Shown: piece by piece, positions 1 through 45,385 of the stretch
Layout: every line of letters begins with the position of its first letter
Position numbering within the stretch: position 1 is the first letter of the stretch
Source of the DNA: an archaeon
GTDB lineage: Archaea; Nanobdellota; Nanobdellia; Pacearchaeales; GW2011-AR1
Direction of reading: 5' to 3'
Assembly: GCA_027343665.1 (NCBI GenBank)
Contig: DAHWKL010000002.1
Location: 1-45,385, forward strand
DNA: 45,385 bases
The notes under the pieces: model-generated
The model's database searches: none
What the model was told of the DNA's origin: nothing
Seen by the model: only the letters and a program-made list of their open reading frames with translations
Program-made: the position numbers and the translations under genes

Positions 1-266
1 ATGTTCGAATCAGGAAGGGAGAATGAAAAACTCCATATGTCTCCCGATTTTGAAGTCTGAAACTGGGTGTTTCCAAATATATTTCCACCTGAAAAATTGA
101 CTCCCCGAGGGAGAAGTGAAGATATGTTCCCGCTGCTTGAGCCGAGGAAAAGTGCGTTCCCGGTATTGTCAAGGTGGACAAGGACATCGCTTGACGCGAG
201 GGCAAGGCCTGAAAAAGCAAAGACTATCAGCGCCCATGCGGCAAGCATATGAAATATTTTTCTCAT
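1..266 (-). CDS. Secreted or surface protein, N-terminal part only
   Basis: An open frame runs from an ATG at 266-264 off the left edge with no stop, so only about 88 residues are visible. The first 25 residues form a clear Sec-type signal peptide: a charged start (MRK), a hydrophobic core and a small-residue cleavage region ending in LALA. The mature part is rich in Ser, Gly and Asn, as in archaeal surface proteins, and I recognise no domain. An AT-rich stretch with TATA-like elements lies upstream at about 270-300. The function cannot be told from this fragment. Confidence 0.6.
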   Translation of the reverse strand, partial: MRKIFHMLAAWALIVFAFSGLALASSDVLVHLDNTGNALFLGSSSGNISSLLPRGVNFSGGNIFGNTQFQTSKSGDIWSFSFSLPDSN

Positions 267-331
267 ATGAATATATTGAATGAGGTATATTAAATATTTT
301 TATCTGCTTTGTCCTCTTTACAAAAATGTCC

Positions 332-655
332 TTACCAGCCCATGATCAGGACAAGCAGGATAAAAGCTATGACAGTCACGGCGAGGAAAATTCCGAGAGT
401 GAAAAAAAGCAAAGACAAAGCTTCCTTTTTCTTCCCGTCAAGGTACCACATTACGGGGCGTCCGAAAACAAGCACGCCCGTGAAAGCTACCGAGAAAACG
501 AAAAGCATGAGGACAGCTATTGATACGATGACAGATGAAGATGCGGGAGCCGCAGAGAAAGACTTTCCCAGAAAATACATGAATACAGCTATAGCTGCGA
601 CATAGACAGCCGTTCCGAGAGCATCCGCCCATGCATATTTCATGACGTTTTTCAT
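332..655 (-). CDS. Small membrane protein with three transmembrane segments
   Basis: This 107-residue protein is almost entirely hydrophobic. Segments lie near residues 12-32, 42-66 and 80-105, joined by a short basic loop (DGKKKEA) that suggests a cytoplasmic turn. No catalytic motif is visible and I do not recognise a family. A TATA-like stretch (TTATTTAAGAG) sits about 26 nt before the ATG, so the start is well placed and the transcript is probably leaderless. It is divergent from the downstream membrane hydrolase gene. Real gene, unknown role. Confidence 0.6.
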   Translation of the reverse strand: MKNVMKYAWADALGTAVYVAAIAVFMYFLGKSFSAAPASSSVIVSIAVLMLFVFSVAFTGVLVFGRPVMWYLDGKKKEALSLLFFTLGIFLAVTVIAFILLVLIMGW

Positions 656-731
656 GATTCTTCAAGGTGACGGTTTTATTTAAGAGTTGCGTTGAGGAAA
701 AGTTTTTAATTAATTAATTCCATCTTCATTC

Positions 732-1529
732 ATGCTGGGAAGGCATCATCTTGCGATAAGTGTCCTTGTAGTGATTCCATTCATCATCCCCCTTATCTTT
801 CTGAATGATATTAATTTAACGATTCCGATCGCTTTTCTGGTTGCAGTTGTAGTGGGCTCTCTTACACCCGATGCAGATTGTGGTGGAAATTCAAAATTAT
901 ACTATGATTTCTATGTGATAGACTGGCTCATGAAAAAATTAATCACCCCTTTAGTGTTAGTGAGTTTCAAAATAATAAGTAATAAGAAACCCCTCGAATA
1001 TGATGTAGTGGACGAACATAGGGGGATAATGCATTCTCCCTCAGGGATTATTATCAGTTCTTTTCTGTTAGCGATAATATTTGCTATTGCAGTGATTATC
1101 TTAAATACATTTAATTTCTTGACAGCATTAATGATATTCTTAGGCTTGTTGATAGGTCAGTTATTACATCTTATGGAAGATTCTATGACTGTCTCTGGAA
1201 TTAACTGGGGATTTCCATTTAAAGAGAAAATATCCAAAGGTAAAATTTATACTTTTCCGAAAATCGATGGAAAAAAAGATATTCGCCCAGGTATATTTGT
1301 ATATTCACTTGGTATATTTTCCTTTATCCTCTTCTTTATCCTTGCGCTCAAGATAATAGAAATTTCATTATGGTTAATATACCTTTTAATATTGATCTGT
1401 GTATCTTTGATAATCACCATAAACATTTCCATTGCAAAGTCCGAAAGAAATTTTTGGTATAAGGATAAAGAAAAACTAAGGCAGATGAAAAGAAAGCAAA
1501 GAGCTTTCCTAAGAAATTTTGGAAGTTAA
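732..1529 (+). CDS. YdjM/DUF457-like membrane metal-dependent hydrolase
   Basis: The 265-residue polytopic protein carries the hallmark polar residues of the YdjM (LexA-binding, membrane-bound metal-dependent hydrolase) family. These are paired His at the N-terminus (GRHHLAIS), SLTPDAD near residue 45, HRGIMHS near residue 96, and GQLLHLMEDSMT near residue 142. These His and Asp residues probably bind metal at the membrane surface. Five or so hydrophobic segments surround them, and the C-terminus is highly basic. The substrate of the family is uncertain. A TATA-like box (TTTTTAATTAA) lies about 26 nt before the ATG. It converges with the metalloprotease gene, 13 nt apart. Confidence 0.75.
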   Translation: MLGRHHLAISVLVVIPFIIPLIFLNDINLTIPIAFLVAVVVGSLTPDADCGGNSKLYYDFYVIDWLMKKLITPLVLVSFKIISNKKPLEYDVVDEHRGIMHSPSGIIISSFLLAIIFAIAVIILNTFNFLTALMIFLGLLIGQLLHLMEDSMTVSGINWGFPFKEKISKGKIYTFPKIDGKKDIRPGIFVYSLGIFSFILFFILALKIIEISLWLIYLLILICVSLIITINISIAKSERNFWYKDKEKLRQMKRKQRAFLRNFGS

Positions 1530-1542
1530 AAATAAAAAGGGA

Positions 1543-2370
1543 TTACTCACAATATCCCCCACTATCAATAACCATATTCGGTTCTGGACAACAATCAAGC
1601 GAACCCTTTGCAGCATACCAATTATTGGGACAATAAACACAACTAATATTAGAATAACCAGCATCAACAACTGTGTCTATGTTATAACAATTTCCCGGAA
1701 TTTTTCCATTTGAGTAAGTATTTCTTAAGCATGAAATATACTGAGAATCAATATGTGTAATCTTGCATTGTGCCGAAGAATCAGCAGTAAATGGGTACAT
1801 TATACTGTTCTCGTGGGGGCTATGCACAAAACCTAAGGTGTGTAAAAGTTCATGAACTTCTACCGAAGGATAACCCGTATCACATACAAATCCCTGACCA
1901 TAAATAGTTATTTCTGCATGACTTATTATATCCGAATGATTAGACTCCATTAAACAACCCGTATCTTCTACTACTTGAGAAAAACTTGAAGAAGAATAAT
2001 TAGCAGGTGCACAATAAATTTGTATATCGGGAGTCTCATTGGCAGGAACGTAATGAACTAGTCCTCCAGTTTCATTTTTTATTTTCTCAAAAGCGAGTTT
2101 CATTAAATTGATTAGTCTTGGGTCACATGTTGGATCTATCCAATAGGTCAAAGGCATATGATCCCAATGAGGATAAGTCACATTACTGAAACTATCTACA
2201 TTCACTAATGGTTTTATCTCAACATAATTTGGAATAGTATTGTGAAAAGATTCACCATTCTGGGGCGAATTATTAGAAGGCTGACTGATTGTCAATAAGA
2301 CAATTATAGCTGCTAAAATAAAAACCCATATGCTCCATTTAGGAATTCTTATCACATCCTCACGAGACAT
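1543..2370 (-). CDS. Membrane-anchored metzincin (matrixin-like) metalloprotease
   Basis: Residues 12-30 form one N-terminal membrane anchor, so the rest probably faces outside. The zinc-binding metzincin signature HELLHTLGFVH is at residues 173-183 (three His ligands and the catalytic Glu). It is followed about 7 residues later by a Met-turn (SIMYP), which together define metzincins. Pre-catalytic strands with MPLTYWID resemble matrixin domains. The C-terminal 75 residues are Cys-rich (CVYCPNNW, CCPEP), suggesting a small disulfide-bonded module. The ten or so Cys fit the disulfide machinery encoded later in the window. Substrate unknown; archaemetzincin is less likely because its HExxHxxGxxHCxxxxCxMxxS signature is absent. 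Confidence 0.8.
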   Translation of the reverse strand: MSREDVIRIPKWSIWVFILAAIIVLLTISQPSNNSPQNGESFHNTIPNYVEIKPLVNVDSFSNVTYPHWDHMPLTYWIDPTCDPRLINLMKLAFEKIKNETGGLVHYVPANETPDIQIYCAPANYSSSSFSQVVEDTGCLMESNHSDIISHAEITIYGQGFVCDTGYPSVEVHELLHTLGFVHSPHENSIMYPFTADSSAQCKITHIDSQYISCLRNTYSNGKIPGNCYNIDTVVDAGYSNISCVYCPNNWYAAKGSLDCCPEPNMVIDSGGYCE

Positions 2371-2435
2371 ATCTCATGAAATTTATCTCAAATTAAAAAC
2401 CTATCCAATGAAAAAAGATTCATCTCTTCTCCAAG

Positions 2436-2482
2436 GCCCCGCGGGCGTAGCGGTGGGGGAACGTAGTGTTGGCGGGCGGGGC
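2436..2482. repeat. GC-rich element: 7-bp inverted arms around a degenerate 16-bp tandem repeat
   Basis: In otherwise AT-rich sequence, this 47-bp block is about three-quarters G+C. Arms GCCCCGC (2436-2442) and GCGGGGC (2476-2482) are perfect reverse complements. Between and partly under them are two adjacent 16-bp units, 2445-2460 and 2461-2476, both built on CGTAG-G-TGG-GG and matching at most positions. It ends 4 bp before the stop codon of the kinase gene on the minus strand. It could be a transcription terminator, a dispersed repeat or a small mobile remnant; no other copy was noticed in the window. Confidence 0.55.
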
Positions 2483-2486
2483 AAAT

Positions 2487-3047
2487 TCACCTCTTCCCCC
2501 CGATCCACTTCTCGATCATCTCCTGGACTATCTCGTCAGGAGTCTTTCCCTCGACGTATATCACGGCGTCGCAGAACTTATCGAAAAGCTCAGGGTATTT
2601 TGAGAAATCTTTTTTCGTGTTCTCAAGCAGCTCATCTTTGCCTGTGCCTTTGAAATGCTTCCTCTCTTTCTCCCTTTCGTACAGGAACCTTGCCGACTTC
2701 TCTGAATTCGGCGATGGCAAAAGCCCTATCACAAAAGACGACTTTTTCGCGGCGTCCCTTATCTCTTCACTCGCCTCGGCATGACTCCTTGATGATATGG
2801 AGCCGCCTGATAGGTCAAAGACAAAATTGTCTTTCCCGAAAACCGAAAGTATTATGCTGTAGCCTTTCTTCTCTATGAATTCGTGAATCTTCCCTGACTT
2901 TATCGCTTTATCGAGCCCGCCGATCTCCTTCATAGCTTCCTCTCCAAGCTCATCCGAAGATATATATTGAAGCCCTGTTTTCTTCGCAAGAATCCGCGCG
3001 ACTGTCGACTTCCCGACTGAGCGCGGTCCTGTGATGATGATTCTCAT
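2487..3047 (-). CDS. P-loop nucleotide (adenylate/shikimate-type) kinase
   Basis: A Walker A motif GPRSVGKST opens the protein right after the first beta strand, as in small nucleoside monophosphate or shikimate kinases. The rest (FVFDLSGGS, Arg-rich lid region near residues 125-135) fits a 180-190-residue kinase fold. The substrate cannot be read from sequence. I chose the ATG at 3047, whose A-T-G-A overlaps the stop of the upstream phosphorylase. An in-frame ATG three codons earlier (3056) is possible. Translational coupling to the nucleoside phosphorylase suggests a salvage pair. Confidence 0.7.
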   Translation of the reverse strand: MRIIITGPRSVGKSTVARILAKKTGLQYISSDELGEEAMKEIGGLDKAIKSGKIHEFIEKKGYSIILSVFGKDNFVFDLSGGSISSRSHAEASEEIRDAAKKSSFVIGLLPSPNSEKSARFLYEREKERKHFKGTGKDELLENTKKDFSKYPELFDKFCDAVIYVEGKTPDEIVQEMIEKWIGGKR

Positions 3048-3787
3048 TTCAGACACTCTATTCCGGCATCTATAATATTATTGAGAGATCTCCTCATATC
3101 AAGATGGTGGAATTTAGGCTCCCACTTTTTCCCAAGAATATCACTCACTACAAGAGCCGAAGAGATCTTGGCGCCCTTCTTTCTCGCTACAGTAAAAAGA
3201 GCTGAAGCTTCCATCTCGACAGTCGCAACACCTTCTTTCCTGTACTTCTCAATTTCAGCTTTTGTCTCCCTGTAAGGGGCGTCGATTGTCCATGAAGTGC
3301 CTTTTTTGTATTCTATCTTCTTTTTCTCAAAAATTTTTCCTAACCTTTCTGAAAGCTCCTTGTCTGGATAGGCGTATTTCGCTGCAGGTTCATAATGATG
3401 ACTTGTCCCTTCATCTCTTATTGCACGATCCACAATGAAAATCCCTTCTTCCTGAAGTCCTCCGGCAGTCCCCATAGATAAAAATTCCCTCGCTCCCAAA
3501 GCCATAAGCTCTTCAAGCAAAGTCGCAGCATTCGGAGAGCCTATGCCATTCATCCTTATGAAACCCACATTTCCATATTTGAAAAGAACATGGCCATTGG
3601 TAAAATTAAGTTTTTTATATTTTCCGCGGTATTTCCTCAGAAAATGCCTCAGCGAAGATCTTTGGTATACAATAATCACTTTTTTCGGAAAATCCTTAGG
3701 AGACCAGTTTTTATATCTTACAAAATCTTCAGGATGAAAGAGAGACTCTTTCCTGTGTTTGTTTTTGTAGTTTGGAAAGCTGGCCAT
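3044..3787 (-). CDS. Nucleoside phosphorylase (uridine phosphorylase-like, PNP/UDP family)
   Basis: At 247 residues it has the usual length of the PNP_UDP_1 family. Diagnostic motifs appear in order: GNVGFIRMNGIGSP, a phosphate-binding SMGTAGGL near residue 105, RDEGTSHHY, and VEMEASALF near residue 190, where the Glu-Met-Glu contacts the ribose. A late VVSD carries the Asp that usually contacts the base. It splits nucleosides with phosphate into base and ribose-1-phosphate. The RDEGTSHHY context resembles uridine rather than purine phosphorylases, but the base preference is inferred. A TATA-like element (TTTTATATTTA) about 26 nt upstream indicates its own promoter. The downstream kinase overlaps by 4 bp. 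Confidence 0.85.
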   Translation of the reverse strand: MASFPNYKNKHRKESLFHPEDFVRYKNWSPKDFPKKVIIVYQRSSLRHFLRKYRGKYKKLNFTNGHVLFKYGNVGFIRMNGIGSPNAATLLEELMALGAREFLSMGTAGGLQEEGIFIVDRAIRDEGTSHHYEPAAKYAYPDKELSERLGKIFEKKKIEYKKGTSWTIDAPYRETKAEIEKYRKEGVATVEMEASALFTVARKKGAKISSALVVSDILGKKWEPKFHHLDMRRSLNNIIDAGIECLK

Positions 3788-3817
3788 TAATAAAATTATG
3801 AAAAAATCTTTTTATAT

Positions 3818-4480
3818 TTATTTATCAGAATTTTCAACTCCCGCGCACCAATCACATCTCTCATCAGGGCAAGAGCCATCCAGCAGCTTCAATGCCTTTT
3901 TCCACAATTCCTCCGCACCTTTAACATTTATTCTCATCTTCTTCAGGGTCGTGTCAAATATGACTTCCCCCGTCTCATTCACTTCTTTAGGGACATAAAA
4001 CAAAAGGAACGCATAGTCTTCCGTTTCGTATCCATTTTTCCTGAGGAGGAAATTGTAAATGTTCAGCTGATCCTGATAATGCTCATGAGTGTCTTCTTTT
4101 AATTCAAATCCGCGCGTCTTGTAATCAAGGACCACTAGCTTGCTTCCTTCTTTCATGATATTGTCGACTGCCCCGTGCAGGACGTTCCCATTGTCATCTT
4201 TGTAGCTTATTCCCCTGAGATTATTTCTCCATGTCTTCATTTTGTCCGCATCATTGAATAAGACCATTTCTTTGCATTCATTGTTTTCCCTAAGTTCCGG
4301 CGGAAGCTCTCCCCTATCCCTGAATTTATCAAAATGCGCTTTCAGTATCCTGTCCATCCCTGAAGGAAGAGAAGGGAATATTCCGGCAGGCCTCTTCCAT
4401 ACATTGTGCTGTGAGAGCCAGAAACATCTCGGGCATTCGCCCATAAGGCTCAAAGAACTTGGTGAGAGTTTGTATGGCAT
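3818..4480 (-). CDS. PD-(D/E)XK nuclease, Cas4/RecB-like with probable Fe-S cluster
   Basis: The core nuclease motifs are visible: HGAVDNI (metal-binding Asp), VVLDYKTRG (D-x-K) and YQDQLNIYNFLL (motif with Gln and Tyr). Cysteines at about 16 and 19 near the N-terminus, and at 204, 209 and 212 near the C-terminus, match the pattern by which Cas4 and AddB-type nucleases hold a 4Fe-4S cluster. Family members cut or process single-stranded DNA ends. No cas genes or CRISPR array are in the window, so a repair role is more likely than adaptation. A TATA-like GTTTAAAG lies about 26 nt before the ATG. Confidence 0.75.
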   Translation of the reverse strand: MPYKLSPSSLSLMGECPRCFWLSQHNVWKRPAGIFPSLPSGMDRILKAHFDKFRDRGELPPELRENNECKEMVLFNDADKMKTWRNNLRGISYKDDNGNVLHGAVDNIMKEGSKLVVLDYKTRGFELKEDTHEHYQDQLNIYNFLLRKNGYETEDYAFLLFYVPKEVNETGEVIFDTTLKKMRINVKGAEELWKKALKLLDGSCPDERCDWCAGVENSDK

Positions 4481-4521
4481 CTTTGTAAAAATCCGGAGAA
4501 GTTTAAAGAATTTTCCCTAAA

Positions 4522-5298
4522 TCATCTGAGCTTTATCACTTTAAGGGGCTTGTCTGAAAGTTCTATCTCAGCGGCATCTCCATCATTGAAATCATACACA
4601 GAATCATTTATCGCGATTATACCGCCTGAATCCCTTTTGGATTCTATGACAAGTTTTTCGCCTTTCTTTATGTCTCCCCTTATGATTTTCGGCACAAAAA
4701 CTCTCTTCCCGAAATAAGGTTCTCTCACGACAAAAGAAAGTTTCTCTTCACCATGATGGAAAACCTCTCCGCCAGCCGAGTAGAACCACGCGGGCGAGCC
4801 TGTTCCCGTAGACACGATGACTCCTGAACTCCTGTGCTCTTCTTCATGCCCCCTGAATTTTATCACATATCTTGAGCTGTGGAACTGCGAAATGGCGCCA
4901 ACATATACTTCATTAAGAGCGTGTTCATCAAGGACTTTTCCGTTGAGTCTGACCTTTGCCCTTTGCCTGAGAGCAACATCAAAATCCCCATCAAATATAT
5001 TTTTTAGCCTGTCAATTTCATCTATCGTGAGTTCAGTGAGAGCTCCTTCGCTTTTATCCGGTTTTGAATTTATCCCTATTATGAAAGCATCTTCGATAAG
5101 GTTCCCGGCTTTGACAAAAGTCCCGTCCCCGCCTATCGTTATCACAAGGTCAAAGCCGTCGAATTCTTCTTTTCTCGTCTCATCAAAAGCCAGGACTTTT
5201 ATCTGCGCCCCTTTGGACATATGGAAGATTTTGTCAATAGTCGCGGAGTCTATCTCGCATCCTTTTTTCAGCAGGATTATTATCTTTTTGAAGTCCAT
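4522..5298 (-). CDS. nadK: NAD kinase (ATP-NAD kinase)
   Basis: It phosphorylates NAD to NADP. The family signature GGDGT is at residues 56-60, followed by the NAD-binding ALNEVYVG and the STGTGSPAW loop. C-terminal strands of the beta-sandwich end in LKVIKLR. The length of 258 residues is normal for archaeal enzymes. The ATG at 5298 has a TATA-like box (plus-strand CTTTATATAAAAT, around 5320-5332) at the right distance. It is divergently transcribed from the small unknown gene at 5378, the two sharing a 79-bp promoter region. Confidence 0.88.
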   Translation of the reverse strand: MDFKKIIILLKKGCEIDSATIDKIFHMSKGAQIKVLAFDETRKEEFDGFDLVITIGGDGTFVKAGNLIEDAFIIGINSKPDKSEGALTELTIDEIDRLKNIFDGDFDVALRQRAKVRLNGKVLDEHALNEVYVGAISQFHSSRYVIKFRGHEEEHRSSGVIVSTGTGSPAWFYSAGGEVFHHGEEKLSFVVREPYFGKRVFVPKIIRGDIKKGEKLVIESKRDSGGIIAINDSVYDFNDGDAAEIELSDKPLKVIKLR

Positions 5299-5377
5299 TT
5301 TAATATAAGAGATATTTCGATCTTTATATAAAATTTCACATAATAAAACTTATAAATATAATCCTCATCCAGAGTTC
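5299..5377. promoter_or_regulatory. Divergent promoter region between nadK and the 107-residue gene
   Basis: Two TATA-like elements are visible. CTTTATATAAAAT around 5320-5332 reads toward nadK on the minus strand, centred about 26 nt from its ATG. ACTTATAAATATA around 5347-5359 reads toward the plus-strand gene, 20-30 nt before its ATG at 5378. No Shine-Dalgarno sequence precedes either ATG, which fits leaderless archaeal transcripts. Confidence 0.55.
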
Positions 5378-5701
5378 ATGAAATTCAAAGCTTACATTGT
5401 TCCGGGAGTGGACACGAAAGATGGAGTGAAGGTAAAGATTCTCAGAAGTGAGATAGGGATGCTGATGGCAAAATACGATTCATCATCAAATGCCGGATAT
5501 ATGATTGTCGGCAACCAAAAAAGAGTCCATAATGGAACACTCATACAGACAATTTTCGGAAGAAGAAATTACAAAACTTCCGAAGAATTCACAGAGGATG
5601 TGAAAAAAGAATTCGAGGGAAAAACTTCCTTGTTGGAAAAAGAAGTGGAAGATTTCGCCAAGAAAAATGGGCTCGATGCCACAAAAATTATTTTTGCGTA
5701 A
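5378..5701 (+). CDS. Conserved-looking small protein of unknown function
   Basis: This 107-residue, Lys- and Glu-rich soluble protein begins with MKFKAYIVPGVDTKDGVKVK and ends in a predicted helix (residues 70-100). The middle has alternating beta-like stretches (GYMIVGNQKRVHNGTL). I recognise no domain or catalytic motif. Codon use matches its neighbours and a TATA box precedes the ATG, so it is very likely a real gene. Its nearest downstream partner is a 35-residue acidic ORF on the opposite strand. Confidence 0.6.
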   Translation: MKFKAYIVPGVDTKDGVKVKILRSEIGMLMAKYDSSSNAGYMIVGNQKRVHNGTLIQTIFGRRNYKTSEEFTEDVKKEFEGKTSLLEKEVEDFAKKNGLDATKIIFA

Positions 5702-5714
5702 ACCTGCGGAAAGA

Positions 5715-5822
5715 TTAGTCTGCATCCTTAAAAAAATCATCAAGGAAACCGTCTTCATCCATATCTTCGCTTTTCAAATCTCCGAATTCATCGAGGAACC
5801 GATCTTTCGGATTCATTTTCAT
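5715..5822 (-). CDS. Possible 35-residue acidic microprotein
   Basis: ATG at 5822-5820 opens a 35-codon frame ending in TAA at 5717-5715. The product starts MKMNPKDRFLDEFGDLKSED and contains about 14 Asp/Glu residues against 6 Lys/Arg, with two similar stretches, RFLDEFGDL and GFLDDFFKD. A TATA-like CTTTATATAT on the minus strand lies about 24 nt upstream, supporting transcription. The internal repeat of an F-L-D-(D/E)-F motif suggests a binding peptide. Function unknown. It is below the usual gene-calling length, hence the modest confidence. Confidence 0.4.
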   Translation of the reverse strand: MKMNPKDRFLDEFGDLKSEDMDEDGFLDDFFKDAD

Positions 5823-5912
5823 CCATAATTTAATGATCTGAAATATATAAAGATTTCCCGTCGTAAAAAAGACAACTTAAAAATTTATAAACTAATTTTC
5901 ATTTTTCAAAGG

Positions 5913-7640
5913 ATGAAACAGACGACGAGATTCGTGCTGGATCTTCTGAAAAGGAACAAAAAAGAGCTGCGCAAGATCATTTCTGTGGCTACTATAGGCG
6001 CAATATTGACGGCGATAACACCTTACGTGTATGGTAGGCTTTTTGATCTCGCCGAGACCCCGAACACTGCTGTCGATCTTCTTTTAGCTCTTATAGGACT
6101 GTGGCTTATCCTGAGCCTTATGGGAAATTATATATCAAATTCTACAGGCAATCTGGGAGAGATCCTAGGAACTAAGATGGCCCAGGAAACTGAAGCCGAC
6201 GCTTATGCTCATTTCCTCACTCTGCCGATATTGTTCCACAAAAAAGAACAGAAAGGGGAGATACTGCAAAAGATTTCAAGAGGCGCATCCCATATACAGC
6301 AAATCACAGAAACAGTAGCAGATGTACTTCCTCAATGGCTGATGCTTTTCTTCTCGCTCGCAATAATGTTCTGGATAAGATGGCAGCTCGCGGCAATAGT
6401 CCTTGTCTCATTTTTGATATACGGATTCCTGACATTGAAACTTGTAAAGCCTGAACTTGAAGCAAGAAGAAAAGAGAATAAAACTTATGAAGAGCAGTAT
6501 GGGAAAGTGTTTGACAAGCTCTATAATGTTTTCCTTGTGAAGAATTTCGCAATGGAAGAAAAAGAAAGAGTGAGATTTTTCAATTCACTTGTTGACAAGA
6601 TCCTTCCTGCCACGAAGAATGCGTCTCAAAAATCAAAGAGACTTTCTGTCATCCAGGGGACGGTGAGCAGCATAAGCTTTGTGGCTGTACTTGGCGGAGC
6701 GATATTCTTTTTGAGAAGCGGGACGATGAGCGCGGGGGAATTTATTATGTTCTTCGGTTACATAAATCTCGCATTCAGCCCATTGCAGTTCTTCGGAGGC
6801 CTTTACAGAAGATACAAGAGGACGGTAGTCGCTATAAACCGGTTCTTAAGGCTCAGGAAAATCGTTCCGGAAAAAATGCACCACGGCAATGCGACAATTG
6901 AAAATGTCAAAGGTGAAATTACATTGAAAAATCTGAATTTTGGTTACCTGAAAGACAAGATCGTGCTCAAAGACATAAATTTAAGCATAAAAGCCGGCGA
7001 GACCGTGGCACTTGTGGGTAAAAGCGGCGTCGGAAAGACAACGCTCACAGAGCTCATAATGGGATATTACCAGCCCAACAAAGGATCAATAAAACTTGAT
7101 GGGATTGAACTCCAGAAACTGAGCCTTGAATGGCTGAGAAACCAGATTGCTGTCGTGCCGCAGGATCTCACTTTGTTTAATGATCTTCTCATAAATAATA
7201 TGAAATATGCAAATCCGAAAGCGACAAGACAGCAGGTTGTAGACGCCGCAAAAGCCGCATCAGCGGACGATTTCATTAAAGATCTTCCAAAAGGATATGA
7301 CACAAAAGTCGGAGAGGAAGGCGTGAAACTTTCCATGGGGCAGAGACAAAGGATCGCGATAGCTATGGCTTTCCTGAAAAACCCGAGCATATTGATCCTC
7401 GACGAGCCGACAGCTGCTCTTGACGCAGAATCGGAGAAAAGAGTTCAGGAAGGGATCGATAGGCTTGTCGAAGGCAAAACAACTTTCATAATTGCGCACA
7501 GATTCTCTACTGTCAGAAATGCTGATAAGATAGTAGTCCTTGACAAAGGTCACATAGCAGAAATTGGAAACCATGAGGAATTGATGAAGAAGAAAGGAAT
7601 CTATTACAATCTTTACACTTTGCAAAAGGGATTAGACTAA
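5913..7640 (+). CDS. ABC exporter, full half-transporter (MsbA/multidrug type)
   Basis: At 575 residues this has the standard half-size exporter layout, a six-helix membrane domain (about 20-310) fused to an ATPase domain (about 335-575). The ATPase has Walker A GKSGVGKTT near residue 368, Q-loop VVPQDLTLF, signature LSMGQRQR near 472, Walker B ILILDEPTAALD near 495 and H-loop AHRFS near 528. The protein should work as a homodimer exporting a lipid, peptide or drug. The substrate is not deducible. A TATA-like TTATAAACTAA lies about 25 nt before the ATG. It stands alone, with no partner half-transporter. Confidence 0.88.
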   Translation: MKQTTRFVLDLLKRNKKELRKIISVATIGAILTAITPYVYGRLFDLAETPNTAVDLLLALIGLWLILSLMGNYISNSTGNLGEILGTKMAQETEADAYAHFLTLPILFHKKEQKGEILQKISRGASHIQQITETVADVLPQWLMLFFSLAIMFWIRWQLAAIVLVSFLIYGFLTLKLVKPELEARRKENKTYEEQYGKVFDKLYNVFLVKNFAMEEKERVRFFNSLVDKILPATKNASQKSKRLSVIQGTVSSISFVAVLGGAIFFLRSGTMSAGEFIMFFGYINLAFSPLQFFGGLYRRYKRTVVAINRFLRLRKIVPEKMHHGNATIENVKGEITLKNLNFGYLKDKIVLKDINLSIKAGETVALVGKSGVGKTTLTELIMGYYQPNKGSIKLDGIELQKLSLEWLRNQIAVVPQDLTLFNDLLINNMKYANPKATRQQVVDAAKAASADDFIKDLPKGYDTKVGEEGVKLSMGQRQRIAIAMAFLKNPSILILDEPTAALDAESEKRVQEGIDRLVEGKTTFIIAHRFSTVRNADKIVVLDKGHIAEIGNHEELMKKKGIYYNLYTLQKGLD

Positions 7641-7728
7641 AGAAGGCTTCCGAATAGTTCTCGTGACTGTTCCTAGCCTCAAAGATTATCTGGGAATTAT
7701 TTATAAACATAAATGCATAATGAATCAT

Positions 7729-8094
7729 ATGGTGAAAAAAGCGGGCGGAAAAATAGCAATAGTCATCTCTTCCGATTGGGACCAGAAAATTAAAGTGGAT
7801 GCGGGGCTGCATCTGGCTAAGCGCATATATGAAGCCAGACAAGAGAACAGCGTTGATGCATTGGAGGTATTCCTTTTTGCTGGAGGCGCTAAGCTTTTGC
7901 AGTCTTTGCCTGATGAGTTCGTGAAAATAATAGAAGAGTTAAGGCAGAGCAACATCCTTATGAAAGTGTGCACAACAGAAGCGAAACTCTGGAATCTTGA
8001 AGAAAACGCAAAGAAATACGGGATAGGATTCGAATTCGCAAGAGATGCGTTCTCAAGATATGCAAGAGACGGCTTCACAGTTTTCACTTTCTGA
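7729..8094 (+). CDS. DsrE/DsrF-like small protein
   Basis: The protein starts with a beta strand and DsrE-like order (KIAIVISSDWDQ), then a helix, a second strand (LEVFLFAGGAKLL), and a late strand with a Cys (NILMKVCTTEA). This pattern fits the DsrE/TusD-like fold used in sulfur transfer. The single conserved-position Cys is in the place of the family's reactive Cys. The frame is open from 7663, but a TATA-like TTTATAAA around 7700-7707 is 26 nt before the ATG at 7729, so I start there (121 residues). Partners of a sulfur relay are not seen nearby. Confidence 0.6.
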   Translation: MVKKAGGKIAIVISSDWDQKIKVDAGLHLAKRIYEARQENSVDALEVFLFAGGAKLLQSLPDEFVKIIEELRQSNILMKVCTTEAKLWNLEENAKKYGIGFEFARDAFSRYARDGFTVFTF

Positions 8095-8117
8095 GATTTC
8101 TGAAATAAAAGTTGGGA

Positions 8118-8304
8118 CGCCCCGGCCGTGATTCGAACACGGGTTACTGCCGTTCTCTGAAGCGAAAAAATTTGCTTTTCGAGTTTGTGAACAAATTCCG
8201 ACAAGCTGCATGAAGATGCAAAACCGTCACTTTCACCAAGATCGGGTCGACTTTTCGGAACCTTCTTGAGAGGGCAGCGTACTTGGCCTCTATACTATCG
8301 GGGC
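8118..8304 (-). tRNA. tRNA-Glu(CTC) with a 114-nt canonical intron
   Basis: 5' exon 8304-8267 ends at A37 and 3' exon 8152-8118 starts at C38, giving a 73-nt mature tRNA. Acceptor GCCCCGA pairs with CCGGGGC except an A7-C66 mismatch. The anticodon stem is CTGCC/GGCAG, the loop CTCTCAC (anticodon CTC), the T-stem CCGTG/CACGG and the discriminator G. No CCA is encoded. The intron 8153-8266 is bounded by a textbook bulge-helix-bulge: central helix CTCT/AGAG, bulges CAA and AAC, outer helix GAAG/CTTC. Inside are stem TTCCGA/TCGGAA (8255-8260 with 8196-8201) and hairpin TGCAT-CTTC-ATGCA (8207-8220). Confidence 0.92.
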
Positions 8305-8398
8305 AATTTAACTGACGAAAAAAACAGTCCCGCATAACTTAAAAATATATTGTTTTTAGAATCAATCAGCTTAAATATAAGTGAAACTTGAATCAGAC

Positions 8399-8545
8399 AT
8401 GGAAAACAACGACGTTTGTCCTGAATGCAACGGAACGGGAAGAGTGAAAGAGAAGGACGGAACTTACCACTGCTGCTACAGATGTCTAAGGGAAGGGAAA
8501 CTCAACCAGCACTCAAGAGTAAAAGATGCAAGAGTGAGGCTATAA
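8399..8545 (+). CDS. 48-residue zinc-finger protein with DnaJ-like CxxCxGxG motif
   Basis: The frame ATG 8399 to TAA 8545 encodes a small protein with VCPECNGTGRV, the classic DnaJ-type zinc-ribbon half-site, followed by HCCYRCLREG as the second metal-binding half. The basic C-terminal tail (VKDARVRL) could contact RNA. A TATA-like CTTAAATATAAG is centred about 26 nt before the ATG. It likely coordinates one zinc; its target is unknown. It is encoded between the tRNA-Glu promoter region and the convergent diadenylate cyclase gene. Confidence 0.65.
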   Translation: MENNDVCPECNGTGRVKEKDGTYHCCYRCLREGKLNQHSRVKDARVRL

Positions 8546-8556
8546 TTTTCACAGAT

Positions 8557-9144
8557 TCATTTAAGTTTCTTCAAAAGTATTCTTCCAAGATAGTAGGCGG
8601 ATCCGAATATAACAATTCCGGGTAAAAACGCGATTCCTGCCGCGGGAAGAAGTATGCTTGTTCCGATAGCTCCCACAGTCCCCGCACCGACAGATTCAAG
8701 GACATTGACTGCCTGCGGCACACTTTTCTCAACCCCCTTTTGGAGAGCATCAAGTTGCATGACCATCTTGCCTTTTTTCAATATTCTTATTTTCTTGTCT
8801 TCTTCTGAGACTACAACGACAAGATTATCTCCTTTTGCCGCGCTCACCGCAGCACTGTGCCTCGTTCCGAAATTTTTAAGGATCTTCTTAGATTTTATCC
8901 TGACACCGTAAGCTTCCATGAATCCTTTATGATTTATGATAACAGCCCCGTCCATAAGCGCAAGCGATTCAAGAAGCTTTGGATTCTCAGTCACCCTGAA
9001 AGGCGGAACAGTCTGGTCAACAAGAGGCTTGTATTCAGTTTTCCCAACGACAAAAAGAGCCCCTTCGCCTCTTTTTGCGACTCTTAATCCGACTTGGATC
9101 AACGTTTCTTCAATTTTTTTGTCAAAAAGATTTTTATTTGCCAT
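8557..9144 (-). CDS. dacZ: Diadenylate cyclase (c-di-AMP synthase), DAC/DisA_N domain with hydrophobic tail
   Basis: The DAC catalytic signatures are visible: DGA at residues 65-67 (MDGAVII) and GTRHSAA at 93-99 (the RHR-type motif), preceded by PPFRVTENP. The family joins two ATP into c-di-AMP, which controls osmolyte and potassium transport. The DAC domain covers about residues 10-125. Residues 150-185 form one or two hydrophobic segments ending in a basic RILLKKLK. The membrane segment therefore follows the catalytic domain, whereas in bacterial CdaA it precedes it. The ATG at 9144 has TATA-like AAATTTAAATATT about 26 nt upstream. The symbol follows the euryarchaeal enzyme; orthology is inferred. 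Confidence 0.75.
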   Translation of the reverse strand: MANKNLFDKKIEETLIQVGLRVAKRGEGALFVVGKTEYKPLVDQTVPPFRVTENPKLLESLALMDGAVIINHKGFMEAYGVRIKSKKILKNFGTRHSAAVSAAKGDNLVVVVSEEDKKIRILKKGKMVMQLDALQKGVEKSVPQAVNVLESVGAGTVGAIGTSILLPAAGIAFLPGIVIFGSAYYLGRILLKKLK

Positions 9145-9238
9145 AAATGGAAAATACCGGTTTAATATTTAAATTTTGCCAACTACTAGTCCAAAAAAAT
9201 ATCAGATTAAAATAAACTTGTCAAATAAAAGTTAATCA

Positions 9239-9784
9239 CTATTTTCCCAACTTCTTCAAATCTTTATCGAGTTTTTTAAAATTTTCCAGTTTCTCTTTTA
9301 CCCCTGTGGATCCAAAACCTCTCGCACCCCTCTCTGTGTCAGACAAAGAATTAACAACCTTGACTTTCACTTTTGTGACAGGAAGTATTATCATCTGTGC
9401 GATTCTCATTCCTTTTTCGATTTCAACTTCATCATCACTAAAGTTCACAAGGACTACTGAAACTTCTCCCCTGTAAGCAGGGTCAAAAGTTCCCGCAACG
9501 GTGTGGATATTCATCCCGCTGACAATCCCGGCCCTGTCTCTTATCAGTCCCACATGCCCTTCGGGGATTTTTACAACTATCCCGGTTTTTACAGCTTTTT
9601 GCTCCATTGGAAGAAATGACAGATTCTCATTAGCCTTCAGGTCCAAACCAAGGTCGGTGCCAAGCATATATTCAGGTATAGGGGCGTCATCAGACAATTT
9701 TTTCACCTCGAGGAAAAATTCTGAAGTTTTCACCATGTCTTTCTTTCTCATCCCTCTTTTTCCCGATCTTTTCACCTTTGCCAT
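9239..9784 (-). CDS. dut: dUTP diphosphatase (trimeric dUTPase family)
   Basis: All five trimeric dUTPase motifs can be followed: 1 LGTDLGLDLKA, 2 RDRAGIVSG, 3 GTFDPAYRGEV, 4 RIAQMIILP and 5 ARGFGSTG. The enzyme removes dUTP and supplies dUMP. The related dCTP deaminases share the fold. The near-consensus motif 3 (D-x-x-YRGE) and the glycine-rich C-terminal motif favour dUTPase. The 16 basic N-terminal residues before MVKTSEFF may be an extension or an early start; later ATG codons at about 9751 and 9736 are alternatives. The C-terminal Lys-rich helix after motif 5 is unusual in length. Confidence 0.82.
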   Translation of the reverse strand: MAKVKRSGKRGMRKKDMVKTSEFFLEVKKLSDDAPIPEYMLGTDLGLDLKANENLSFLPMEQKAVKTGIVVKIPEGHVGLIRDRAGIVSGMNIHTVAGTFDPAYRGEVSVVLVNFSDDEVEIEKGMRIAQMIILPVTKVKVKVVNSLSDTERGARGFGSTGVKEKLENFKKLDKDLKKLGK

Positions 9785-9865
9785 GATTAATCCTCAAAAA
9801 CATTAAATCGACAATACGCAGATATATAAAACTTCTCAAAAAATTAAGAAGATGGGTTAATTATA

Positions 9866-9938
9866 TAGCCCTGCCAGGATTCGAACCTGGGTCACCGGCT
9901 CCAGAGGCCGATATACTTGACCGCTGTACTACAGGGCT
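9866..9938 (-). tRNA. tRNA-Gln(CTG)
   Basis: The cloverleaf is perfect: acceptor AGCCCTG/CAGGGCT, D-stem GTAC/GTAT (one G-U), anticodon stem TCGGC/GCCGG, loop CTCTGGA with anticodon CTG, T-stem CCAGG/CCTGG and discriminator A. It is 73 nt long with no intron and no encoded CCA. Its body is very like the tRNA-Gln(TTG) at 32608. Confidence 0.95.
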
Positions 9939-9992
9939 TTGTAAAATCAAGAAAATCAAAGACTATTAAAAGTTAACTTTTTTTATTCTTGC

Positions 9993-10862
9993 ATGAAAAG
10001 ATATCTTTTCTCTTCAAGAAGAACAGGTCATATAGAGAACATGAGACGCCAGAGGGTTAAGTATCCTGAAGTCGCAAAAAAGATAGTTGACACTTCAGAT
10101 ATAATACTTGAAGTCCTTGATGCGCGCTTTCCTGAAGAAACAAGAAACAAGAAACTCGAAGATGAAATAACCAAACAAAAGAAAAAGATAATCTACGTCT
10201 TAAATAAATCTGACCTCCTTAAAAAAAAGAATCTTGATGAGATAAAAGGCTCTCTTTACCCTTACGCGCTTATATCGTGCACAAAAAAGACAGGGATAAA
10301 AGATCTGAGAAATCTTATAAAAATAGTAGCCAAAAAAGTTGAAAACCCTGAGAAGAGAGAGATAAAAAAGGATAGGGTCATATTGGGTGACGATAAAAGG
10401 ATAAAAGTTGGAGCGATAGGTTATCCGAATACGGGAAAAAGTTCTTTATTGAATCTCCTTGCAAGAAGAGGGGCTGCGGGTGTGGGGCCAATTGCAGGTT
10501 TCACAAAAAATGTCCAGAAGATAAAATTAACCCCGGATATCGTCCTGATTGATTCTCCAGGAGTTATCCCGGAAGACCAATACTCAACAATTGACAAGAA
10601 AAAAATTTCAGAGAGCACAATATTCGGCGGAAAAAGCTACACGCAGGTAAACGATCCTGAAATAGTGATCAATGAGATGTTCCTAAAATACAAAGAAGTT
10701 CTTGAAAGATATTACAAAGTCGAAGCAAAAGATTCGGATGAGCTTATAGAAAAGGTCGGACAGATGAAAAATCTTTTCCTGAAGGGCGGAATAGTAAACG
10801 TTGATCAGACTTCAAGAGAGATATTGAAAGACTGGCAGTTAGGGAAGATAAAGGTCCAATAA
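9993..10862 (+). CDS. YawG/YlqF-type circularly permuted GTPase (ribosome assembly)
   Basis: The GTPase motifs are in permuted order: G4 NKSD at residues 71-74, G5-like SCTK near 95, then G1 GYPNTGKSS at 143-151 and G3 DSPG at 187-190. That order defines the YlqF/YawG family, whose members assist large-subunit assembly. The N-terminal basic segment (MRRQRVKYPEVAKKI) matches the archaeal and eukaryotic YawG group. The C-terminal helical domain is complete at 289 residues. The stop lies 52 nt before the proteasome-like gene, with a TATA box between, so the two are separately transcribed. Confidence 0.85.
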   Translation: MKRYLFSSRRTGHIENMRRQRVKYPEVAKKIVDTSDIILEVLDARFPEETRNKKLEDEITKQKKKIIYVLNKSDLLKKKNLDEIKGSLYPYALISCTKKTGIKDLRNLIKIVAKKVENPEKREIKKDRVILGDDKRIKVGAIGYPNTGKSSLLNLLARRGAAGVGPIAGFTKNVQKIKLTPDIVLIDSPGVIPEDQYSTIDKKKISESTIFGGKSYTQVNDPEIVINEMFLKYKEVLERYYKVEAKDSDELIEKVGQMKNLFLKGGIVNVDQTSREILKDWQLGKIKVQ

Positions 10863-10880
10863 TTGGTTCTGACCACGACA

Positions 10881-10892
10881 ATTTTTAAATAT
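10881..10892 (+). promoter_or_regulatory. TATA-like box for the proteasome-like gene pair
   Basis: ATTTTTAAATAT lies with its centre about 26-28 nt before ATG 10914, the spacing expected for a leaderless archaeal mRNA. It supports starting the first gene at 10914 rather than at the in-frame TTG at 10863. Confidence 0.55.
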
Positions 10893-10913
10893 ACAAAAAA
10901 TCAGAGAAAATTG

Positions 10914-11663
10914 ATGACAACGATAATGGGCATGAAAGGTTACGACCCATTAAGAAAAAAAGATTATGTACTTTTTGCAAGCGATTCCAAATGGAATTTG
11001 GGGCATGAAAACACAAAGTACAATGCGAGAAAGATTTTCACGAATTATGAGGGGAATCTTATGATAGCGTATGGGGGAGCAGCAATATTACAGGAGGAAA
11101 CTGCAGATAAACAAGCTGGACATATAAAAAAAGCAGCACAAAGATTTTTCGGGAAAGGGCATAATTCGGCCAAAGAGACGATACATGAGCTTAAGAAACT
11201 TGATAAGATAACAAATTACAACGACCATGCTAATGCCTACATTTTCTCTAATAAGAATGACTTAAGCCTCATATGGTATATGGATGGGGAAGCTTATGCC
11301 GTGGATACAATGACTTTGCTTGGAACAGGAGCAGAAAAACTCAGAAAAAGGAATCTTATAGCTTCCGGATTAAAGAAATTTGATTATGCTGATGAAAAAG
11401 GGATATACTCTGAGCTTACAGGATTATTAAAAACCGCCTTTGACCTCGCGGAAAAAGCTTCTGAGATAGATATATCTACAGGAGGATTTTTCAATTTTGG
11501 TATTCTGACAAATGAAAGTGCCATGATTTTTGAAGAATTCACACCCATGCATAACAGCCATCCGCCGGATGAACTATTTGATATTGGGAAAAAATGCCTC
11601 ATGAATAAACTTTTGGGCCAGGGTGTAAGCATCAAAAGTGTCGATGATCTAGTTTTGGTATAA
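10914..11663 (+). CDS. Divergent proteasome-beta-like N-terminal-threonine (Ntn) hydrolase, paralogue 1
   Basis: Removing Met1 would expose Thr in MTTIMGMKG, like mature proteasome beta subunits. Other beta landmarks follow in order: LFASDSKW (Asp24, place of D17), RKIFTNYEGNLMIAYGG (Lys40, place of K33), LLGTGAEKL (place of GSG/S129) and EIDISTGGFFNFGIL (Asp and S/T-G-G, place of D166-S169). Length 249 exceeds the usual ~200-residue beta subunit, with an added C-terminal tail ending SIKSVDDLVLV. There is no propeptide, so Met aminopeptidase alone could activate it. It could be a subunit of a proteasome-like particle or an amidase or ligase. Paralogue 2 follows after 1 nt, implying one transcript. 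Confidence 0.72.
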   Translation: MTTIMGMKGYDPLRKKDYVLFASDSKWNLGHENTKYNARKIFTNYEGNLMIAYGGAAILQEETADKQAGHIKKAAQRFFGKGHNSAKETIHELKKLDKITNYNDHANAYIFSNKNDLSLIWYMDGEAYAVDTMTLLGTGAEKLRKRNLIASGLKKFDYADEKGIYSELTGLLKTAFDLAEKASEIDISTGGFFNFGILTNESAMIFEEFTPMHNSHPPDELFDIGKKCLMNKLLGQGVSIKSVDDLVLV

Positions 11664-11664
11664 A

Positions 11665-12423
11665 ATGACAACAATAATAGGTGTTACAGGATACAATAAA
11701 AAAGCTGAAAAATATGTCCTCTTCGCAAGTGATTCACAGGCATCCGAATTTGGTAAAGATGACCGACTCACAGGATGCAGATACAATGCAAAGAAGATAT
11801 TTACAAATCTTACTGAATCTATGATGTTTGCATATGCCGGGGATGTGATTTTCCCGCCTAAGAAAAATGAAAATCCCAAGTTAAGGGAAGAGACACAAAA
11901 GCTTATCTCCCTTGAAAAGAGCCCCACGTGGGTAATAAGAAGCAGCTTTGATGAACTAAACAGGATAAAAAAGAATCAATACCTTTTTGCGAACCAGTCT
12001 GATTTGATGCTCCATAGTTATAATGTTTCACCATTCGGTGTCGAGAGCAATCTGAGCTATGAAGGCGCGGGATCAGGCTACGAAAAGATCCCGCCGACAT
12101 TGAAAAAGATTAATCCTGAATCTCCCTGGGGACATGAAATGGGAATACAGATAAGTGATGTTGGAAAGGGGAGATTTCAAAATGTTCTCAGAGAAAGTTT
12201 TGGGATAATATTAGAAGCTGCAAAAAGCGATGAATTCACAGGAGGCCATTTCGACTTTGGATTAATTACAGGCAATGGAGTTTTCATAAAGCGCAATTTT
12301 GCAGAGCTGGACAATAAGAAGAATCCTGACGAACTGTTTACAAAAGGTGTAAAGAAAGTATTAGGAGATTATTTTGCAATATCAAGAAAGATAAAATCAA
12401 TTGATGACTTGGTCTTAAGCTAA
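11665..12423 (+). CDS. Divergent proteasome-beta-like N-terminal-threonine (Ntn) hydrolase, paralogue 2
   Basis: This paralogue of the preceding gene has the same landmarks: MTTIIGVTG start, LFASDSQA (Asp23), AKKIFTNLTESMMFAYAGD (Lys44), EGAGSGYEKI and SDEFTGGHFDFGLI (DxxTGG). Both end in a near-identical motif, here KIKSIDDLVLS. It is 252 residues, with a central insertion rich in Pro and Lys near residues 68-85. Because both copies keep the Thr nucleophile, Asp and Lys, both may be active, unlike an alpha/beta pair. The last 9 bp overlap the convergent elp3 gene. Identity to known Anbu, HslV or connectase groups is unclear by eye. Confidence 0.72.
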   Translation: MTTIIGVTGYNKKAEKYVLFASDSQASEFGKDDRLTGCRYNAKKIFTNLTESMMFAYAGDVIFPPKKNENPKLREETQKLISLEKSPTWVIRSSFDELNRIKKNQYLFANQSDLMLHSYNVSPFGVESNLSYEGAGSGYEKIPPTLKKINPESPWGHEMGIQISDVGKGRFQNVLRESFGIILEAAKSDEFTGGHFDFGLITGNGVFIKRNFAELDNKKNPDELFTKGVKKVLGDYFAISRKIKSIDDLVLS

Positions 12424-13794
12424 ATTCTTCACCATGTAATTCCCTTCAAGTTCATATCCAAGTTTTCTGTAATATTCTCTGACACCAACTCCTGAAATCA
12501 CCGCTATCTTCTTATATCCCGCGTCGGCTGCTATTCTCTCAGCTTCAGCCATGAGCATTTTCCCAAGACCGGTGTGCTGTGAGTCTTTTCCTTTTTCCCC
12601 TAAGTTGAGTGCCTGTCCGTAGACATGGAGTTCACGCACAAGAGCGCATCCGGCAAGTTCATCTATGAAAGTTTCCGAAGGAAAGCGCAAACGAAGAAGA
12701 CCGAAAAGCACATCATCTGAATTAACGACTTCAAGGAAAAATTCTTTGCCCCCGGAAGAATCATATTCGATTGTTTTAATGAGAGTATCAGTTTTCAGTC
12801 CTAATGAATTAAAGCCTATCTCTCTCATTCTTATTTCCTTTACATGCTCATGCTTTTTTCTTAGCTCTTCCTCAACTTCTTTTCTTATTGATGTAGAACC
12901 TGCGGTTCCAATCATCTTTTCCTTTGGGATTTCCCTCATGACTCTCATTATCCTGCAGTAATCAGGAATGATCTTCATCATTTCAAGAAGGACTTTTTTT
13001 ATCTCTTCATCCGTGTAAGTTCTATAATTTATCCTTTTGTAAATTTTTGCCAGAGGTGAATCCTCAACAATCTGACAGGGATAGATTTTTAGTTGGTCAG
13101 GTCTGAAAGATTCATTTTCAAATACGAGTCTGAATTTTTCTATGTCCTTTTCGACATTAGAGTATGGGAGACCAGGCATTATATGATAACCTATTTTGAA
13201 ACCGGCATCTTTTAACCTCTTAGAGGCCTCGATGACATCTTTGATTTTGTGACCACGTGCGATCTTTTTGTAGATTTCATCATCAAGTATCTGCACGCCT
13301 ATCTCAACCCTTGTGGCGCCGAACTCCCTCATCCTTTTTATCTCTTCAACTGAACAATTGTCAGGCCTGTTCTCTATGCACATTGCTACAATCCTGTGCT
13401 CTGCTGTCTCATTCAGCTTCTGCGCTTCTTCCAGGGTCAAAGAATCGATACCATTCAGGACATCGAAACATCCCTTTATGTAATCATACTGATAGTCAAG
13501 TGGATATTGCAAAAATGTTCCGCCGATTATTATGAGTTCTATTTTTTCCGTAGGGTGACCCATTTTGATTAAGGCATCAAGGCGCGAGCGCACCTGCTTC
13601 CTGACATCAAAATTAAGCGCGAGCGCCCGCATCACGGCCGGACTCTTATCAGTATAACTCTGAGGGACAAAATCCCCCCCGGGACAATAGATGCATGTCC
13701 CGTGATTGCATTTTCTTGGCGCGAGAACAACAGTAAGCGGCGTCACGCCTGACTTAGAGCGAACTGGCTTTTTGACTTTGATTTCTGGTTCCAT
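12415..13794 (-). CDS. elp3: Elp3-type tRNA wobble-uridine carboxymethyl/acetyl transferase
   Basis: The N-terminal radical SAM domain has the Elp3 cluster cysteines CNHGTCIYCPGG (C29, C34, C37), followed by PQSYTDKSPAVMRAL. The C-terminal GNAT domain has the HTGLGKMLMAEAERIA acetyl-CoA loop and a GVGVREYYRKLGYE ending. Elp3 starts cm5U34 formation on tRNAs using acetyl-CoA and SAM. In archaea it acts without the other Elongator subunits. At 459 residues it is slightly shorter than the typical ~500-residue enzymes because the N-terminal extension is reduced. It converges with the proteasome-like pair, overlapping by 9 bp. Confidence 0.92.
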   Translation of the reverse strand: MEPEIKVKKPVRSKSGVTPLTVVLAPRKCNHGTCIYCPGGDFVPQSYTDKSPAVMRALALNFDVRKQVRSRLDALIKMGHPTEKIELIIIGGTFLQYPLDYQYDYIKGCFDVLNGIDSLTLEEAQKLNETAEHRIVAMCIENRPDNCSVEEIKRMREFGATRVEIGVQILDDEIYKKIARGHKIKDVIEASKRLKDAGFKIGYHIMPGLPYSNVEKDIEKFRLVFENESFRPDQLKIYPCQIVEDSPLAKIYKRINYRTYTDEEIKKVLLEMMKIIPDYCRIMRVMREIPKEKMIGTAGSTSIRKEVEEELRKKHEHVKEIRMREIGFNSLGLKTDTLIKTIEYDSSGGKEFFLEVVNSDDVLFGLLRLRFPSETFIDELAGCALVRELHVYGQALNLGEKGKDSQHTGLGKMLMAEAERIAADAGYKKIAVISGVGVREYYRKLGYELEGNYMVKNLA

Positions 13795-13816
13795 GAAAAT
13801 TTGAGAAAAACTGTCT

Positions 13817-14173
13817 TTAAGAGTTTTGTGCTCGCCTTAAAAATTCATTCAATGTAATTGCATTATTTCTCTCTTTATCCTTCGCAGAATAAACAAAAGT
13901 CACGGTCTTATTTTTTCTTAATATATCTTTAAGCCCCCTAACAACATCCGAATGATCCTTTAATTCTCTAAAATATCTTTTGGCAAATTCTTCCCATCTT
14001 TCAGGATCATGAGAAAACCATTTCCTTAACTCGTCGCTTGGAGCAATCTCCTTAAGCCATAAATCAATATGAGCTTTCTCTTTTGAGACTCCGCGAGGCC
14101 AGAGCCTATCAACAAGTATCCTAAAACCGTCTTCGCTGGAATATTTGTCATAAACACGTTTCAGTTTTATCAT
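13817..14173 (-). CDS. DUF488 family protein
   Basis: The 118-residue protein shows the DUF488 hallmarks KRVYDKYSSEDGFRILVDRLWPRG split over the first 30 residues, a W-L-KEIAPSDELRKWFSHDP block, and LKDILRKNKTVTFVYSAKDKERNNA near the C-terminus. The family is common in bacteria and archaea and is of unknown biochemical function. I start at the ATG at 14173; the in-frame TTG one codon upstream is unlikely. It sits between elp3 and ppa on the same strand, possibly co-transcribed with ppa (24 nt gap). Confidence 0.85.
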   Translation of the reverse strand: MIKLKRVYDKYSSEDGFRILVDRLWPRGVSKEKAHIDLWLKEIAPSDELRKWFSHDPERWEEFAKRYFRELKDHSDVVRGLKDILRKNKTVTFVYSAKDKERNNAITLNEFLRRAQNS

Positions 14174-14197
14174 CAAATAAAAAGCAGGGAGAAATTT

Positions 14198-14740
14198 TTA
14201 TTTCTTCCCGTACTTATCCTGATACATCTTCAAAGCCCTCTCAACGTCTTTCATGGCTTCTTTTTTCCCGAGAATCTCAAGGACTTCACACTTTTTTCCC
14301 TGAAGGGTTTTGTAAACTTCGAAGAAATGCTTGAGCTCTTTCAGCATATGTTGAGGAATATCTTTCAGGTCCTTATATTCGTCAAATCTGGGATCATTAT
14401 CATAAACACCTATTATTTTATCATCTTTCTCATCACCATCGATCATCCTCAAAACCCCGACAACACGGACCTGAACAAGAGTCAATGGATAAACAGGTCT
14501 TCCCGTGAGGACAATTATGTCTAAAGGATCATTATCATCCCAGAGAGTCTGAGGGACAAGCCCATAATCACCAGGGTAGAGAGTCGCTGAATAAAGAAAC
14601 CTATCTAGTTTAAGGAGACCGGTTTCTTTGTCAAGCTCATATTTTATCTTAGAATCTTTTGGTATCTCTATCACAGCACGGATGACTTCCGGTGCCCTTT
14701 TGCCGACGGAGACCTCATGCCAGGGATGTTTTACTGCCAT
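14198..14740 (-). CDS. ppa: Inorganic pyrophosphatase (family I, soluble)
   Basis: It hydrolyses pyrophosphate to drive biosynthesis. Family I signatures are present: EIPKDSKIKYELDKETG, YPGDYGLVPQT, the Asp triad in DDNDPLDIIVL, and DGDEKDDKIIGV. The length of 180 residues is normal. I start at ATG 14740. An in-frame TTG 9 bp upstream would be only about 17 nt from the TATA-like element on the minus strand (plus-strand CCTTTTAAAATTT, 14761-14773), whereas 14740 is about 26 nt away. The gene is divergent from the Trm9-like methyltransferase. Confidence 0.92.
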   Translation of the reverse strand: MAVKHPWHEVSVGKRAPEVIRAVIEIPKDSKIKYELDKETGLLKLDRFLYSATLYPGDYGLVPQTLWDDNDPLDIIVLTGRPVYPLTLVQVRVVGVLRMIDGDEKDDKIIGVYDNDPRFDEYKDLKDIPQHMLKELKHFFEVYKTLQGKKCEVLEILGKKEAMKDVERALKMYQDKYGKK

Positions 14741-14821
14741 ATAAATCAATGAAAAAATTGCCTTTTAAAATTTGTGGAACAAAAAGAGAAGATAAATAAA
14801 ACATCTGAATCATTTTATCCC

Positions 14822-15433
14822 ATGGAAATAGAAGACCAGAAATCTCTTTGGAACAGGATAGCTCCGGAGTGGCACAAGCACAAGGAGAAACCATCTGAAA
14901 ATGCAGTTAAGTTTCTCGAAAATACAAAAGGTAATGTTCTTGATTTAGGCTCAGGCTCCGGAAGGCATCTAATGAAGATAAAAGAAGGAAAGATGTTCTT
15001 GTCAGATTTCTCTGAAAGGATGCTTGAACTTGCAAAGGGAAAAGCTGAAGAGAAAAAAATCCCTGCTGAGTTCCTGCAAAACGAACTTGATGATATTCCT
15101 AAGCCTGACAACTTTTTCGATTACGCAATATGCATTTCAGCGCTCCATTGCATTCCGACTGAAAGCAAAAGAGAAGCAGTGGTGAAAGAACTTTCCCGTG
15201 TCCTTAAACCCGAAGGGGAAGCTTACATCGGTGTCTGGAACGCAGAATCGAAAAGGCTCAAGAGAAAGAATAAGGGTAAAGAAAGATTCATCGCCTGGAC
15301 TGACAAAGGAAAGAGATATTATCATCTTTTCGATGAAAAAGAAGCACACGGGCTTTTTGAAAAAGCGGGATTCAAGATCCTCTCGACCCACAATTCCGAG
15401 ATGATGATCAATTTTGTGATAAAGAAGTTGTAA
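14822..15433 (+). CDS. SAM-dependent methyltransferase, Trm9/ALKBH8-like
   Basis: The class I methyltransferase motif I is NVLDLGSGSGRHL, followed by FLSDFSERMLELAK (motif II) and a DYAICISALHCIPT strand. The opening SLWNRIAPEWHKHKEKP, the GEAYIGVWN strand after motif III and the HLF-E-A-GLFEKAGF end resemble Trm9 and ALKBH8 methyltransferases. Those enzymes turn cm5U34 into mcm5U34 in tRNA, the step after Elp3. A GTG start at 14774 is in frame, but TATA-like ATAAATAAA (around 14792-14800) favours ATG 14822. Assignment to Trm9 rather than a generic methyltransferase is an inference helped by the nearby elp3. Confidence 0.65.
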   Translation: MEIEDQKSLWNRIAPEWHKHKEKPSENAVKFLENTKGNVLDLGSGSGRHLMKIKEGKMFLSDFSERMLELAKGKAEEKKIPAEFLQNELDDIPKPDNFFDYAICISALHCIPTESKREAVVKELSRVLKPEGEAYIGVWNAESKRLKRKNKGKERFIAWTDKGKRYYHLFDEKEAHGLFEKAGFKILSTHNSEMMINFVIKKL

Positions 15434-15478
15434 TTCTTTAATAGTAACTTTTATAAGTCTCCCGATACATGAAAGGTG

Positions 15479-15907
15479 ATGGAAGATGATGAAAAACGAG
15501 CAGAGATAAGGTTTAAGTATACTCCAAAAAATAAAAATGGAGAACCTCCAAGACCCGTAAAATATCTCTCAAGACCTGAAGCTGTCCAGTTAAGATTGGG
15601 AAAAGCGGGCAAACCCGGAATGGGAATTATGGAATATCCGGGAGTCATGAACTTTTACGAACGTGCAAAAAAAGAAGGATTAAAAGATCCTGATTTAAAA
15701 TATCTCATAACCAGATATTACACGTATCGTGAGGAAGTTGAATTCGGCGTCCCGGTCATGCTTGGCGCGGCACTCGATATCGCAATAGGGGAAAGAGACA
15801 GCAAACTGCTGGAAGCGCAAAAGAATGATCCGGAAGGAAACCACAAACTCGGAAAGATTACAAGAAAAACGATAGAATCAAAGGTCAGGATGCTTGAAGA
15901 CTTTTAA
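15479..15907 (+). CDS. Conserved-looking soluble protein of unknown function
   Basis: The 142-residue protein is rich in Arg, Lys, Glu and Tyr. Residues 15-55 are proline- and glycine-rich (GEPPRPVKYLSRPEAVQLRL, then KAGKPGMGIMEYPGV) and the remainder is helical. No catalytic motif is recognisable. TATA-like TTTATAA near 15450 is 26 nt before the ATG at 15479, which I prefer over the GTG one codon upstream. The Pro-Gly segment resembles nucleic-acid or protein interaction loops, but no family can be assigned. Confidence 0.6.
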   Translation: MEDDEKRAEIRFKYTPKNKNGEPPRPVKYLSRPEAVQLRLGKAGKPGMGIMEYPGVMNFYERAKKEGLKDPDLKYLITRYYTYREEVEFGVPVMLGAALDIAIGERDSKLLEAQKNDPEGNHKLGKITRKTIESKVRMLEDF

Positions 15908-15948
15908 TCCAACAATAAAATTATAAATATGCCGGCTCTTTATTCTCT

Positions 15949-16482
15949 ATGCCAACTGAAATTGAAGAGAAACGTATAGAACCTATGAATATAGTAGCCA
16001 TATTTCTTCTCGGCCTTGCAGCGGCGCTTTTCATAATCGGCGCAATAACATCTTTTTCTATAGTAAACAACCAGACTCTGATGATTATTGTAGGAATTGT
16101 CTATTTTGTCGTTGCTGTCGCTTTGCTCTATCCAAAGAAAAGAAGAACAAGCATAAGCATTCCTGAGCCGCAAATTGTAGAAACCCAAAAGATTGTTGAG
16201 AAACCTGTAGTGAAAGAGGTTATAAAATACAAAGACAGGCCCATCGAGAAAGTTATAGAAAAGGAAGTCCCGGTTGTGCAAGAAAGAATAATAGAAAAGG
16301 AGAAGACTGAGCCGAAAAAATCAAAATATGTCGGCTCGAAATACAACGAGAAATATCATCTAAGAACATGCAGATTTGCGGGAGCGATAAAGAAAGAATA
16401 TTTGATTGAGGAAGATGACGTGAAATATTTCAAACTCAGAGGTTACAAGCCCTGCGCAGTCTGCCACCCGGAGAGGAATTAA
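15949..16482 (+). CDS. Two-TM membrane protein with charged linker and Ada-like metal-binding domain
   Basis: Two transmembrane segments lie at about residues 15-35 and 43-62. A 60-residue Lys/Glu/Val-rich linker follows, with repeated VEK/EKV units (KVIEKEVPVVQERIIEKEK). The C-terminal domain (about 125-177) contains HLRTCRFA and PCAVCHPERN, the His/Cys pattern of the Ada-like or micrococcal-nuclease-associated metal-binding domain. In this fold HxxxC and CxxC with flanking residues bind Zn. The domain would lie on the cytoplasmic or extracytoplasmic face at the end of a stalk. The domain call is by motif; its role is unknown. The stop overlaps the convergent gene by 4 bp. Confidence 0.6.
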   Translation: MPTEIEEKRIEPMNIVAIFLLGLAAALFIIGAITSFSIVNNQTLMIIVGIVYFVVAVALLYPKKRRTSISIPEPQIVETQKIVEKPVVKEVIKYKDRPIEKVIEKEVPVVQERIIEKEKTEPKKSKYVGSKYNEKYHLRTCRFAGAIKKEYLIEEDDVKYFKLRGYKPCAVCHPERN

Positions 16483-17015
16483 TTTTTTCCATCTTCCTTA
16501 TTGTTCTTTCCCTTTCCCCTCATAATTTTCATCATATCAAAAAAGCTCTTTTTCTCAAAGGTTATTATTTTCATCTCATCAAGGGAAATTGTGGTTTTGA
16601 TAAGACCAAGATTGTTCAAAAATCCCGTGACTATGAGAAAACTTTTTCCGTTGAGTTTCTGGAGACTGAAAAGAAGTTTCTGAATTCTTCCATTTATCTT
16701 TTCTTCCTGTAACTTCTGGAATATCATCTTCTCAAAATCTTCAAGATTGAAATTGTAGTCAACCGAAATCTCCTCGAAAGGTCTCTCATCATAATTCTCG
16801 ACATCAAGGAGCTCAACTTTGTCGTTCACTTTGAAAGAATGCATCTTCTTCGTTTCGGGTATGAGAAAATCGAAATGTACACGATTGTCTGCTCCGGATT
16901 TCTCCCTGTCAAGGACGAAAAAACAGCTGCACGGATAAGCTTTCGGATTTTTTTTCATGAACTCTTTATACTCATCCGATTCAGTCAGTTTCTCATGATA
17001 AAATCTGAAGTTCAT
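16479..17015 (-). CDS. Unknown conserved-looking protein
   Basis: The 178-residue mixed alpha/beta protein has no recognisable motif. Notable stretches are PKAYPCSCFFVLDREKS near residue 25, a two-strand segment MHSFKVNDKVELLDVENYDE, and a very basic C-terminus (KIMRGKGKNNKEDGKN) that may bind nucleic acid or a ribosome. It ends at a TAA sharing bases with the convergent upstream gene. Codon use and compactness support it being real. Confidence 0.55.
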   Translation of the reverse strand: MNFRFYHEKLTESDEYKEFMKKNPKAYPCSCFFVLDREKSGADNRVHFDFLIPETKKMHSFKVNDKVELLDVENYDERPFEEISVDYNFNLEDFEKMIFQKLQEEKINGRIQKLLFSLQKLNGKSFLIVTGFLNNLGLIKTTISLDEMKIITFEKKSFFDMMKIMRGKGKNNKEDGKN

Positions 17016-17045
17016 ACAAAAACCAAAAAGAAGTAGTTTATAAGT

Positions 17046-18554
17046 CTATTTCAAATCCCCAAATTTCTTTCCGTCTTTCAAAAGCCCCCAGAGTATTTCG
17101 GTCAAAGAATTTATCTTAACACGAATCTGCTTTTCCGTATCACGATCTCTGACAGTCACACTTTTGTCTTTGAGAGAATCATAATCAACTGTAATTGCAT
17201 AAGGTGTTCCCTGCATAGCGCTTCTTAGATATCTTTTTCCTATGCTCCCGGTGAAATCATAATCTACAACAAAACTTTTCTCCAGCTCAAGCGCAATTTT
17301 TTCCGCAACATCCCTGAGTTCCGGTTTTTTCATCAGGGGGAAAACAGAAACATCTATCGGACTCATATGGTAAGGAACTTTTAGGATAGTTTTGCCTTCA
17401 CCTTCCTCTTTCTTGTCATAAAAAAGATCTATGAGGGAATAAGTCGGCCTGTCACTTCCGAAAGCTATCTCAAGAACGTGCGGTATGAACTTCTCTCCAT
17501 TATCACGCACAGCTTCCAATTTCACGCCCGAAGCTTTTGAATGCTGAGTAAGATCATAATCTGTTCTGTCATGTACCCCACAGACCTCAGTCCATCCATA
17601 ATTATTCAGGTTCAGTTCAATATCCCATGCATCATCCGCATAGAATGCTTTTTCTTCCGAATGATGCTGTCTCATCCTTATTCTTTCTTGAGGTATTCCA
17701 AAATTTCTAAACTGAGTATAAGCAAGCCAGATACACCAGCCATAAGCCTGGCTCTTTATGAGTTTTTTCTTGAGGGCTTCTTCTACAGATATCTTTTTTT
17801 CTGAGAATTTTCCCGCCTTCTGCTCTGCTTCTGACCAGAAAGGAAGTTCCTCGTTTTTTATTTTTTCATAAGGTTCCCAGTTATTTTTCTCCTTTGGATC
17901 AACAAACATCTGGCCTTCAGCCTGGGTGAATTCACGGCCACGAAGAACATTCTGTCTTGGAGAGATCTCATTCCTGTAAGCTTTTCCTATCTGAAAAACC
18001 CCAAAAGGGATTCTCTTCCTGAAATAATTGTAATATCTTATGTAAGGGAGATAAGTTCCTGTCGCCGTTTCAGGCCTGAGAGATGCTTCTTTTCCTCCGA
18101 CCACAGTCCCTAACATCAGGCTTTGCTTCTCTATTTTTTCCTCAAAGTCACCCTTGCATGTCGGACATTTTATCTTGTTTTTCTTTATGAAATCCAAAAT
18201 CTCTTTGTTCGAAAAAGCATCAGCTGAGATGTCTCTGCCCTCTTCAATCAATTTGTCAGCCCTGAAAACAGCGCCACATTTTTTGCATTTTATCGTCCTA
18301 TCTTGAAAAGTGTCCAGGTGTCCGGAAGCTTTCCAGACTTCATTGGGGAGAACTGTCGGACCTTCAACTTCCCTGTAACCATTCTCATTGAAAGTTTTCC
18401 TGATTGAATTCTCGACCCTATTTTTCAAAAGTTTTCCCAGTGGTCCGTAAGTATAGAATCCTGCAAGCCCGCCGTAAATCTCCGGCGAAGGCCCCCATAT
18501 AAGCCCTGCTTCCTGAACAAAAGCGGAAAAATCCTTTTCATTACCGTTTGCCAT
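17046..18554 (-). CDS. glyS: Glycyl-tRNA synthetase (archaeal/eukaryotic-type alpha2 dimer)
   Basis: It charges tRNA-Gly. Class II signatures are present: motif 2 FRNEISPRQNVLRGREFTQAE and motif 3 near FGSDRPTYSLID. Two zinc-type pairs are typical of this enzyme: CKKCGAVF and CPTCKGDF. The opening GLIWGPSPEIYGGLAGFY is the family N-terminus. The C-terminal anticodon-binding domain follows residue 390. At 502 residues it is slightly short of the ~570 usual length. Its ATG is 1 nt from the upstream thrS stop, so the two synthetases form an operon. Confidence 0.93.
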   Translation of the reverse strand: MANGNEKDFSAFVQEAGLIWGPSPEIYGGLAGFYTYGPLGKLLKNRVENSIRKTFNENGYREVEGPTVLPNEVWKASGHLDTFQDRTIKCKKCGAVFRADKLIEEGRDISADAFSNKEILDFIKKNKIKCPTCKGDFEEKIEKQSLMLGTVVGGKEASLRPETATGTYLPYIRYYNYFRKRIPFGVFQIGKAYRNEISPRQNVLRGREFTQAEGQMFVDPKEKNNWEPYEKIKNEELPFWSEAEQKAGKFSEKKISVEEALKKKLIKSQAYGWCIWLAYTQFRNFGIPQERIRMRQHHSEEKAFYADDAWDIELNLNNYGWTEVCGVHDRTDYDLTQHSKASGVKLEAVRDNGEKFIPHVLEIAFGSDRPTYSLIDLFYDKKEEGEGKTILKVPYHMSPIDVSVFPLMKKPELRDVAEKIALELEKSFVVDYDFTGSIGKRYLRSAMQGTPYAITVDYDSLKDKSVTVRDRDTEKQIRVKINSLTEILWGLLKDGKKFGDLK

Positions 18555-18555
18555 T

Positions 18556-20274
18556 TTATCTCTTCTTGTTTATTTCCTTTTTCAACTTTGATATAAACTG
18601 CAGAATCTGTACATTATGTTCGAGGCTTCCGTCACGCGAACGAACGCTTATCGTCTTTGATTCTTCTTCTTTGTCTCCGATAGTCACCATATAAAAGACT
18701 CTCTCGAGTTGTGCATTCCTCACTTTCTTCCCGAGACTCTCGTTTGAATCATCAATCTCAACACGGAAACCAGAATCAATAAATTTTTTTTTCAGTTTTT
18801 GGGAAAATTTAACATTCTTCTCGTTCATAGGAAGAATCCTAACCTGAATTGGCGAAAGCCACAGAGGCAGATTTCCCTGAGTCTTCTCAAGAATGTATGA
18901 GATTACTCTTTCAGTCGCTCCTGTCGACGAACGGTGAATTATCATTGGTGTCTTCTCTTTCCCGTCTTTGTCAAGATAAGTCATCCCGAATTTTCCCGCA
19001 TTGGAGAAATCTATCTGGATTGTTATCAAAGTATCTTCTTTCCCGTAAACATCTTTGTACTGCAGATCAAGCTTTGGCCCGTAAAAAGCCGCCTCTCCAT
19101 CGGCTTCAGTGTAATTTATCTTAAGCTTATCGAGAATGTTTTTCATAGCTGCCTGAGTCTCATCCCATGCCTTGGGGTCATTTATATATTTGTTGTTCTC
19201 ATTTTTAGGATCCCACTTCGAGAATCTATAAGTTATCTCAATGCTGAAAACTTTCATTACATAATTTATTAAATCCATAACTTTCCCGAACTCTTCTTCA
19301 ACTTGTTCCGGAGTACATATGATATGGGCATCAGCAAGCGTGAACTGCCTTACTCTTGTAAGCCCCCTCAGTTCACCTGATTGCTCATTTCTGAACAATG
19401 TCGCTATCTCCGCATATTTTTTAGGAAGATCTTTGTAACTTCTGGGTTTCCTTTTGTAAAGAACAAACTGGAAAGGGCAGGTCATAGGACGTAGCGCAAA
19501 ATCTTCATTTCCGACGGGGAGAACAAACATCCCATCCTTGTAATGCTGCCAGTGTCCTGAAATTTTGTAAAGATCACTTTTTGCCATCACTGGGGTTGCC
19601 GTGTGCTCATAACCTCTTTTTAATTCTTCGTCAACAATGAATCTCTCTATCTCCCTTTTTATTGCTGTCCCTTTTGGAGTCAAAAGAGGCAAACCCTGAC
19701 CTATGACATCATTCACGATATAAAGATCAAGTTCTTTCCCAAGTTCAACATTACTCTTTTTGTCATTTTGCCCTCTTATGGCCTGGACCTTGTTTTTTTC
19801 CATAACTTTCCAGAGTCTTTTTCTCTCTTCAGTCGAAAGCTCCTTTTCATCAGCTTTTATGACAATTTCCCTTGAAAGTTCGGACAAAGGATGTCCTTTG
19901 ACACGAAGCTCGAAAGTTTTGTAATAGCCAAAAGGCGCCCTTGAGACTTCAAATCCTTTCTCTTTGAGCTCTCTTTCCGATTCTTTCAGAATTTCAACAG
20001 CTTTTTCGGGTGAACCTAAATTTCTTGAAAGGTGCGCATAAGGGTAAAGGACGATTCTTTTTGTTCCGACTTTTTCAGAGATATCATTCACGTTTTTTAC
20101 AAGCTCGGCGACACTCTTTATCGAATCTCCTTTCTCAACAGCTGTGAGAACAGCAAGAGCTTCTTCTACTCTTTTTTTGGATGTTTCCAAAGCTGGAAGG
20201 TCTTCCATATCCTTTAGGGCTTTCTTCAGGCCTTCCCATTCAATATAATCCACATGCAAAGCCAAGATTTTCAT
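18556..20274 (-). CDS. thrS: Threonyl-tRNA synthetase with archaeal DTD-like editing domain
   Basis: The N-terminus MKILALHVDYIEW begins the archaeal NTD1 editing domain, related to D-aminoacyl-tRNA deacylase. Its VLYPYAHLSRNLGSPEKA and RAPFGYYKTFELRVKGHPLSE segments contact the mischarged serine. The class II core shows TCPFQF (zinc Cys), FRNEQSGELRGLTRVRQFTLADAH (zinc His, motif 2; shown as positions near 330) and MIIHRSSTGATERV (motif 3). The C-terminal anticodon domain follows. The length is 572 versus about 620 in many archaea. A TATA-like element lies about 26 nt upstream (plus-strand TTTTATAAATTTA). GlyRS follows in the same operon. Confidence 0.93.
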   Translation of the reverse strand: MKILALHVDYIEWEGLKKALKDMEDLPALETSKKRVEEALAVLTAVEKGDSIKSVAELVKNVNDISEKVGTKRIVLYPYAHLSRNLGSPEKAVEILKESERELKEKGFEVSRAPFGYYKTFELRVKGHPLSELSREIVIKADEKELSTEERKRLWKVMEKNKVQAIRGQNDKKSNVELGKELDLYIVNDVIGQGLPLLTPKGTAIKREIERFIVDEELKRGYEHTATPVMAKSDLYKISGHWQHYKDGMFVLPVGNEDFALRPMTCPFQFVLYKRKPRSYKDLPKKYAEIATLFRNEQSGELRGLTRVRQFTLADAHIICTPEQVEEEFGKVMDLINYVMKVFSIEITYRFSKWDPKNENNKYINDPKAWDETQAAMKNILDKLKINYTEADGEAAFYGPKLDLQYKDVYGKEDTLITIQIDFSNAGKFGMTYLDKDGKEKTPMIIHRSSTGATERVISYILEKTQGNLPLWLSPIQVRILPMNEKNVKFSQKLKKKFIDSGFRVEIDDSNESLGKKVRNAQLERVFYMVTIGDKEEESKTISVRSRDGSLEHNVQILQFISKLKKEINKKR

Positions 20275-20400
20275 AAAAAACTAATGGGGCCTTATTTTAT
20301 AAATTTATAGAAAAAAATCAAGACAATATCATGAAATATGTAATACACAAAGTTTAAAAAACAGGTTGAGGAAATATTTTTATGATGGTGAAAAAAGACC

Positions 20401-21015
20401 ATGAAAAAAGCAATTTATACAATTTTATTAACAGCCGTGCTGGTTCCTTTGACAGCACAAAACTCAGGGGAAGATTATCTAAAAAACGAATGGAATGACC
20501 AAAGAAAAGAAATCCTTGCGATAAAAGAAGCATTATCAAAGGAGGATATAAGTTTTCAGATTTCTGAAATTCCTGTAAAGAACAGATATCTTACGGTAAA
20601 ATCAATTGAGGATATAGTCGAAAGAGAATCCGGGTTTGATCCCTTTGCGGTAAATAAAAAGTCTGATGCTAAAGGGCTCATGCAAATCACAAAAACTGCA
20701 TGGAAGGAAGTGAATCCAAAAACACCTTATGAGACAAATTGGTACAAGCCAAAAGCAAATCTGGAGACCGGAATAAAGTATCTTGGCTGGCTGGAAAGAG
20801 CGATTTCACGCAATAACTCACGTTGGAAGCATCTGAGCAGAAAAGAAAGAACAGACCAGATTCTCGCGGCTTATAATTGGGGATACCAAAACTTAAAAGA
20901 TGCAAAATGGAATTTGAATGAGGCTCCAAAAGAAACAAAAAGATATCTTGTTTTTATGAATCATAAGGATAAACCTCACCCCGTCAAGCATCGAAAACAC
21001 CAAAAATATTTATAA
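20401..21015 (+). CDS. Secreted SLT-type lytic transglycosylase-like (lysozyme-like) protein
   Basis: Residues 1-20 look like a signal peptide (KKAIYTILLTAVLVPLTA). The SLT (Slt70-like) domain starts near residue 60 with catalytic Glu76 in ERESGFDPFAVN. It is followed by GLMQITKTAW (residues 92-101), NLETGIKYLGWL and AAYNWGYQN, the conserved order for goose-type/SLT lysozyme folds. The enzymes cleave the glycan strands of bacterial peptidoglycan, which archaea lack, so it may act on another cell's wall or on a surface glycan. The tail is very basic (HPVKHRKHQKYL). Bacterial origin by transfer is likely but inferred. Composition looks like its neighbours. Confidence 0.78.
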   Translation: MKKAIYTILLTAVLVPLTAQNSGEDYLKNEWNDQRKEILAIKEALSKEDISFQISEIPVKNRYLTVKSIEDIVERESGFDPFAVNKKSDAKGLMQITKTAWKEVNPKTPYETNWYKPKANLETGIKYLGWLERAISRNNSRWKHLSRKERTDQILAAYNWGYQNLKDAKWNLNEAPKETKRYLVFMNHKDKPHPVKHRKHQKYL

Positions 21016-21038
21016 ATCTACTTCCCTTGTTTTTGTGA

Positions 21039-23573
21039 ATGGAAAAGAGAGTGATATTTGATTATTTTTTATATGCAATGTTGCCGGTTTTCCTTTTGAT
21101 TCTGATATTCTCAGTCCCGGTATCTCTGGCAAATCAAAATATAATCAATGCTTCAATAAGCACGCAATATTCCACCGGCTCTTCAATATCCGGATTCCTG
21201 TATGGTTCTTTTTCAAAAGAGCCTGTAAATACACTTTTAGTAGATTCTTTTAATAATTCGGTTCCTCTTAAAGACCTCATTTTAAATTCACCAGGTTACA
21301 AATATAACTGCACCTTCCCGGACTGCGCGTCGAGATACAACGGATCGAATCCTCAAAGCTCGAAAAATTATCAATTGGCTGCTGGAAAGAATGAAACTTT
21401 GGGTTTTCTTCTCACAGGAAATTTGACTTCAATAGATTCCGCATCTTTCAACATAACAAGCAATGCTTCTCAAAGCCAATTTGATCAGATAAAAGTTGAT
21501 GTCTTGAATGATGGGATTATTGACGCTATGAATTCAAAACCAAGTACAACTCCTGGAAACAAGAATTATGGATGCTACAATCCTTCATCCGGAATCAATA
21601 TAGCACTTGCCGGCGGATTGTCAAACCAGGCATGCGAGATGGTGAATCTGACAGAATCTCCAGCCCTCCAGATTGGCGGGTGGTTTAATACTTCAGGGGG
21701 AACACCTGGAAACAATATCTCAATGAGGATTTATAATGTAAATGGAACTCCACTTACTTCGTGCAATATAGCACCAAAACAGATACCTTCGGGAGGAGGA
21801 GACGTATTCTGCAATGTGAATGTGCCTGTTCAAAAGCCTTCGACTTATTATGTTTGCGCTTTTGTCCCAAGCGGAATGACGGGAGGACAATATAGGATGA
21901 AAGGTTACACTTCAGGAAATGTATGCGGTTTCCAGGGCACACCTGTGCAAAAATCAGTAGCGGCATATTCGATTGGCGCAAGGCAGTTTCAGTTTGCTTC
22001 ACCTGGAACTATTGCAGTCCAGGGTTTAGCCACCAAGATAGGAAATTATATCGTAAAAACTTACCCTGAGGGCTGCGTTAATGGATGCTATGTTCCCATA
22101 ACCCTGATTTCTAATGCCAACCAGAAAGTAACTTTGAATAACCTATATGTAAGTTACAGCGCCAAAAATCTCCCTGAAGAATACACCACAAATTTTTATG
22201 ACCTTGGTGAGATGAACTCTTATGTGAATGCAACAAATCAACAGTTATCTCTTGGAAACTTCTTTCCAATACCATCAGGGACCCTTGGGAGCACGAATTA
22301 TCGCCTTGATATAAATGGGCTTAACGTGATAGACAAAACAATTTATGTTTCAGATTTTGCAATAAGTTTATCACCTTTGGCTTATGCTGTAAATTTCCCA
22401 GTCAATTTCTTTGTGTATGTGCCTTCAGGACTTAATGTAGCTGGGTTCACATGGAATTTCGGGGACGGCTCAAAAGTGCAAACAAGTTCTTCTAATACTT
22501 TATCTCACACATATAATTCAACAGGAAATTACACTGTCCAATTAGTCACTTCATCGAAAGGGGAGACCATATCCAAAAATTTCATCGTTCATATCTTACC
22601 TGCAAAAGATTTCATAAACACTGAATTCTCAACAAAAGAATCTTTCATGAACTCCTTTGTGTCACAGATTTCCCCATTTGATAATTTTCAAAAACAGAAG
22701 ATAAATTCTACCTTAAACTTGGGTAACATAACCGGAACACTGAACCAGATAAAGGCATTAAATTCTTCAGCAACTTCTGAATCCGATTATGAATCAATTT
22801 TTGGAAAGATTTTATACCTTAAAGTTCCTGAAAGTTTATCAAAGACCTCCCAAAGCACACCTTTCATTGTCCAGAACAACTCAATAGATCTTAGTATGCT
22901 CGGTGGGATAACAGGAAAAAATTATCCTACAGATGGCAACAGTTATGCAGCTTATTGGGACTTTAACAATATTGGATCAGAAGTTTCTTCATTGAATCTG
23001 TTTGTAAAAATGGATGATGGCTCAACAGCCTCCTTCAATTTTTACACATTGACAACGACTCCAAAAACAACGTTAAATGAATCTTATTACATCGTTTTCC
23101 CTGCTTCACAGAGTTGGATTTTCCAAAACGGTTCCGGCGTCGTAAGCTCTCAGAATGGTTACTCTTATGTTAAGGCAAATTCACAAAAAACAGTCGAATT
23201 TATGACCCCACAAAACCTAGGCGGAAGCTATTCATTTTTTATAGCACCTGAAGTTATTGAAGCACAAGCTTCGATACCAACCCCGACACCAGCCAAGAAT
23301 AACATCTGGATAGCGATTCTCGGAATAGGAATAGTGCTGGTTTTGGGAGTAATAGCTTATTTTCTTGTCAAAACATGGTATGATAAAAGATATGAAAAAT
23401 TCCTTTTCCCTGACAAAAATCAGCTTTACAACGCGATATTTTACATAACAAATTCCATAAAGAACGGTGTTGAAGAAAGCGAGATAAAAAAGAATCTGTC
23501 AAAAGCGGGCTGGAAAGGCGAGCAGATAACTTATCTTATGAAGAAATATCACGGCAAAAAGACAGGAATGTGA
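21039..23573 (+). CDS. Large surface protein with PKD domain and C-terminal membrane anchor
   Basis: At 844 residues, this starts with a membrane/signal segment (residues 10-30), then a long Ser/Thr/Asn-rich extracellular region with many N-x-S/T sites. A PKD fold is visible near residues 465-510 (NFGDGSKVQ, SHTYNSTGNYTVQL). Near residue 755 a transmembrane helix (IAILGIGIVLVLGVIAYF) leads to a 70-residue helical cytoplasmic tail ending in ITYLMKKYHGKKTGM. The paired cysteines (CTFPDCASR, GCVNGCYV) suggest disulfides. This is typical of archaeal adhesion or surface-layer-like proteins. It directly follows the SLT gene (23 nt), possibly one transcript. Confidence 0.7.
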   Translation: MEKRVIFDYFLYAMLPVFLLILIFSVPVSLANQNIINASISTQYSTGSSISGFLYGSFSKEPVNTLLVDSFNNSVPLKDLILNSPGYKYNCTFPDCASRYNGSNPQSSKNYQLAAGKNETLGFLLTGNLTSIDSASFNITSNASQSQFDQIKVDVLNDGIIDAMNSKPSTTPGNKNYGCYNPSSGINIALAGGLSNQACEMVNLTESPALQIGGWFNTSGGTPGNNISMRIYNVNGTPLTSCNIAPKQIPSGGGDVFCNVNVPVQKPSTYYVCAFVPSGMTGGQYRMKGYTSGNVCGFQGTPVQKSVAAYSIGARQFQFASPGTIAVQGLATKIGNYIVKTYPEGCVNGCYVPITLISNANQKVTLNNLYVSYSAKNLPEEYTTNFYDLGEMNSYVNATNQQLSLGNFFPIPSGTLGSTNYRLDINGLNVIDKTIYVSDFAISLSPLAYAVNFPVNFFVYVPSGLNVAGFTWNFGDGSKVQTSSSNTLSHTYNSTGNYTVQLVTSSKGETISKNFIVHILPAKDFINTEFSTKESFMNSFVSQISPFDNFQKQKINSTLNLGNITGTLNQIKALNSSATSESDYESIFGKILYLKVPESLSKTSQSTPFIVQNNSIDLSMLGGITGKNYPTDGNSYAAYWDFNNIGSEVSSLNLFVKMDDGSTASFNFYTLTTTPKTTLNESYYIVFPASQSWIFQNGSGVVSSQNGYSYVKANSQKTVEFMTPQNLGGSYSFFIAPEVIEAQASIPTPTPAKNNIWIAILGIGIVLVLGVIAYFLVKTWYDKRYEKFLFPDKNQLYNAIFYITNSIKNGVEESEIKKNLSKAGWKGEQITYLMKKYHGKKTGM

Positions 23574-23631
23574 ACCCAAAAAGGAAAATTGATACACAAA
23601 ATTTAATAAACAAAAAAGATAAACAATTAAT

Positions 23632-24276
23632 ATGGCAATAAAGATCGTGAAGAATTTTTTCAAAAGGATTTTTTCAGGAATATTCCAGAACAAAAAAGAG
23701 GTGAAACTCGGATTTTACGGACCACCTAATGCAGGAAAGACTAGCTTGGCTAACAGGATATGCAAGGATTTCACGGGAGAAGAGATAGGTTCCGTATCAA
23801 AAATACCTCATGAGACAAGAGAAGTCCAGTTCAAGGAAAAAGTCGAAATTGAATACAAAGGAAAATCTCTGACTTTCAAGATGGTTGATACCCCGGGAAT
23901 TGCAACAAAAGTAGATTACGAAGATTTTCTTAAATATAAAGTAAACAAGAAAGACGCAAAAATAAGAGCTAAAGAAGCTACACAGGGAATAATTGAAAGC
24001 ATAAGGTGGCTGGACGATATGGATATGGTAGTAGTCGTGCTTGATGCCACTGAAAACCCTTACAATCAGGTGAATATAACACTGATAGGCAACATTGTCG
24101 CAAGAAAAATCCCAATATTGATAGTTGCAAACAAATCAGATCTGAGAAAAGCAAACGTGAAAAAAATTGAGGAGGCATTTCCTGAATATACTGTCATAGG
24201 AATGAGCGCAAAGTATGGAAAAAATCTTGAGGAATTTTATGAAGAAGTGTTTAAACTTTCAAAAAAATCTAAGTAA
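23632..24276 (+). CDS. arvA: Era-like small GTPase, ArvA/OapA type
   Basis: GTPase motifs are present: G1 GPPNAGKTS at residues 30-38, G3 DTPG, G4 NKSD and G5-like GMSAK. Before G1 lies an amphipathic N-terminus with alternating Phe/Ile and Lys (KIVKNFFKRIFSGIF), suited to membrane binding. With the next two genes (DUF2073 and Zn-ribbon) it forms the archaeal trio called OapABC, later ArvABC. As I recall from Haloferax work, the GTPase is needed for extracellular vesicle formation. Transfer of this function to this organism is an inference. The gene order is intact here. Confidence 0.75.
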   Translation: MAIKIVKNFFKRIFSGIFQNKKEVKLGFYGPPNAGKTSLANRICKDFTGEEIGSVSKIPHETREVQFKEKVEIEYKGKSLTFKMVDTPGIATKVDYEDFLKYKVNKKDAKIRAKEATQGIIESIRWLDDMDMVVVVLDATENPYNQVNITLIGNIVARKIPILIVANKSDLRKANVKKIEEAFPEYTVIGMSAKYGKNLEEFYEEVFKLSKKSK

Positions 24277-24292
24277 ATAAGCTCAAAAGACG

Positions 24293-24700
24293 ATGGTTAA
24301 AAAGATTCAAAAACAAAAGAGGATAAACGGTTTTGCCATAAGGTTTATGCCTTATTCGGAAATAAAAAACCTGAATAGCACCCAGAGAATAAAGAAAGTA
24401 CTGGAAATTGTATTTGAAAATTATATATTAATACTCCAAGGAAGATTGAAACCTGAAGAAGAAACAAGATTGATTGAAGATACGATGGCGATGATTGGCC
24501 ATGTAAAAAATTTCAAGGGGATTGAACTTGCAGTCATCAGTTCAGATGATAAGACAAGCACTATAGACAGACTCAGAAACAGGATAGCAATAAGCCTTTC
24601 AGGCGGTGACCTTGGAGCTGTCACGATAATCGGCCCTGCATCAGTTGTAAAAGAAATAAAGAGAGATCCGAAAAAGATCGAGCTGATGCTCAACAAGTAA
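24293..24700 (+). CDS. arvB: DUF2073 protein, ArvB/OapB family
   Basis: The 135-residue protein matches the DUF2073 layout: INGFAIRFMPYSEIKNL, then ILILQGRLKPEEETRLIEDTM, then LAVISSDDKT and RLRNRIAISLSGGDLGAVTI. It has no catalytic motif and probably partners the upstream GTPase. It lies 16 nt after the GTPase stop with an ATG in the same operon. The biochemical role is unknown beyond the family's genomic linkage to ArvA. Confidence 0.72.
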   Translation: MVKKIQKQKRINGFAIRFMPYSEIKNLNSTQRIKKVLEIVFENYILILQGRLKPEEETRLIEDTMAMIGHVKNFKGIELAVISSDDKTSTIDRLRNRIAISLSGGDLGAVTIIGPASVVKEIKRDPKKIELMLNK

Positions 24701-24753
24701 GAGCCATAACTGGAATCCTAAAAATTTATTAATCTTGGAAACATTGGAAATTT

Positions 24754-25161
24754 ATGCCACACCAATGTGTCAAATGTTCCAGAATAATTCCGGCAGCAAG
24801 TCGCGAATTGCTTGAAGGCTGCGCTGAGTGCGGAAGCAGGTTTTTCTTCTATGTACGTGACGAACAGTTTGAAAAGCTGAAAAATAAGATAATTGAAATT
24901 CCTGATGAAGACAAAGAGAAAATAGAAGAAGATGTAAGGGAAATAGCGGGGATTGAAGAAGAAGATGCTCCGGTTATACTTGATTTTGAATCCGTAAGAG
25001 TTACAGGAGACGGTAAATTCGAGCTCGACTTATCAAATCTTTTTAACAAGAAAAAACCATTAGTGTATAAACTTGATGAAGGGAAATATTTAATAGACAT
25101 CGCAAGGACGATGCAAATACACTCAGATGAATTTCCTGAAGAGCCAGATGAAACTGAATGA
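24754..25161 (+). CDS. arvC: Zinc-ribbon protein, ArvC/OapC family
   Basis: The N-terminal zinc ribbon has MPHQCVKCSRIIPA (C-x2-C) and GCAECGSRFFF (C-x2-C). The rest is very acidic (EDKEKIEEDVREIAGIEEED), ending with a strand-helix unit KPLVYKLDEGKYLIDIARTM. This combination is diagnostic of the small Zn-ribbon proteins encoded after DUF2073 in archaea. It completes the ArvABC cassette. A role in protein or nucleic acid docking is likely but not shown. A TATA-like AAATTTATTAATC lies about 26 nt before its ATG, so it may also have its own promoter. Confidence 0.7.
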   Translation: MPHQCVKCSRIIPAASRELLEGCAECGSRFFFYVRDEQFEKLKNKIIEIPDEDKEKIEEDVREIAGIEEEDAPVILDFESVRVTGDGKFELDLSNLFNKKKPLVYKLDEGKYLIDIARTMQIHSDEFPEEPDETE

Positions 25162-25207
25162 ATTCTCAATCAAATAGATTAAAAAACTTAAGAGACAAAT
25201 AATCTCT

Positions 25208-26476
25208 ATGGCAAAGGATATGAAAAAGGTCTTGGATAATGTTCTTGAGAAGATAAGCCTCACGGAAGAAGAGATTTCAGAGATAAATGAAGAACTTGAA
25301 GGATTTCTTTCAAAGATAGAATCCAACATAAAAAAATTCAAAATAGATGTGGAAATATTTGTCGGCGGAAGTTATGCAAAAGGAACACTCATAAGGAAAA
25401 AAACTTATGATGTAGATATCTTTTTGAGATTCAACAAAAGATATTCCGGAAAAGATTATTCAAAGCTTTCAAAAAAAGTCCTGTCAGGAATAAAAAAAAT
25501 GTCTGTTTCCCACGGTTCAAGGGATTACTTCAAAGCAGAGATAAATCCGAAACTTTTTTTCGAACTTGTCCCTGTAAAAAGAATAAAAAGTCCGAAAGAA
25601 GCAGAAAATGTAACAGATTTAAGCTATTCACATGTTAAATATGTAAAAAACAGGATAAAAAATAGAAAAATTATCGATGGGATAAAACTTGCAAAAGCAT
25701 TCTGCTATGCAACAAGAACTTATGGTGCTGAGTCTTATATCAAAGGCTTCAGCGGTTATTCACTCGAACTTCTGGTTTACAGATTCGGAAGCTTTGAGAA
25801 ATTTCTGAAGGCTCTTTCAAAAGATGAAGACAAAAAGATCATAATCGATATGGAGCAGCATTACAAAAAAGGGGATGTTCTTCTGGATATGAATGGTTCA
25901 AAATTAGATTCACCAATAATCCTTGTAGACCCCACTTATAAAGAGAGAAATGCCCTTGCAGGGCTTTCGGAAGAGACCTTTGCAAAATTCAGAAAAAACG
26001 CATTGCTATTCTTAAAAAACCCATCGGAAGAATTTTTTGATAGAAAAAAGATAAACTTTTCGGGATTAATCTCAAAAAACAAAAAAAATGTTGTATTAAT
26101 AGAATTAAGAACTACAAAAGAAGAAGGCGACGTAGCCGGGACAAAGCTCCTTAAATTTTTCAATCATTTAACGGAAGAAACTTCAAAATATTTCAAAATT
26201 TTAGGGAAGGACTTTGAATATAACGGAGATAAAACGGGAAAAGGATACCTCATCTTAAAAAGCAGAGGCGAAGTTGTATTGACCGGGCCAAAGATTGATG
26301 ACAAGGACAATTTAACAAAATTCAAAAAAGAGCACAAAAATATTTTCATAAAAAATGGAAGGATCTATTCAAGGAAAAAAATCGATTTTCAGGCATCCCA
26401 GTTCATAAACAAATGGTCCCAAAAAAACAAGAAGAAAATGAAAGAGATGAGCATATCTGAAATTAAAGTTGATTGA
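25208..26476 (+). CDS. cca: Archaeal CCA-adding enzyme (class I tRNA nucleotidyltransferase)
   Basis: It adds CCA to tRNA 3' ends, needed here because none of the six tRNA genes encodes CCA. The nucleotidyltransferase core is IFVGGSYAKGTLIRKKTYDVDIFLRF (glycine-rich loop and two catalytic Asp), positioned near residues 48-75. It is followed by the class I archaeal arrangement of a central domain (HVKYVKNRIKNRKI) and tail domain. The length of 422 is close to the usual ~440. It starts 47 nt after the arvC stop, on the same strand. Confidence 0.9.
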   Translation: MAKDMKKVLDNVLEKISLTEEEISEINEELEGFLSKIESNIKKFKIDVEIFVGGSYAKGTLIRKKTYDVDIFLRFNKRYSGKDYSKLSKKVLSGIKKMSVSHGSRDYFKAEINPKLFFELVPVKRIKSPKEAENVTDLSYSHVKYVKNRIKNRKIIDGIKLAKAFCYATRTYGAESYIKGFSGYSLELLVYRFGSFEKFLKALSKDEDKKIIIDMEQHYKKGDVLLDMNGSKLDSPIILVDPTYKERNALAGLSEETFAKFRKNALLFLKNPSEEFFDRKKINFSGLISKNKKNVVLIELRTTKEEGDVAGTKLLKFFNHLTEETSKYFKILGKDFEYNGDKTGKGYLILKSRGEVVLTGPKIDDKDNLTKFKKEHKNIFIKNGRIYSRKKIDFQASQFINKWSQKNKKKMKEMSISEIKVD

Positions 26477-26535
26477 TCATCATAAGAAACCAATTGCTCC
26501 ATAACCCTTTTATACTAAAAAATTCTTTTAAGAAA

Positions 26536-26949
26536 ATGAAAAGAGAGACAAAGTACAAGGTAATAATCGGACTTATGATCCTTGCAACAGCAGCGTCAAT
26601 AATTTTATCTTTTATGTCAATTGAGCAAGCATGCGGACTAGTCGGAGGAACAAGTTGCTCAACAGTGCAGAATTCACAATATGAAACAATATTCTTTGGG
26701 ATAAAAAACGCACATATAGGGCTTATAGCATTTCCAATTCTCGCGCTTCTGGCGTTCTTTGAGCTCAAAAAACCAAAGAAATATCAGAAAACTGCAATAA
26801 CTGCTGGTATGATAATAGGATCTGTCATGGCACTTTATTTTTTATATCTTCAGTTCTTTGTGATAAAAGCTATATGTGAATATTGTATGACTGTCGACTT
26901 TGCTGTATTAATCAGCATGGCACTCATAATCTTTTGGGACGAGAAATAA
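26536..26949 (+). CDS. VKOR-family membrane disulfide-forming protein
   Basis: The start ATG 26536 has TTTTATAC about 26 nt upstream; earlier in-frame codons are less likely. The 137-residue protein has four transmembrane segments. Cys33 and Cys41 (loop CGLVGGTSC) and Cys114-Cys117 (CEYC) match the VKOR shuttle and active-site pairs. VKOR homologues oxidise cysteines of secreted proteins and pass electrons to quinone. The Cys-rich metzincin and PKD surface proteins are plausible clients, an inference. It is not fused to a thioredoxin domain, unlike many bacterial forms. Confidence 0.85.
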   Translation: MKRETKYKVIIGLMILATAASIILSFMSIEQACGLVGGTSCSTVQNSQYETIFFGIKNAHIGLIAFPILALLAFFELKKPKKYQKTAITAGMIIGSVMALYFLYLQFFVIKAICEYCMTVDFAVLISMALIIFWDEK

Positions 26950-26983
26950 AAAACCTTAAAACCCCCCATTTTCTCTGATTTTG

Positions 26984-27595
26984 ATGGACAGAAAAATCCT
27001 CTCACGTGGCGCTGAAGCTGTTATTTATCTTGATGGTGAGAAAGTCATAAAAGAAAGGCTCAAAAAAGGATACAGGCTGCCTGAACTTGATAAAAAAATA
27101 ATAAAGAGAAGAACTAAAGCTGAGACAAAGATCATGAAAAAGGCTTCTGAGGTTATAAACACCCCCAGACCTGAAGAAACTAAAAAAGAGGATGAGATAA
27201 TAATCCCATTTATCGATGGAGACAAACTTTCAGAAAAGCTCAGTTCATATGACGAAAAGAAACAGGAAGAGGTCATGAGAAAAGTGGGGATTGAAATCGC
27301 AAAACTCCACAAAGAAGGGATTATACACGGAGACCTGACAACTTCAAATATGATTCTGAAAGATGGAGAAGCCTATATAATAGATTTCGGCCTGGGCTCT
27401 TTCAACGGAAAATACGAGCAAAAAGGAGTAGATATACACTTACTGAAAGAGGCTCTTGAAGCAAAACATTTCGAAACCCATGAAGACCTATTCAATTCTT
27501 TCAAAGAAGGCTATGAATCAGTAGATGCTCCCGAGGCGAAAAAAGTCTTCGAGCGCCTGAAAGCGATTGAAAGAAGAGGGAGATATAAATATTAA
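26984..27595 (+). CDS. bud32: Bud32 (KEOPS) protein kinase
   Basis: This is the small RIO-like kinase of the KEOPS complex, which makes t6A37 in tRNAs. Signatures are GAEAVIYLDGEKVIKERL (N-lobe), IHGDLTTSNMIL (catalytic loop with HGD-N), IIDFGLG (DFG motif) and a basic C-terminal tail RRGRYKY. The length of about 203 fits stand-alone archaeal Bud32. I start at ATG 26984, one codon after the in-frame TTG. Other KEOPS subunits (Kae1, Cgi121, Pcc1) are not in this window. Confidence 0.9.
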   Translation: MDRKILSRGAEAVIYLDGEKVIKERLKKGYRLPELDKKIIKRRTKAETKIMKKASEVINTPRPEETKKEDEIIIPFIDGDKLSEKLSSYDEKKQEEVMRKVGIEIAKLHKEGIIHGDLTTSNMILKDGEAYIIDFGLGSFNGKYEQKGVDIHLLKEALEAKHFETHEDLFNSFKEGYESVDAPEAKKVFERLKAIERRGRYKY

Positions 27596-27596
27596 A

Positions 27597-28688
27597 TCAT
27601 CCGAAAGTGAAAGTATATATTTTGAAACCCTTGTTAACATCTAATCTGAGTTTATGAGTTCCGTATGAATCTCCATTCACAATATGATAAAGTGTCTGAT
27701 TCCCGACATAAACTAAATTAACACGAGAACCATCTATATAAGAGACAACAGGAGTTATCGGTGAAGAACCGGAAACTATGTTCACATCTTTTGCTGTGTA
27801 CTCAAGGTAAACCGAACCATTATTTCCCACTAGTTCCATATTGTCGTTGTTGTTTTTCCATTTTCCAGAAAGGTAGAAGTCTCCAGGAATTATTGCTGAT
27901 GTTGCTGTGTAATTAACAATTTGCCCCGGCTGCCACCCATCAGAGTTCCCATTTTGTCCTCGGGAAAATCCATAGCCAAAATAAATTTCCGCAGTCCCTA
28001 TGTCATTGAAATTGGGTTGCACCATGCTCACATTGACCATCCCTGAAGGAAGCGAAAGATTATCAATACCTAGAACCTGTGCCCTTTGCAAGAGTAATTT
28101 CTGTATTTCTGACTCTGTTTCATTGTATCCACCTTCGCCGATATGATTGTATGGTATGTAGCCATTTATATCAATTAAATACTCATGAGGCCAGTATTCG
28201 TTCCCGTAAGCCTGCCATGTCTGATAATTGTTGTCAAGGACTACCGGATAAGTTATTCCAAACCTCTTCACGGCTGTCTCGACATTAGTTATATTCTTCT
28301 CAAAATCAAACTCGGGTGTGTGAATTCCTATAATAATCAATCCTTTTCCCGAATATTTCTTGTACCAGCCCTCGACATAAGGAATGGTCCTCTCGCAGTT
28401 TATGCAACTGTAATCCCAGAAATCTATAAGGATAACATCTTTCCCGATATATTGGGACAGATTGAATGGTGCGGAATTTATAAAGCCCGAAGGGTCTACA
28501 AATTCTTCTGCAGGAGGATATTTTTGGGCTTCTGAAATTGCCTGTCCGGAATTCAATCCTAAATTTGTCGTTGCGTTTTCTGAAAGAGATGTGAATCCGA
28601 CTTTTGAATATTCAATCAGAAAAATCACAAGGATTATGGCAACTATGGTTAGTACAAGTATTATGTTTTTATTTCTTTTTTCCATCAT
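27597..28688 (-). CDS. DipZ-like extracytoplasmic thioredoxin with C-terminal CBM-like domain
   Basis: One N-terminal membrane anchor (residues 9-26) is followed by a thioredoxin domain with active site FWDYSCINCERTIPYV (C95, C98). HTPEFDFEKN and LDNNYQTWQAYGNEYWPHEY closely match the middle domain of actinobacterial DipZ. The C-terminal ~150 residues (IYFGYG, FYLSGKW, YTAKDVNIVSG) look like the carbohydrate-binding-like tail of DipZ. In DipZ this is fused to CcdA; here CcdA is a separate gene just upstream, overlapping by 4 bp. It likely reduces or isomerises secreted disulfides. The bacterial resemblance suggests gene transfer. Confidence 0.82.
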   Translation of the reverse strand: MMEKRNKNIILVLTIVAIILVIFLIEYSKVGFTSLSENATTNLGLNSGQAISEAQKYPPAEEFVDPSGFINSAPFNLSQYIGKDVILIDFWDYSCINCERTIPYVEGWYKKYSGKGLIIIGIHTPEFDFEKNITNVETAVKRFGITYPVVLDNNYQTWQAYGNEYWPHEYLIDINGYIPYNHIGEGGYNETESEIQKLLLQRAQVLGIDNLSLPSGMVNVSMVQPNFNDIGTAEIYFGYGFSRGQNGNSDGWQPGQIVNYTATSAIIPGDFYLSGKWKNNNDNMELVGNNGSVYLEYTAKDVNIVSGSSPITPVVSYIDGSRVNLVYVGNQTLYHIVNGDSYGTHKLRLDVNKGFKIYTFTFG

Positions 28689-29395
28689 GAACCTATGAAA
28701 AATTTATTTAATATGCTGAAATTGGCAAGAAGCGAAAGAGTTTGTGTGAAGATCAGTATTCCAAGGATTATCAGGAAGATCCCTACAATAAGGTTATAAT
28801 ATTTAAGCTTCGAGCTTATACTTCTTATCGCGTCTCTTGATTTGTCTAAGAATAGACCTGCGATAAGAAAAGGGATGCCCAAACCGATTGAGTATGAGAA
28901 CAAAAGAACAAAGCTTACTCCCGGATTAGCAAGAGCAAGGGCTAGAACACTTCCAAGGACAACCCCCACGCAAGGAGTCCATCCAACAGCAAAAACCACT
29001 CCAAGAATAAAACTATTTAGATAGGAATTTCTGAATCTTCTTTTGACATTAATTTTATATTCATAGTTGAGAAATTTTATATTAATAAGCCCGGTGAACT
29101 GAAGACCAAGAATTATTATGAAAGTCCCCCCAATCCTTGAAAGCCATGTTTCGAAGGAATATGATGCTCCTGACAAGACTCCATTGAACAAAACCCCGAC
29201 AAGGGAGAATATAATTGAAAATCCAAGAACGTAAAATAAGCTGTTCAAAAAGATCTCTCCCCGAGACGGTCCTTTTTGCGGATTGAAAGTTCCCGCAAGA
29301 TATCCAAGAAACCCGGGAATTATAGGCAATATGCACGGACTCAGAAAGGAGATTATCCCTGCTGCAAAAGCAATAAATATGGTGATGTCAGCCAT
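28685..29395 (-). CDS. ccdA: CcdA/DsbD-type transmembrane thiol transporter
   Basis: The polytopic 236-residue protein shows the CcdA pattern: the first membrane cysteine in GIISFLSPCILPIIPGFLGY and the second in VVFAVGWTPCVGVVLGSVLA. These two Cys carry electrons from cytoplasmic thioredoxin across the membrane to an outside thioredoxin such as the DipZ-like protein next door. Six or so helices are predicted. The stop overlaps the downstream ATG (coupled translation), and the gene starts 2 nt after the small membrane gene. Confidence 0.9.
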   Translation of the reverse strand: MADITIFIAFAAGIISFLSPCILPIIPGFLGYLAGTFNPQKGPSRGEIFLNSLFYVLGFSIIFSLVGVLFNGVLSGASYSFETWLSRIGGTFIIILGLQFTGLINIKFLNYEYKINVKRRFRNSYLNSFILGVVFAVGWTPCVGVVLGSVLALALANPGVSFVLLFSYSIGLGIPFLIAGLFLDKSRDAIRSISSKLKYYNLIVGIFLIILGILIFTQTLSLLANFSILNKFFIGS

Positions 29396-29396
29396 T

Positions 29397-29681
29397 TTAT
29401 CTCCAGGTTATCACATTCAGGATGAAAAATGCGATCATTTGTATAACAGATAAAACAAAAGCGTATATCTCGACACCTACCGAATAATAAGGCATCATTG
29501 TAACAAAAAAATACAATAAAACTACATTTTGTATAAAGAAAAGAGATGCAAACATGAAAAGCCCTAAGGTGAATGCAGACCGGAATTTGACGAAGTTCCC
29601 AAGATAAACGTAAACCAGAAGGACTGTAAGGAGAATATTAAGAACAACTACGATCTCTGAAAGATTCATCATTATTGACAT
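29397..29681 (-). CDS. Small three-TM membrane protein in the redox operon
   Basis: The 94-residue protein has three hydrophobic segments, near residues 5-25, 35-58 and 68-92. It contains no Cys and no catalytic motif. The ccdA gene starts 2 nt after its stop and the regulator gene lies 22 nt upstream, which places it in the same operon. It may be an accessory or sensor subunit, but no family is recognised. Confidence 0.6.
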   Translation of the reverse strand: MSIMMNLSEIVVVLNILLTVLLVYVYLGNFVKFRSAFTLGLFMFASLFFIQNVVLLYFFVTMMPYYSVGVEIYAFVLSVIQMIAFFILNVITWR

Positions 29682-29703
29682 ATCATTGAGAAATCAAAAT
29701 CAT

Positions 29704-30003
29704 TTAAGAACTTTTTCCGCATTCCTTCCCAAATTTATCCCAAATCTCGGCAAATTCTTTAAAATTCATCTCAAGCTCAGGGGATAAAAAATACATGGCT
29801 CCATAATCTCCTTTCATCAGAACTTCAAGAAGCCCGTTTTTCTCCAGGACTCGAAGATGATGCTGAACTGTCTTGTAATCGAGGTTGAGAACATTTGATA
29901 TTCTATGGGCATTTAAAGGGGTTTTTTTCAGGAGGGAGATTATCCTTCCCCGCGTCTCTCCACCCCGCGTTCCAGATATAAGATAAAGGAGTATATGTTT
30001 CAT
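29704..30003 (-). CDS. ArsR-like winged-helix regulator
   Basis: The 99-residue protein is a winged helix with the order GRIISLLKKTPLNAHRISNVL, then DYKTVQHHLRVLEKNGLL as recognition helix, and a wing (MKGDYGAMYFLSP). It lacks a metal-binding CxC pair, so it is not a classic metal sensor. Placed first in the redox operon, it probably represses or senses for it. The promoter carries a shared TATA box and a perfect inverted repeat ATGAAA-N4-TTTCAT. Ligand unknown. Confidence 0.72.
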   Translation of the reverse strand: MKHILLYLISGTRGGETRGRIISLLKKTPLNAHRISNVLNLDYKTVQHHLRVLEKNGLLEVLMKGDYGAMYFLSPELEMNFKEFAEIWDKFGKECGKSS

Positions 30004-30020
30004 CTCTCTGGGAGAGGAAA

Positions 30021-30052
30021 CGGTTTTATATAATTAATGAAACTTATTTCAT
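30021..30052. promoter_or_regulatory. Bidirectional promoter with TATA box and palindrome between regulator and zinc-finger gene
   Basis: TTTTATATAA at 30024-30033 is near-symmetric and lies about 26 nt before the minus-strand ATG (30003) and about 24 nt before the plus-strand ATG (30053), so one element may serve both. A perfect inverted repeat ATGAAA-CTTA-TTTCAT occupies 30037-30052, directly before the plus ATG. It is a candidate operator for the winged-helix protein. Confidence 0.5.
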
Positions 30053-30160
30053 ATGATGGATACAGAACGCTGCACAATCTGCGGAATTGAGACAGATAAT
30101 ATAAAATGTAAGATAATCTGCCCCAACTGTGGCTTCAAGAGAGATTGCTCGGATCCCTAA
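30053..30160 (+). CDS. 35-residue zinc-finger microprotein
   Basis: ATG 30053 (or the second ATG, 30056) to TAA 30160. The product includes RCTICGIE and ICPNCGFK, two CxxC half-sites, and a last Cys near the end (KRDCSDP). A single treble-clef or ribbon-like zinc site fits in so small a protein. It has a dedicated TATA box and sits between the redox operon and the ABC transporter. Function unknown. Confidence 0.6.
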   Translation: MMDTERCTICGIETDNIKCKIICPNCGFKRDCSDP

Positions 30161-30195
30161 GATAGTTATAAAAATCTGGATTTACTCTCCAAGCC

Positions 30196-30849
30196 ATGGA
30201 GATAATTTCCTTAAAAGGGGTGTATAAATCATTTTGGGACAATAAAGTTCTGCAAGATGTAAATTTTTCAGTTGAAAAAGGCGATATATTCGGGGTTGTG
30301 GGACCTTCAGGTGAAGGGAAATCGGTAATGATAAAAATTATTCTTGGGTTTTTCAGTCCCGACAAAGGAAAAAGAATATTGGAAACCTCACAGGATAAGA
30401 TAGGGTTTTCCATGCAAAATAATTCTTTATATGAAAATCTCACTACAATGCAGAATATAAATTATTTTGCTAAAGTTTACGGCGTCAAAAGAAAAGTCAG
30501 AAAAGAATACATTCCTCAACTGATCAGATTTATGGAACTTGAGAACTTCAAAAAAACTCAAGTTTCAAAACTTTCCGGCGGGACCAAAAAAAGACTTGAT
30601 ATCGCATGCGCTCTTGTGAATGATCCGGAAATTCTGATACTTGATGAGCCCTTCCTGGGCCTGGACCCTGAAAGAATAAATCATCTTATAGGTATACTCA
30701 CTGAACTAAACAAAAAAGGAACTACATTGATAATAAGTTCTCATAGAATTCAGGAATTATCACAACTATGTACAAAAGTCGGGCTCATAAAAAACAAAGA
30801 ATTCAAAATGATCCAGAAAAATGAGTTAACAAACGTATATAAGAGATAA
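30196..30849 (+). CDS. ABC transporter ATP-binding subunit
   Basis: The 217-residue ATPase has Walker A GPSGEGKS at residues 36-43, a Q-loop FSMQNNSLYENLTT, signature LSGGTKKRLDIA, Walker B ILILDEPFLGLDP, and H-loop SSH. It pairs with the next gene, 1 nt downstream, which encodes the permease. Shape and sequence fit the ABC-2 drug/antibiotic export subfamily. A TATA-like GTTATAAAAATC lies about 25 nt upstream. Confidence 0.88.
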   Translation: MEIISLKGVYKSFWDNKVLQDVNFSVEKGDIFGVVGPSGEGKSVMIKIILGFFSPDKGKRILETSQDKIGFSMQNNSLYENLTTMQNINYFAKVYGVKRKVRKEYIPQLIRFMELENFKKTQVSKLSGGTKKRLDIACALVNDPEILILDEPFLGLDPERINHLIGILTELNKKGTTLIISSHRIQELSQLCTKVGLIKNKEFKMIQKNELTNVYKR

Positions 30850-30850
30850 A

Positions 30851-32410
30851 ATGGTAAAAAAGATACTCACCGTAACAAGGAAGAACTTCCAAATCTTTTT
30901 GAATTCAAAAGCTTCATCAATTATGCTTATCCTGGGACCTATAATATTAATCTGTCTCATAGGATTTGCGCTTCAGAATACTTCACTGAAAAACATAAAA
31001 GCAGGTGTTTATGATAATAATTCCGGCAATTTTTCGTCAGAGTTCATACAAACATTGAAAAGCGAATCTTTTAATGTAACTTTAGAAAAAAACCTTGAGA
31101 ACTGCAAGCAGGATGTGATTGACGGAGCAAACGATGTATGCATAGTAATATCAAAAAGTCTCCTTGCAGGAAGTTATTATCAGTATAATCTCAATTTGTA
31201 TGTAGACTTATCTAAACAAAGAACAGTCTGGCAGATAATAGGGAATCTTCAGGGGATAACAAGTCGTGAGTCTTATAATGAACGCCAGCTTATTGCAAAC
31301 GATTTAAAAAATCAGCTCTCATCAGTTTCATCAGAACTTGATAATGAAGAATCAAAGATAAATAATGCTATAACAGACTTAAGCTATGCACAAAACACAT
31401 TATCAGGAGCCATTTCCAATCAGAATGATGCAATAAACACATTGCAAAGCTCACAGTCAAGCATAGATTCGATTCGCCAGAATCTTATTGACATTCAAAA
31501 TTCAAATTCAGTCCCGCCGCAATATTCTTCGGAACTTACTAATGCAATAATACAGATTGGAGAGATGGACTCGAATATGCAACAGATTCAAAATAGTATA
31601 AATGCTGCAAATTATAATTCTATTCAAAGCGAGATAAATTCGCTGAACACTGAACTTTACAATGCAAGAGATTCAATAGATCAGATGAAAAATGATTTAA
31701 ACCAGATTGAAGGTGTTAATATAAATGGCATTTCTGAACCGGTGACCCTTTCTTATGAATCTGTAACTAATTCGGGAACCGGAACGATACAAAAAGAGCT
31801 GGGAACAATTGATTATATCTTCCCCAGTTTCCTTTTATTTTTCATATTGTTCGGAGCAACGGTTTTTGCTGCAATAAGTAGGTTCAGGGAAAGAAAATCA
31901 GACGCTTATGTTAGAAATATTCTAAGTAAAGCAGGAGGGGTAGATTTCATTGCGAGCGAATTCATATCCAATCTTATAATAGTCTCCATACAGGTCGGAA
32001 TAATTGTTTATATCGCTTCTTTTTTTCTTAATCTTTCAGTTTTCCAAAACCCAATCTCTTTGATCATAATACTCCTACTTTCAATTTCAATATTTGTTCT
32101 TATCGGGATTCTAATTGGCTCAGCCCTGAACTCCCAGGAATCAATAATAATTGGGGCCGTTTCAGTGTCTGTTTTATTCTTTATATTTTCTTCAATAATC
32201 GTACCCGTTGAAACTCTCCCGTCTCCTTTTTCTACAATTGTCTCATTATTGCCTCTCACTCTCCTTGAAGCAAAACTTAGAACCGTCCTTATATTCGGAA
32301 TAAATGTCGGTTTCAGTATAAAAGAGACTTTGGCCCTTGTCGGATCATTTGTTCTAACCATTGTTTTAATAATTATATTTTATCTGGAAAATAAGCATAA
32401 AGAAGTTTAA
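30851..32410 (+). CDS. ABC-2 type permease with large extracellular coiled coil (YhgE/Pip-like)
   Basis: The protein has one N-terminal helix (about 18-37), then about 280 extracytoplasmic residues, then five C-terminal helices (about 320-515). Residues 145-290 form a long heptad-rich coiled coil (SSVSSELDNEESKINNAITD, later SEINSLNTELYNARDSIDQM). That architecture is seen in YhgE/phage-infection-protein (Pip) and related ABC-2 exporters. It likely exports a peptide, lipid or polysaccharide together with the upstream ATPase. Substrate cannot be deduced. Confidence 0.8.
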   Translation: MVKKILTVTRKNFQIFLNSKASSIMLILGPIILICLIGFALQNTSLKNIKAGVYDNNSGNFSSEFIQTLKSESFNVTLEKNLENCKQDVIDGANDVCIVISKSLLAGSYYQYNLNLYVDLSKQRTVWQIIGNLQGITSRESYNERQLIANDLKNQLSSVSSELDNEESKINNAITDLSYAQNTLSGAISNQNDAINTLQSSQSSIDSIRQNLIDIQNSNSVPPQYSSELTNAIIQIGEMDSNMQQIQNSINAANYNSIQSEINSLNTELYNARDSIDQMKNDLNQIEGVNINGISEPVTLSYESVTNSGTGTIQKELGTIDYIFPSFLLFFILFGATVFAAISRFRERKSDAYVRNILSKAGGVDFIASEFISNLIIVSIQVGIIVYIASFFLNLSVFQNPISLIIILLLSISIFVLIGILIGSALNSQESIIIGAVSVSVLFFIFSSIIVPVETLPSPFSTIVSLLPLTLLEAKLRTVLIFGINVGFSIKETLALVGSFVLTIVLIIIFYLENKHKEV

Positions 32411-32417
32411 TTGCTTC

Positions 32418-32606
32418 TCATTGATTCTTGAACCTTCTCTTCATCGCTTTTGTGGGAAAAAGCTTAGCCATGATTTTTCCCTGCCACTTTCCAATTTTAT
32501 CCAAGCATCCTCTGCAAATGTCCACTTCACGCGTTTCATCAACCTTTAGATGATTGAACTCGGGATCATAATCTGTTATCTCTTTTCCACAAAGAACACA
32601 CTTCAT
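32418..32606 (-). CDS. 62-residue zinc-finger protein starting 1 nt after tRNA-Gln
   Basis: The start is ATG 32606-32604, MKCVLCGKEITDYDPEFNHL. A longer open frame runs into the tRNA and is not used. Two zinc half-sites are C-V-L-C and ICRGCLDK, so one zinc is likely. The C-terminus is basic (LFPTKAMKRRFKNQ). The tRNA-Gln 3' end (discriminator A at 32608) is separated by a single T from the ATG, so processing of the tRNA would release a nearly leaderless mRNA. No separate promoter fits between them. Confidence 0.7.
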   Translation of the reverse strand: MKCVLCGKEITDYDPEFNHLKVDETREVDICRGCLDKIGKWQGKIMAKLFPTKAMKRRFKNQ

Positions 32607-32607
32607 A

Positions 32608-32680
32608 TAGCCCCCCCAGGATTCGAACCTGGGTCTTAAGCTCCAAAGGCTTACATACTTGACCACTGTACTAGGGGGCT
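32608..32680 (-). tRNA. tRNA-Gln(TTG)
   Basis: Acceptor AGCCCCC/GGGGGCT, D-stem GTAC/GTAT, anticodon stem TAAGC/GCTTA, loop CTTTGGA (anticodon TTG), T-stem CCAGG/CCTGG, discriminator A. It is 73 nt, with no intron and no CCA. A TATA-like CTTATAAATTG lies about 35 nt upstream on the minus strand. It is co-oriented with the zinc-finger gene that starts 1 nt after its 3' end. Confidence 0.95.
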
Positions 32681-32737
32681 AAGTTAGTAATAAAAAACTA
32701 ACTGAAAAACAATTTATAAGAGTTTTGCATGCAGAAA

Positions 32738-33796
32738 TCAAAGAAGATCGGAAATTTCTTTCTTGAATTTGACAAAATTTTTTTCATTTTCGGAACTGTT
32801 GTAAATGGGATTTTGCTTGGTAATCCCGAAAGTTTCTGAAACTGAATCTAGAATACCCCTTGCAAAATGTGACTGAAGATCTCTCATAAAAGGAATTAGA
32901 TAGAACTTCTTCTCCAAATCCCTTTTAGAAAATGAGATTCCTAATCTTGTAGAAAATGCGAGTGCATTCTCCTTGACTATTGAATCAAAAGGAAGATCTT
33001 GGAGTTTATGATTGAACTTGCCATGCTTACCATTATTAGCAAGGTTGTAAACAAATCTTGCGAGTGGATCCTCATAAAATGTCTTTTCTAAGTAATCTGC
33101 AAGCCAAGAATCTTCGTTTTTTTGAGATCTTCTTAAAAAATCCCTTAACGCCACCTTGTTCCCATTTGAATTTGGCAATTCACAGCATTTAATTTTTGCT
33201 ATGAAATGATATAAGTTATCCACCAAAGAGACCAAGTCTGATGAGAAAGAAGCTATCTTTGAGTTTCCATAGTCATCAAGGATATTCCCAGAAAAGTTTG
33301 CAAGAGTTCTCATCTTGGAGTAATCCCCAAGGGCGGTGTCTCTTTCATACTCCAGCAAAGTTGCCAGTGTCTCAAGTGCATGGCCATTCTTCAAAAAAAG
33401 ATTGTTATAAAATTGCGCTGTATCATTCCCGAGATTCTCGCTCATTGATTCAATTAGAAGAGATTTTGCAAGGGGATTTATGGAATCCGGAGATTTTTCA
33501 GCTGCAAAATCAGGTAAACAAGAAAAGAGGTATCCATCATACCTTGGATTTTTATCCTCTTTGTTTTGATTAGAAAGAACCATCAGATATTCCAAATGCT
33601 TTAAAGGATCAGTATTATTGATGGAATATTTGTAAAAGATCTCACCAAATCCCATAAGCCCTGAAATGTACTCTTTAGAAATTTCTTTCAAAAACTCCAT
33701 TTCATCCCGGTAAACTTTATTGACTTTTTCCTTGACTTGCTCTGCTAATTCTGTACCTTCATTATATCCTCCATAAATTTTCATTAACTCTCCCAT
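32738..33796 (-). CDS. Large soluble protein of unknown function
   Basis: The 352-residue protein is mostly helical, with no signal peptide, membrane segment or recognised motif. It is rich in Asn, Asp, Phe and Leu. Distinct stretches are YISGLMGFGEIFYKYSINN, LANNGKHGKFNHKLQDLPFD (near residue 255) and FARGILDSVSETFG near the C-terminus. ATG 33796 has TATTTAAA about 26 nt upstream, so the start is sound. It appears to be a stand-alone, lineage-specific gene. No cysteine cluster supports a metal site. Confidence 0.55.
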   Translation of the reverse strand: MGELMKIYGGYNEGTELAEQVKEKVNKVYRDEMEFLKEISKEYISGLMGFGEIFYKYSINNTDPLKHLEYLMVLSNQNKEDKNPRYDGYLFSCLPDFAAEKSPDSINPLAKSLLIESMSENLGNDTAQFYNNLFLKNGHALETLATLLEYERDTALGDYSKMRTLANFSGNILDDYGNSKIASFSSDLVSLVDNLYHFIAKIKCCELPNSNGNKVALRDFLRRSQKNEDSWLADYLEKTFYEDPLARFVYNLANNGKHGKFNHKLQDLPFDSIVKENALAFSTRLGISFSKRDLEKKFYLIPFMRDLQSHFARGILDSVSETFGITKQNPIYNSSENEKNFVKFKKEISDLL

Positions 33797-34070
33797 CCAT
33801 CCCCAAAAAAACAGTTCTATTTAAACCTTTCTAAAAGTTATTCTTAACAAGTAACAACAAATTTAAGAACTTCGTGAAACTGCCTTCCTTTTATAAGCGA
33901 TTAACTTAAAAGCGATTTACATGTGATTTGGCGAACTTTTCATTCATAAAAAACTTATATACTTTTTACTTTGGACTAATCACACCTCGTTTAACTTAAG
34001 AATCCTAACTTAAAGCCCCCACTAAAAAATTTTGATGCATTAATATAAAAGAAAAGAGGTTTAAGCTTAC
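33797..34070. other. 274-bp AT-rich intergenic region with promoter elements and TAACTTAA repeats
   Basis: The region separates the unknown 352-residue gene from the 74-residue gene. It holds TATTTAAA (33816-33827, for the minus gene) and TTAATATAAAAG about 26 nt before ATG 34071. An 8-mer TAACTTAA recurs at 33902, 33992 and 34006. No gene, hairpin or tRNA was found. It could hold an untranslated small RNA, but nothing specific supports this. Confidence 0.4.
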
Positions 34071-34295
34071 ATGAAAAAAGCATTACTCAATTGCCTTAGG
34101 CAAAAAGTTTTTTTCAAAAATTTGCTCGTAGAGCGACACATCCTTCCCGTAAAGGGATGTTCACTTGTAGGCTCGAGCAAATTGGAAGTTGAAATTTTGG
34201 AGGTGACCGGGAGAAAGGCTTTGGTTTTGCTGCCGAATATTATGGCAGACGGTGAGAACAACACAGCAATTGTGGATATGCAGTATATTGAATGA
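34071..34295 (+). CDS. 74-residue unknown protein
   Basis: The product begins MKKALLNCLRQKVFFKN. It has a basic N-terminal half and a strand-rich C-terminal half (KLEVEILEVTGRKALVLLPN) that could be a small beta fold. No motif is recognised. A TATA-like TTAATATAAAAG about 26 nt upstream supports the start. It is followed by a hairpin at 34336-34374. Confidence 0.5.
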   Translation: MKKALLNCLRQKVFFKNLLVERHILPVKGCSLVGSSKLEVEILEVTGRKALVLLPNIMADGENNTAIVDMQYIE

Positions 34296-34335
34296 TATAA
34301 GAATAAAATCAGCAAGCCACCCTCAAAAACTTAAG

Positions 34336-34374
34336 GGCTTTGTTAAATCCTTAAATTGAATTGTTAACAAAGCC
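34336..34374. terminator. Strong 11-bp inverted-repeat hairpin between two small genes
   Basis: GGCTTTGTTAA (34336-34346) and TTAACAAAGCC (34364-34374) are perfect reverse complements separated by a 17-nt AT-rich loop. It lies 40 nt after the stop at 34295 and about 65 nt before the NUDIX ATG. It may end the upstream transcript, protect its 3' end, or be a small mobile-element footprint. The label terminator is provisional. Confidence 0.45.
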
Positions 34375-34438
34375 AAATATTCAAAAAAGAGAAAGAGGAG
34401 AAAAGATTAATAAGGTTCGCAAATAAAATTAATATAAC

Positions 34439-34945
34439 ATGGACAGAGAGAAATTACCTTTTCGCAAAAATTGTGAGGGATATTTCATTGATGACAAAGG
34501 TAAAGTTTTAGCTAAAGATAGCGGAAAGGGATTTCTTATTTTCCCCGGAGGAGGTATAGATGAAAATGAGACTCCTGAAGAAGGAATGTTAAGAGAAGCC
34601 TTCGAGGAAACAGGGGTATCAATAAGCGGAAAGTTGAAAGAATTGGGAATTCTGAATATTTTGTGGGGTCCAGATTGGGCAAAAACAGAAAAGCAAAAGA
34701 AAAGATATCAAAAGTACAAAGGCGATGAGATGCATTTCTTTTTGGGGAAAATAAAAAGCATTGGGCAACCATCCGGGGATCCGGAAAATCCTGGAGAGGA
34801 CGATTCATGGGGAGAAGACAAATTAATGCCCGTGCAGAAGGCAATAGATTTAATAGAAAAAAACAAACCCTTCCCAAAAGACACTGAAGAATATTATCAG
34901 AAACAATTGAATTTTTTAAGCCAGATAGTCAAAAACCTTATTTGA
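34439..34945 (+). CDS. NUDIX hydrolase
   Basis: The NUDIX box reads GGGIDENETPEEGMLREAFEETGV (positions about 39-61), matching GX5EX7REUXEEXGU with the metal-binding Glu set. The N-terminal half carries YFIDDKGKVLAK and the C-terminal half a long helix. Members sanitise nucleotides or cleave NDP-sugars; the substrate cannot be told. It is 168 residues, and the last 8 bp overlap the convergent MinD-like gene. Confidence 0.85.
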   Translation: MDREKLPFRKNCEGYFIDDKGKVLAKDSGKGFLIFPGGGIDENETPEEGMLREAFEETGVSISGKLKELGILNILWGPDWAKTEKQKKRYQKYKGDEMHFFLGKIKSIGQPSGDPENPGEDDSWGEDKLMPVQKAIDLIEKNKPFPKDTEEYYQKQLNFLSQIVKNLI

Positions 34946-35732
34946 AGACATTACTGTAGAATAATTCCCGGTTAACTTCTTGTTTTCTTGGAGAAATTGT
35001 ATGGAATATTTCTCTCCATCTCATTGGGTTATACTTTTCACCAGCAATACAAGCTGCGAGTTTTTTATATTCAAAACTTGAATTTGAATTGGGCTTGAAA
35101 TAAGTCGATGGAATAAAGTGAGCTTGAGATTTAAGAACATTAACATCATGAGGAATAACAGCAAGAACAGGAACTTCACTTGTCTTTTCTATATTTTCAA
35201 GGCTCAACTCAAAATCTTTACCATAAACTTTATTGATTATCACTCCGGAAATAGGAGTCCCTCTTTTTTTTGCAAGAGCAATAGCTTTCAGGGTCATGGT
35301 AAGGGTAGAAAAATCCGGCGTTGAGACAACAAAAAGTTCATCTGAAGATAACATTGTTGCAAGAGTTTCATTATTCAAGGATGGAGAGGAATCAAGTATA
35401 ACAAAGTCATATTTATCTTTTATCTTTTTTACCTTGTCCTTGAGTTTAAGAGGGTCAAACTGCTTTTTGGGGTAAACCGAAGCAGGGATTATATCAAAGC
35501 CTTCAAGCGGATGGATAACATCTTCTATATTCGCATCATCAGTCAGAACATGATGAATCGTTTTAACCGGTTCAATTACATTAAGATGTATCCCAAGATT
35601 AGGTGCAGAAAAATTCGCGTCAATAATCAGGACTTTTTTTCCAAAAGACGCGAGAGCGGCAGCAAGCGAAACTGCACTGGTTGTTTTACCGACACCACCT
35701 TTTATGCTTAGAATTCCTATCACCTTCCCCAT
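34938..35732 (-). CDS. MinD/ParA-family ATPase, copy 1
   Basis: The deviant Walker A motif SIKGGVGKTTSAV starts near residue 10, with DANFSAPNLGIHLN (switch I-like region) and FVILDSSPSL (Walker B-like). These are MinD/ParA hallmarks for membrane- or DNA-based positioning. A frame is open from 35807, but TATA-like TTTAAATA lies about 26 nt before ATG 35732, so I start there (264 residues). Its relative is at 44580. The C-terminal 40 residues contain a basic segment (RWREIFHTISPRKQEVNREL) that could be an amphipathic membrane or DNA contact. Confidence 0.82.
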   Translation of the reverse strand: MGKVIGILSIKGGVGKTTSAVSLAAALASFGKKVLIIDANFSAPNLGIHLNVIEPVKTIHHVLTDDANIEDVIHPLEGFDIIPASVYPKKQFDPLKLKDKVKKIKDKYDFVILDSSPSLNNETLATMLSSDELFVVSTPDFSTLTMTLKAIALAKKRGTPISGVIINKVYGKDFELSLENIEKTSEVPVLAVIPHDVNVLKSQAHFIPSTYFKPNSNSSFEYKKLAACIAGEKYNPMRWREIFHTISPRKQEVNRELFYSNVFK

Positions 35733-35847
35733 AACAAAATAAAATAAATGTTGTTTAAATACCTTATCTATTTTGAATTCATATGAAATCACACACATAT
35801 AAAGCAAAACTAAAAACTTTTAAACGAAACTCGTTAAGTATATTTAT

Positions 35848-35922
35848 GCCTGGGTAACTCAGCCTGGATAGAGTGCCAGCCTTCTAAGCTGGAAGTCGCA
35901 GGTTCAAATCCTGTCCCGGGCG
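35848..35922 (+). tRNA. tRNA-Arg(TCT)
   Basis: Acceptor GCCTGGG/CCCGGGC (one T-G wobble), D-stem ACTC/GAGT, anticodon stem CCAGC/GCTGG, loop CTTCTAA (TCT), T-stem GCAGG/CCTGT (G49-T65 wobble), discriminator G. It is 75 nt, with no intron or CCA. It lies 24 nt before tRNA-Ser. Confidence 0.93.
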
Positions 35923-35946
35923 TTTGATTTTTGTTCTTAACAATCT

Positions 35947-36026
35947 GCCCTGATGGCACAATGGTACTGCGCGCGGCTCGAGACCGCGGTCCTCTGGACA
36001 TCCCAGTTCGATTCTGGGTCAGGGCG
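35947..36026 (+). tRNA. tRNA-Ser(CGA), class II
   Basis: Acceptor GCCCTGA/TCAGGGC, 3-bp D-stem GCA/TGC, anticodon stem CGCGG/CCGCG, loop CTCGAGA (CGA), variable arm GTCC-TCT-GGAC, T-stem CCCAG/CTGGG, discriminator G. It is 80 nt, with no intron or CCA. The long variable arm marks serine. Confidence 0.93.
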
Positions 36027-36128
36027 TTTTCTGAATGGGTTATATACCCCGAAAAAAGACAAAGCTTTGTCATTATTTAATAATTACAGATTAGAAAAAC
36101 TTATAAACATCTATTCTCTCAATCTTAC

Positions 36129-36527
36129 ATGGGAAAAAAATTAGCAAAGATTGCTCTTTTCGCAGGGCTTGCATTGGCAACTGCGGGTTGTTATACCGAA
36201 AATTCAAAATATGACTTCAGTGGAAGAATGGGGAAAGATTCTGTAACATTTACAAATAAGATTCCTTTTTTAGGAGACAATAGTAATCCAGAAAATTACT
36301 TAACTGTAAGAAAGCTAAATGGAGATGTAATCATTTATAAAAATAAAAAGGGAGATAATTTAAAACTCAATGAGTTGGATATAACAAAAGATGGGAAAGT
36401 GACGAGATACTATCCTGGGAACGATGTTGATCAACCAGTTATTGATAGTGCACAAACCAAGTTTTATGATTACCTCAAAAAAATAAAAGAGAAAAAGATT
36501 AAGCAAGGCCTTGAGGCATTGAGATAA
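36129..36527 (+). CDS. Small lipoprotein of unknown function
   Basis: The N-terminus KKLAKIALFAGLALATAGC is a lipobox signal peptide with the lipid-anchor Cys at residue 21. The mature part (132 residues total) is Lys/Asp-rich with alternating strands. The C-terminal helix (YDYLKKIKEKKIKQGLEALR) is highly charged. A TATA-like CTTATAAACATC lies about 26 nt upstream. No domain is recognised. Confidence 0.65.
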   Translation: MGKKLAKIALFAGLALATAGCYTENSKYDFSGRMGKDSVTFTNKIPFLGDNSNPENYLTVRKLNGDVIIYKNKKGDNLKLNELDITKDGKVTRYYPGNDVDQPVIDSAQTKFYDYLKKIKEKKIKQGLEALR

Positions 36528-36580
36528 AAATCTTAACACATCATCAAGAAAAAAAACCTATTCGTAAAACATTTCAAAGA

Positions 36581-37486
36581 CTAAATCCTCATCTCTTCCA
36601 AATCTTTCACAAGATAACTTTCTTTGAATGTTTCTTTTGCTTCATTCAAAATCTGTTTCATGTCTTTGGAGTATCTTGAGCTCACATGTGTGAGAATTAG
36701 CTTTTCCACTTTTGCTTTCTTTGCTATCGTTGCAACTTGCGAGACCGTCATGTGAAGATGCTCTTTTGCTTCTTTCTCCATCTCTTTTGAATACGTTGCT
36801 TCAGAAACAAAAATGTCAGCTCCTTTCACAAAAGGTGCTATCTTCTCGTTCAATTTTGTATCCAACACAACGGAAATTTTCTTTCCTTCTTCTTCGTACA
36901 GAAGATTTTTAGCTCTGAATTTTTTCCCGTTATAATTCACATCCTCGCCACCTTTTATCTTCTGCAAAATCGGGCCGGGGGGAAGTCCCGATTTTTTGAG
37001 TTTTTCTTTGTCAATTCTTACATTTTTTGGAACAACAAAAGAATAAGCCAGACACGGAATCCCGTGTTCCATCTTCTCCGCTTCAAGGGAAAAGTTTTTA
37101 CCCTCATAAAATTTCCCAGAATCAACCTCTTTTATCTCAATTTTGTAATTGAGATAAAAATTAAATATATCAAAAAGACCTTTCATTTTTTCTTTGGTGC
37201 CTCTCGGTCCGTACAAAAAGAGTGTTTTTTTATACCCGCTCATGGCCAGAGTGGATAAAAGCCCTGGAAGGCCAAGCACATGGTCCCCGTGCCAATGACT
37301 GATAAGAATTCTCGTAATTTTGCAAGGATTAAGATTTGCTTTTCGAAGTTGCCTTTGTGTTCCTTCGCCGCAATCAAAAAGTATATTCTCCCCATTAAAA
37401 CTCAGAAATATCGAGGTATGATTCCGACTCTTGCTAGGTATGCTATCACCCGTTCCAAGAAAGGTCAGTTTTATATCTTCAGTCAT
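36581..37486 (-). CDS. rnz: Ribonuclease Z (tRNA 3' processing)
   Basis: This metallo-beta-lactamase-fold enzyme has HWHGDHVLGLPGL (the HxHxDH metal site), FDCGEGTQRQL, and the PxKxRN-like opening FLGTGDSIPSKSRNHTS. It trims 3' trailers so the CCA enzyme can act. At 301 residues it is the short form. It may free the zinc-finger gene that starts just after tRNA-Gln. Confidence 0.93.
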   Translation of the reverse strand: MTEDIKLTFLGTGDSIPSKSRNHTSIFLSFNGENILFDCGEGTQRQLRKANLNPCKITRILISHWHGDHVLGLPGLLSTLAMSGYKKTLFLYGPRGTKEKMKGLFDIFNFYLNYKIEIKEVDSGKFYEGKNFSLEAEKMEHGIPCLAYSFVVPKNVRIDKEKLKKSGLPPGPILQKIKGGEDVNYNGKKFRAKNLLYEEEGKKISVVLDTKLNEKIAPFVKGADIFVSEATYSKEMEKEAKEHLHMTVSQVATIAKKAKVEKLILTHVSSRYSKDMKQILNEAKETFKESYLVKDLEEMRI

Positions 37487-37523
37487 TCATGAGAGAAGAA
37501 TCTAGAGTTTTAATAATTAGCTG

Positions 37524-37715
37524 TCAATAGAGTCGCTTTCCGAAATACATGATGTAGCAAACAAAAGAGATAATTATTGCAGCGGCTCCACCAAGGAAAT
37601 AATAGCCATACATATTGAAATGATCATTAACATATGATATTATAAGAAGCAAAATTCCCAAGACAAAAAAGACCTGCCTCATGTCTATCATGAAATTTGC
37701 CATTAATTCTCCCAT
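37524..37715 (-). CDS. Small two-TM membrane protein
   Basis: From ATG 37715 (MGELMANFMIDMRQ) it encodes 63 residues with two transmembrane helices, near residues 15-30 and 38-55. A TATA-like element (plus-strand TTTTAAATAC, 37735-37745) is about 26 nt upstream and favours this start over the longer frame at 37763. Function unknown. Confidence 0.55.
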   Translation of the reverse strand: MGELMANFMIDMRQVFFVLGILLLIISYVNDHFNMYGYYFLGGAAAIIISFVCYIMYFGKRLY

Positions 37716-37819
37716 AAAACAACACAGTAAATTCAATTTTAAATACTTTTTCAAGAGTTCCAACTAAGTAAAATAATTAAGAATCCTTCCCCGGCGAAAA
37801 ATACGAGGATGAACGCCAA

Positions 37820-38065
37820 TTACTTAAGTGCGGTTGAAGCTGGAGAAATGTAGATTATGGTATCTCCCCTCAAAAAAGTCAATCCGATGCTTTTTTTCTG
37901 GGCTCCATTCTCCATCTCTTTCACATTATCCATCACCAAATTGATGTGGATATCAAAAGCTAAAAGAGTTCCAACGAATTCTTTGTCGCCTTTCAACCTA
38001 ACCAAAACTTCTTTGCCCTTGGAAGTGTTTAGCAAATCCAAAGGTCTCTCGATTCCGTTAACCAT
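37820..38065 (-). CDS. LSm (Sm-like) RNA-binding protein
   Basis: The 81-residue protein has the Sm1 motif (KEFVGTLLAFDIHINLVMDN) and Sm2 motif (LTFLRGDTIIYIS). LSm proteins form rings that bind U-rich RNA. The length is normal for archaea. The family assignment is secure; partner RNAs are unknown. Confidence 0.88.
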   Translation of the reverse strand: MVNGIERPLDLLNTSKGKEVLVRLKGDKEFVGTLLAFDIHINLVMDNVKEMENGAQKKSIGLTFLRGDTIIYISPASTALK

Positions 38066-38189
38066 ATCTTATTTGTTGCAACTTCATTTATAAATTTTTT
38101 TGTCCTGCATCACCGAAATTCAGAAAAAAAGATCAAAAATAATAACCGAATAATTTATAAACAAAAAATCAGGATTGAATATATAGAAA

Positions 38190-38549
38190 ATGAGATCAGG
38201 AAAAAAAATTACAGGCGGGAAGTATGTAAGCATTAGAAAAAAGAAAAAGTATGAAATATCGGGACAAAGAAGACTTGTAAAGCTTGGACCTGACAAAAGA
38301 AAAAAAGTGAGGACAAGAGGCGGAAACGAAAAAGTTTTCATGTTAAAAGCCAACAAGATTAATGTGCAGATAAAAGATAAAAAACAAAAACTTGAAATAA
38401 AAAACGTCGTTGAGACCCCTTCAAACAGATTCCTCGCCAGACAGAATATAATCACTAAAGGCACAATTGTTGAAACTGAGGCTGGAAAAGTTAGGGTCAC
38501 AAACAGACCGACGCAAGAAGGGAATATAAATGGGATTTTGATCGAGTAA
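38190..38549 (+). CDS. rps8e: Ribosomal protein S8e
   Basis: Signature stretches are RSGKKITGGKYVSIRKKKKYEI at the N-terminus (listed as positions 2-22), KVRTRGGNEKVF, and NRFLARQNIITKGTIVETEAG near the C-terminus. It is 119 residues, close to archaeal S8e. A TATA-like AATTTATAAAC lies 25-30 nt upstream. Confidence 0.93.
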   Translation: MRSGKKITGGKYVSIRKKKKYEISGQRRLVKLGPDKRKKVRTRGGNEKVFMLKANKINVQIKDKKQKLEIKNVVETPSNRFLARQNIITKGTIVETEAGKVRVTNRPTQEGNINGILIE

Positions 38550-38595
38550 ATAAATCCTAAGAAACAAATAAAAACCAATTTTTCTTTTAACTACA

Positions 38596-39366
38596 ATGAA
38601 GGTGATTTCATTGAATATTTGGGCAGGTAGGGAATTTGACCCTCTTATGGAATTCATCTCCGTACATTCAAAGAATACGGACATTTTTTGTTTTCAGGAA
38701 GTCTTCAACACAACAACTAAAAGGAAAAGAATAGGTGGATTCTACAGAGCAAATGTCTTCGAGGAAATGCAAAAAATCCTTTCAGAACATAATGGATATT
38801 TTGCCGCAATACAAGATCATTGCGGGTTTAAAGGTCCGACAAATTTTGATGTTACATGGGGAATCGCAATGTTCATAAGAAAATCTGTAAAAGTGAAAAA
38901 GATTGGAGATTTCTTTATATTTGGAAAGAGGAACGGAGCAAAAAAAGATCCAACAACTTTGCCCCGAAATCTGCAGTATACCAGGATATTTCACAACGGA
39001 AAAGATTATACAATTGGGCATTTTCATGGATTATTCAACGGAAATGATAAGCTTGACCATCCTTCGAGGATAGAACAGTCGAGAAAGGCTAAAAAATTCC
39101 TGAAAAAAGAGAGAGATAAGATCATCCTTATGGGGGATTTCAACCTCTGGCCCGAAACCAAAAGCATCAAAATATTAGAAAAAGGCATGATCAACCTCAT
39201 AAAGATGAATAAGATAAAAACCACAAGGAACGCACTTTACAAGTATCACAAGATAGACAAATTCGCGGATTACACTATTGTTTCAAAAAACGTCAAGGTA
39301 AAAAGCTTTAAAGTTCCAAGATTAAAAGTTTCAGACCACCTGCCAATGATTCTGGAGTTTGAATGA
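38596..39366 (+). CDS. Endonuclease/exonuclease/phosphatase (EEP) family enzyme
   Basis: The EEP catalytic set is visible: SLNIWAG (metal Asn), FQEV (metal Glu), GHFHG, MGDFNLWPE (Asp and Asn), KFADYTIVS and SDHLPMILEFE (final Asp-His pair). Members cut phosphodiesters of DNA, lipids or nucleotides, so the substrate is open. It is 256 residues, and converges on L15e with a 2-nt gap. Confidence 0.85.
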   Translation: MKVISLNIWAGREFDPLMEFISVHSKNTDIFCFQEVFNTTTKRKRIGGFYRANVFEEMQKILSEHNGYFAAIQDHCGFKGPTNFDVTWGIAMFIRKSVKVKKIGDFFIFGKRNGAKKDPTTLPRNLQYTRIFHNGKDYTIGHFHGLFNGNDKLDHPSRIEQSRKAKKFLKKERDKIILMGDFNLWPETKSIKILEKGMINLIKMNKIKTTRNALYKYHKIDKFADYTIVSKNVKVKSFKVPRLKVSDHLPMILEFE

Positions 39367-39368
39367 GA

Positions 39369-39941
39369 TTATTTTCCTCTTCCCATTCCTGCGTTTACTG
39401 AAGGCCTTACTTTGGACATGGGACTCTTGTTTCTTAAACCCCTTGAACTCTTTCCTGCCGAAGTGAGACCCCTCTCAGGTCTGCCTTTATTCTCTGACTT
39501 CGCAATCCATTGAAGGTTTTTATCATTCTTTATTTCAGGTCTTGACGGATCAACGCAGATTACTTCATAAAAATAGTTCATTCCATCTTTTCCAAGATTA
39601 TAAGAATTCAAAACCTCAAGGTTAGGGAATTTCTTTGAAACTCTTTGTTCCGCAATCCACCTGTAGCTCATCTTAAGGTTTTTATTTATGTGCATCCTCT
39701 TTGATCTTCTTCCTTTTGATGGTCTCGATCTTTTATGCCCTCCTCTTCTGACACGGATTCTTATCACAACAAAGCCCTTTTTATCTTTGTATCCGAGATT
39801 TCTCGCACGGTCAAGCCTGAGGGGTTTGTCCACCTTTGTAAAAACATTTTCTTTCCTCCATTCGGTCATCCTGTCACGAAGCATCTTTGCATCAGGTTTT
39901 TTCCATGCTTCTTTAATGTAATGATACATTCCTTTTGCCAT
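39369..39941 (-). CDS. rpl15e: Ribosomal protein L15e
   Basis: Signatures are MYHYIKEAWKKP, RNLGYKDKKGFVVIRIRVRRGG, KRSRPSKGRRSKRM and MSYRWIAEQRVSKKFPNLEVL. It is 190 residues, the normal archaeal length. The C-terminal basic tail ends NAGMGRGK. It is not clustered with other ribosomal genes here, as is common in this lineage. Confidence 0.95.
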   Translation of the reverse strand: MAKGMYHYIKEAWKKPDAKMLRDRMTEWRKENVFTKVDKPLRLDRARNLGYKDKKGFVVIRIRVRRGGHKRSRPSKGRRSKRMHINKNLKMSYRWIAEQRVSKKFPNLEVLNSYNLGKDGMNYFYEVICVDPSRPEIKNDKNLQWIAKSENKGRPERGLTSAGKSSRGLRNKSPMSKVRPSVNAGMGRGK

Positions 39942-40031
39942 GAAGGTTAAAGAAATATTTCATTTAAAAAGCTTTGGAATATGCTGCACCAAGATATAAA
40001 TAATTATAAACAATCGGTTTATTCAAACACC

Positions 40032-40561
40032 ATGACCTCTGATTTTCATTTCATCCCATTTGAGGACAGAAAAACCCTCGACAAACTAATAAATTTTCTG
40101 AGACCACAAGGGCTTAATTATCAAAATTGGGAAACCTGGGTTGAGAAAGCATTCTATGAAATTTTAACAGGATGTAAACAGGGCATGATTGCTGAAAGCA
40201 ATGGCATTGTGATAGGGAACGCTATTTCACAGCCCCATAAAGAACTTGGATGGATTTATGAAGGGAAAAATCTCAGAATTCTCGGAAGTTTCAGAGATTC
40301 GGGCTGCGCAACCTTCTTGGAAAAACAGGTTGAAAAAAGAGCAAGGGAGCACGGAGCAAAAGCTGTGATTTGGGATTACAGGTCGGATAAAAAGGGGTTT
40401 GGAATTTCTTAATAAGACGTGGTTATGAACCCATCCTGGAAAATTGGCCTCTTTATGATAATAATCATCCCGACACCATAATGGTAAAAAACCTGAACAA
40501 AAGACCTAATTCAGGAATCATACAACCTCTGAGCGAATTCTTTCTCGGAAGCACAGTATAG
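40032..40561 (+). pseudogene. GNAT-type acetyltransferase gene broken by a frameshift
   Basis: The start ATG 40032 has TTATAAAC about 26 nt upstream. The first frame (MTSDFHFIPFEDR) stops at 40410-40412 after RSDKKGFGIS. A second frame continues without a stop from about 40395 to TAG 40559-40561 with NFLIRRGYEPILENWPLYD and HPDTIMVKNLNKR, a typical GNAT end. The shift occurs near 40388-40400 in the AAAAAGGGG tract and is repaired by adding one base, consistent with a 1-nt loss. It may be a true pseudogene, a frame-shifted gene or a sequencing error. The N-terminal part carries EKQVEKRAREHGAKA, a GNAT coenzyme-A loop-helix region. Confidence 0.7.
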
Positions 40562-40600
40562 TCACAAAACTTATAAACAACTTTTATTTCCCAAAGCCAT

Positions 40601-40675
40601 GAGGCTATAGCTCAGCCTGGCTAGAGCGCTGCTCTGATAAGGCAGAGGTCCACAGTTCAAATCTGTGTAGCCTCA
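40601..40675 (+). tRNA. tRNA-Ile(GAT)
   Basis: Acceptor GAGGCTA/TAGCCTC, D-stem GCTC/GAGC, anticodon stem CTGCT/GGCAG (one wobble), loop CTGATAA (GAT), T-stem CACAG/CTGTG, discriminator A. It is 75 nt with no CCA. TATA-like ACTTATAAAC lies about 25-30 nt upstream. Its 3' end is 1 nt from the convergent 130-residue gene's stop. Confidence 0.95.
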
Positions 40676-40676
40676 T

Positions 40677-41069
40677 TTATTTTATTAAATTTTGGAGGCT
40701 GCTCAGAAAAGCAGGCAAAGAATATTGTGTTAAATCTGCTAAGGTCCTCTTTGATTCATTGTATTTCTCTCCGCAAGAGACTACTTCATCAACAAGTTGA
40801 TTGGGAATCTCAGCCCATCTGGCAAGAATCAAACTCTTATCATTCATTCTCTCAAAATATTCATCAAGCAGATGCTTGTCATCTAAATAAGAGAATTTCC
40901 CTGATAGAAAAAAATTTCCTTTCCTCTTTTTGAATTCCCCAAGAATGAATCTATCCGGAACATAAAGTTTGTATTCAGGACTATAACCGAAACCGGTCAT
41001 TATCGTATAGCTTATCCTTTCCATAATACTGCTTTGGGGGGTTAAAAAAAATCCTTTTTGAGTGTTCAT
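40677..41069 (-). CDS. Unknown 130-residue protein
   Basis: The protein begins MNTQKGFFLTPQSSIMERIS and is mixed alpha/beta without a recognised motif. Central segment FILGEFKKRKGNFFLSGKFS is basic and strand-rich, followed by helices. TATA-like TTATAAACTCC lies about 26 nt upstream of ATG 41069. Conserved role unknown. Confidence 0.5.
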   Translation of the reverse strand: MNTQKGFFLTPQSSIMERISYTIMTGFGYSPEYKLYVPDRFILGEFKKRKGNFFLSGKFSYLDDKHLLDEYFERMNDKSLILARWAEIPNQLVDEVVSCGEKYNESKRTLADLTQYSLPAFLSSLQNLIK

Positions 41070-41120
41070 TTAAGCCTTAACAGGACGGAGTTTATAAGAA
41101 TTTATGAACTAAAAAATAAA

Positions 41121-41762
41121 TTAATTCTCCAACGCATCCATCTCAAGAGTGAGAATTCCCTTTAGCAAAGAATACTTTTTCAGAGGAAGATTTATGGGAA
41201 TCCTTTTTAAGTAGCCTTCTTTTTCTCCGACCGCTTTTATCTCAAGGCTGTTTTCGAGTTTTATGATAGATATATCTTTTATTGATTTCACTCCGGGTAT
41301 TTCAACTTCATATTCAATCTTATCATCTACTCTCTTGAGTTTAGATTTGGGTTCTTTCTTCTTGAGTTTCTTCCATCTCTCAAGATTTTCATCCGAGAAA
41401 TCTATCGGCAGAAATTTCACATTTGAATCTTTTTTCGGCTGTTTCTCAGGCGAAGGAGTGACCTCTTTCCCGTTTATTATAAGTCTCATATTTCCGAACG
41501 GGAGTTTTTGCGGATTCTGCGCGTTTTGGAAATCTTTTGTCATCTCCTTCTCAAGCATCTTGAAAGTTCCAGCAATCATCTTATTTATTATTTTATCGCC
41601 AAAACTTTCAAAAAGACCGGGTTTCTCTGCAGGAGACATGTCGTTTTTACCCAAAAGGCCCCATTTATTGGAGTTGCTTCCAAGCTGAGTCCCGCAATTA
41701 GGACAGAAGTTATGCCCACTTTTCACGTTCTCCCCGCAGACTCGACATTTTATTTTTGCCAT
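41121..41762 (-). CDS. Zinc-ribbon protein with C-terminal Hsp20/CS-like domain
   Basis: An N-terminal zinc ribbon has C6-x2-C9 and C20-x2-C23 (KCRVCGE, FCPNCGTQ). After a helical middle (residues 40-90) and a Lys/Pro-rich linker, residues 145-213 form a strand-rich Hsp20/CS-like domain (DDKIEYEVEIPGVKSIKDIS, then LENSLEIKAVGEKEGYLKRI). CS and Hsp20 domains bind unfolded or partner proteins. The fusion to a zinc ribbon is unusual. The domain call rests on the DxxxYxVEIPGV pattern. Confidence 0.65.
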   Translation of the reverse strand: MAKIKCRVCGENVKSGHNFCPNCGTQLGSNSNKWGLLGKNDMSPAEKPGLFESFGDKIINKMIAGTFKMLEKEMTKDFQNAQNPQKLPFGNMRLIINGKEVTPSPEKQPKKDSNVKFLPIDFSDENLERWKKLKKKEPKSKLKRVDDKIEYEVEIPGVKSIKDISIIKLENSLEIKAVGEKEGYLKRIPINLPLKKYSLLKGILTLEMDALEN

Positions 41763-41883
41763 TTTTATTTTCCCCAGAATATTTGATTTACTAAGAAGTC
41801 TTCTTTTAAATATTTTTGGGATGTTAAATCCCGAAGATAAAACGTCCCGTTAATTATTTATACATGAAGAAGCAATCAAATAG

Positions 41884-42285
41884 ATGGTGAAGGACCTCGA
41901 AAAACTTACGAAAAAAGGAAAGATTATGCCTGAAGGAAGACACATGCTCTATAATTGGGAAACCTCGCCAAATGACCCGGAAATGGTAAGATTGCACATT
42001 GTTATAGTAGATGATAAGGATCGTGATGAAAAACTAAAAAGAATGGTGGATCTTTTCAGCAATGCGACAATAATAAAATATCCTTTTGAAATAATCAGGA
42101 AAATAGAAGGGAAAGTCCACGGAACAAAGTATCGATATCTCTTTGTAAGTTATGACACTCTTTACAACCCCAATCTGATAAACTTTTCAAAAGTTTCAAA
42201 AAATCCGATAAAAGATTCATCCTTAAAAGAGAAAAAGAAAGGAAAAATTGAAGATTACATTGAAAGAATCTATTCTCAAGATTAA
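41884..42285 (+). CDS. Unknown 133-residue protein
   Basis: The protein starts MVKDLEKLTKKGKIMPEGRH and continues with LHIVIVDDKDRDEKLKRMVD and KYRYLFVSYDTLYNPNLINFS. It has an alpha/beta character and a basic tail, with no recognised family. TATTTATAC lies about 26-30 nt upstream. MetRS starts 35 nt after its stop, possibly on the same transcript. Confidence 0.55.
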   Translation: MVKDLEKLTKKGKIMPEGRHMLYNWETSPNDPEMVRLHIVIVDDKDRDEKLKRMVDLFSNATIIKYPFEIIRKIEGKVHGTKYRYLFVSYDTLYNPNLINFSKVSKNPIKDSSLKEKKKGKIEDYIERIYSQD

Positions 42286-42319
42286 AAACTTTTAAATAAA
42301 TGCAAATTAGAAATTATAC

Positions 42320-44149
42320 ATGGAAAAAAAGTTTTACGTTACAACACCTATCTATTATCCGAACGATGTCCCGCACATAGGACATGCATACACCACAATT
42401 GTAGCAGATGCTCTCGCACGATGGAATAGGCTAAAAGGAAATAAGGTCTATTTCCTCACGGGAACAGATGATCACGGGAAAAAAATCGCCGAAGCCGCGG
42501 AAAAAGTCGGAAAATCACCAAAAGAGTTTGTTGACAATTTAGTTCCGAAGTTCAAAGAAGCATGGAAAAAATTGAACATTGAATATGACCGATTCATAAG
42601 AACTACCGATAAGGATCATGAAAAGCTTGTGAAAGAGATGCTTCAGAAAGCATATGATCGGGGGGACATTTATCTGGGAGAGTATGAAGGCCTTTATTGC
42701 ATTGGGTGCGAAGCTTATTACACAGAGAAGGATTTGGTTGATGGTTGTTGCCCGATCCATAAAAGACCTGTTGAAAATGTGAAAGAAGAAAGTTATTTTT
42801 TCAGGCTTAGTAAGTATCAGAAAAGATTGCTTGATCTTTACAAAAAAAATCCCAAGTTTATCTCTCCGAAAAATAGGAAACAAGAAGTGATAAATAGGGT
42901 CAAAGAAGGATTAAAAGACCTGTCAATTTCCCGGACTTCTTTTGATTGGGGAATACAACTTCCATTTAACAAGAAGCATGTCTGTTATGTTTGGTTCGAC
43001 GCGCTGTTTAATTATCTCTCAGGTGCGGGGAAGAACAGGGAATTTTGGCCTGCAGATATCCATCTTATAGGGAAAGATATAACCTGGTTCCACACAGTCT
43101 ACTGGCCTGCTTTTCTTATGAGTGTTGGAGAAGACCTCCCAAAACAGGTTTTTGCTCACGGATGGTGGACATTTGACAAGGAAAAAATCTCCAAATCCCG
43201 CGGAAAAGTCATAAACATTGATGAACTAATCGGAATAACAGGTAACAAGGATTCTGTCAGATATTTCCTCTTAAGAGCTACCCCTTTTGGAGATGATGGA
43301 GATTTTTCAAACGATGCCATGATCATACGCCACAACAATGAACTTGCAAATAAACTCGGAAATCTTGTTTCAAGGGTTTCGGGACTTATCGAAAAGATAG
43401 GAATTGACAAAGAAAAAAACAAAAAAATGAGCAGATTAATTGATGAAAAATCATTCAATGAGATAGATATTTTGATGAAAAATTTTGAAGTTGATAAATC
43501 CCTGAATAAGATATTTTCCCTTATTGATAAATGCAATGAATATGTCCAAAAGAGAAGGATTTGGGAGACCAAGAACAAAACGGAACTTTATGCGGTGGGT
43601 GATGCAATAAAGAAAATCTCAATATTGCTCTGGCCATTTATTCCTGAAACATCCGAGAAAATTGCAAGGATTTTCGGCGATTGGGAATTTTCGGGAAAAG
43701 AATTTGAAATCCCACTGGACACTGAGGCAAAGATAAGAAAATCTGAACCTCTATTTGTGAAAGTAGAAGAAGAAAAAATTAATAAAGAAGAAAAAATTAT
43801 TGGAGTGATGGATTCAAAAGAAGTAGGATTTGATGAGTGGTCGAAGCTGGATATCAGGGTGGCTAAAGTTGAAAAAATCGAGGACATTCCAGGAGCAGAC
43901 AAATTGTACAAGTTATCTCTTGATGTTGGAGAGCTTGGCAAAAGAACAATATGTGCCGGATTGAAACCATTTTATCCAAAAGATAAGATTCTCGGGAGAA
44001 AGATCATATATTTTTCGAATCTCAAACCGCGAATGATGAAGGGAATTGAGTCTCAGGGAATGCTCCTCGCAGCTACAAGTGATAATCACAGCAAGGTGTC
44101 CATATTAATGCCATCCGAAGATATTGAAGTCGGGAGCAGAATCAGCTGA
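42320..44149 (+). CDS. metG: Methionyl-tRNA synthetase with C-terminal Trbp111 domain
   Basis: Class I signatures are PHIGHAYTTIVADA (HIGH) near residue 19 and KEKISKSRGKV (KMSKS) near 293. A CIGCEAYY/CCPIH zinc pair lies near 127-145. The core ends near 490, and residues 500-609 form a Trbp111/EMAP tRNA-binding domain (FDEWSKLDIRVAKVEKIEDI, GLKPFYPKDKILGRKIIYF). Fusion of this tRNA-binding module is seen in many bacterial and some archaeal MetRS. It charges tRNA-Met. Confidence 0.93.
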   Translation: MEKKFYVTTPIYYPNDVPHIGHAYTTIVADALARWNRLKGNKVYFLTGTDDHGKKIAEAAEKVGKSPKEFVDNLVPKFKEAWKKLNIEYDRFIRTTDKDHEKLVKEMLQKAYDRGDIYLGEYEGLYCIGCEAYYTEKDLVDGCCPIHKRPVENVKEESYFFRLSKYQKRLLDLYKKNPKFISPKNRKQEVINRVKEGLKDLSISRTSFDWGIQLPFNKKHVCYVWFDALFNYLSGAGKNREFWPADIHLIGKDITWFHTVYWPAFLMSVGEDLPKQVFAHGWWTFDKEKISKSRGKVINIDELIGITGNKDSVRYFLLRATPFGDDGDFSNDAMIIRHNNELANKLGNLVSRVSGLIEKIGIDKEKNKKMSRLIDEKSFNEIDILMKNFEVDKSLNKIFSLIDKCNEYVQKRRIWETKNKTELYAVGDAIKKISILLWPFIPETSEKIARIFGDWEFSGKEFEIPLDTEAKIRKSEPLFVKVEEEKINKEEKIIGVMDSKEVGFDEWSKLDIRVAKVEKIEDIPGADKLYKLSLDVGELGKRTICAGLKPFYPKDKILGRKIIYFSNLKPRMMKGIESQGMLLAATSDNHSKVSILMPSEDIEVGSRIS

Positions 44150-44229
44150 TTGGAGATATATTTTCAAGGGTATATAATACAAAATATATATTGGGATGTA
44201 CACCTAATTATAAATTAATTATATTTTTG

Positions 44230-44541
44230 ATGAAGATGAAAGACGCTTTCTTAAAAGTTAGTTATTTTCCAGGGATGTTTAGTGATGAATATGAGATTGA
44301 TTTTCATGGAGCTGAAAAGGAAAATAATTATGGTATTTGGATAATGAAAGAGATGTTAACCCCAGTCAGTGGAACGGCCGGACTGGCAAAAGTGCTGATT
44401 GCATCTGAAAGGGAAAAAGACTCCAGTATATTGATAAGAGGAGCAGGTGAAAGCAGCGGAGAATTTTTTTCAGTCCCAAATGAAGTCTTATTCCAAAGTA
44501 TAGAATCCGGCAAAAAGTATATTTCAGAACATAATCAATAG
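44230..44541 (+). CDS. Unknown 103-residue protein
   Basis: The start is ATG 44230 or 44236; TATA-like AATTATAAATT is 20-26 nt before them. The longer frame from 44191 lacks a promoter. Content includes VSYFPGMFSDEYEIDFHGAE and SGTAGLAKVLIASEREKDSS, suggestive of an alternating strand protein. No family recognised. Confidence 0.45.
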   Translation: MKMKDAFLKVSYFPGMFSDEYEIDFHGAEKENNYGIWIMKEMLTPVSGTAGLAKVLIASEREKDSSILIRGAGESSGEFFSVPNEVLFQSIESGKKYISEHNQ

Positions 44542-44579
44542 AAAATATATATCAAAAAAGATAAATCAAAGAATGAATT

Positions 44580-45353
44580 TTATTTTCCGCCGATAAGATT
44601 CCTTATTTTATCCATTAAGGTCTCCCGATCTTTATCCGAATTGTAATCTATGTCCATAAGTCTTGCTGCAATCTCTTTATATGCTCTTGCCGGCTTTGAC
44701 TTGGGATAAAGATGAACAAGAGGATTTTTCCTCCTAAGTGAATCCTGGAAAAGATCATCTTCCGGAATCATGCCAAGCACCGGAACTTCAAGCATATCTT
44801 TAACAGTTTCAGGAGGCAACTCATATTTGTTCTTCTTAACACGCGTCATTATAACCCCAGTTATGGGCTTTTTAAGTCCCTGGGCCACTTTTATTGTCTT
44901 GAGAGCATCCGTTATCGCAGGCATCTCTGGATTAGAAACAAGGACTACTTCATCAGCAATCTCCATTGCACTCATCGCTTCTTTCCCAAGTCCTGCAGAA
45001 CAGTCAAGGATCACATATTCAGCAAGATTTTTGAAATCATTTTTGAATTCCTTGAGTTTTTCAAATTTAAGTTTTTTTAGTTCCTTAACCGAAAGTGAAG
45101 ATGGAATTATCTTTATTCCTGACTCATGAGAATATACTGCTTCTTCAGGCTGTGCTTTCCCCTGGAGGACATGATTAAGATTTATAGGAACTTCCGGAGA
45201 ATTAAGATGTATTCCGACATTCGGCGTGGACATATTCGCGTCTATAATAAGGACATCTTTTCCGAAATGTTTCATAGCGGTTCCAAGATTTATCGCTGTG
45301 GTCGTTTTACCGACACCACCTTTCCCAGACGCGATCACTATCATTCTTTTCAT
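44580..45353 (-). CDS. MinD/ParA-family ATPase, copy 2
   Basis: The Walker A-like GKGGVGKTTTAINLG starts near residue 10 with DANMSTPNVGIHLN and YVILDCSAGLGKEA, plus VPVLGMIPEDD in the effector region. The overall pattern matches archaeal MinD and copy 1 at 34938. It ends in a helix DKIRNLIGGK that may contact a membrane. ATG 45353 overlaps the upstream stop (ATGA). Role in division or positioning is inferred from the family. Confidence 0.85.
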   Translation of the reverse strand: MKRMIVIASGKGGVGKTTTAINLGTAMKHFGKDVLIIDANMSTPNVGIHLNSPEVPINLNHVLQGKAQPEEAVYSHESGIKIIPSSLSVKELKKLKFEKLKEFKNDFKNLAEYVILDCSAGLGKEAMSAMEIADEVVLVSNPEMPAITDALKTIKVAQGLKKPITGVIMTRVKKNKYELPPETVKDMLEVPVLGMIPEDDLFQDSLRRKNPLVHLYPKSKPARAYKEIAARLMDIDYNSDKDRETLMDKIRNLIGGK

Positions 45354-45385
45354 TTTTCCCCAAGCAGTTTCTTTGTCATGTCAAC
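45350..45385 (-). CDS. C-terminal end of an upstream gene cut by the window edge
   Basis: An open frame from the right edge gives VDMTKKLLGEK then TGA (45352-45350). The TGA overlaps the MinD ATG as ATGA, a typical coupled junction. Too short to identify. Confidence 0.35.
   Translation of the reverse strand, partial: VDMTKKLLGEK

Follow-up and report, generated by a model that had tools for sequence, protein, structure and literature searches.

The window analysed here, a 45,385-nucleotide stretch of archaeal contig DAHWKL010000002.1, carries two adjacent genes whose products (copies A and B, Table 1) are 31–32% identical over their full length (BLASTP, E 1e-28), in keeping with the original prediction of a tandem of MTTI-starting paralogues at this site. 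The closest other carrier of the pair is Nanoarchaeota archaeon FK5.bin88 (hereafter G008), a metagenome assembly from the same genus (JAJZAH010000002.1), where the gene order is unchanged and the GTPase and Elp3-like genes again flank the pair. Between the two genomes copy A is 61% and copy B about 45% identical, and the gap from A to B is 3 nt in G008 as against 1 nt in the window. The window's Elp3-like gene, which converges on the pair, shares 9 nt at its stop with the 3' end of copy B.

Table 1. Features of the paired locus in the window; residue names in brackets give the proteasome numbering of the putative equivalents.
Feature	Coordinates	Strand	Details
YlqF/RbgA-like GTPase, upstream flank	9993..10862	+	85% identical to its G008 counterpart; outside the system
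TATA-like element TTTAAATA	10884..10891	+	-30 to -23 relative to the copy A ATG; from sequence only
Copy A, proteasome-like Ntn-Thr hydrolase (predicted)	10914..11663	+	249 aa, starts MTTIMG
Gap from copy A stop to copy B ATG	11664..11664	+	1 nt; co-transcription likely
Copy B, paralogue of copy A	11665..12423	+	252 aa, starts MTTIIG
Elp3-like tRNA-modifying enzyme, convergent downstream flank	12415..13794	-	outside the system
Copy A, predicted active site			Thr2 (T1), D24 (D17), K40 (K33), G55 (G47)
Copy A, further conserved residues			G137-T-G139 (S129 loop), D186 (D166), T189 (S169), GG190-191
Copy B, predicted active site			Thr2, D23, K44, G59
Copy B, further conserved residues			G136-S-G138, D189, T192, GG193-194

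The start codons of both copies are secure, since the G008 orthologue of copy A has its frame blocked only a few codons 5' of the ATG, and copy B has no more than about three open codons upstream. The closed G008 frame also ruled out a TTG start further upstream for copy A, which would have given a 266-residue protein. A TTAAATA element lies at -28 of the G008 copy A orthologue, and the fact that both species have a TATA-like box there (about -28) suggests a leaderless transcript; for the leaderless operon proposed earlier this box is the sole support, and it is one read from sequence. The slot between the GTPase and Elp3-like genes (window 10862–12415; L108–L113) is variable across the genus. 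In six other members it measures about 0.3–1.25 kb, has convergent neighbours and holds unrelated small genes, for example one for an 80-aa CLHQVSxxGxxLP protein seen in several species, and an attempt to read function from the neighbours was dropped on this account. The genes adjoining the pair offer no functional hint, and no unfoldase was seen near it. Elsewhere in the window, an ORF at 20401–21015 joins an apparent signal peptide to an SLT-like lytic-transglycosylase sequence (ESGFDP..AKGLMQI, recognized by eye), which is to our knowledge unusual for an archaeon, and two MinD/ParA-like ATPases are encoded at 34938–35807 and 44580–45353 of this reduced genome.

Searches with the pair alone were largely silent. 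None of the four pair proteins (copies A and B of the two species) matched PF00227 in Pfam at the gathering cut-off, and single-sequence searches gave no usable match in the PDB for either window copy, nor in phage collections, plasmid collections or viral contigs. Pfam matches to DUF1771, DUF4930, LAMTOR5 and the like were rejected as below cut-off and inconsistent between orthologues. Single-sequence or four-row queries against other genomes returned weak matches, of which a glycosyltransferase with TPR repeats (L008), a DNA gyrase A (L018) and a second glycosyltransferase (L057) were inspected and judged to be chance; another (L056) was genuine, and from it a tandem triple in the genome G453 was reached. 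Together with L004, a further proteasome-like gene of the window's own genome, this triple seeded an alignment (A4) of 25 rows, namely the four pair proteins and 21 others that likewise start Met-Thr and come from archaea of the same phylum, with no psmA or psmB among them. By our reading, such proteins occur in about 18 of 371 phylum genomes, the remaining matches being ordinary psm subunits.

A profile made from the 21 non-pair rows (Z=1000; background of 2000 shuffled sequences) recovered all four pair proteins, at E 2.8e-11 and 7e-11 for copy B of the window and of G008, and 3.1e-8 and 1.4e-7 for the respective copies A. The best of the 2000 shuffles reached E 5.9e-3, and the link between pair and family therefore exceeds chance. 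A local psmB profile, in turn, reached the pair at a best E of 0.05, inside the shuffled background. In profile–profile comparison the pair matched the family with 98.1% probability over 195 columns and the family matched psmB with 99.6%, while pair against psmB gave merely 52%; the pair's proteasome link thus runs through the Met-Thr family. The A4 profile found proteasome beta chains in the PDB at about 1e-15, the Pfam Proteasome family detects 17 of the 25 aligned proteins (neither window copy among them), and TIGR03634 (psmB) is the nearest curated family for 18 of the 25 (best E 1.4e-9). Neither Pfam nor NCBIfam holds a curated family specific to the Met-Thr-starting proteins.

The columns invariant throughout A4 are M1, T2, D23, K44, G59, G136, G138 and D189 (copy B numbering), which, from T2 on, established proteasome biochemistry equates with Thr1, Asp17, Lys33, Gly47, the glycines on either side of Ser129, and Asp166. 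Equivalents of Thr1, Asp17, Lys33 and Gly47, by which membership of the proteasome-like family was judged, are present in 25 of 25 sequences, both copies included. In the pair, Ser or Thr occupies the Ser129 and Ser169 positions, and all four pair proteins keep the full catalytic set. The Thr, Asp17-like and Lys33-like residues and the GTG/GSG and DxxTGG sites are thus as first described, being invariant or conservatively kept in the 25 relatives, with Thr, Asp and Lys all conserved in the orthologues, and we infer that both copies are enzymatically active. Their extra length relative to beta subunits, also remarked on at the outset, could be traced to three features: an S1–S2 hairpin longer by about six residues, a middle part that varies, and some 40 residues of C-terminal tail. 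The single-gene Met-Thr proteins such as L004 resemble the pair in their MT(T/A/S) start without a propeptide, invariant catalytic set and helical C-terminus. They differ in being mostly solitary genes and in the tail: the shared C-terminal ending of the two copies, DDL(V/I), is conserved in four of four pair proteins but lacking in most members of the wider family.

Structure prediction from the four pair rows was uninformative (AF2, pLDDT 41), and copy A is without a confident model of its own. With A4 as input, and hence no proteasome rows, copy B gave a model of pLDDT 85.3 and pTM 0.85. Its predicted strands (4–10, 16–23, 25–29, 35–41, 45–47 and 53–59) are followed by helices 71–81 and 88–101, further strands, a long helix (171–188), strands 195–201 and 206–214, and C-terminal helices 221–237 (17 residues) and 246–251. 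All 50 of the 50 matches listed by Foldseek against the PDB were 20S proteasome chains (best E 1.7e-9; TM by target about 0.6–0.7), and against viral models the best matches were HslV-like and proteasome-like phage proteins. Copy B is accordingly predicted to have the Ntn fold, and the S1–S11 sandwich with flanking helices can be assigned to it from the model and to copy A by homology only. Together with the pair-free profile, the model upholds the original identification of divergent, active-looking, beta-like Ntn-Thr hydrolases in a two-gene operon. Neither of the two findings named beforehand as refuting it, a structure without the Ntn fold or loss of Thr, Asp and Lys in orthologues, was made. 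In the 20S particle, H3 and H4 are described as the main contacts between beta rings (PMC8665760). The region after the GSG loop of the copy B model (137–161; H3) is short and partly disordered and, given that role, an ordinary double ring appears doubtful for the pair.

The model also bears on several known enzymes. Connectase shares with the pair a proteasome-like Thr hydrolase fold, an archaeal host and a narrow distribution, and a kinship with it had been suggested. That a proteasome-like Thr nucleophile can ligate is established for connectase (cited in PMC8665760), and small single-purpose families can carry such specific functions, so that the pair could be conceived of as a connectase-like protein ligase or transpeptidase. 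Connectase is described, however, as lacking H1/H2 and having a two-helix insertion between S3 and S4 (PMC8665760). The copy B model is the opposite, with helices 71–81 and 88–101 present and S3 and S4 joined by a short turn, and no connectase family match was found in Pfam; we regard ligation as a very slim prospect. A relation to Anbu, suggested alongside, is not supported. Like the pair, Anbu is proteasome-like, has Thr as its first residue and carries an extra helix at the C-terminus, but Table 1 of PMC8665760 lists it as bacterial only, and the pair has no curated Anbu match. Anbu forms a split ring via a long C-terminal H5 coiled coil; in the copy B model the C-terminal helix 221–237 spans 17 residues.

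HslV has the same Met-Thr start and Ntn-Thr chemistry, and weak matches do occur, to copy A in NCBIfam (E 0.018–0.035) and to copy B from an HslV-like PHROG (E 0.0011). The NCBIfam scores of 14.7 and 13.8 bits fall far short of cut-offs of 137 and 157.75 bits, respectively, only two of the 25 family members match HslV, and the pair has extra C-terminal helices. No HslU stood out beside the pair or among the window's large ORFs. We consider it unlikely that the pair is HslV.

The host assembly (0.81 Mb, 10 contigs, completeness estimated at 88%) has a proteasome of its own: the search for canonical subunits called for by the original prediction located psmA and a propeptide-bearing psmB elsewhere in the genome. 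No PAN-type ATPase was found above cut-off in this roughly 88% complete genome. The best AAA matches to PAN were two long neighbouring ORFs (774 and 747 aa; contig C4 of the assembly, 106781–111421), each with two domains, which we read as CDC48-like; the canonical proteasome may here rely on CDC48. Nearly all of 112 sampled family genomes have two PF00227 matches and some have one or three; the window genome is the only one with four, the pair being excluded from the count. L004:1381–2064 (C4, about 137 kb) encodes the single-gene Met-Thr protein mentioned above, with an archease-like gene nearby; a syntenic orthologue (48% identical) is present in G008, and several other genomes have relatives. 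Another divergent proteasome-like protein, at L003:1387–2082 (contig C3, about 293.8 kb; PF00227 E 4e-8), has a very long tree branch and lies directly after two ParB-like genes, adjoining a DNA-methyltransferase-like ORF; it may belong to a mobile or plasmid-partition module.

A maximum-likelihood tree built from 46 proteins (midpoint-rooted for drawing only) unites the four pair proteins in a single clade (100/100), within which the two copies A (100/99) and the two copies B (97/82) group together. By this topology, A and B had already arisen by duplication when the two species diverged. The pair falls on the Met-Thr family side, opposite psmA/psmB (91/91); the branch leading to it is long (1.8 changes per column), and the tree sets this side, not the exact position within the family. 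With psmA and psmB there to be joined, and with their beta-like fold and catalytic set, A and B might be thought to enter the 20S particle as accessory or alternative beta subunits, after the manner of the immunoproteasome or of beta-1/beta-2 variants. Their placement in the tree speaks against this, as do a psmB profile that finds the pair no better than it finds shuffles, the 52% pair–psmB probability, the missing propeptide, the degenerate H3 and the different C-terminal tail, and we hold it to be very unlikely. Fold and catalytic residues are indeed common to psmB and the pair, but psmB carries a propeptide and forms rings with psmA, while the pair starts Met-Thr and groups away from psmB. 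On the evidence of alignments, tree and model, the pair has the proteasome fold, a complete catalytic set in both copies and an ancestry separate from psmA/psmB; it makes up a divergent subfamily of two genes within the proteasome-like family.

The pair is present in two genomes only, those of the window and of one congener (G008), among 181 family genomes and 371 sampled from the phylum. With two carriers, and unrelated genes in the slot of other genus members, it is either a lineage-restricted gain or a much-lost locus. Tandem sets are rare in the family, the one triple being that of G453, a class-level relative (L071:5950–8707, contig C45), whose three genes encode proteasome-like proteins of about 296, 283 and 282 aa, all starting Met-Thr, and are flanked by glutamate-synthase-like genes on one side and a DRG-like GTPase on the other. 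The first of these has a GxDPxxGKPY hairpin resembling GYDPLRKKDY of copy A.

Between the window and G008, divergence at third codon positions is 0.56 (A) and 0.64 (B), as against 0.18 and 0.33 at second positions; dN is 0.29 and 0.57, respectively, with dS saturated. Second-position divergence far below that at third positions marks both copies as constrained proteins, and by this measure the pair is under purifying selection with strong coding constraint. The existence of only two carriers and the fast evolution of copy B (45% identity where the GTPase has 85%) leave room for a relaxed or shifting function. That A and B are decaying duplicates without an enzymatic role, to which the patchy distribution and fast B divergence might point, is nonetheless extremely unlikely in our estimation, with frames intact in two species, a strong synonymous excess and every catalytic residue kept in four of four proteins.

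We propose that A and B are co-expressed N-terminal-threonine hydrolases separate from the host's own 20S proteasome. A methionine aminopeptidase, for which the genome has a gene, would remove Met1 of both; Thr2 would then at once be the nucleophile, and a propeptide would be unneeded. The Asp17 and Lys33 equivalents would activate Thr2, the Gly47 equivalent would form the oxyanion hole, the Asp166 and Ser169(Thr) equivalents would hold the free amino group, and Thr2 would attack the amide. Since the two genes have stayed together in one operon and neither has lost any of its active site, the products most likely act jointly, as a possibly hetero-oligomeric, ATP-independent peptidase or amidase with substrates of its own rather than as replacement subunits of the 20S particle. 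Taken as a whole, with its presumed assembly and substrate, this dedicated joint hydrolase is a proposal on which we are evenly divided. A more specific form of it, a two-component hetero-oligomeric particle made of two kinds of catalytic subunit, neither of them alpha-like, working beside a complete 20S, is unlikely as matters stand.

It is also possible, though less likely, that A and B are two separate enzymes, monomers or homo-oligomers, acting on different small or peptide substrates and together merely through tandem duplication. Their identity of only 32%, and their differences after D17 and in the central region, would fit this, as would the single-copy relatives in the same genome (L004) and in others, the existence of which means that one copy can function alone. 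Less easily accommodated are the gene order and 1–3 nt spacing kept in both species, and the same DDL(V/I) tail kept by both copies.

Additional proteasome-like enzymes are described as widespread in prokaryotes by Fuchs, Alva and Lupas (2021; PMC8665760), who list 22 uncharacterized proteasome-like families, several of them archaeal (WPH, ACC, PHI), report no context hints for these and expect more to exist. Like the pair, the WPH, ACC and PHI families are divergent, propeptide-free, equipped with Thr1/Asp17/Lys33/Gly47 and found alongside a proteasome, and for WPH and ACC C-terminal coiled-coil contacts are predicted (PMC8665760). The wider Met-Thr family may be one of these families, the comparison resting on their published descriptions. 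The main text of PMC8665760 makes no mention of tandem active pairs, and a two-gene subfamily is unreported both there and in the later papers found. The pair adds to the evidence that archaea with small genomes retain additional proteasome-like enzymes of enigmatic purpose. Models of proteasome ancestry ask how a single self-assembling Thr hydrolase gave rise to subunits of two types, and a separate duplication with the active site retained in each copy offers them an independent test case.
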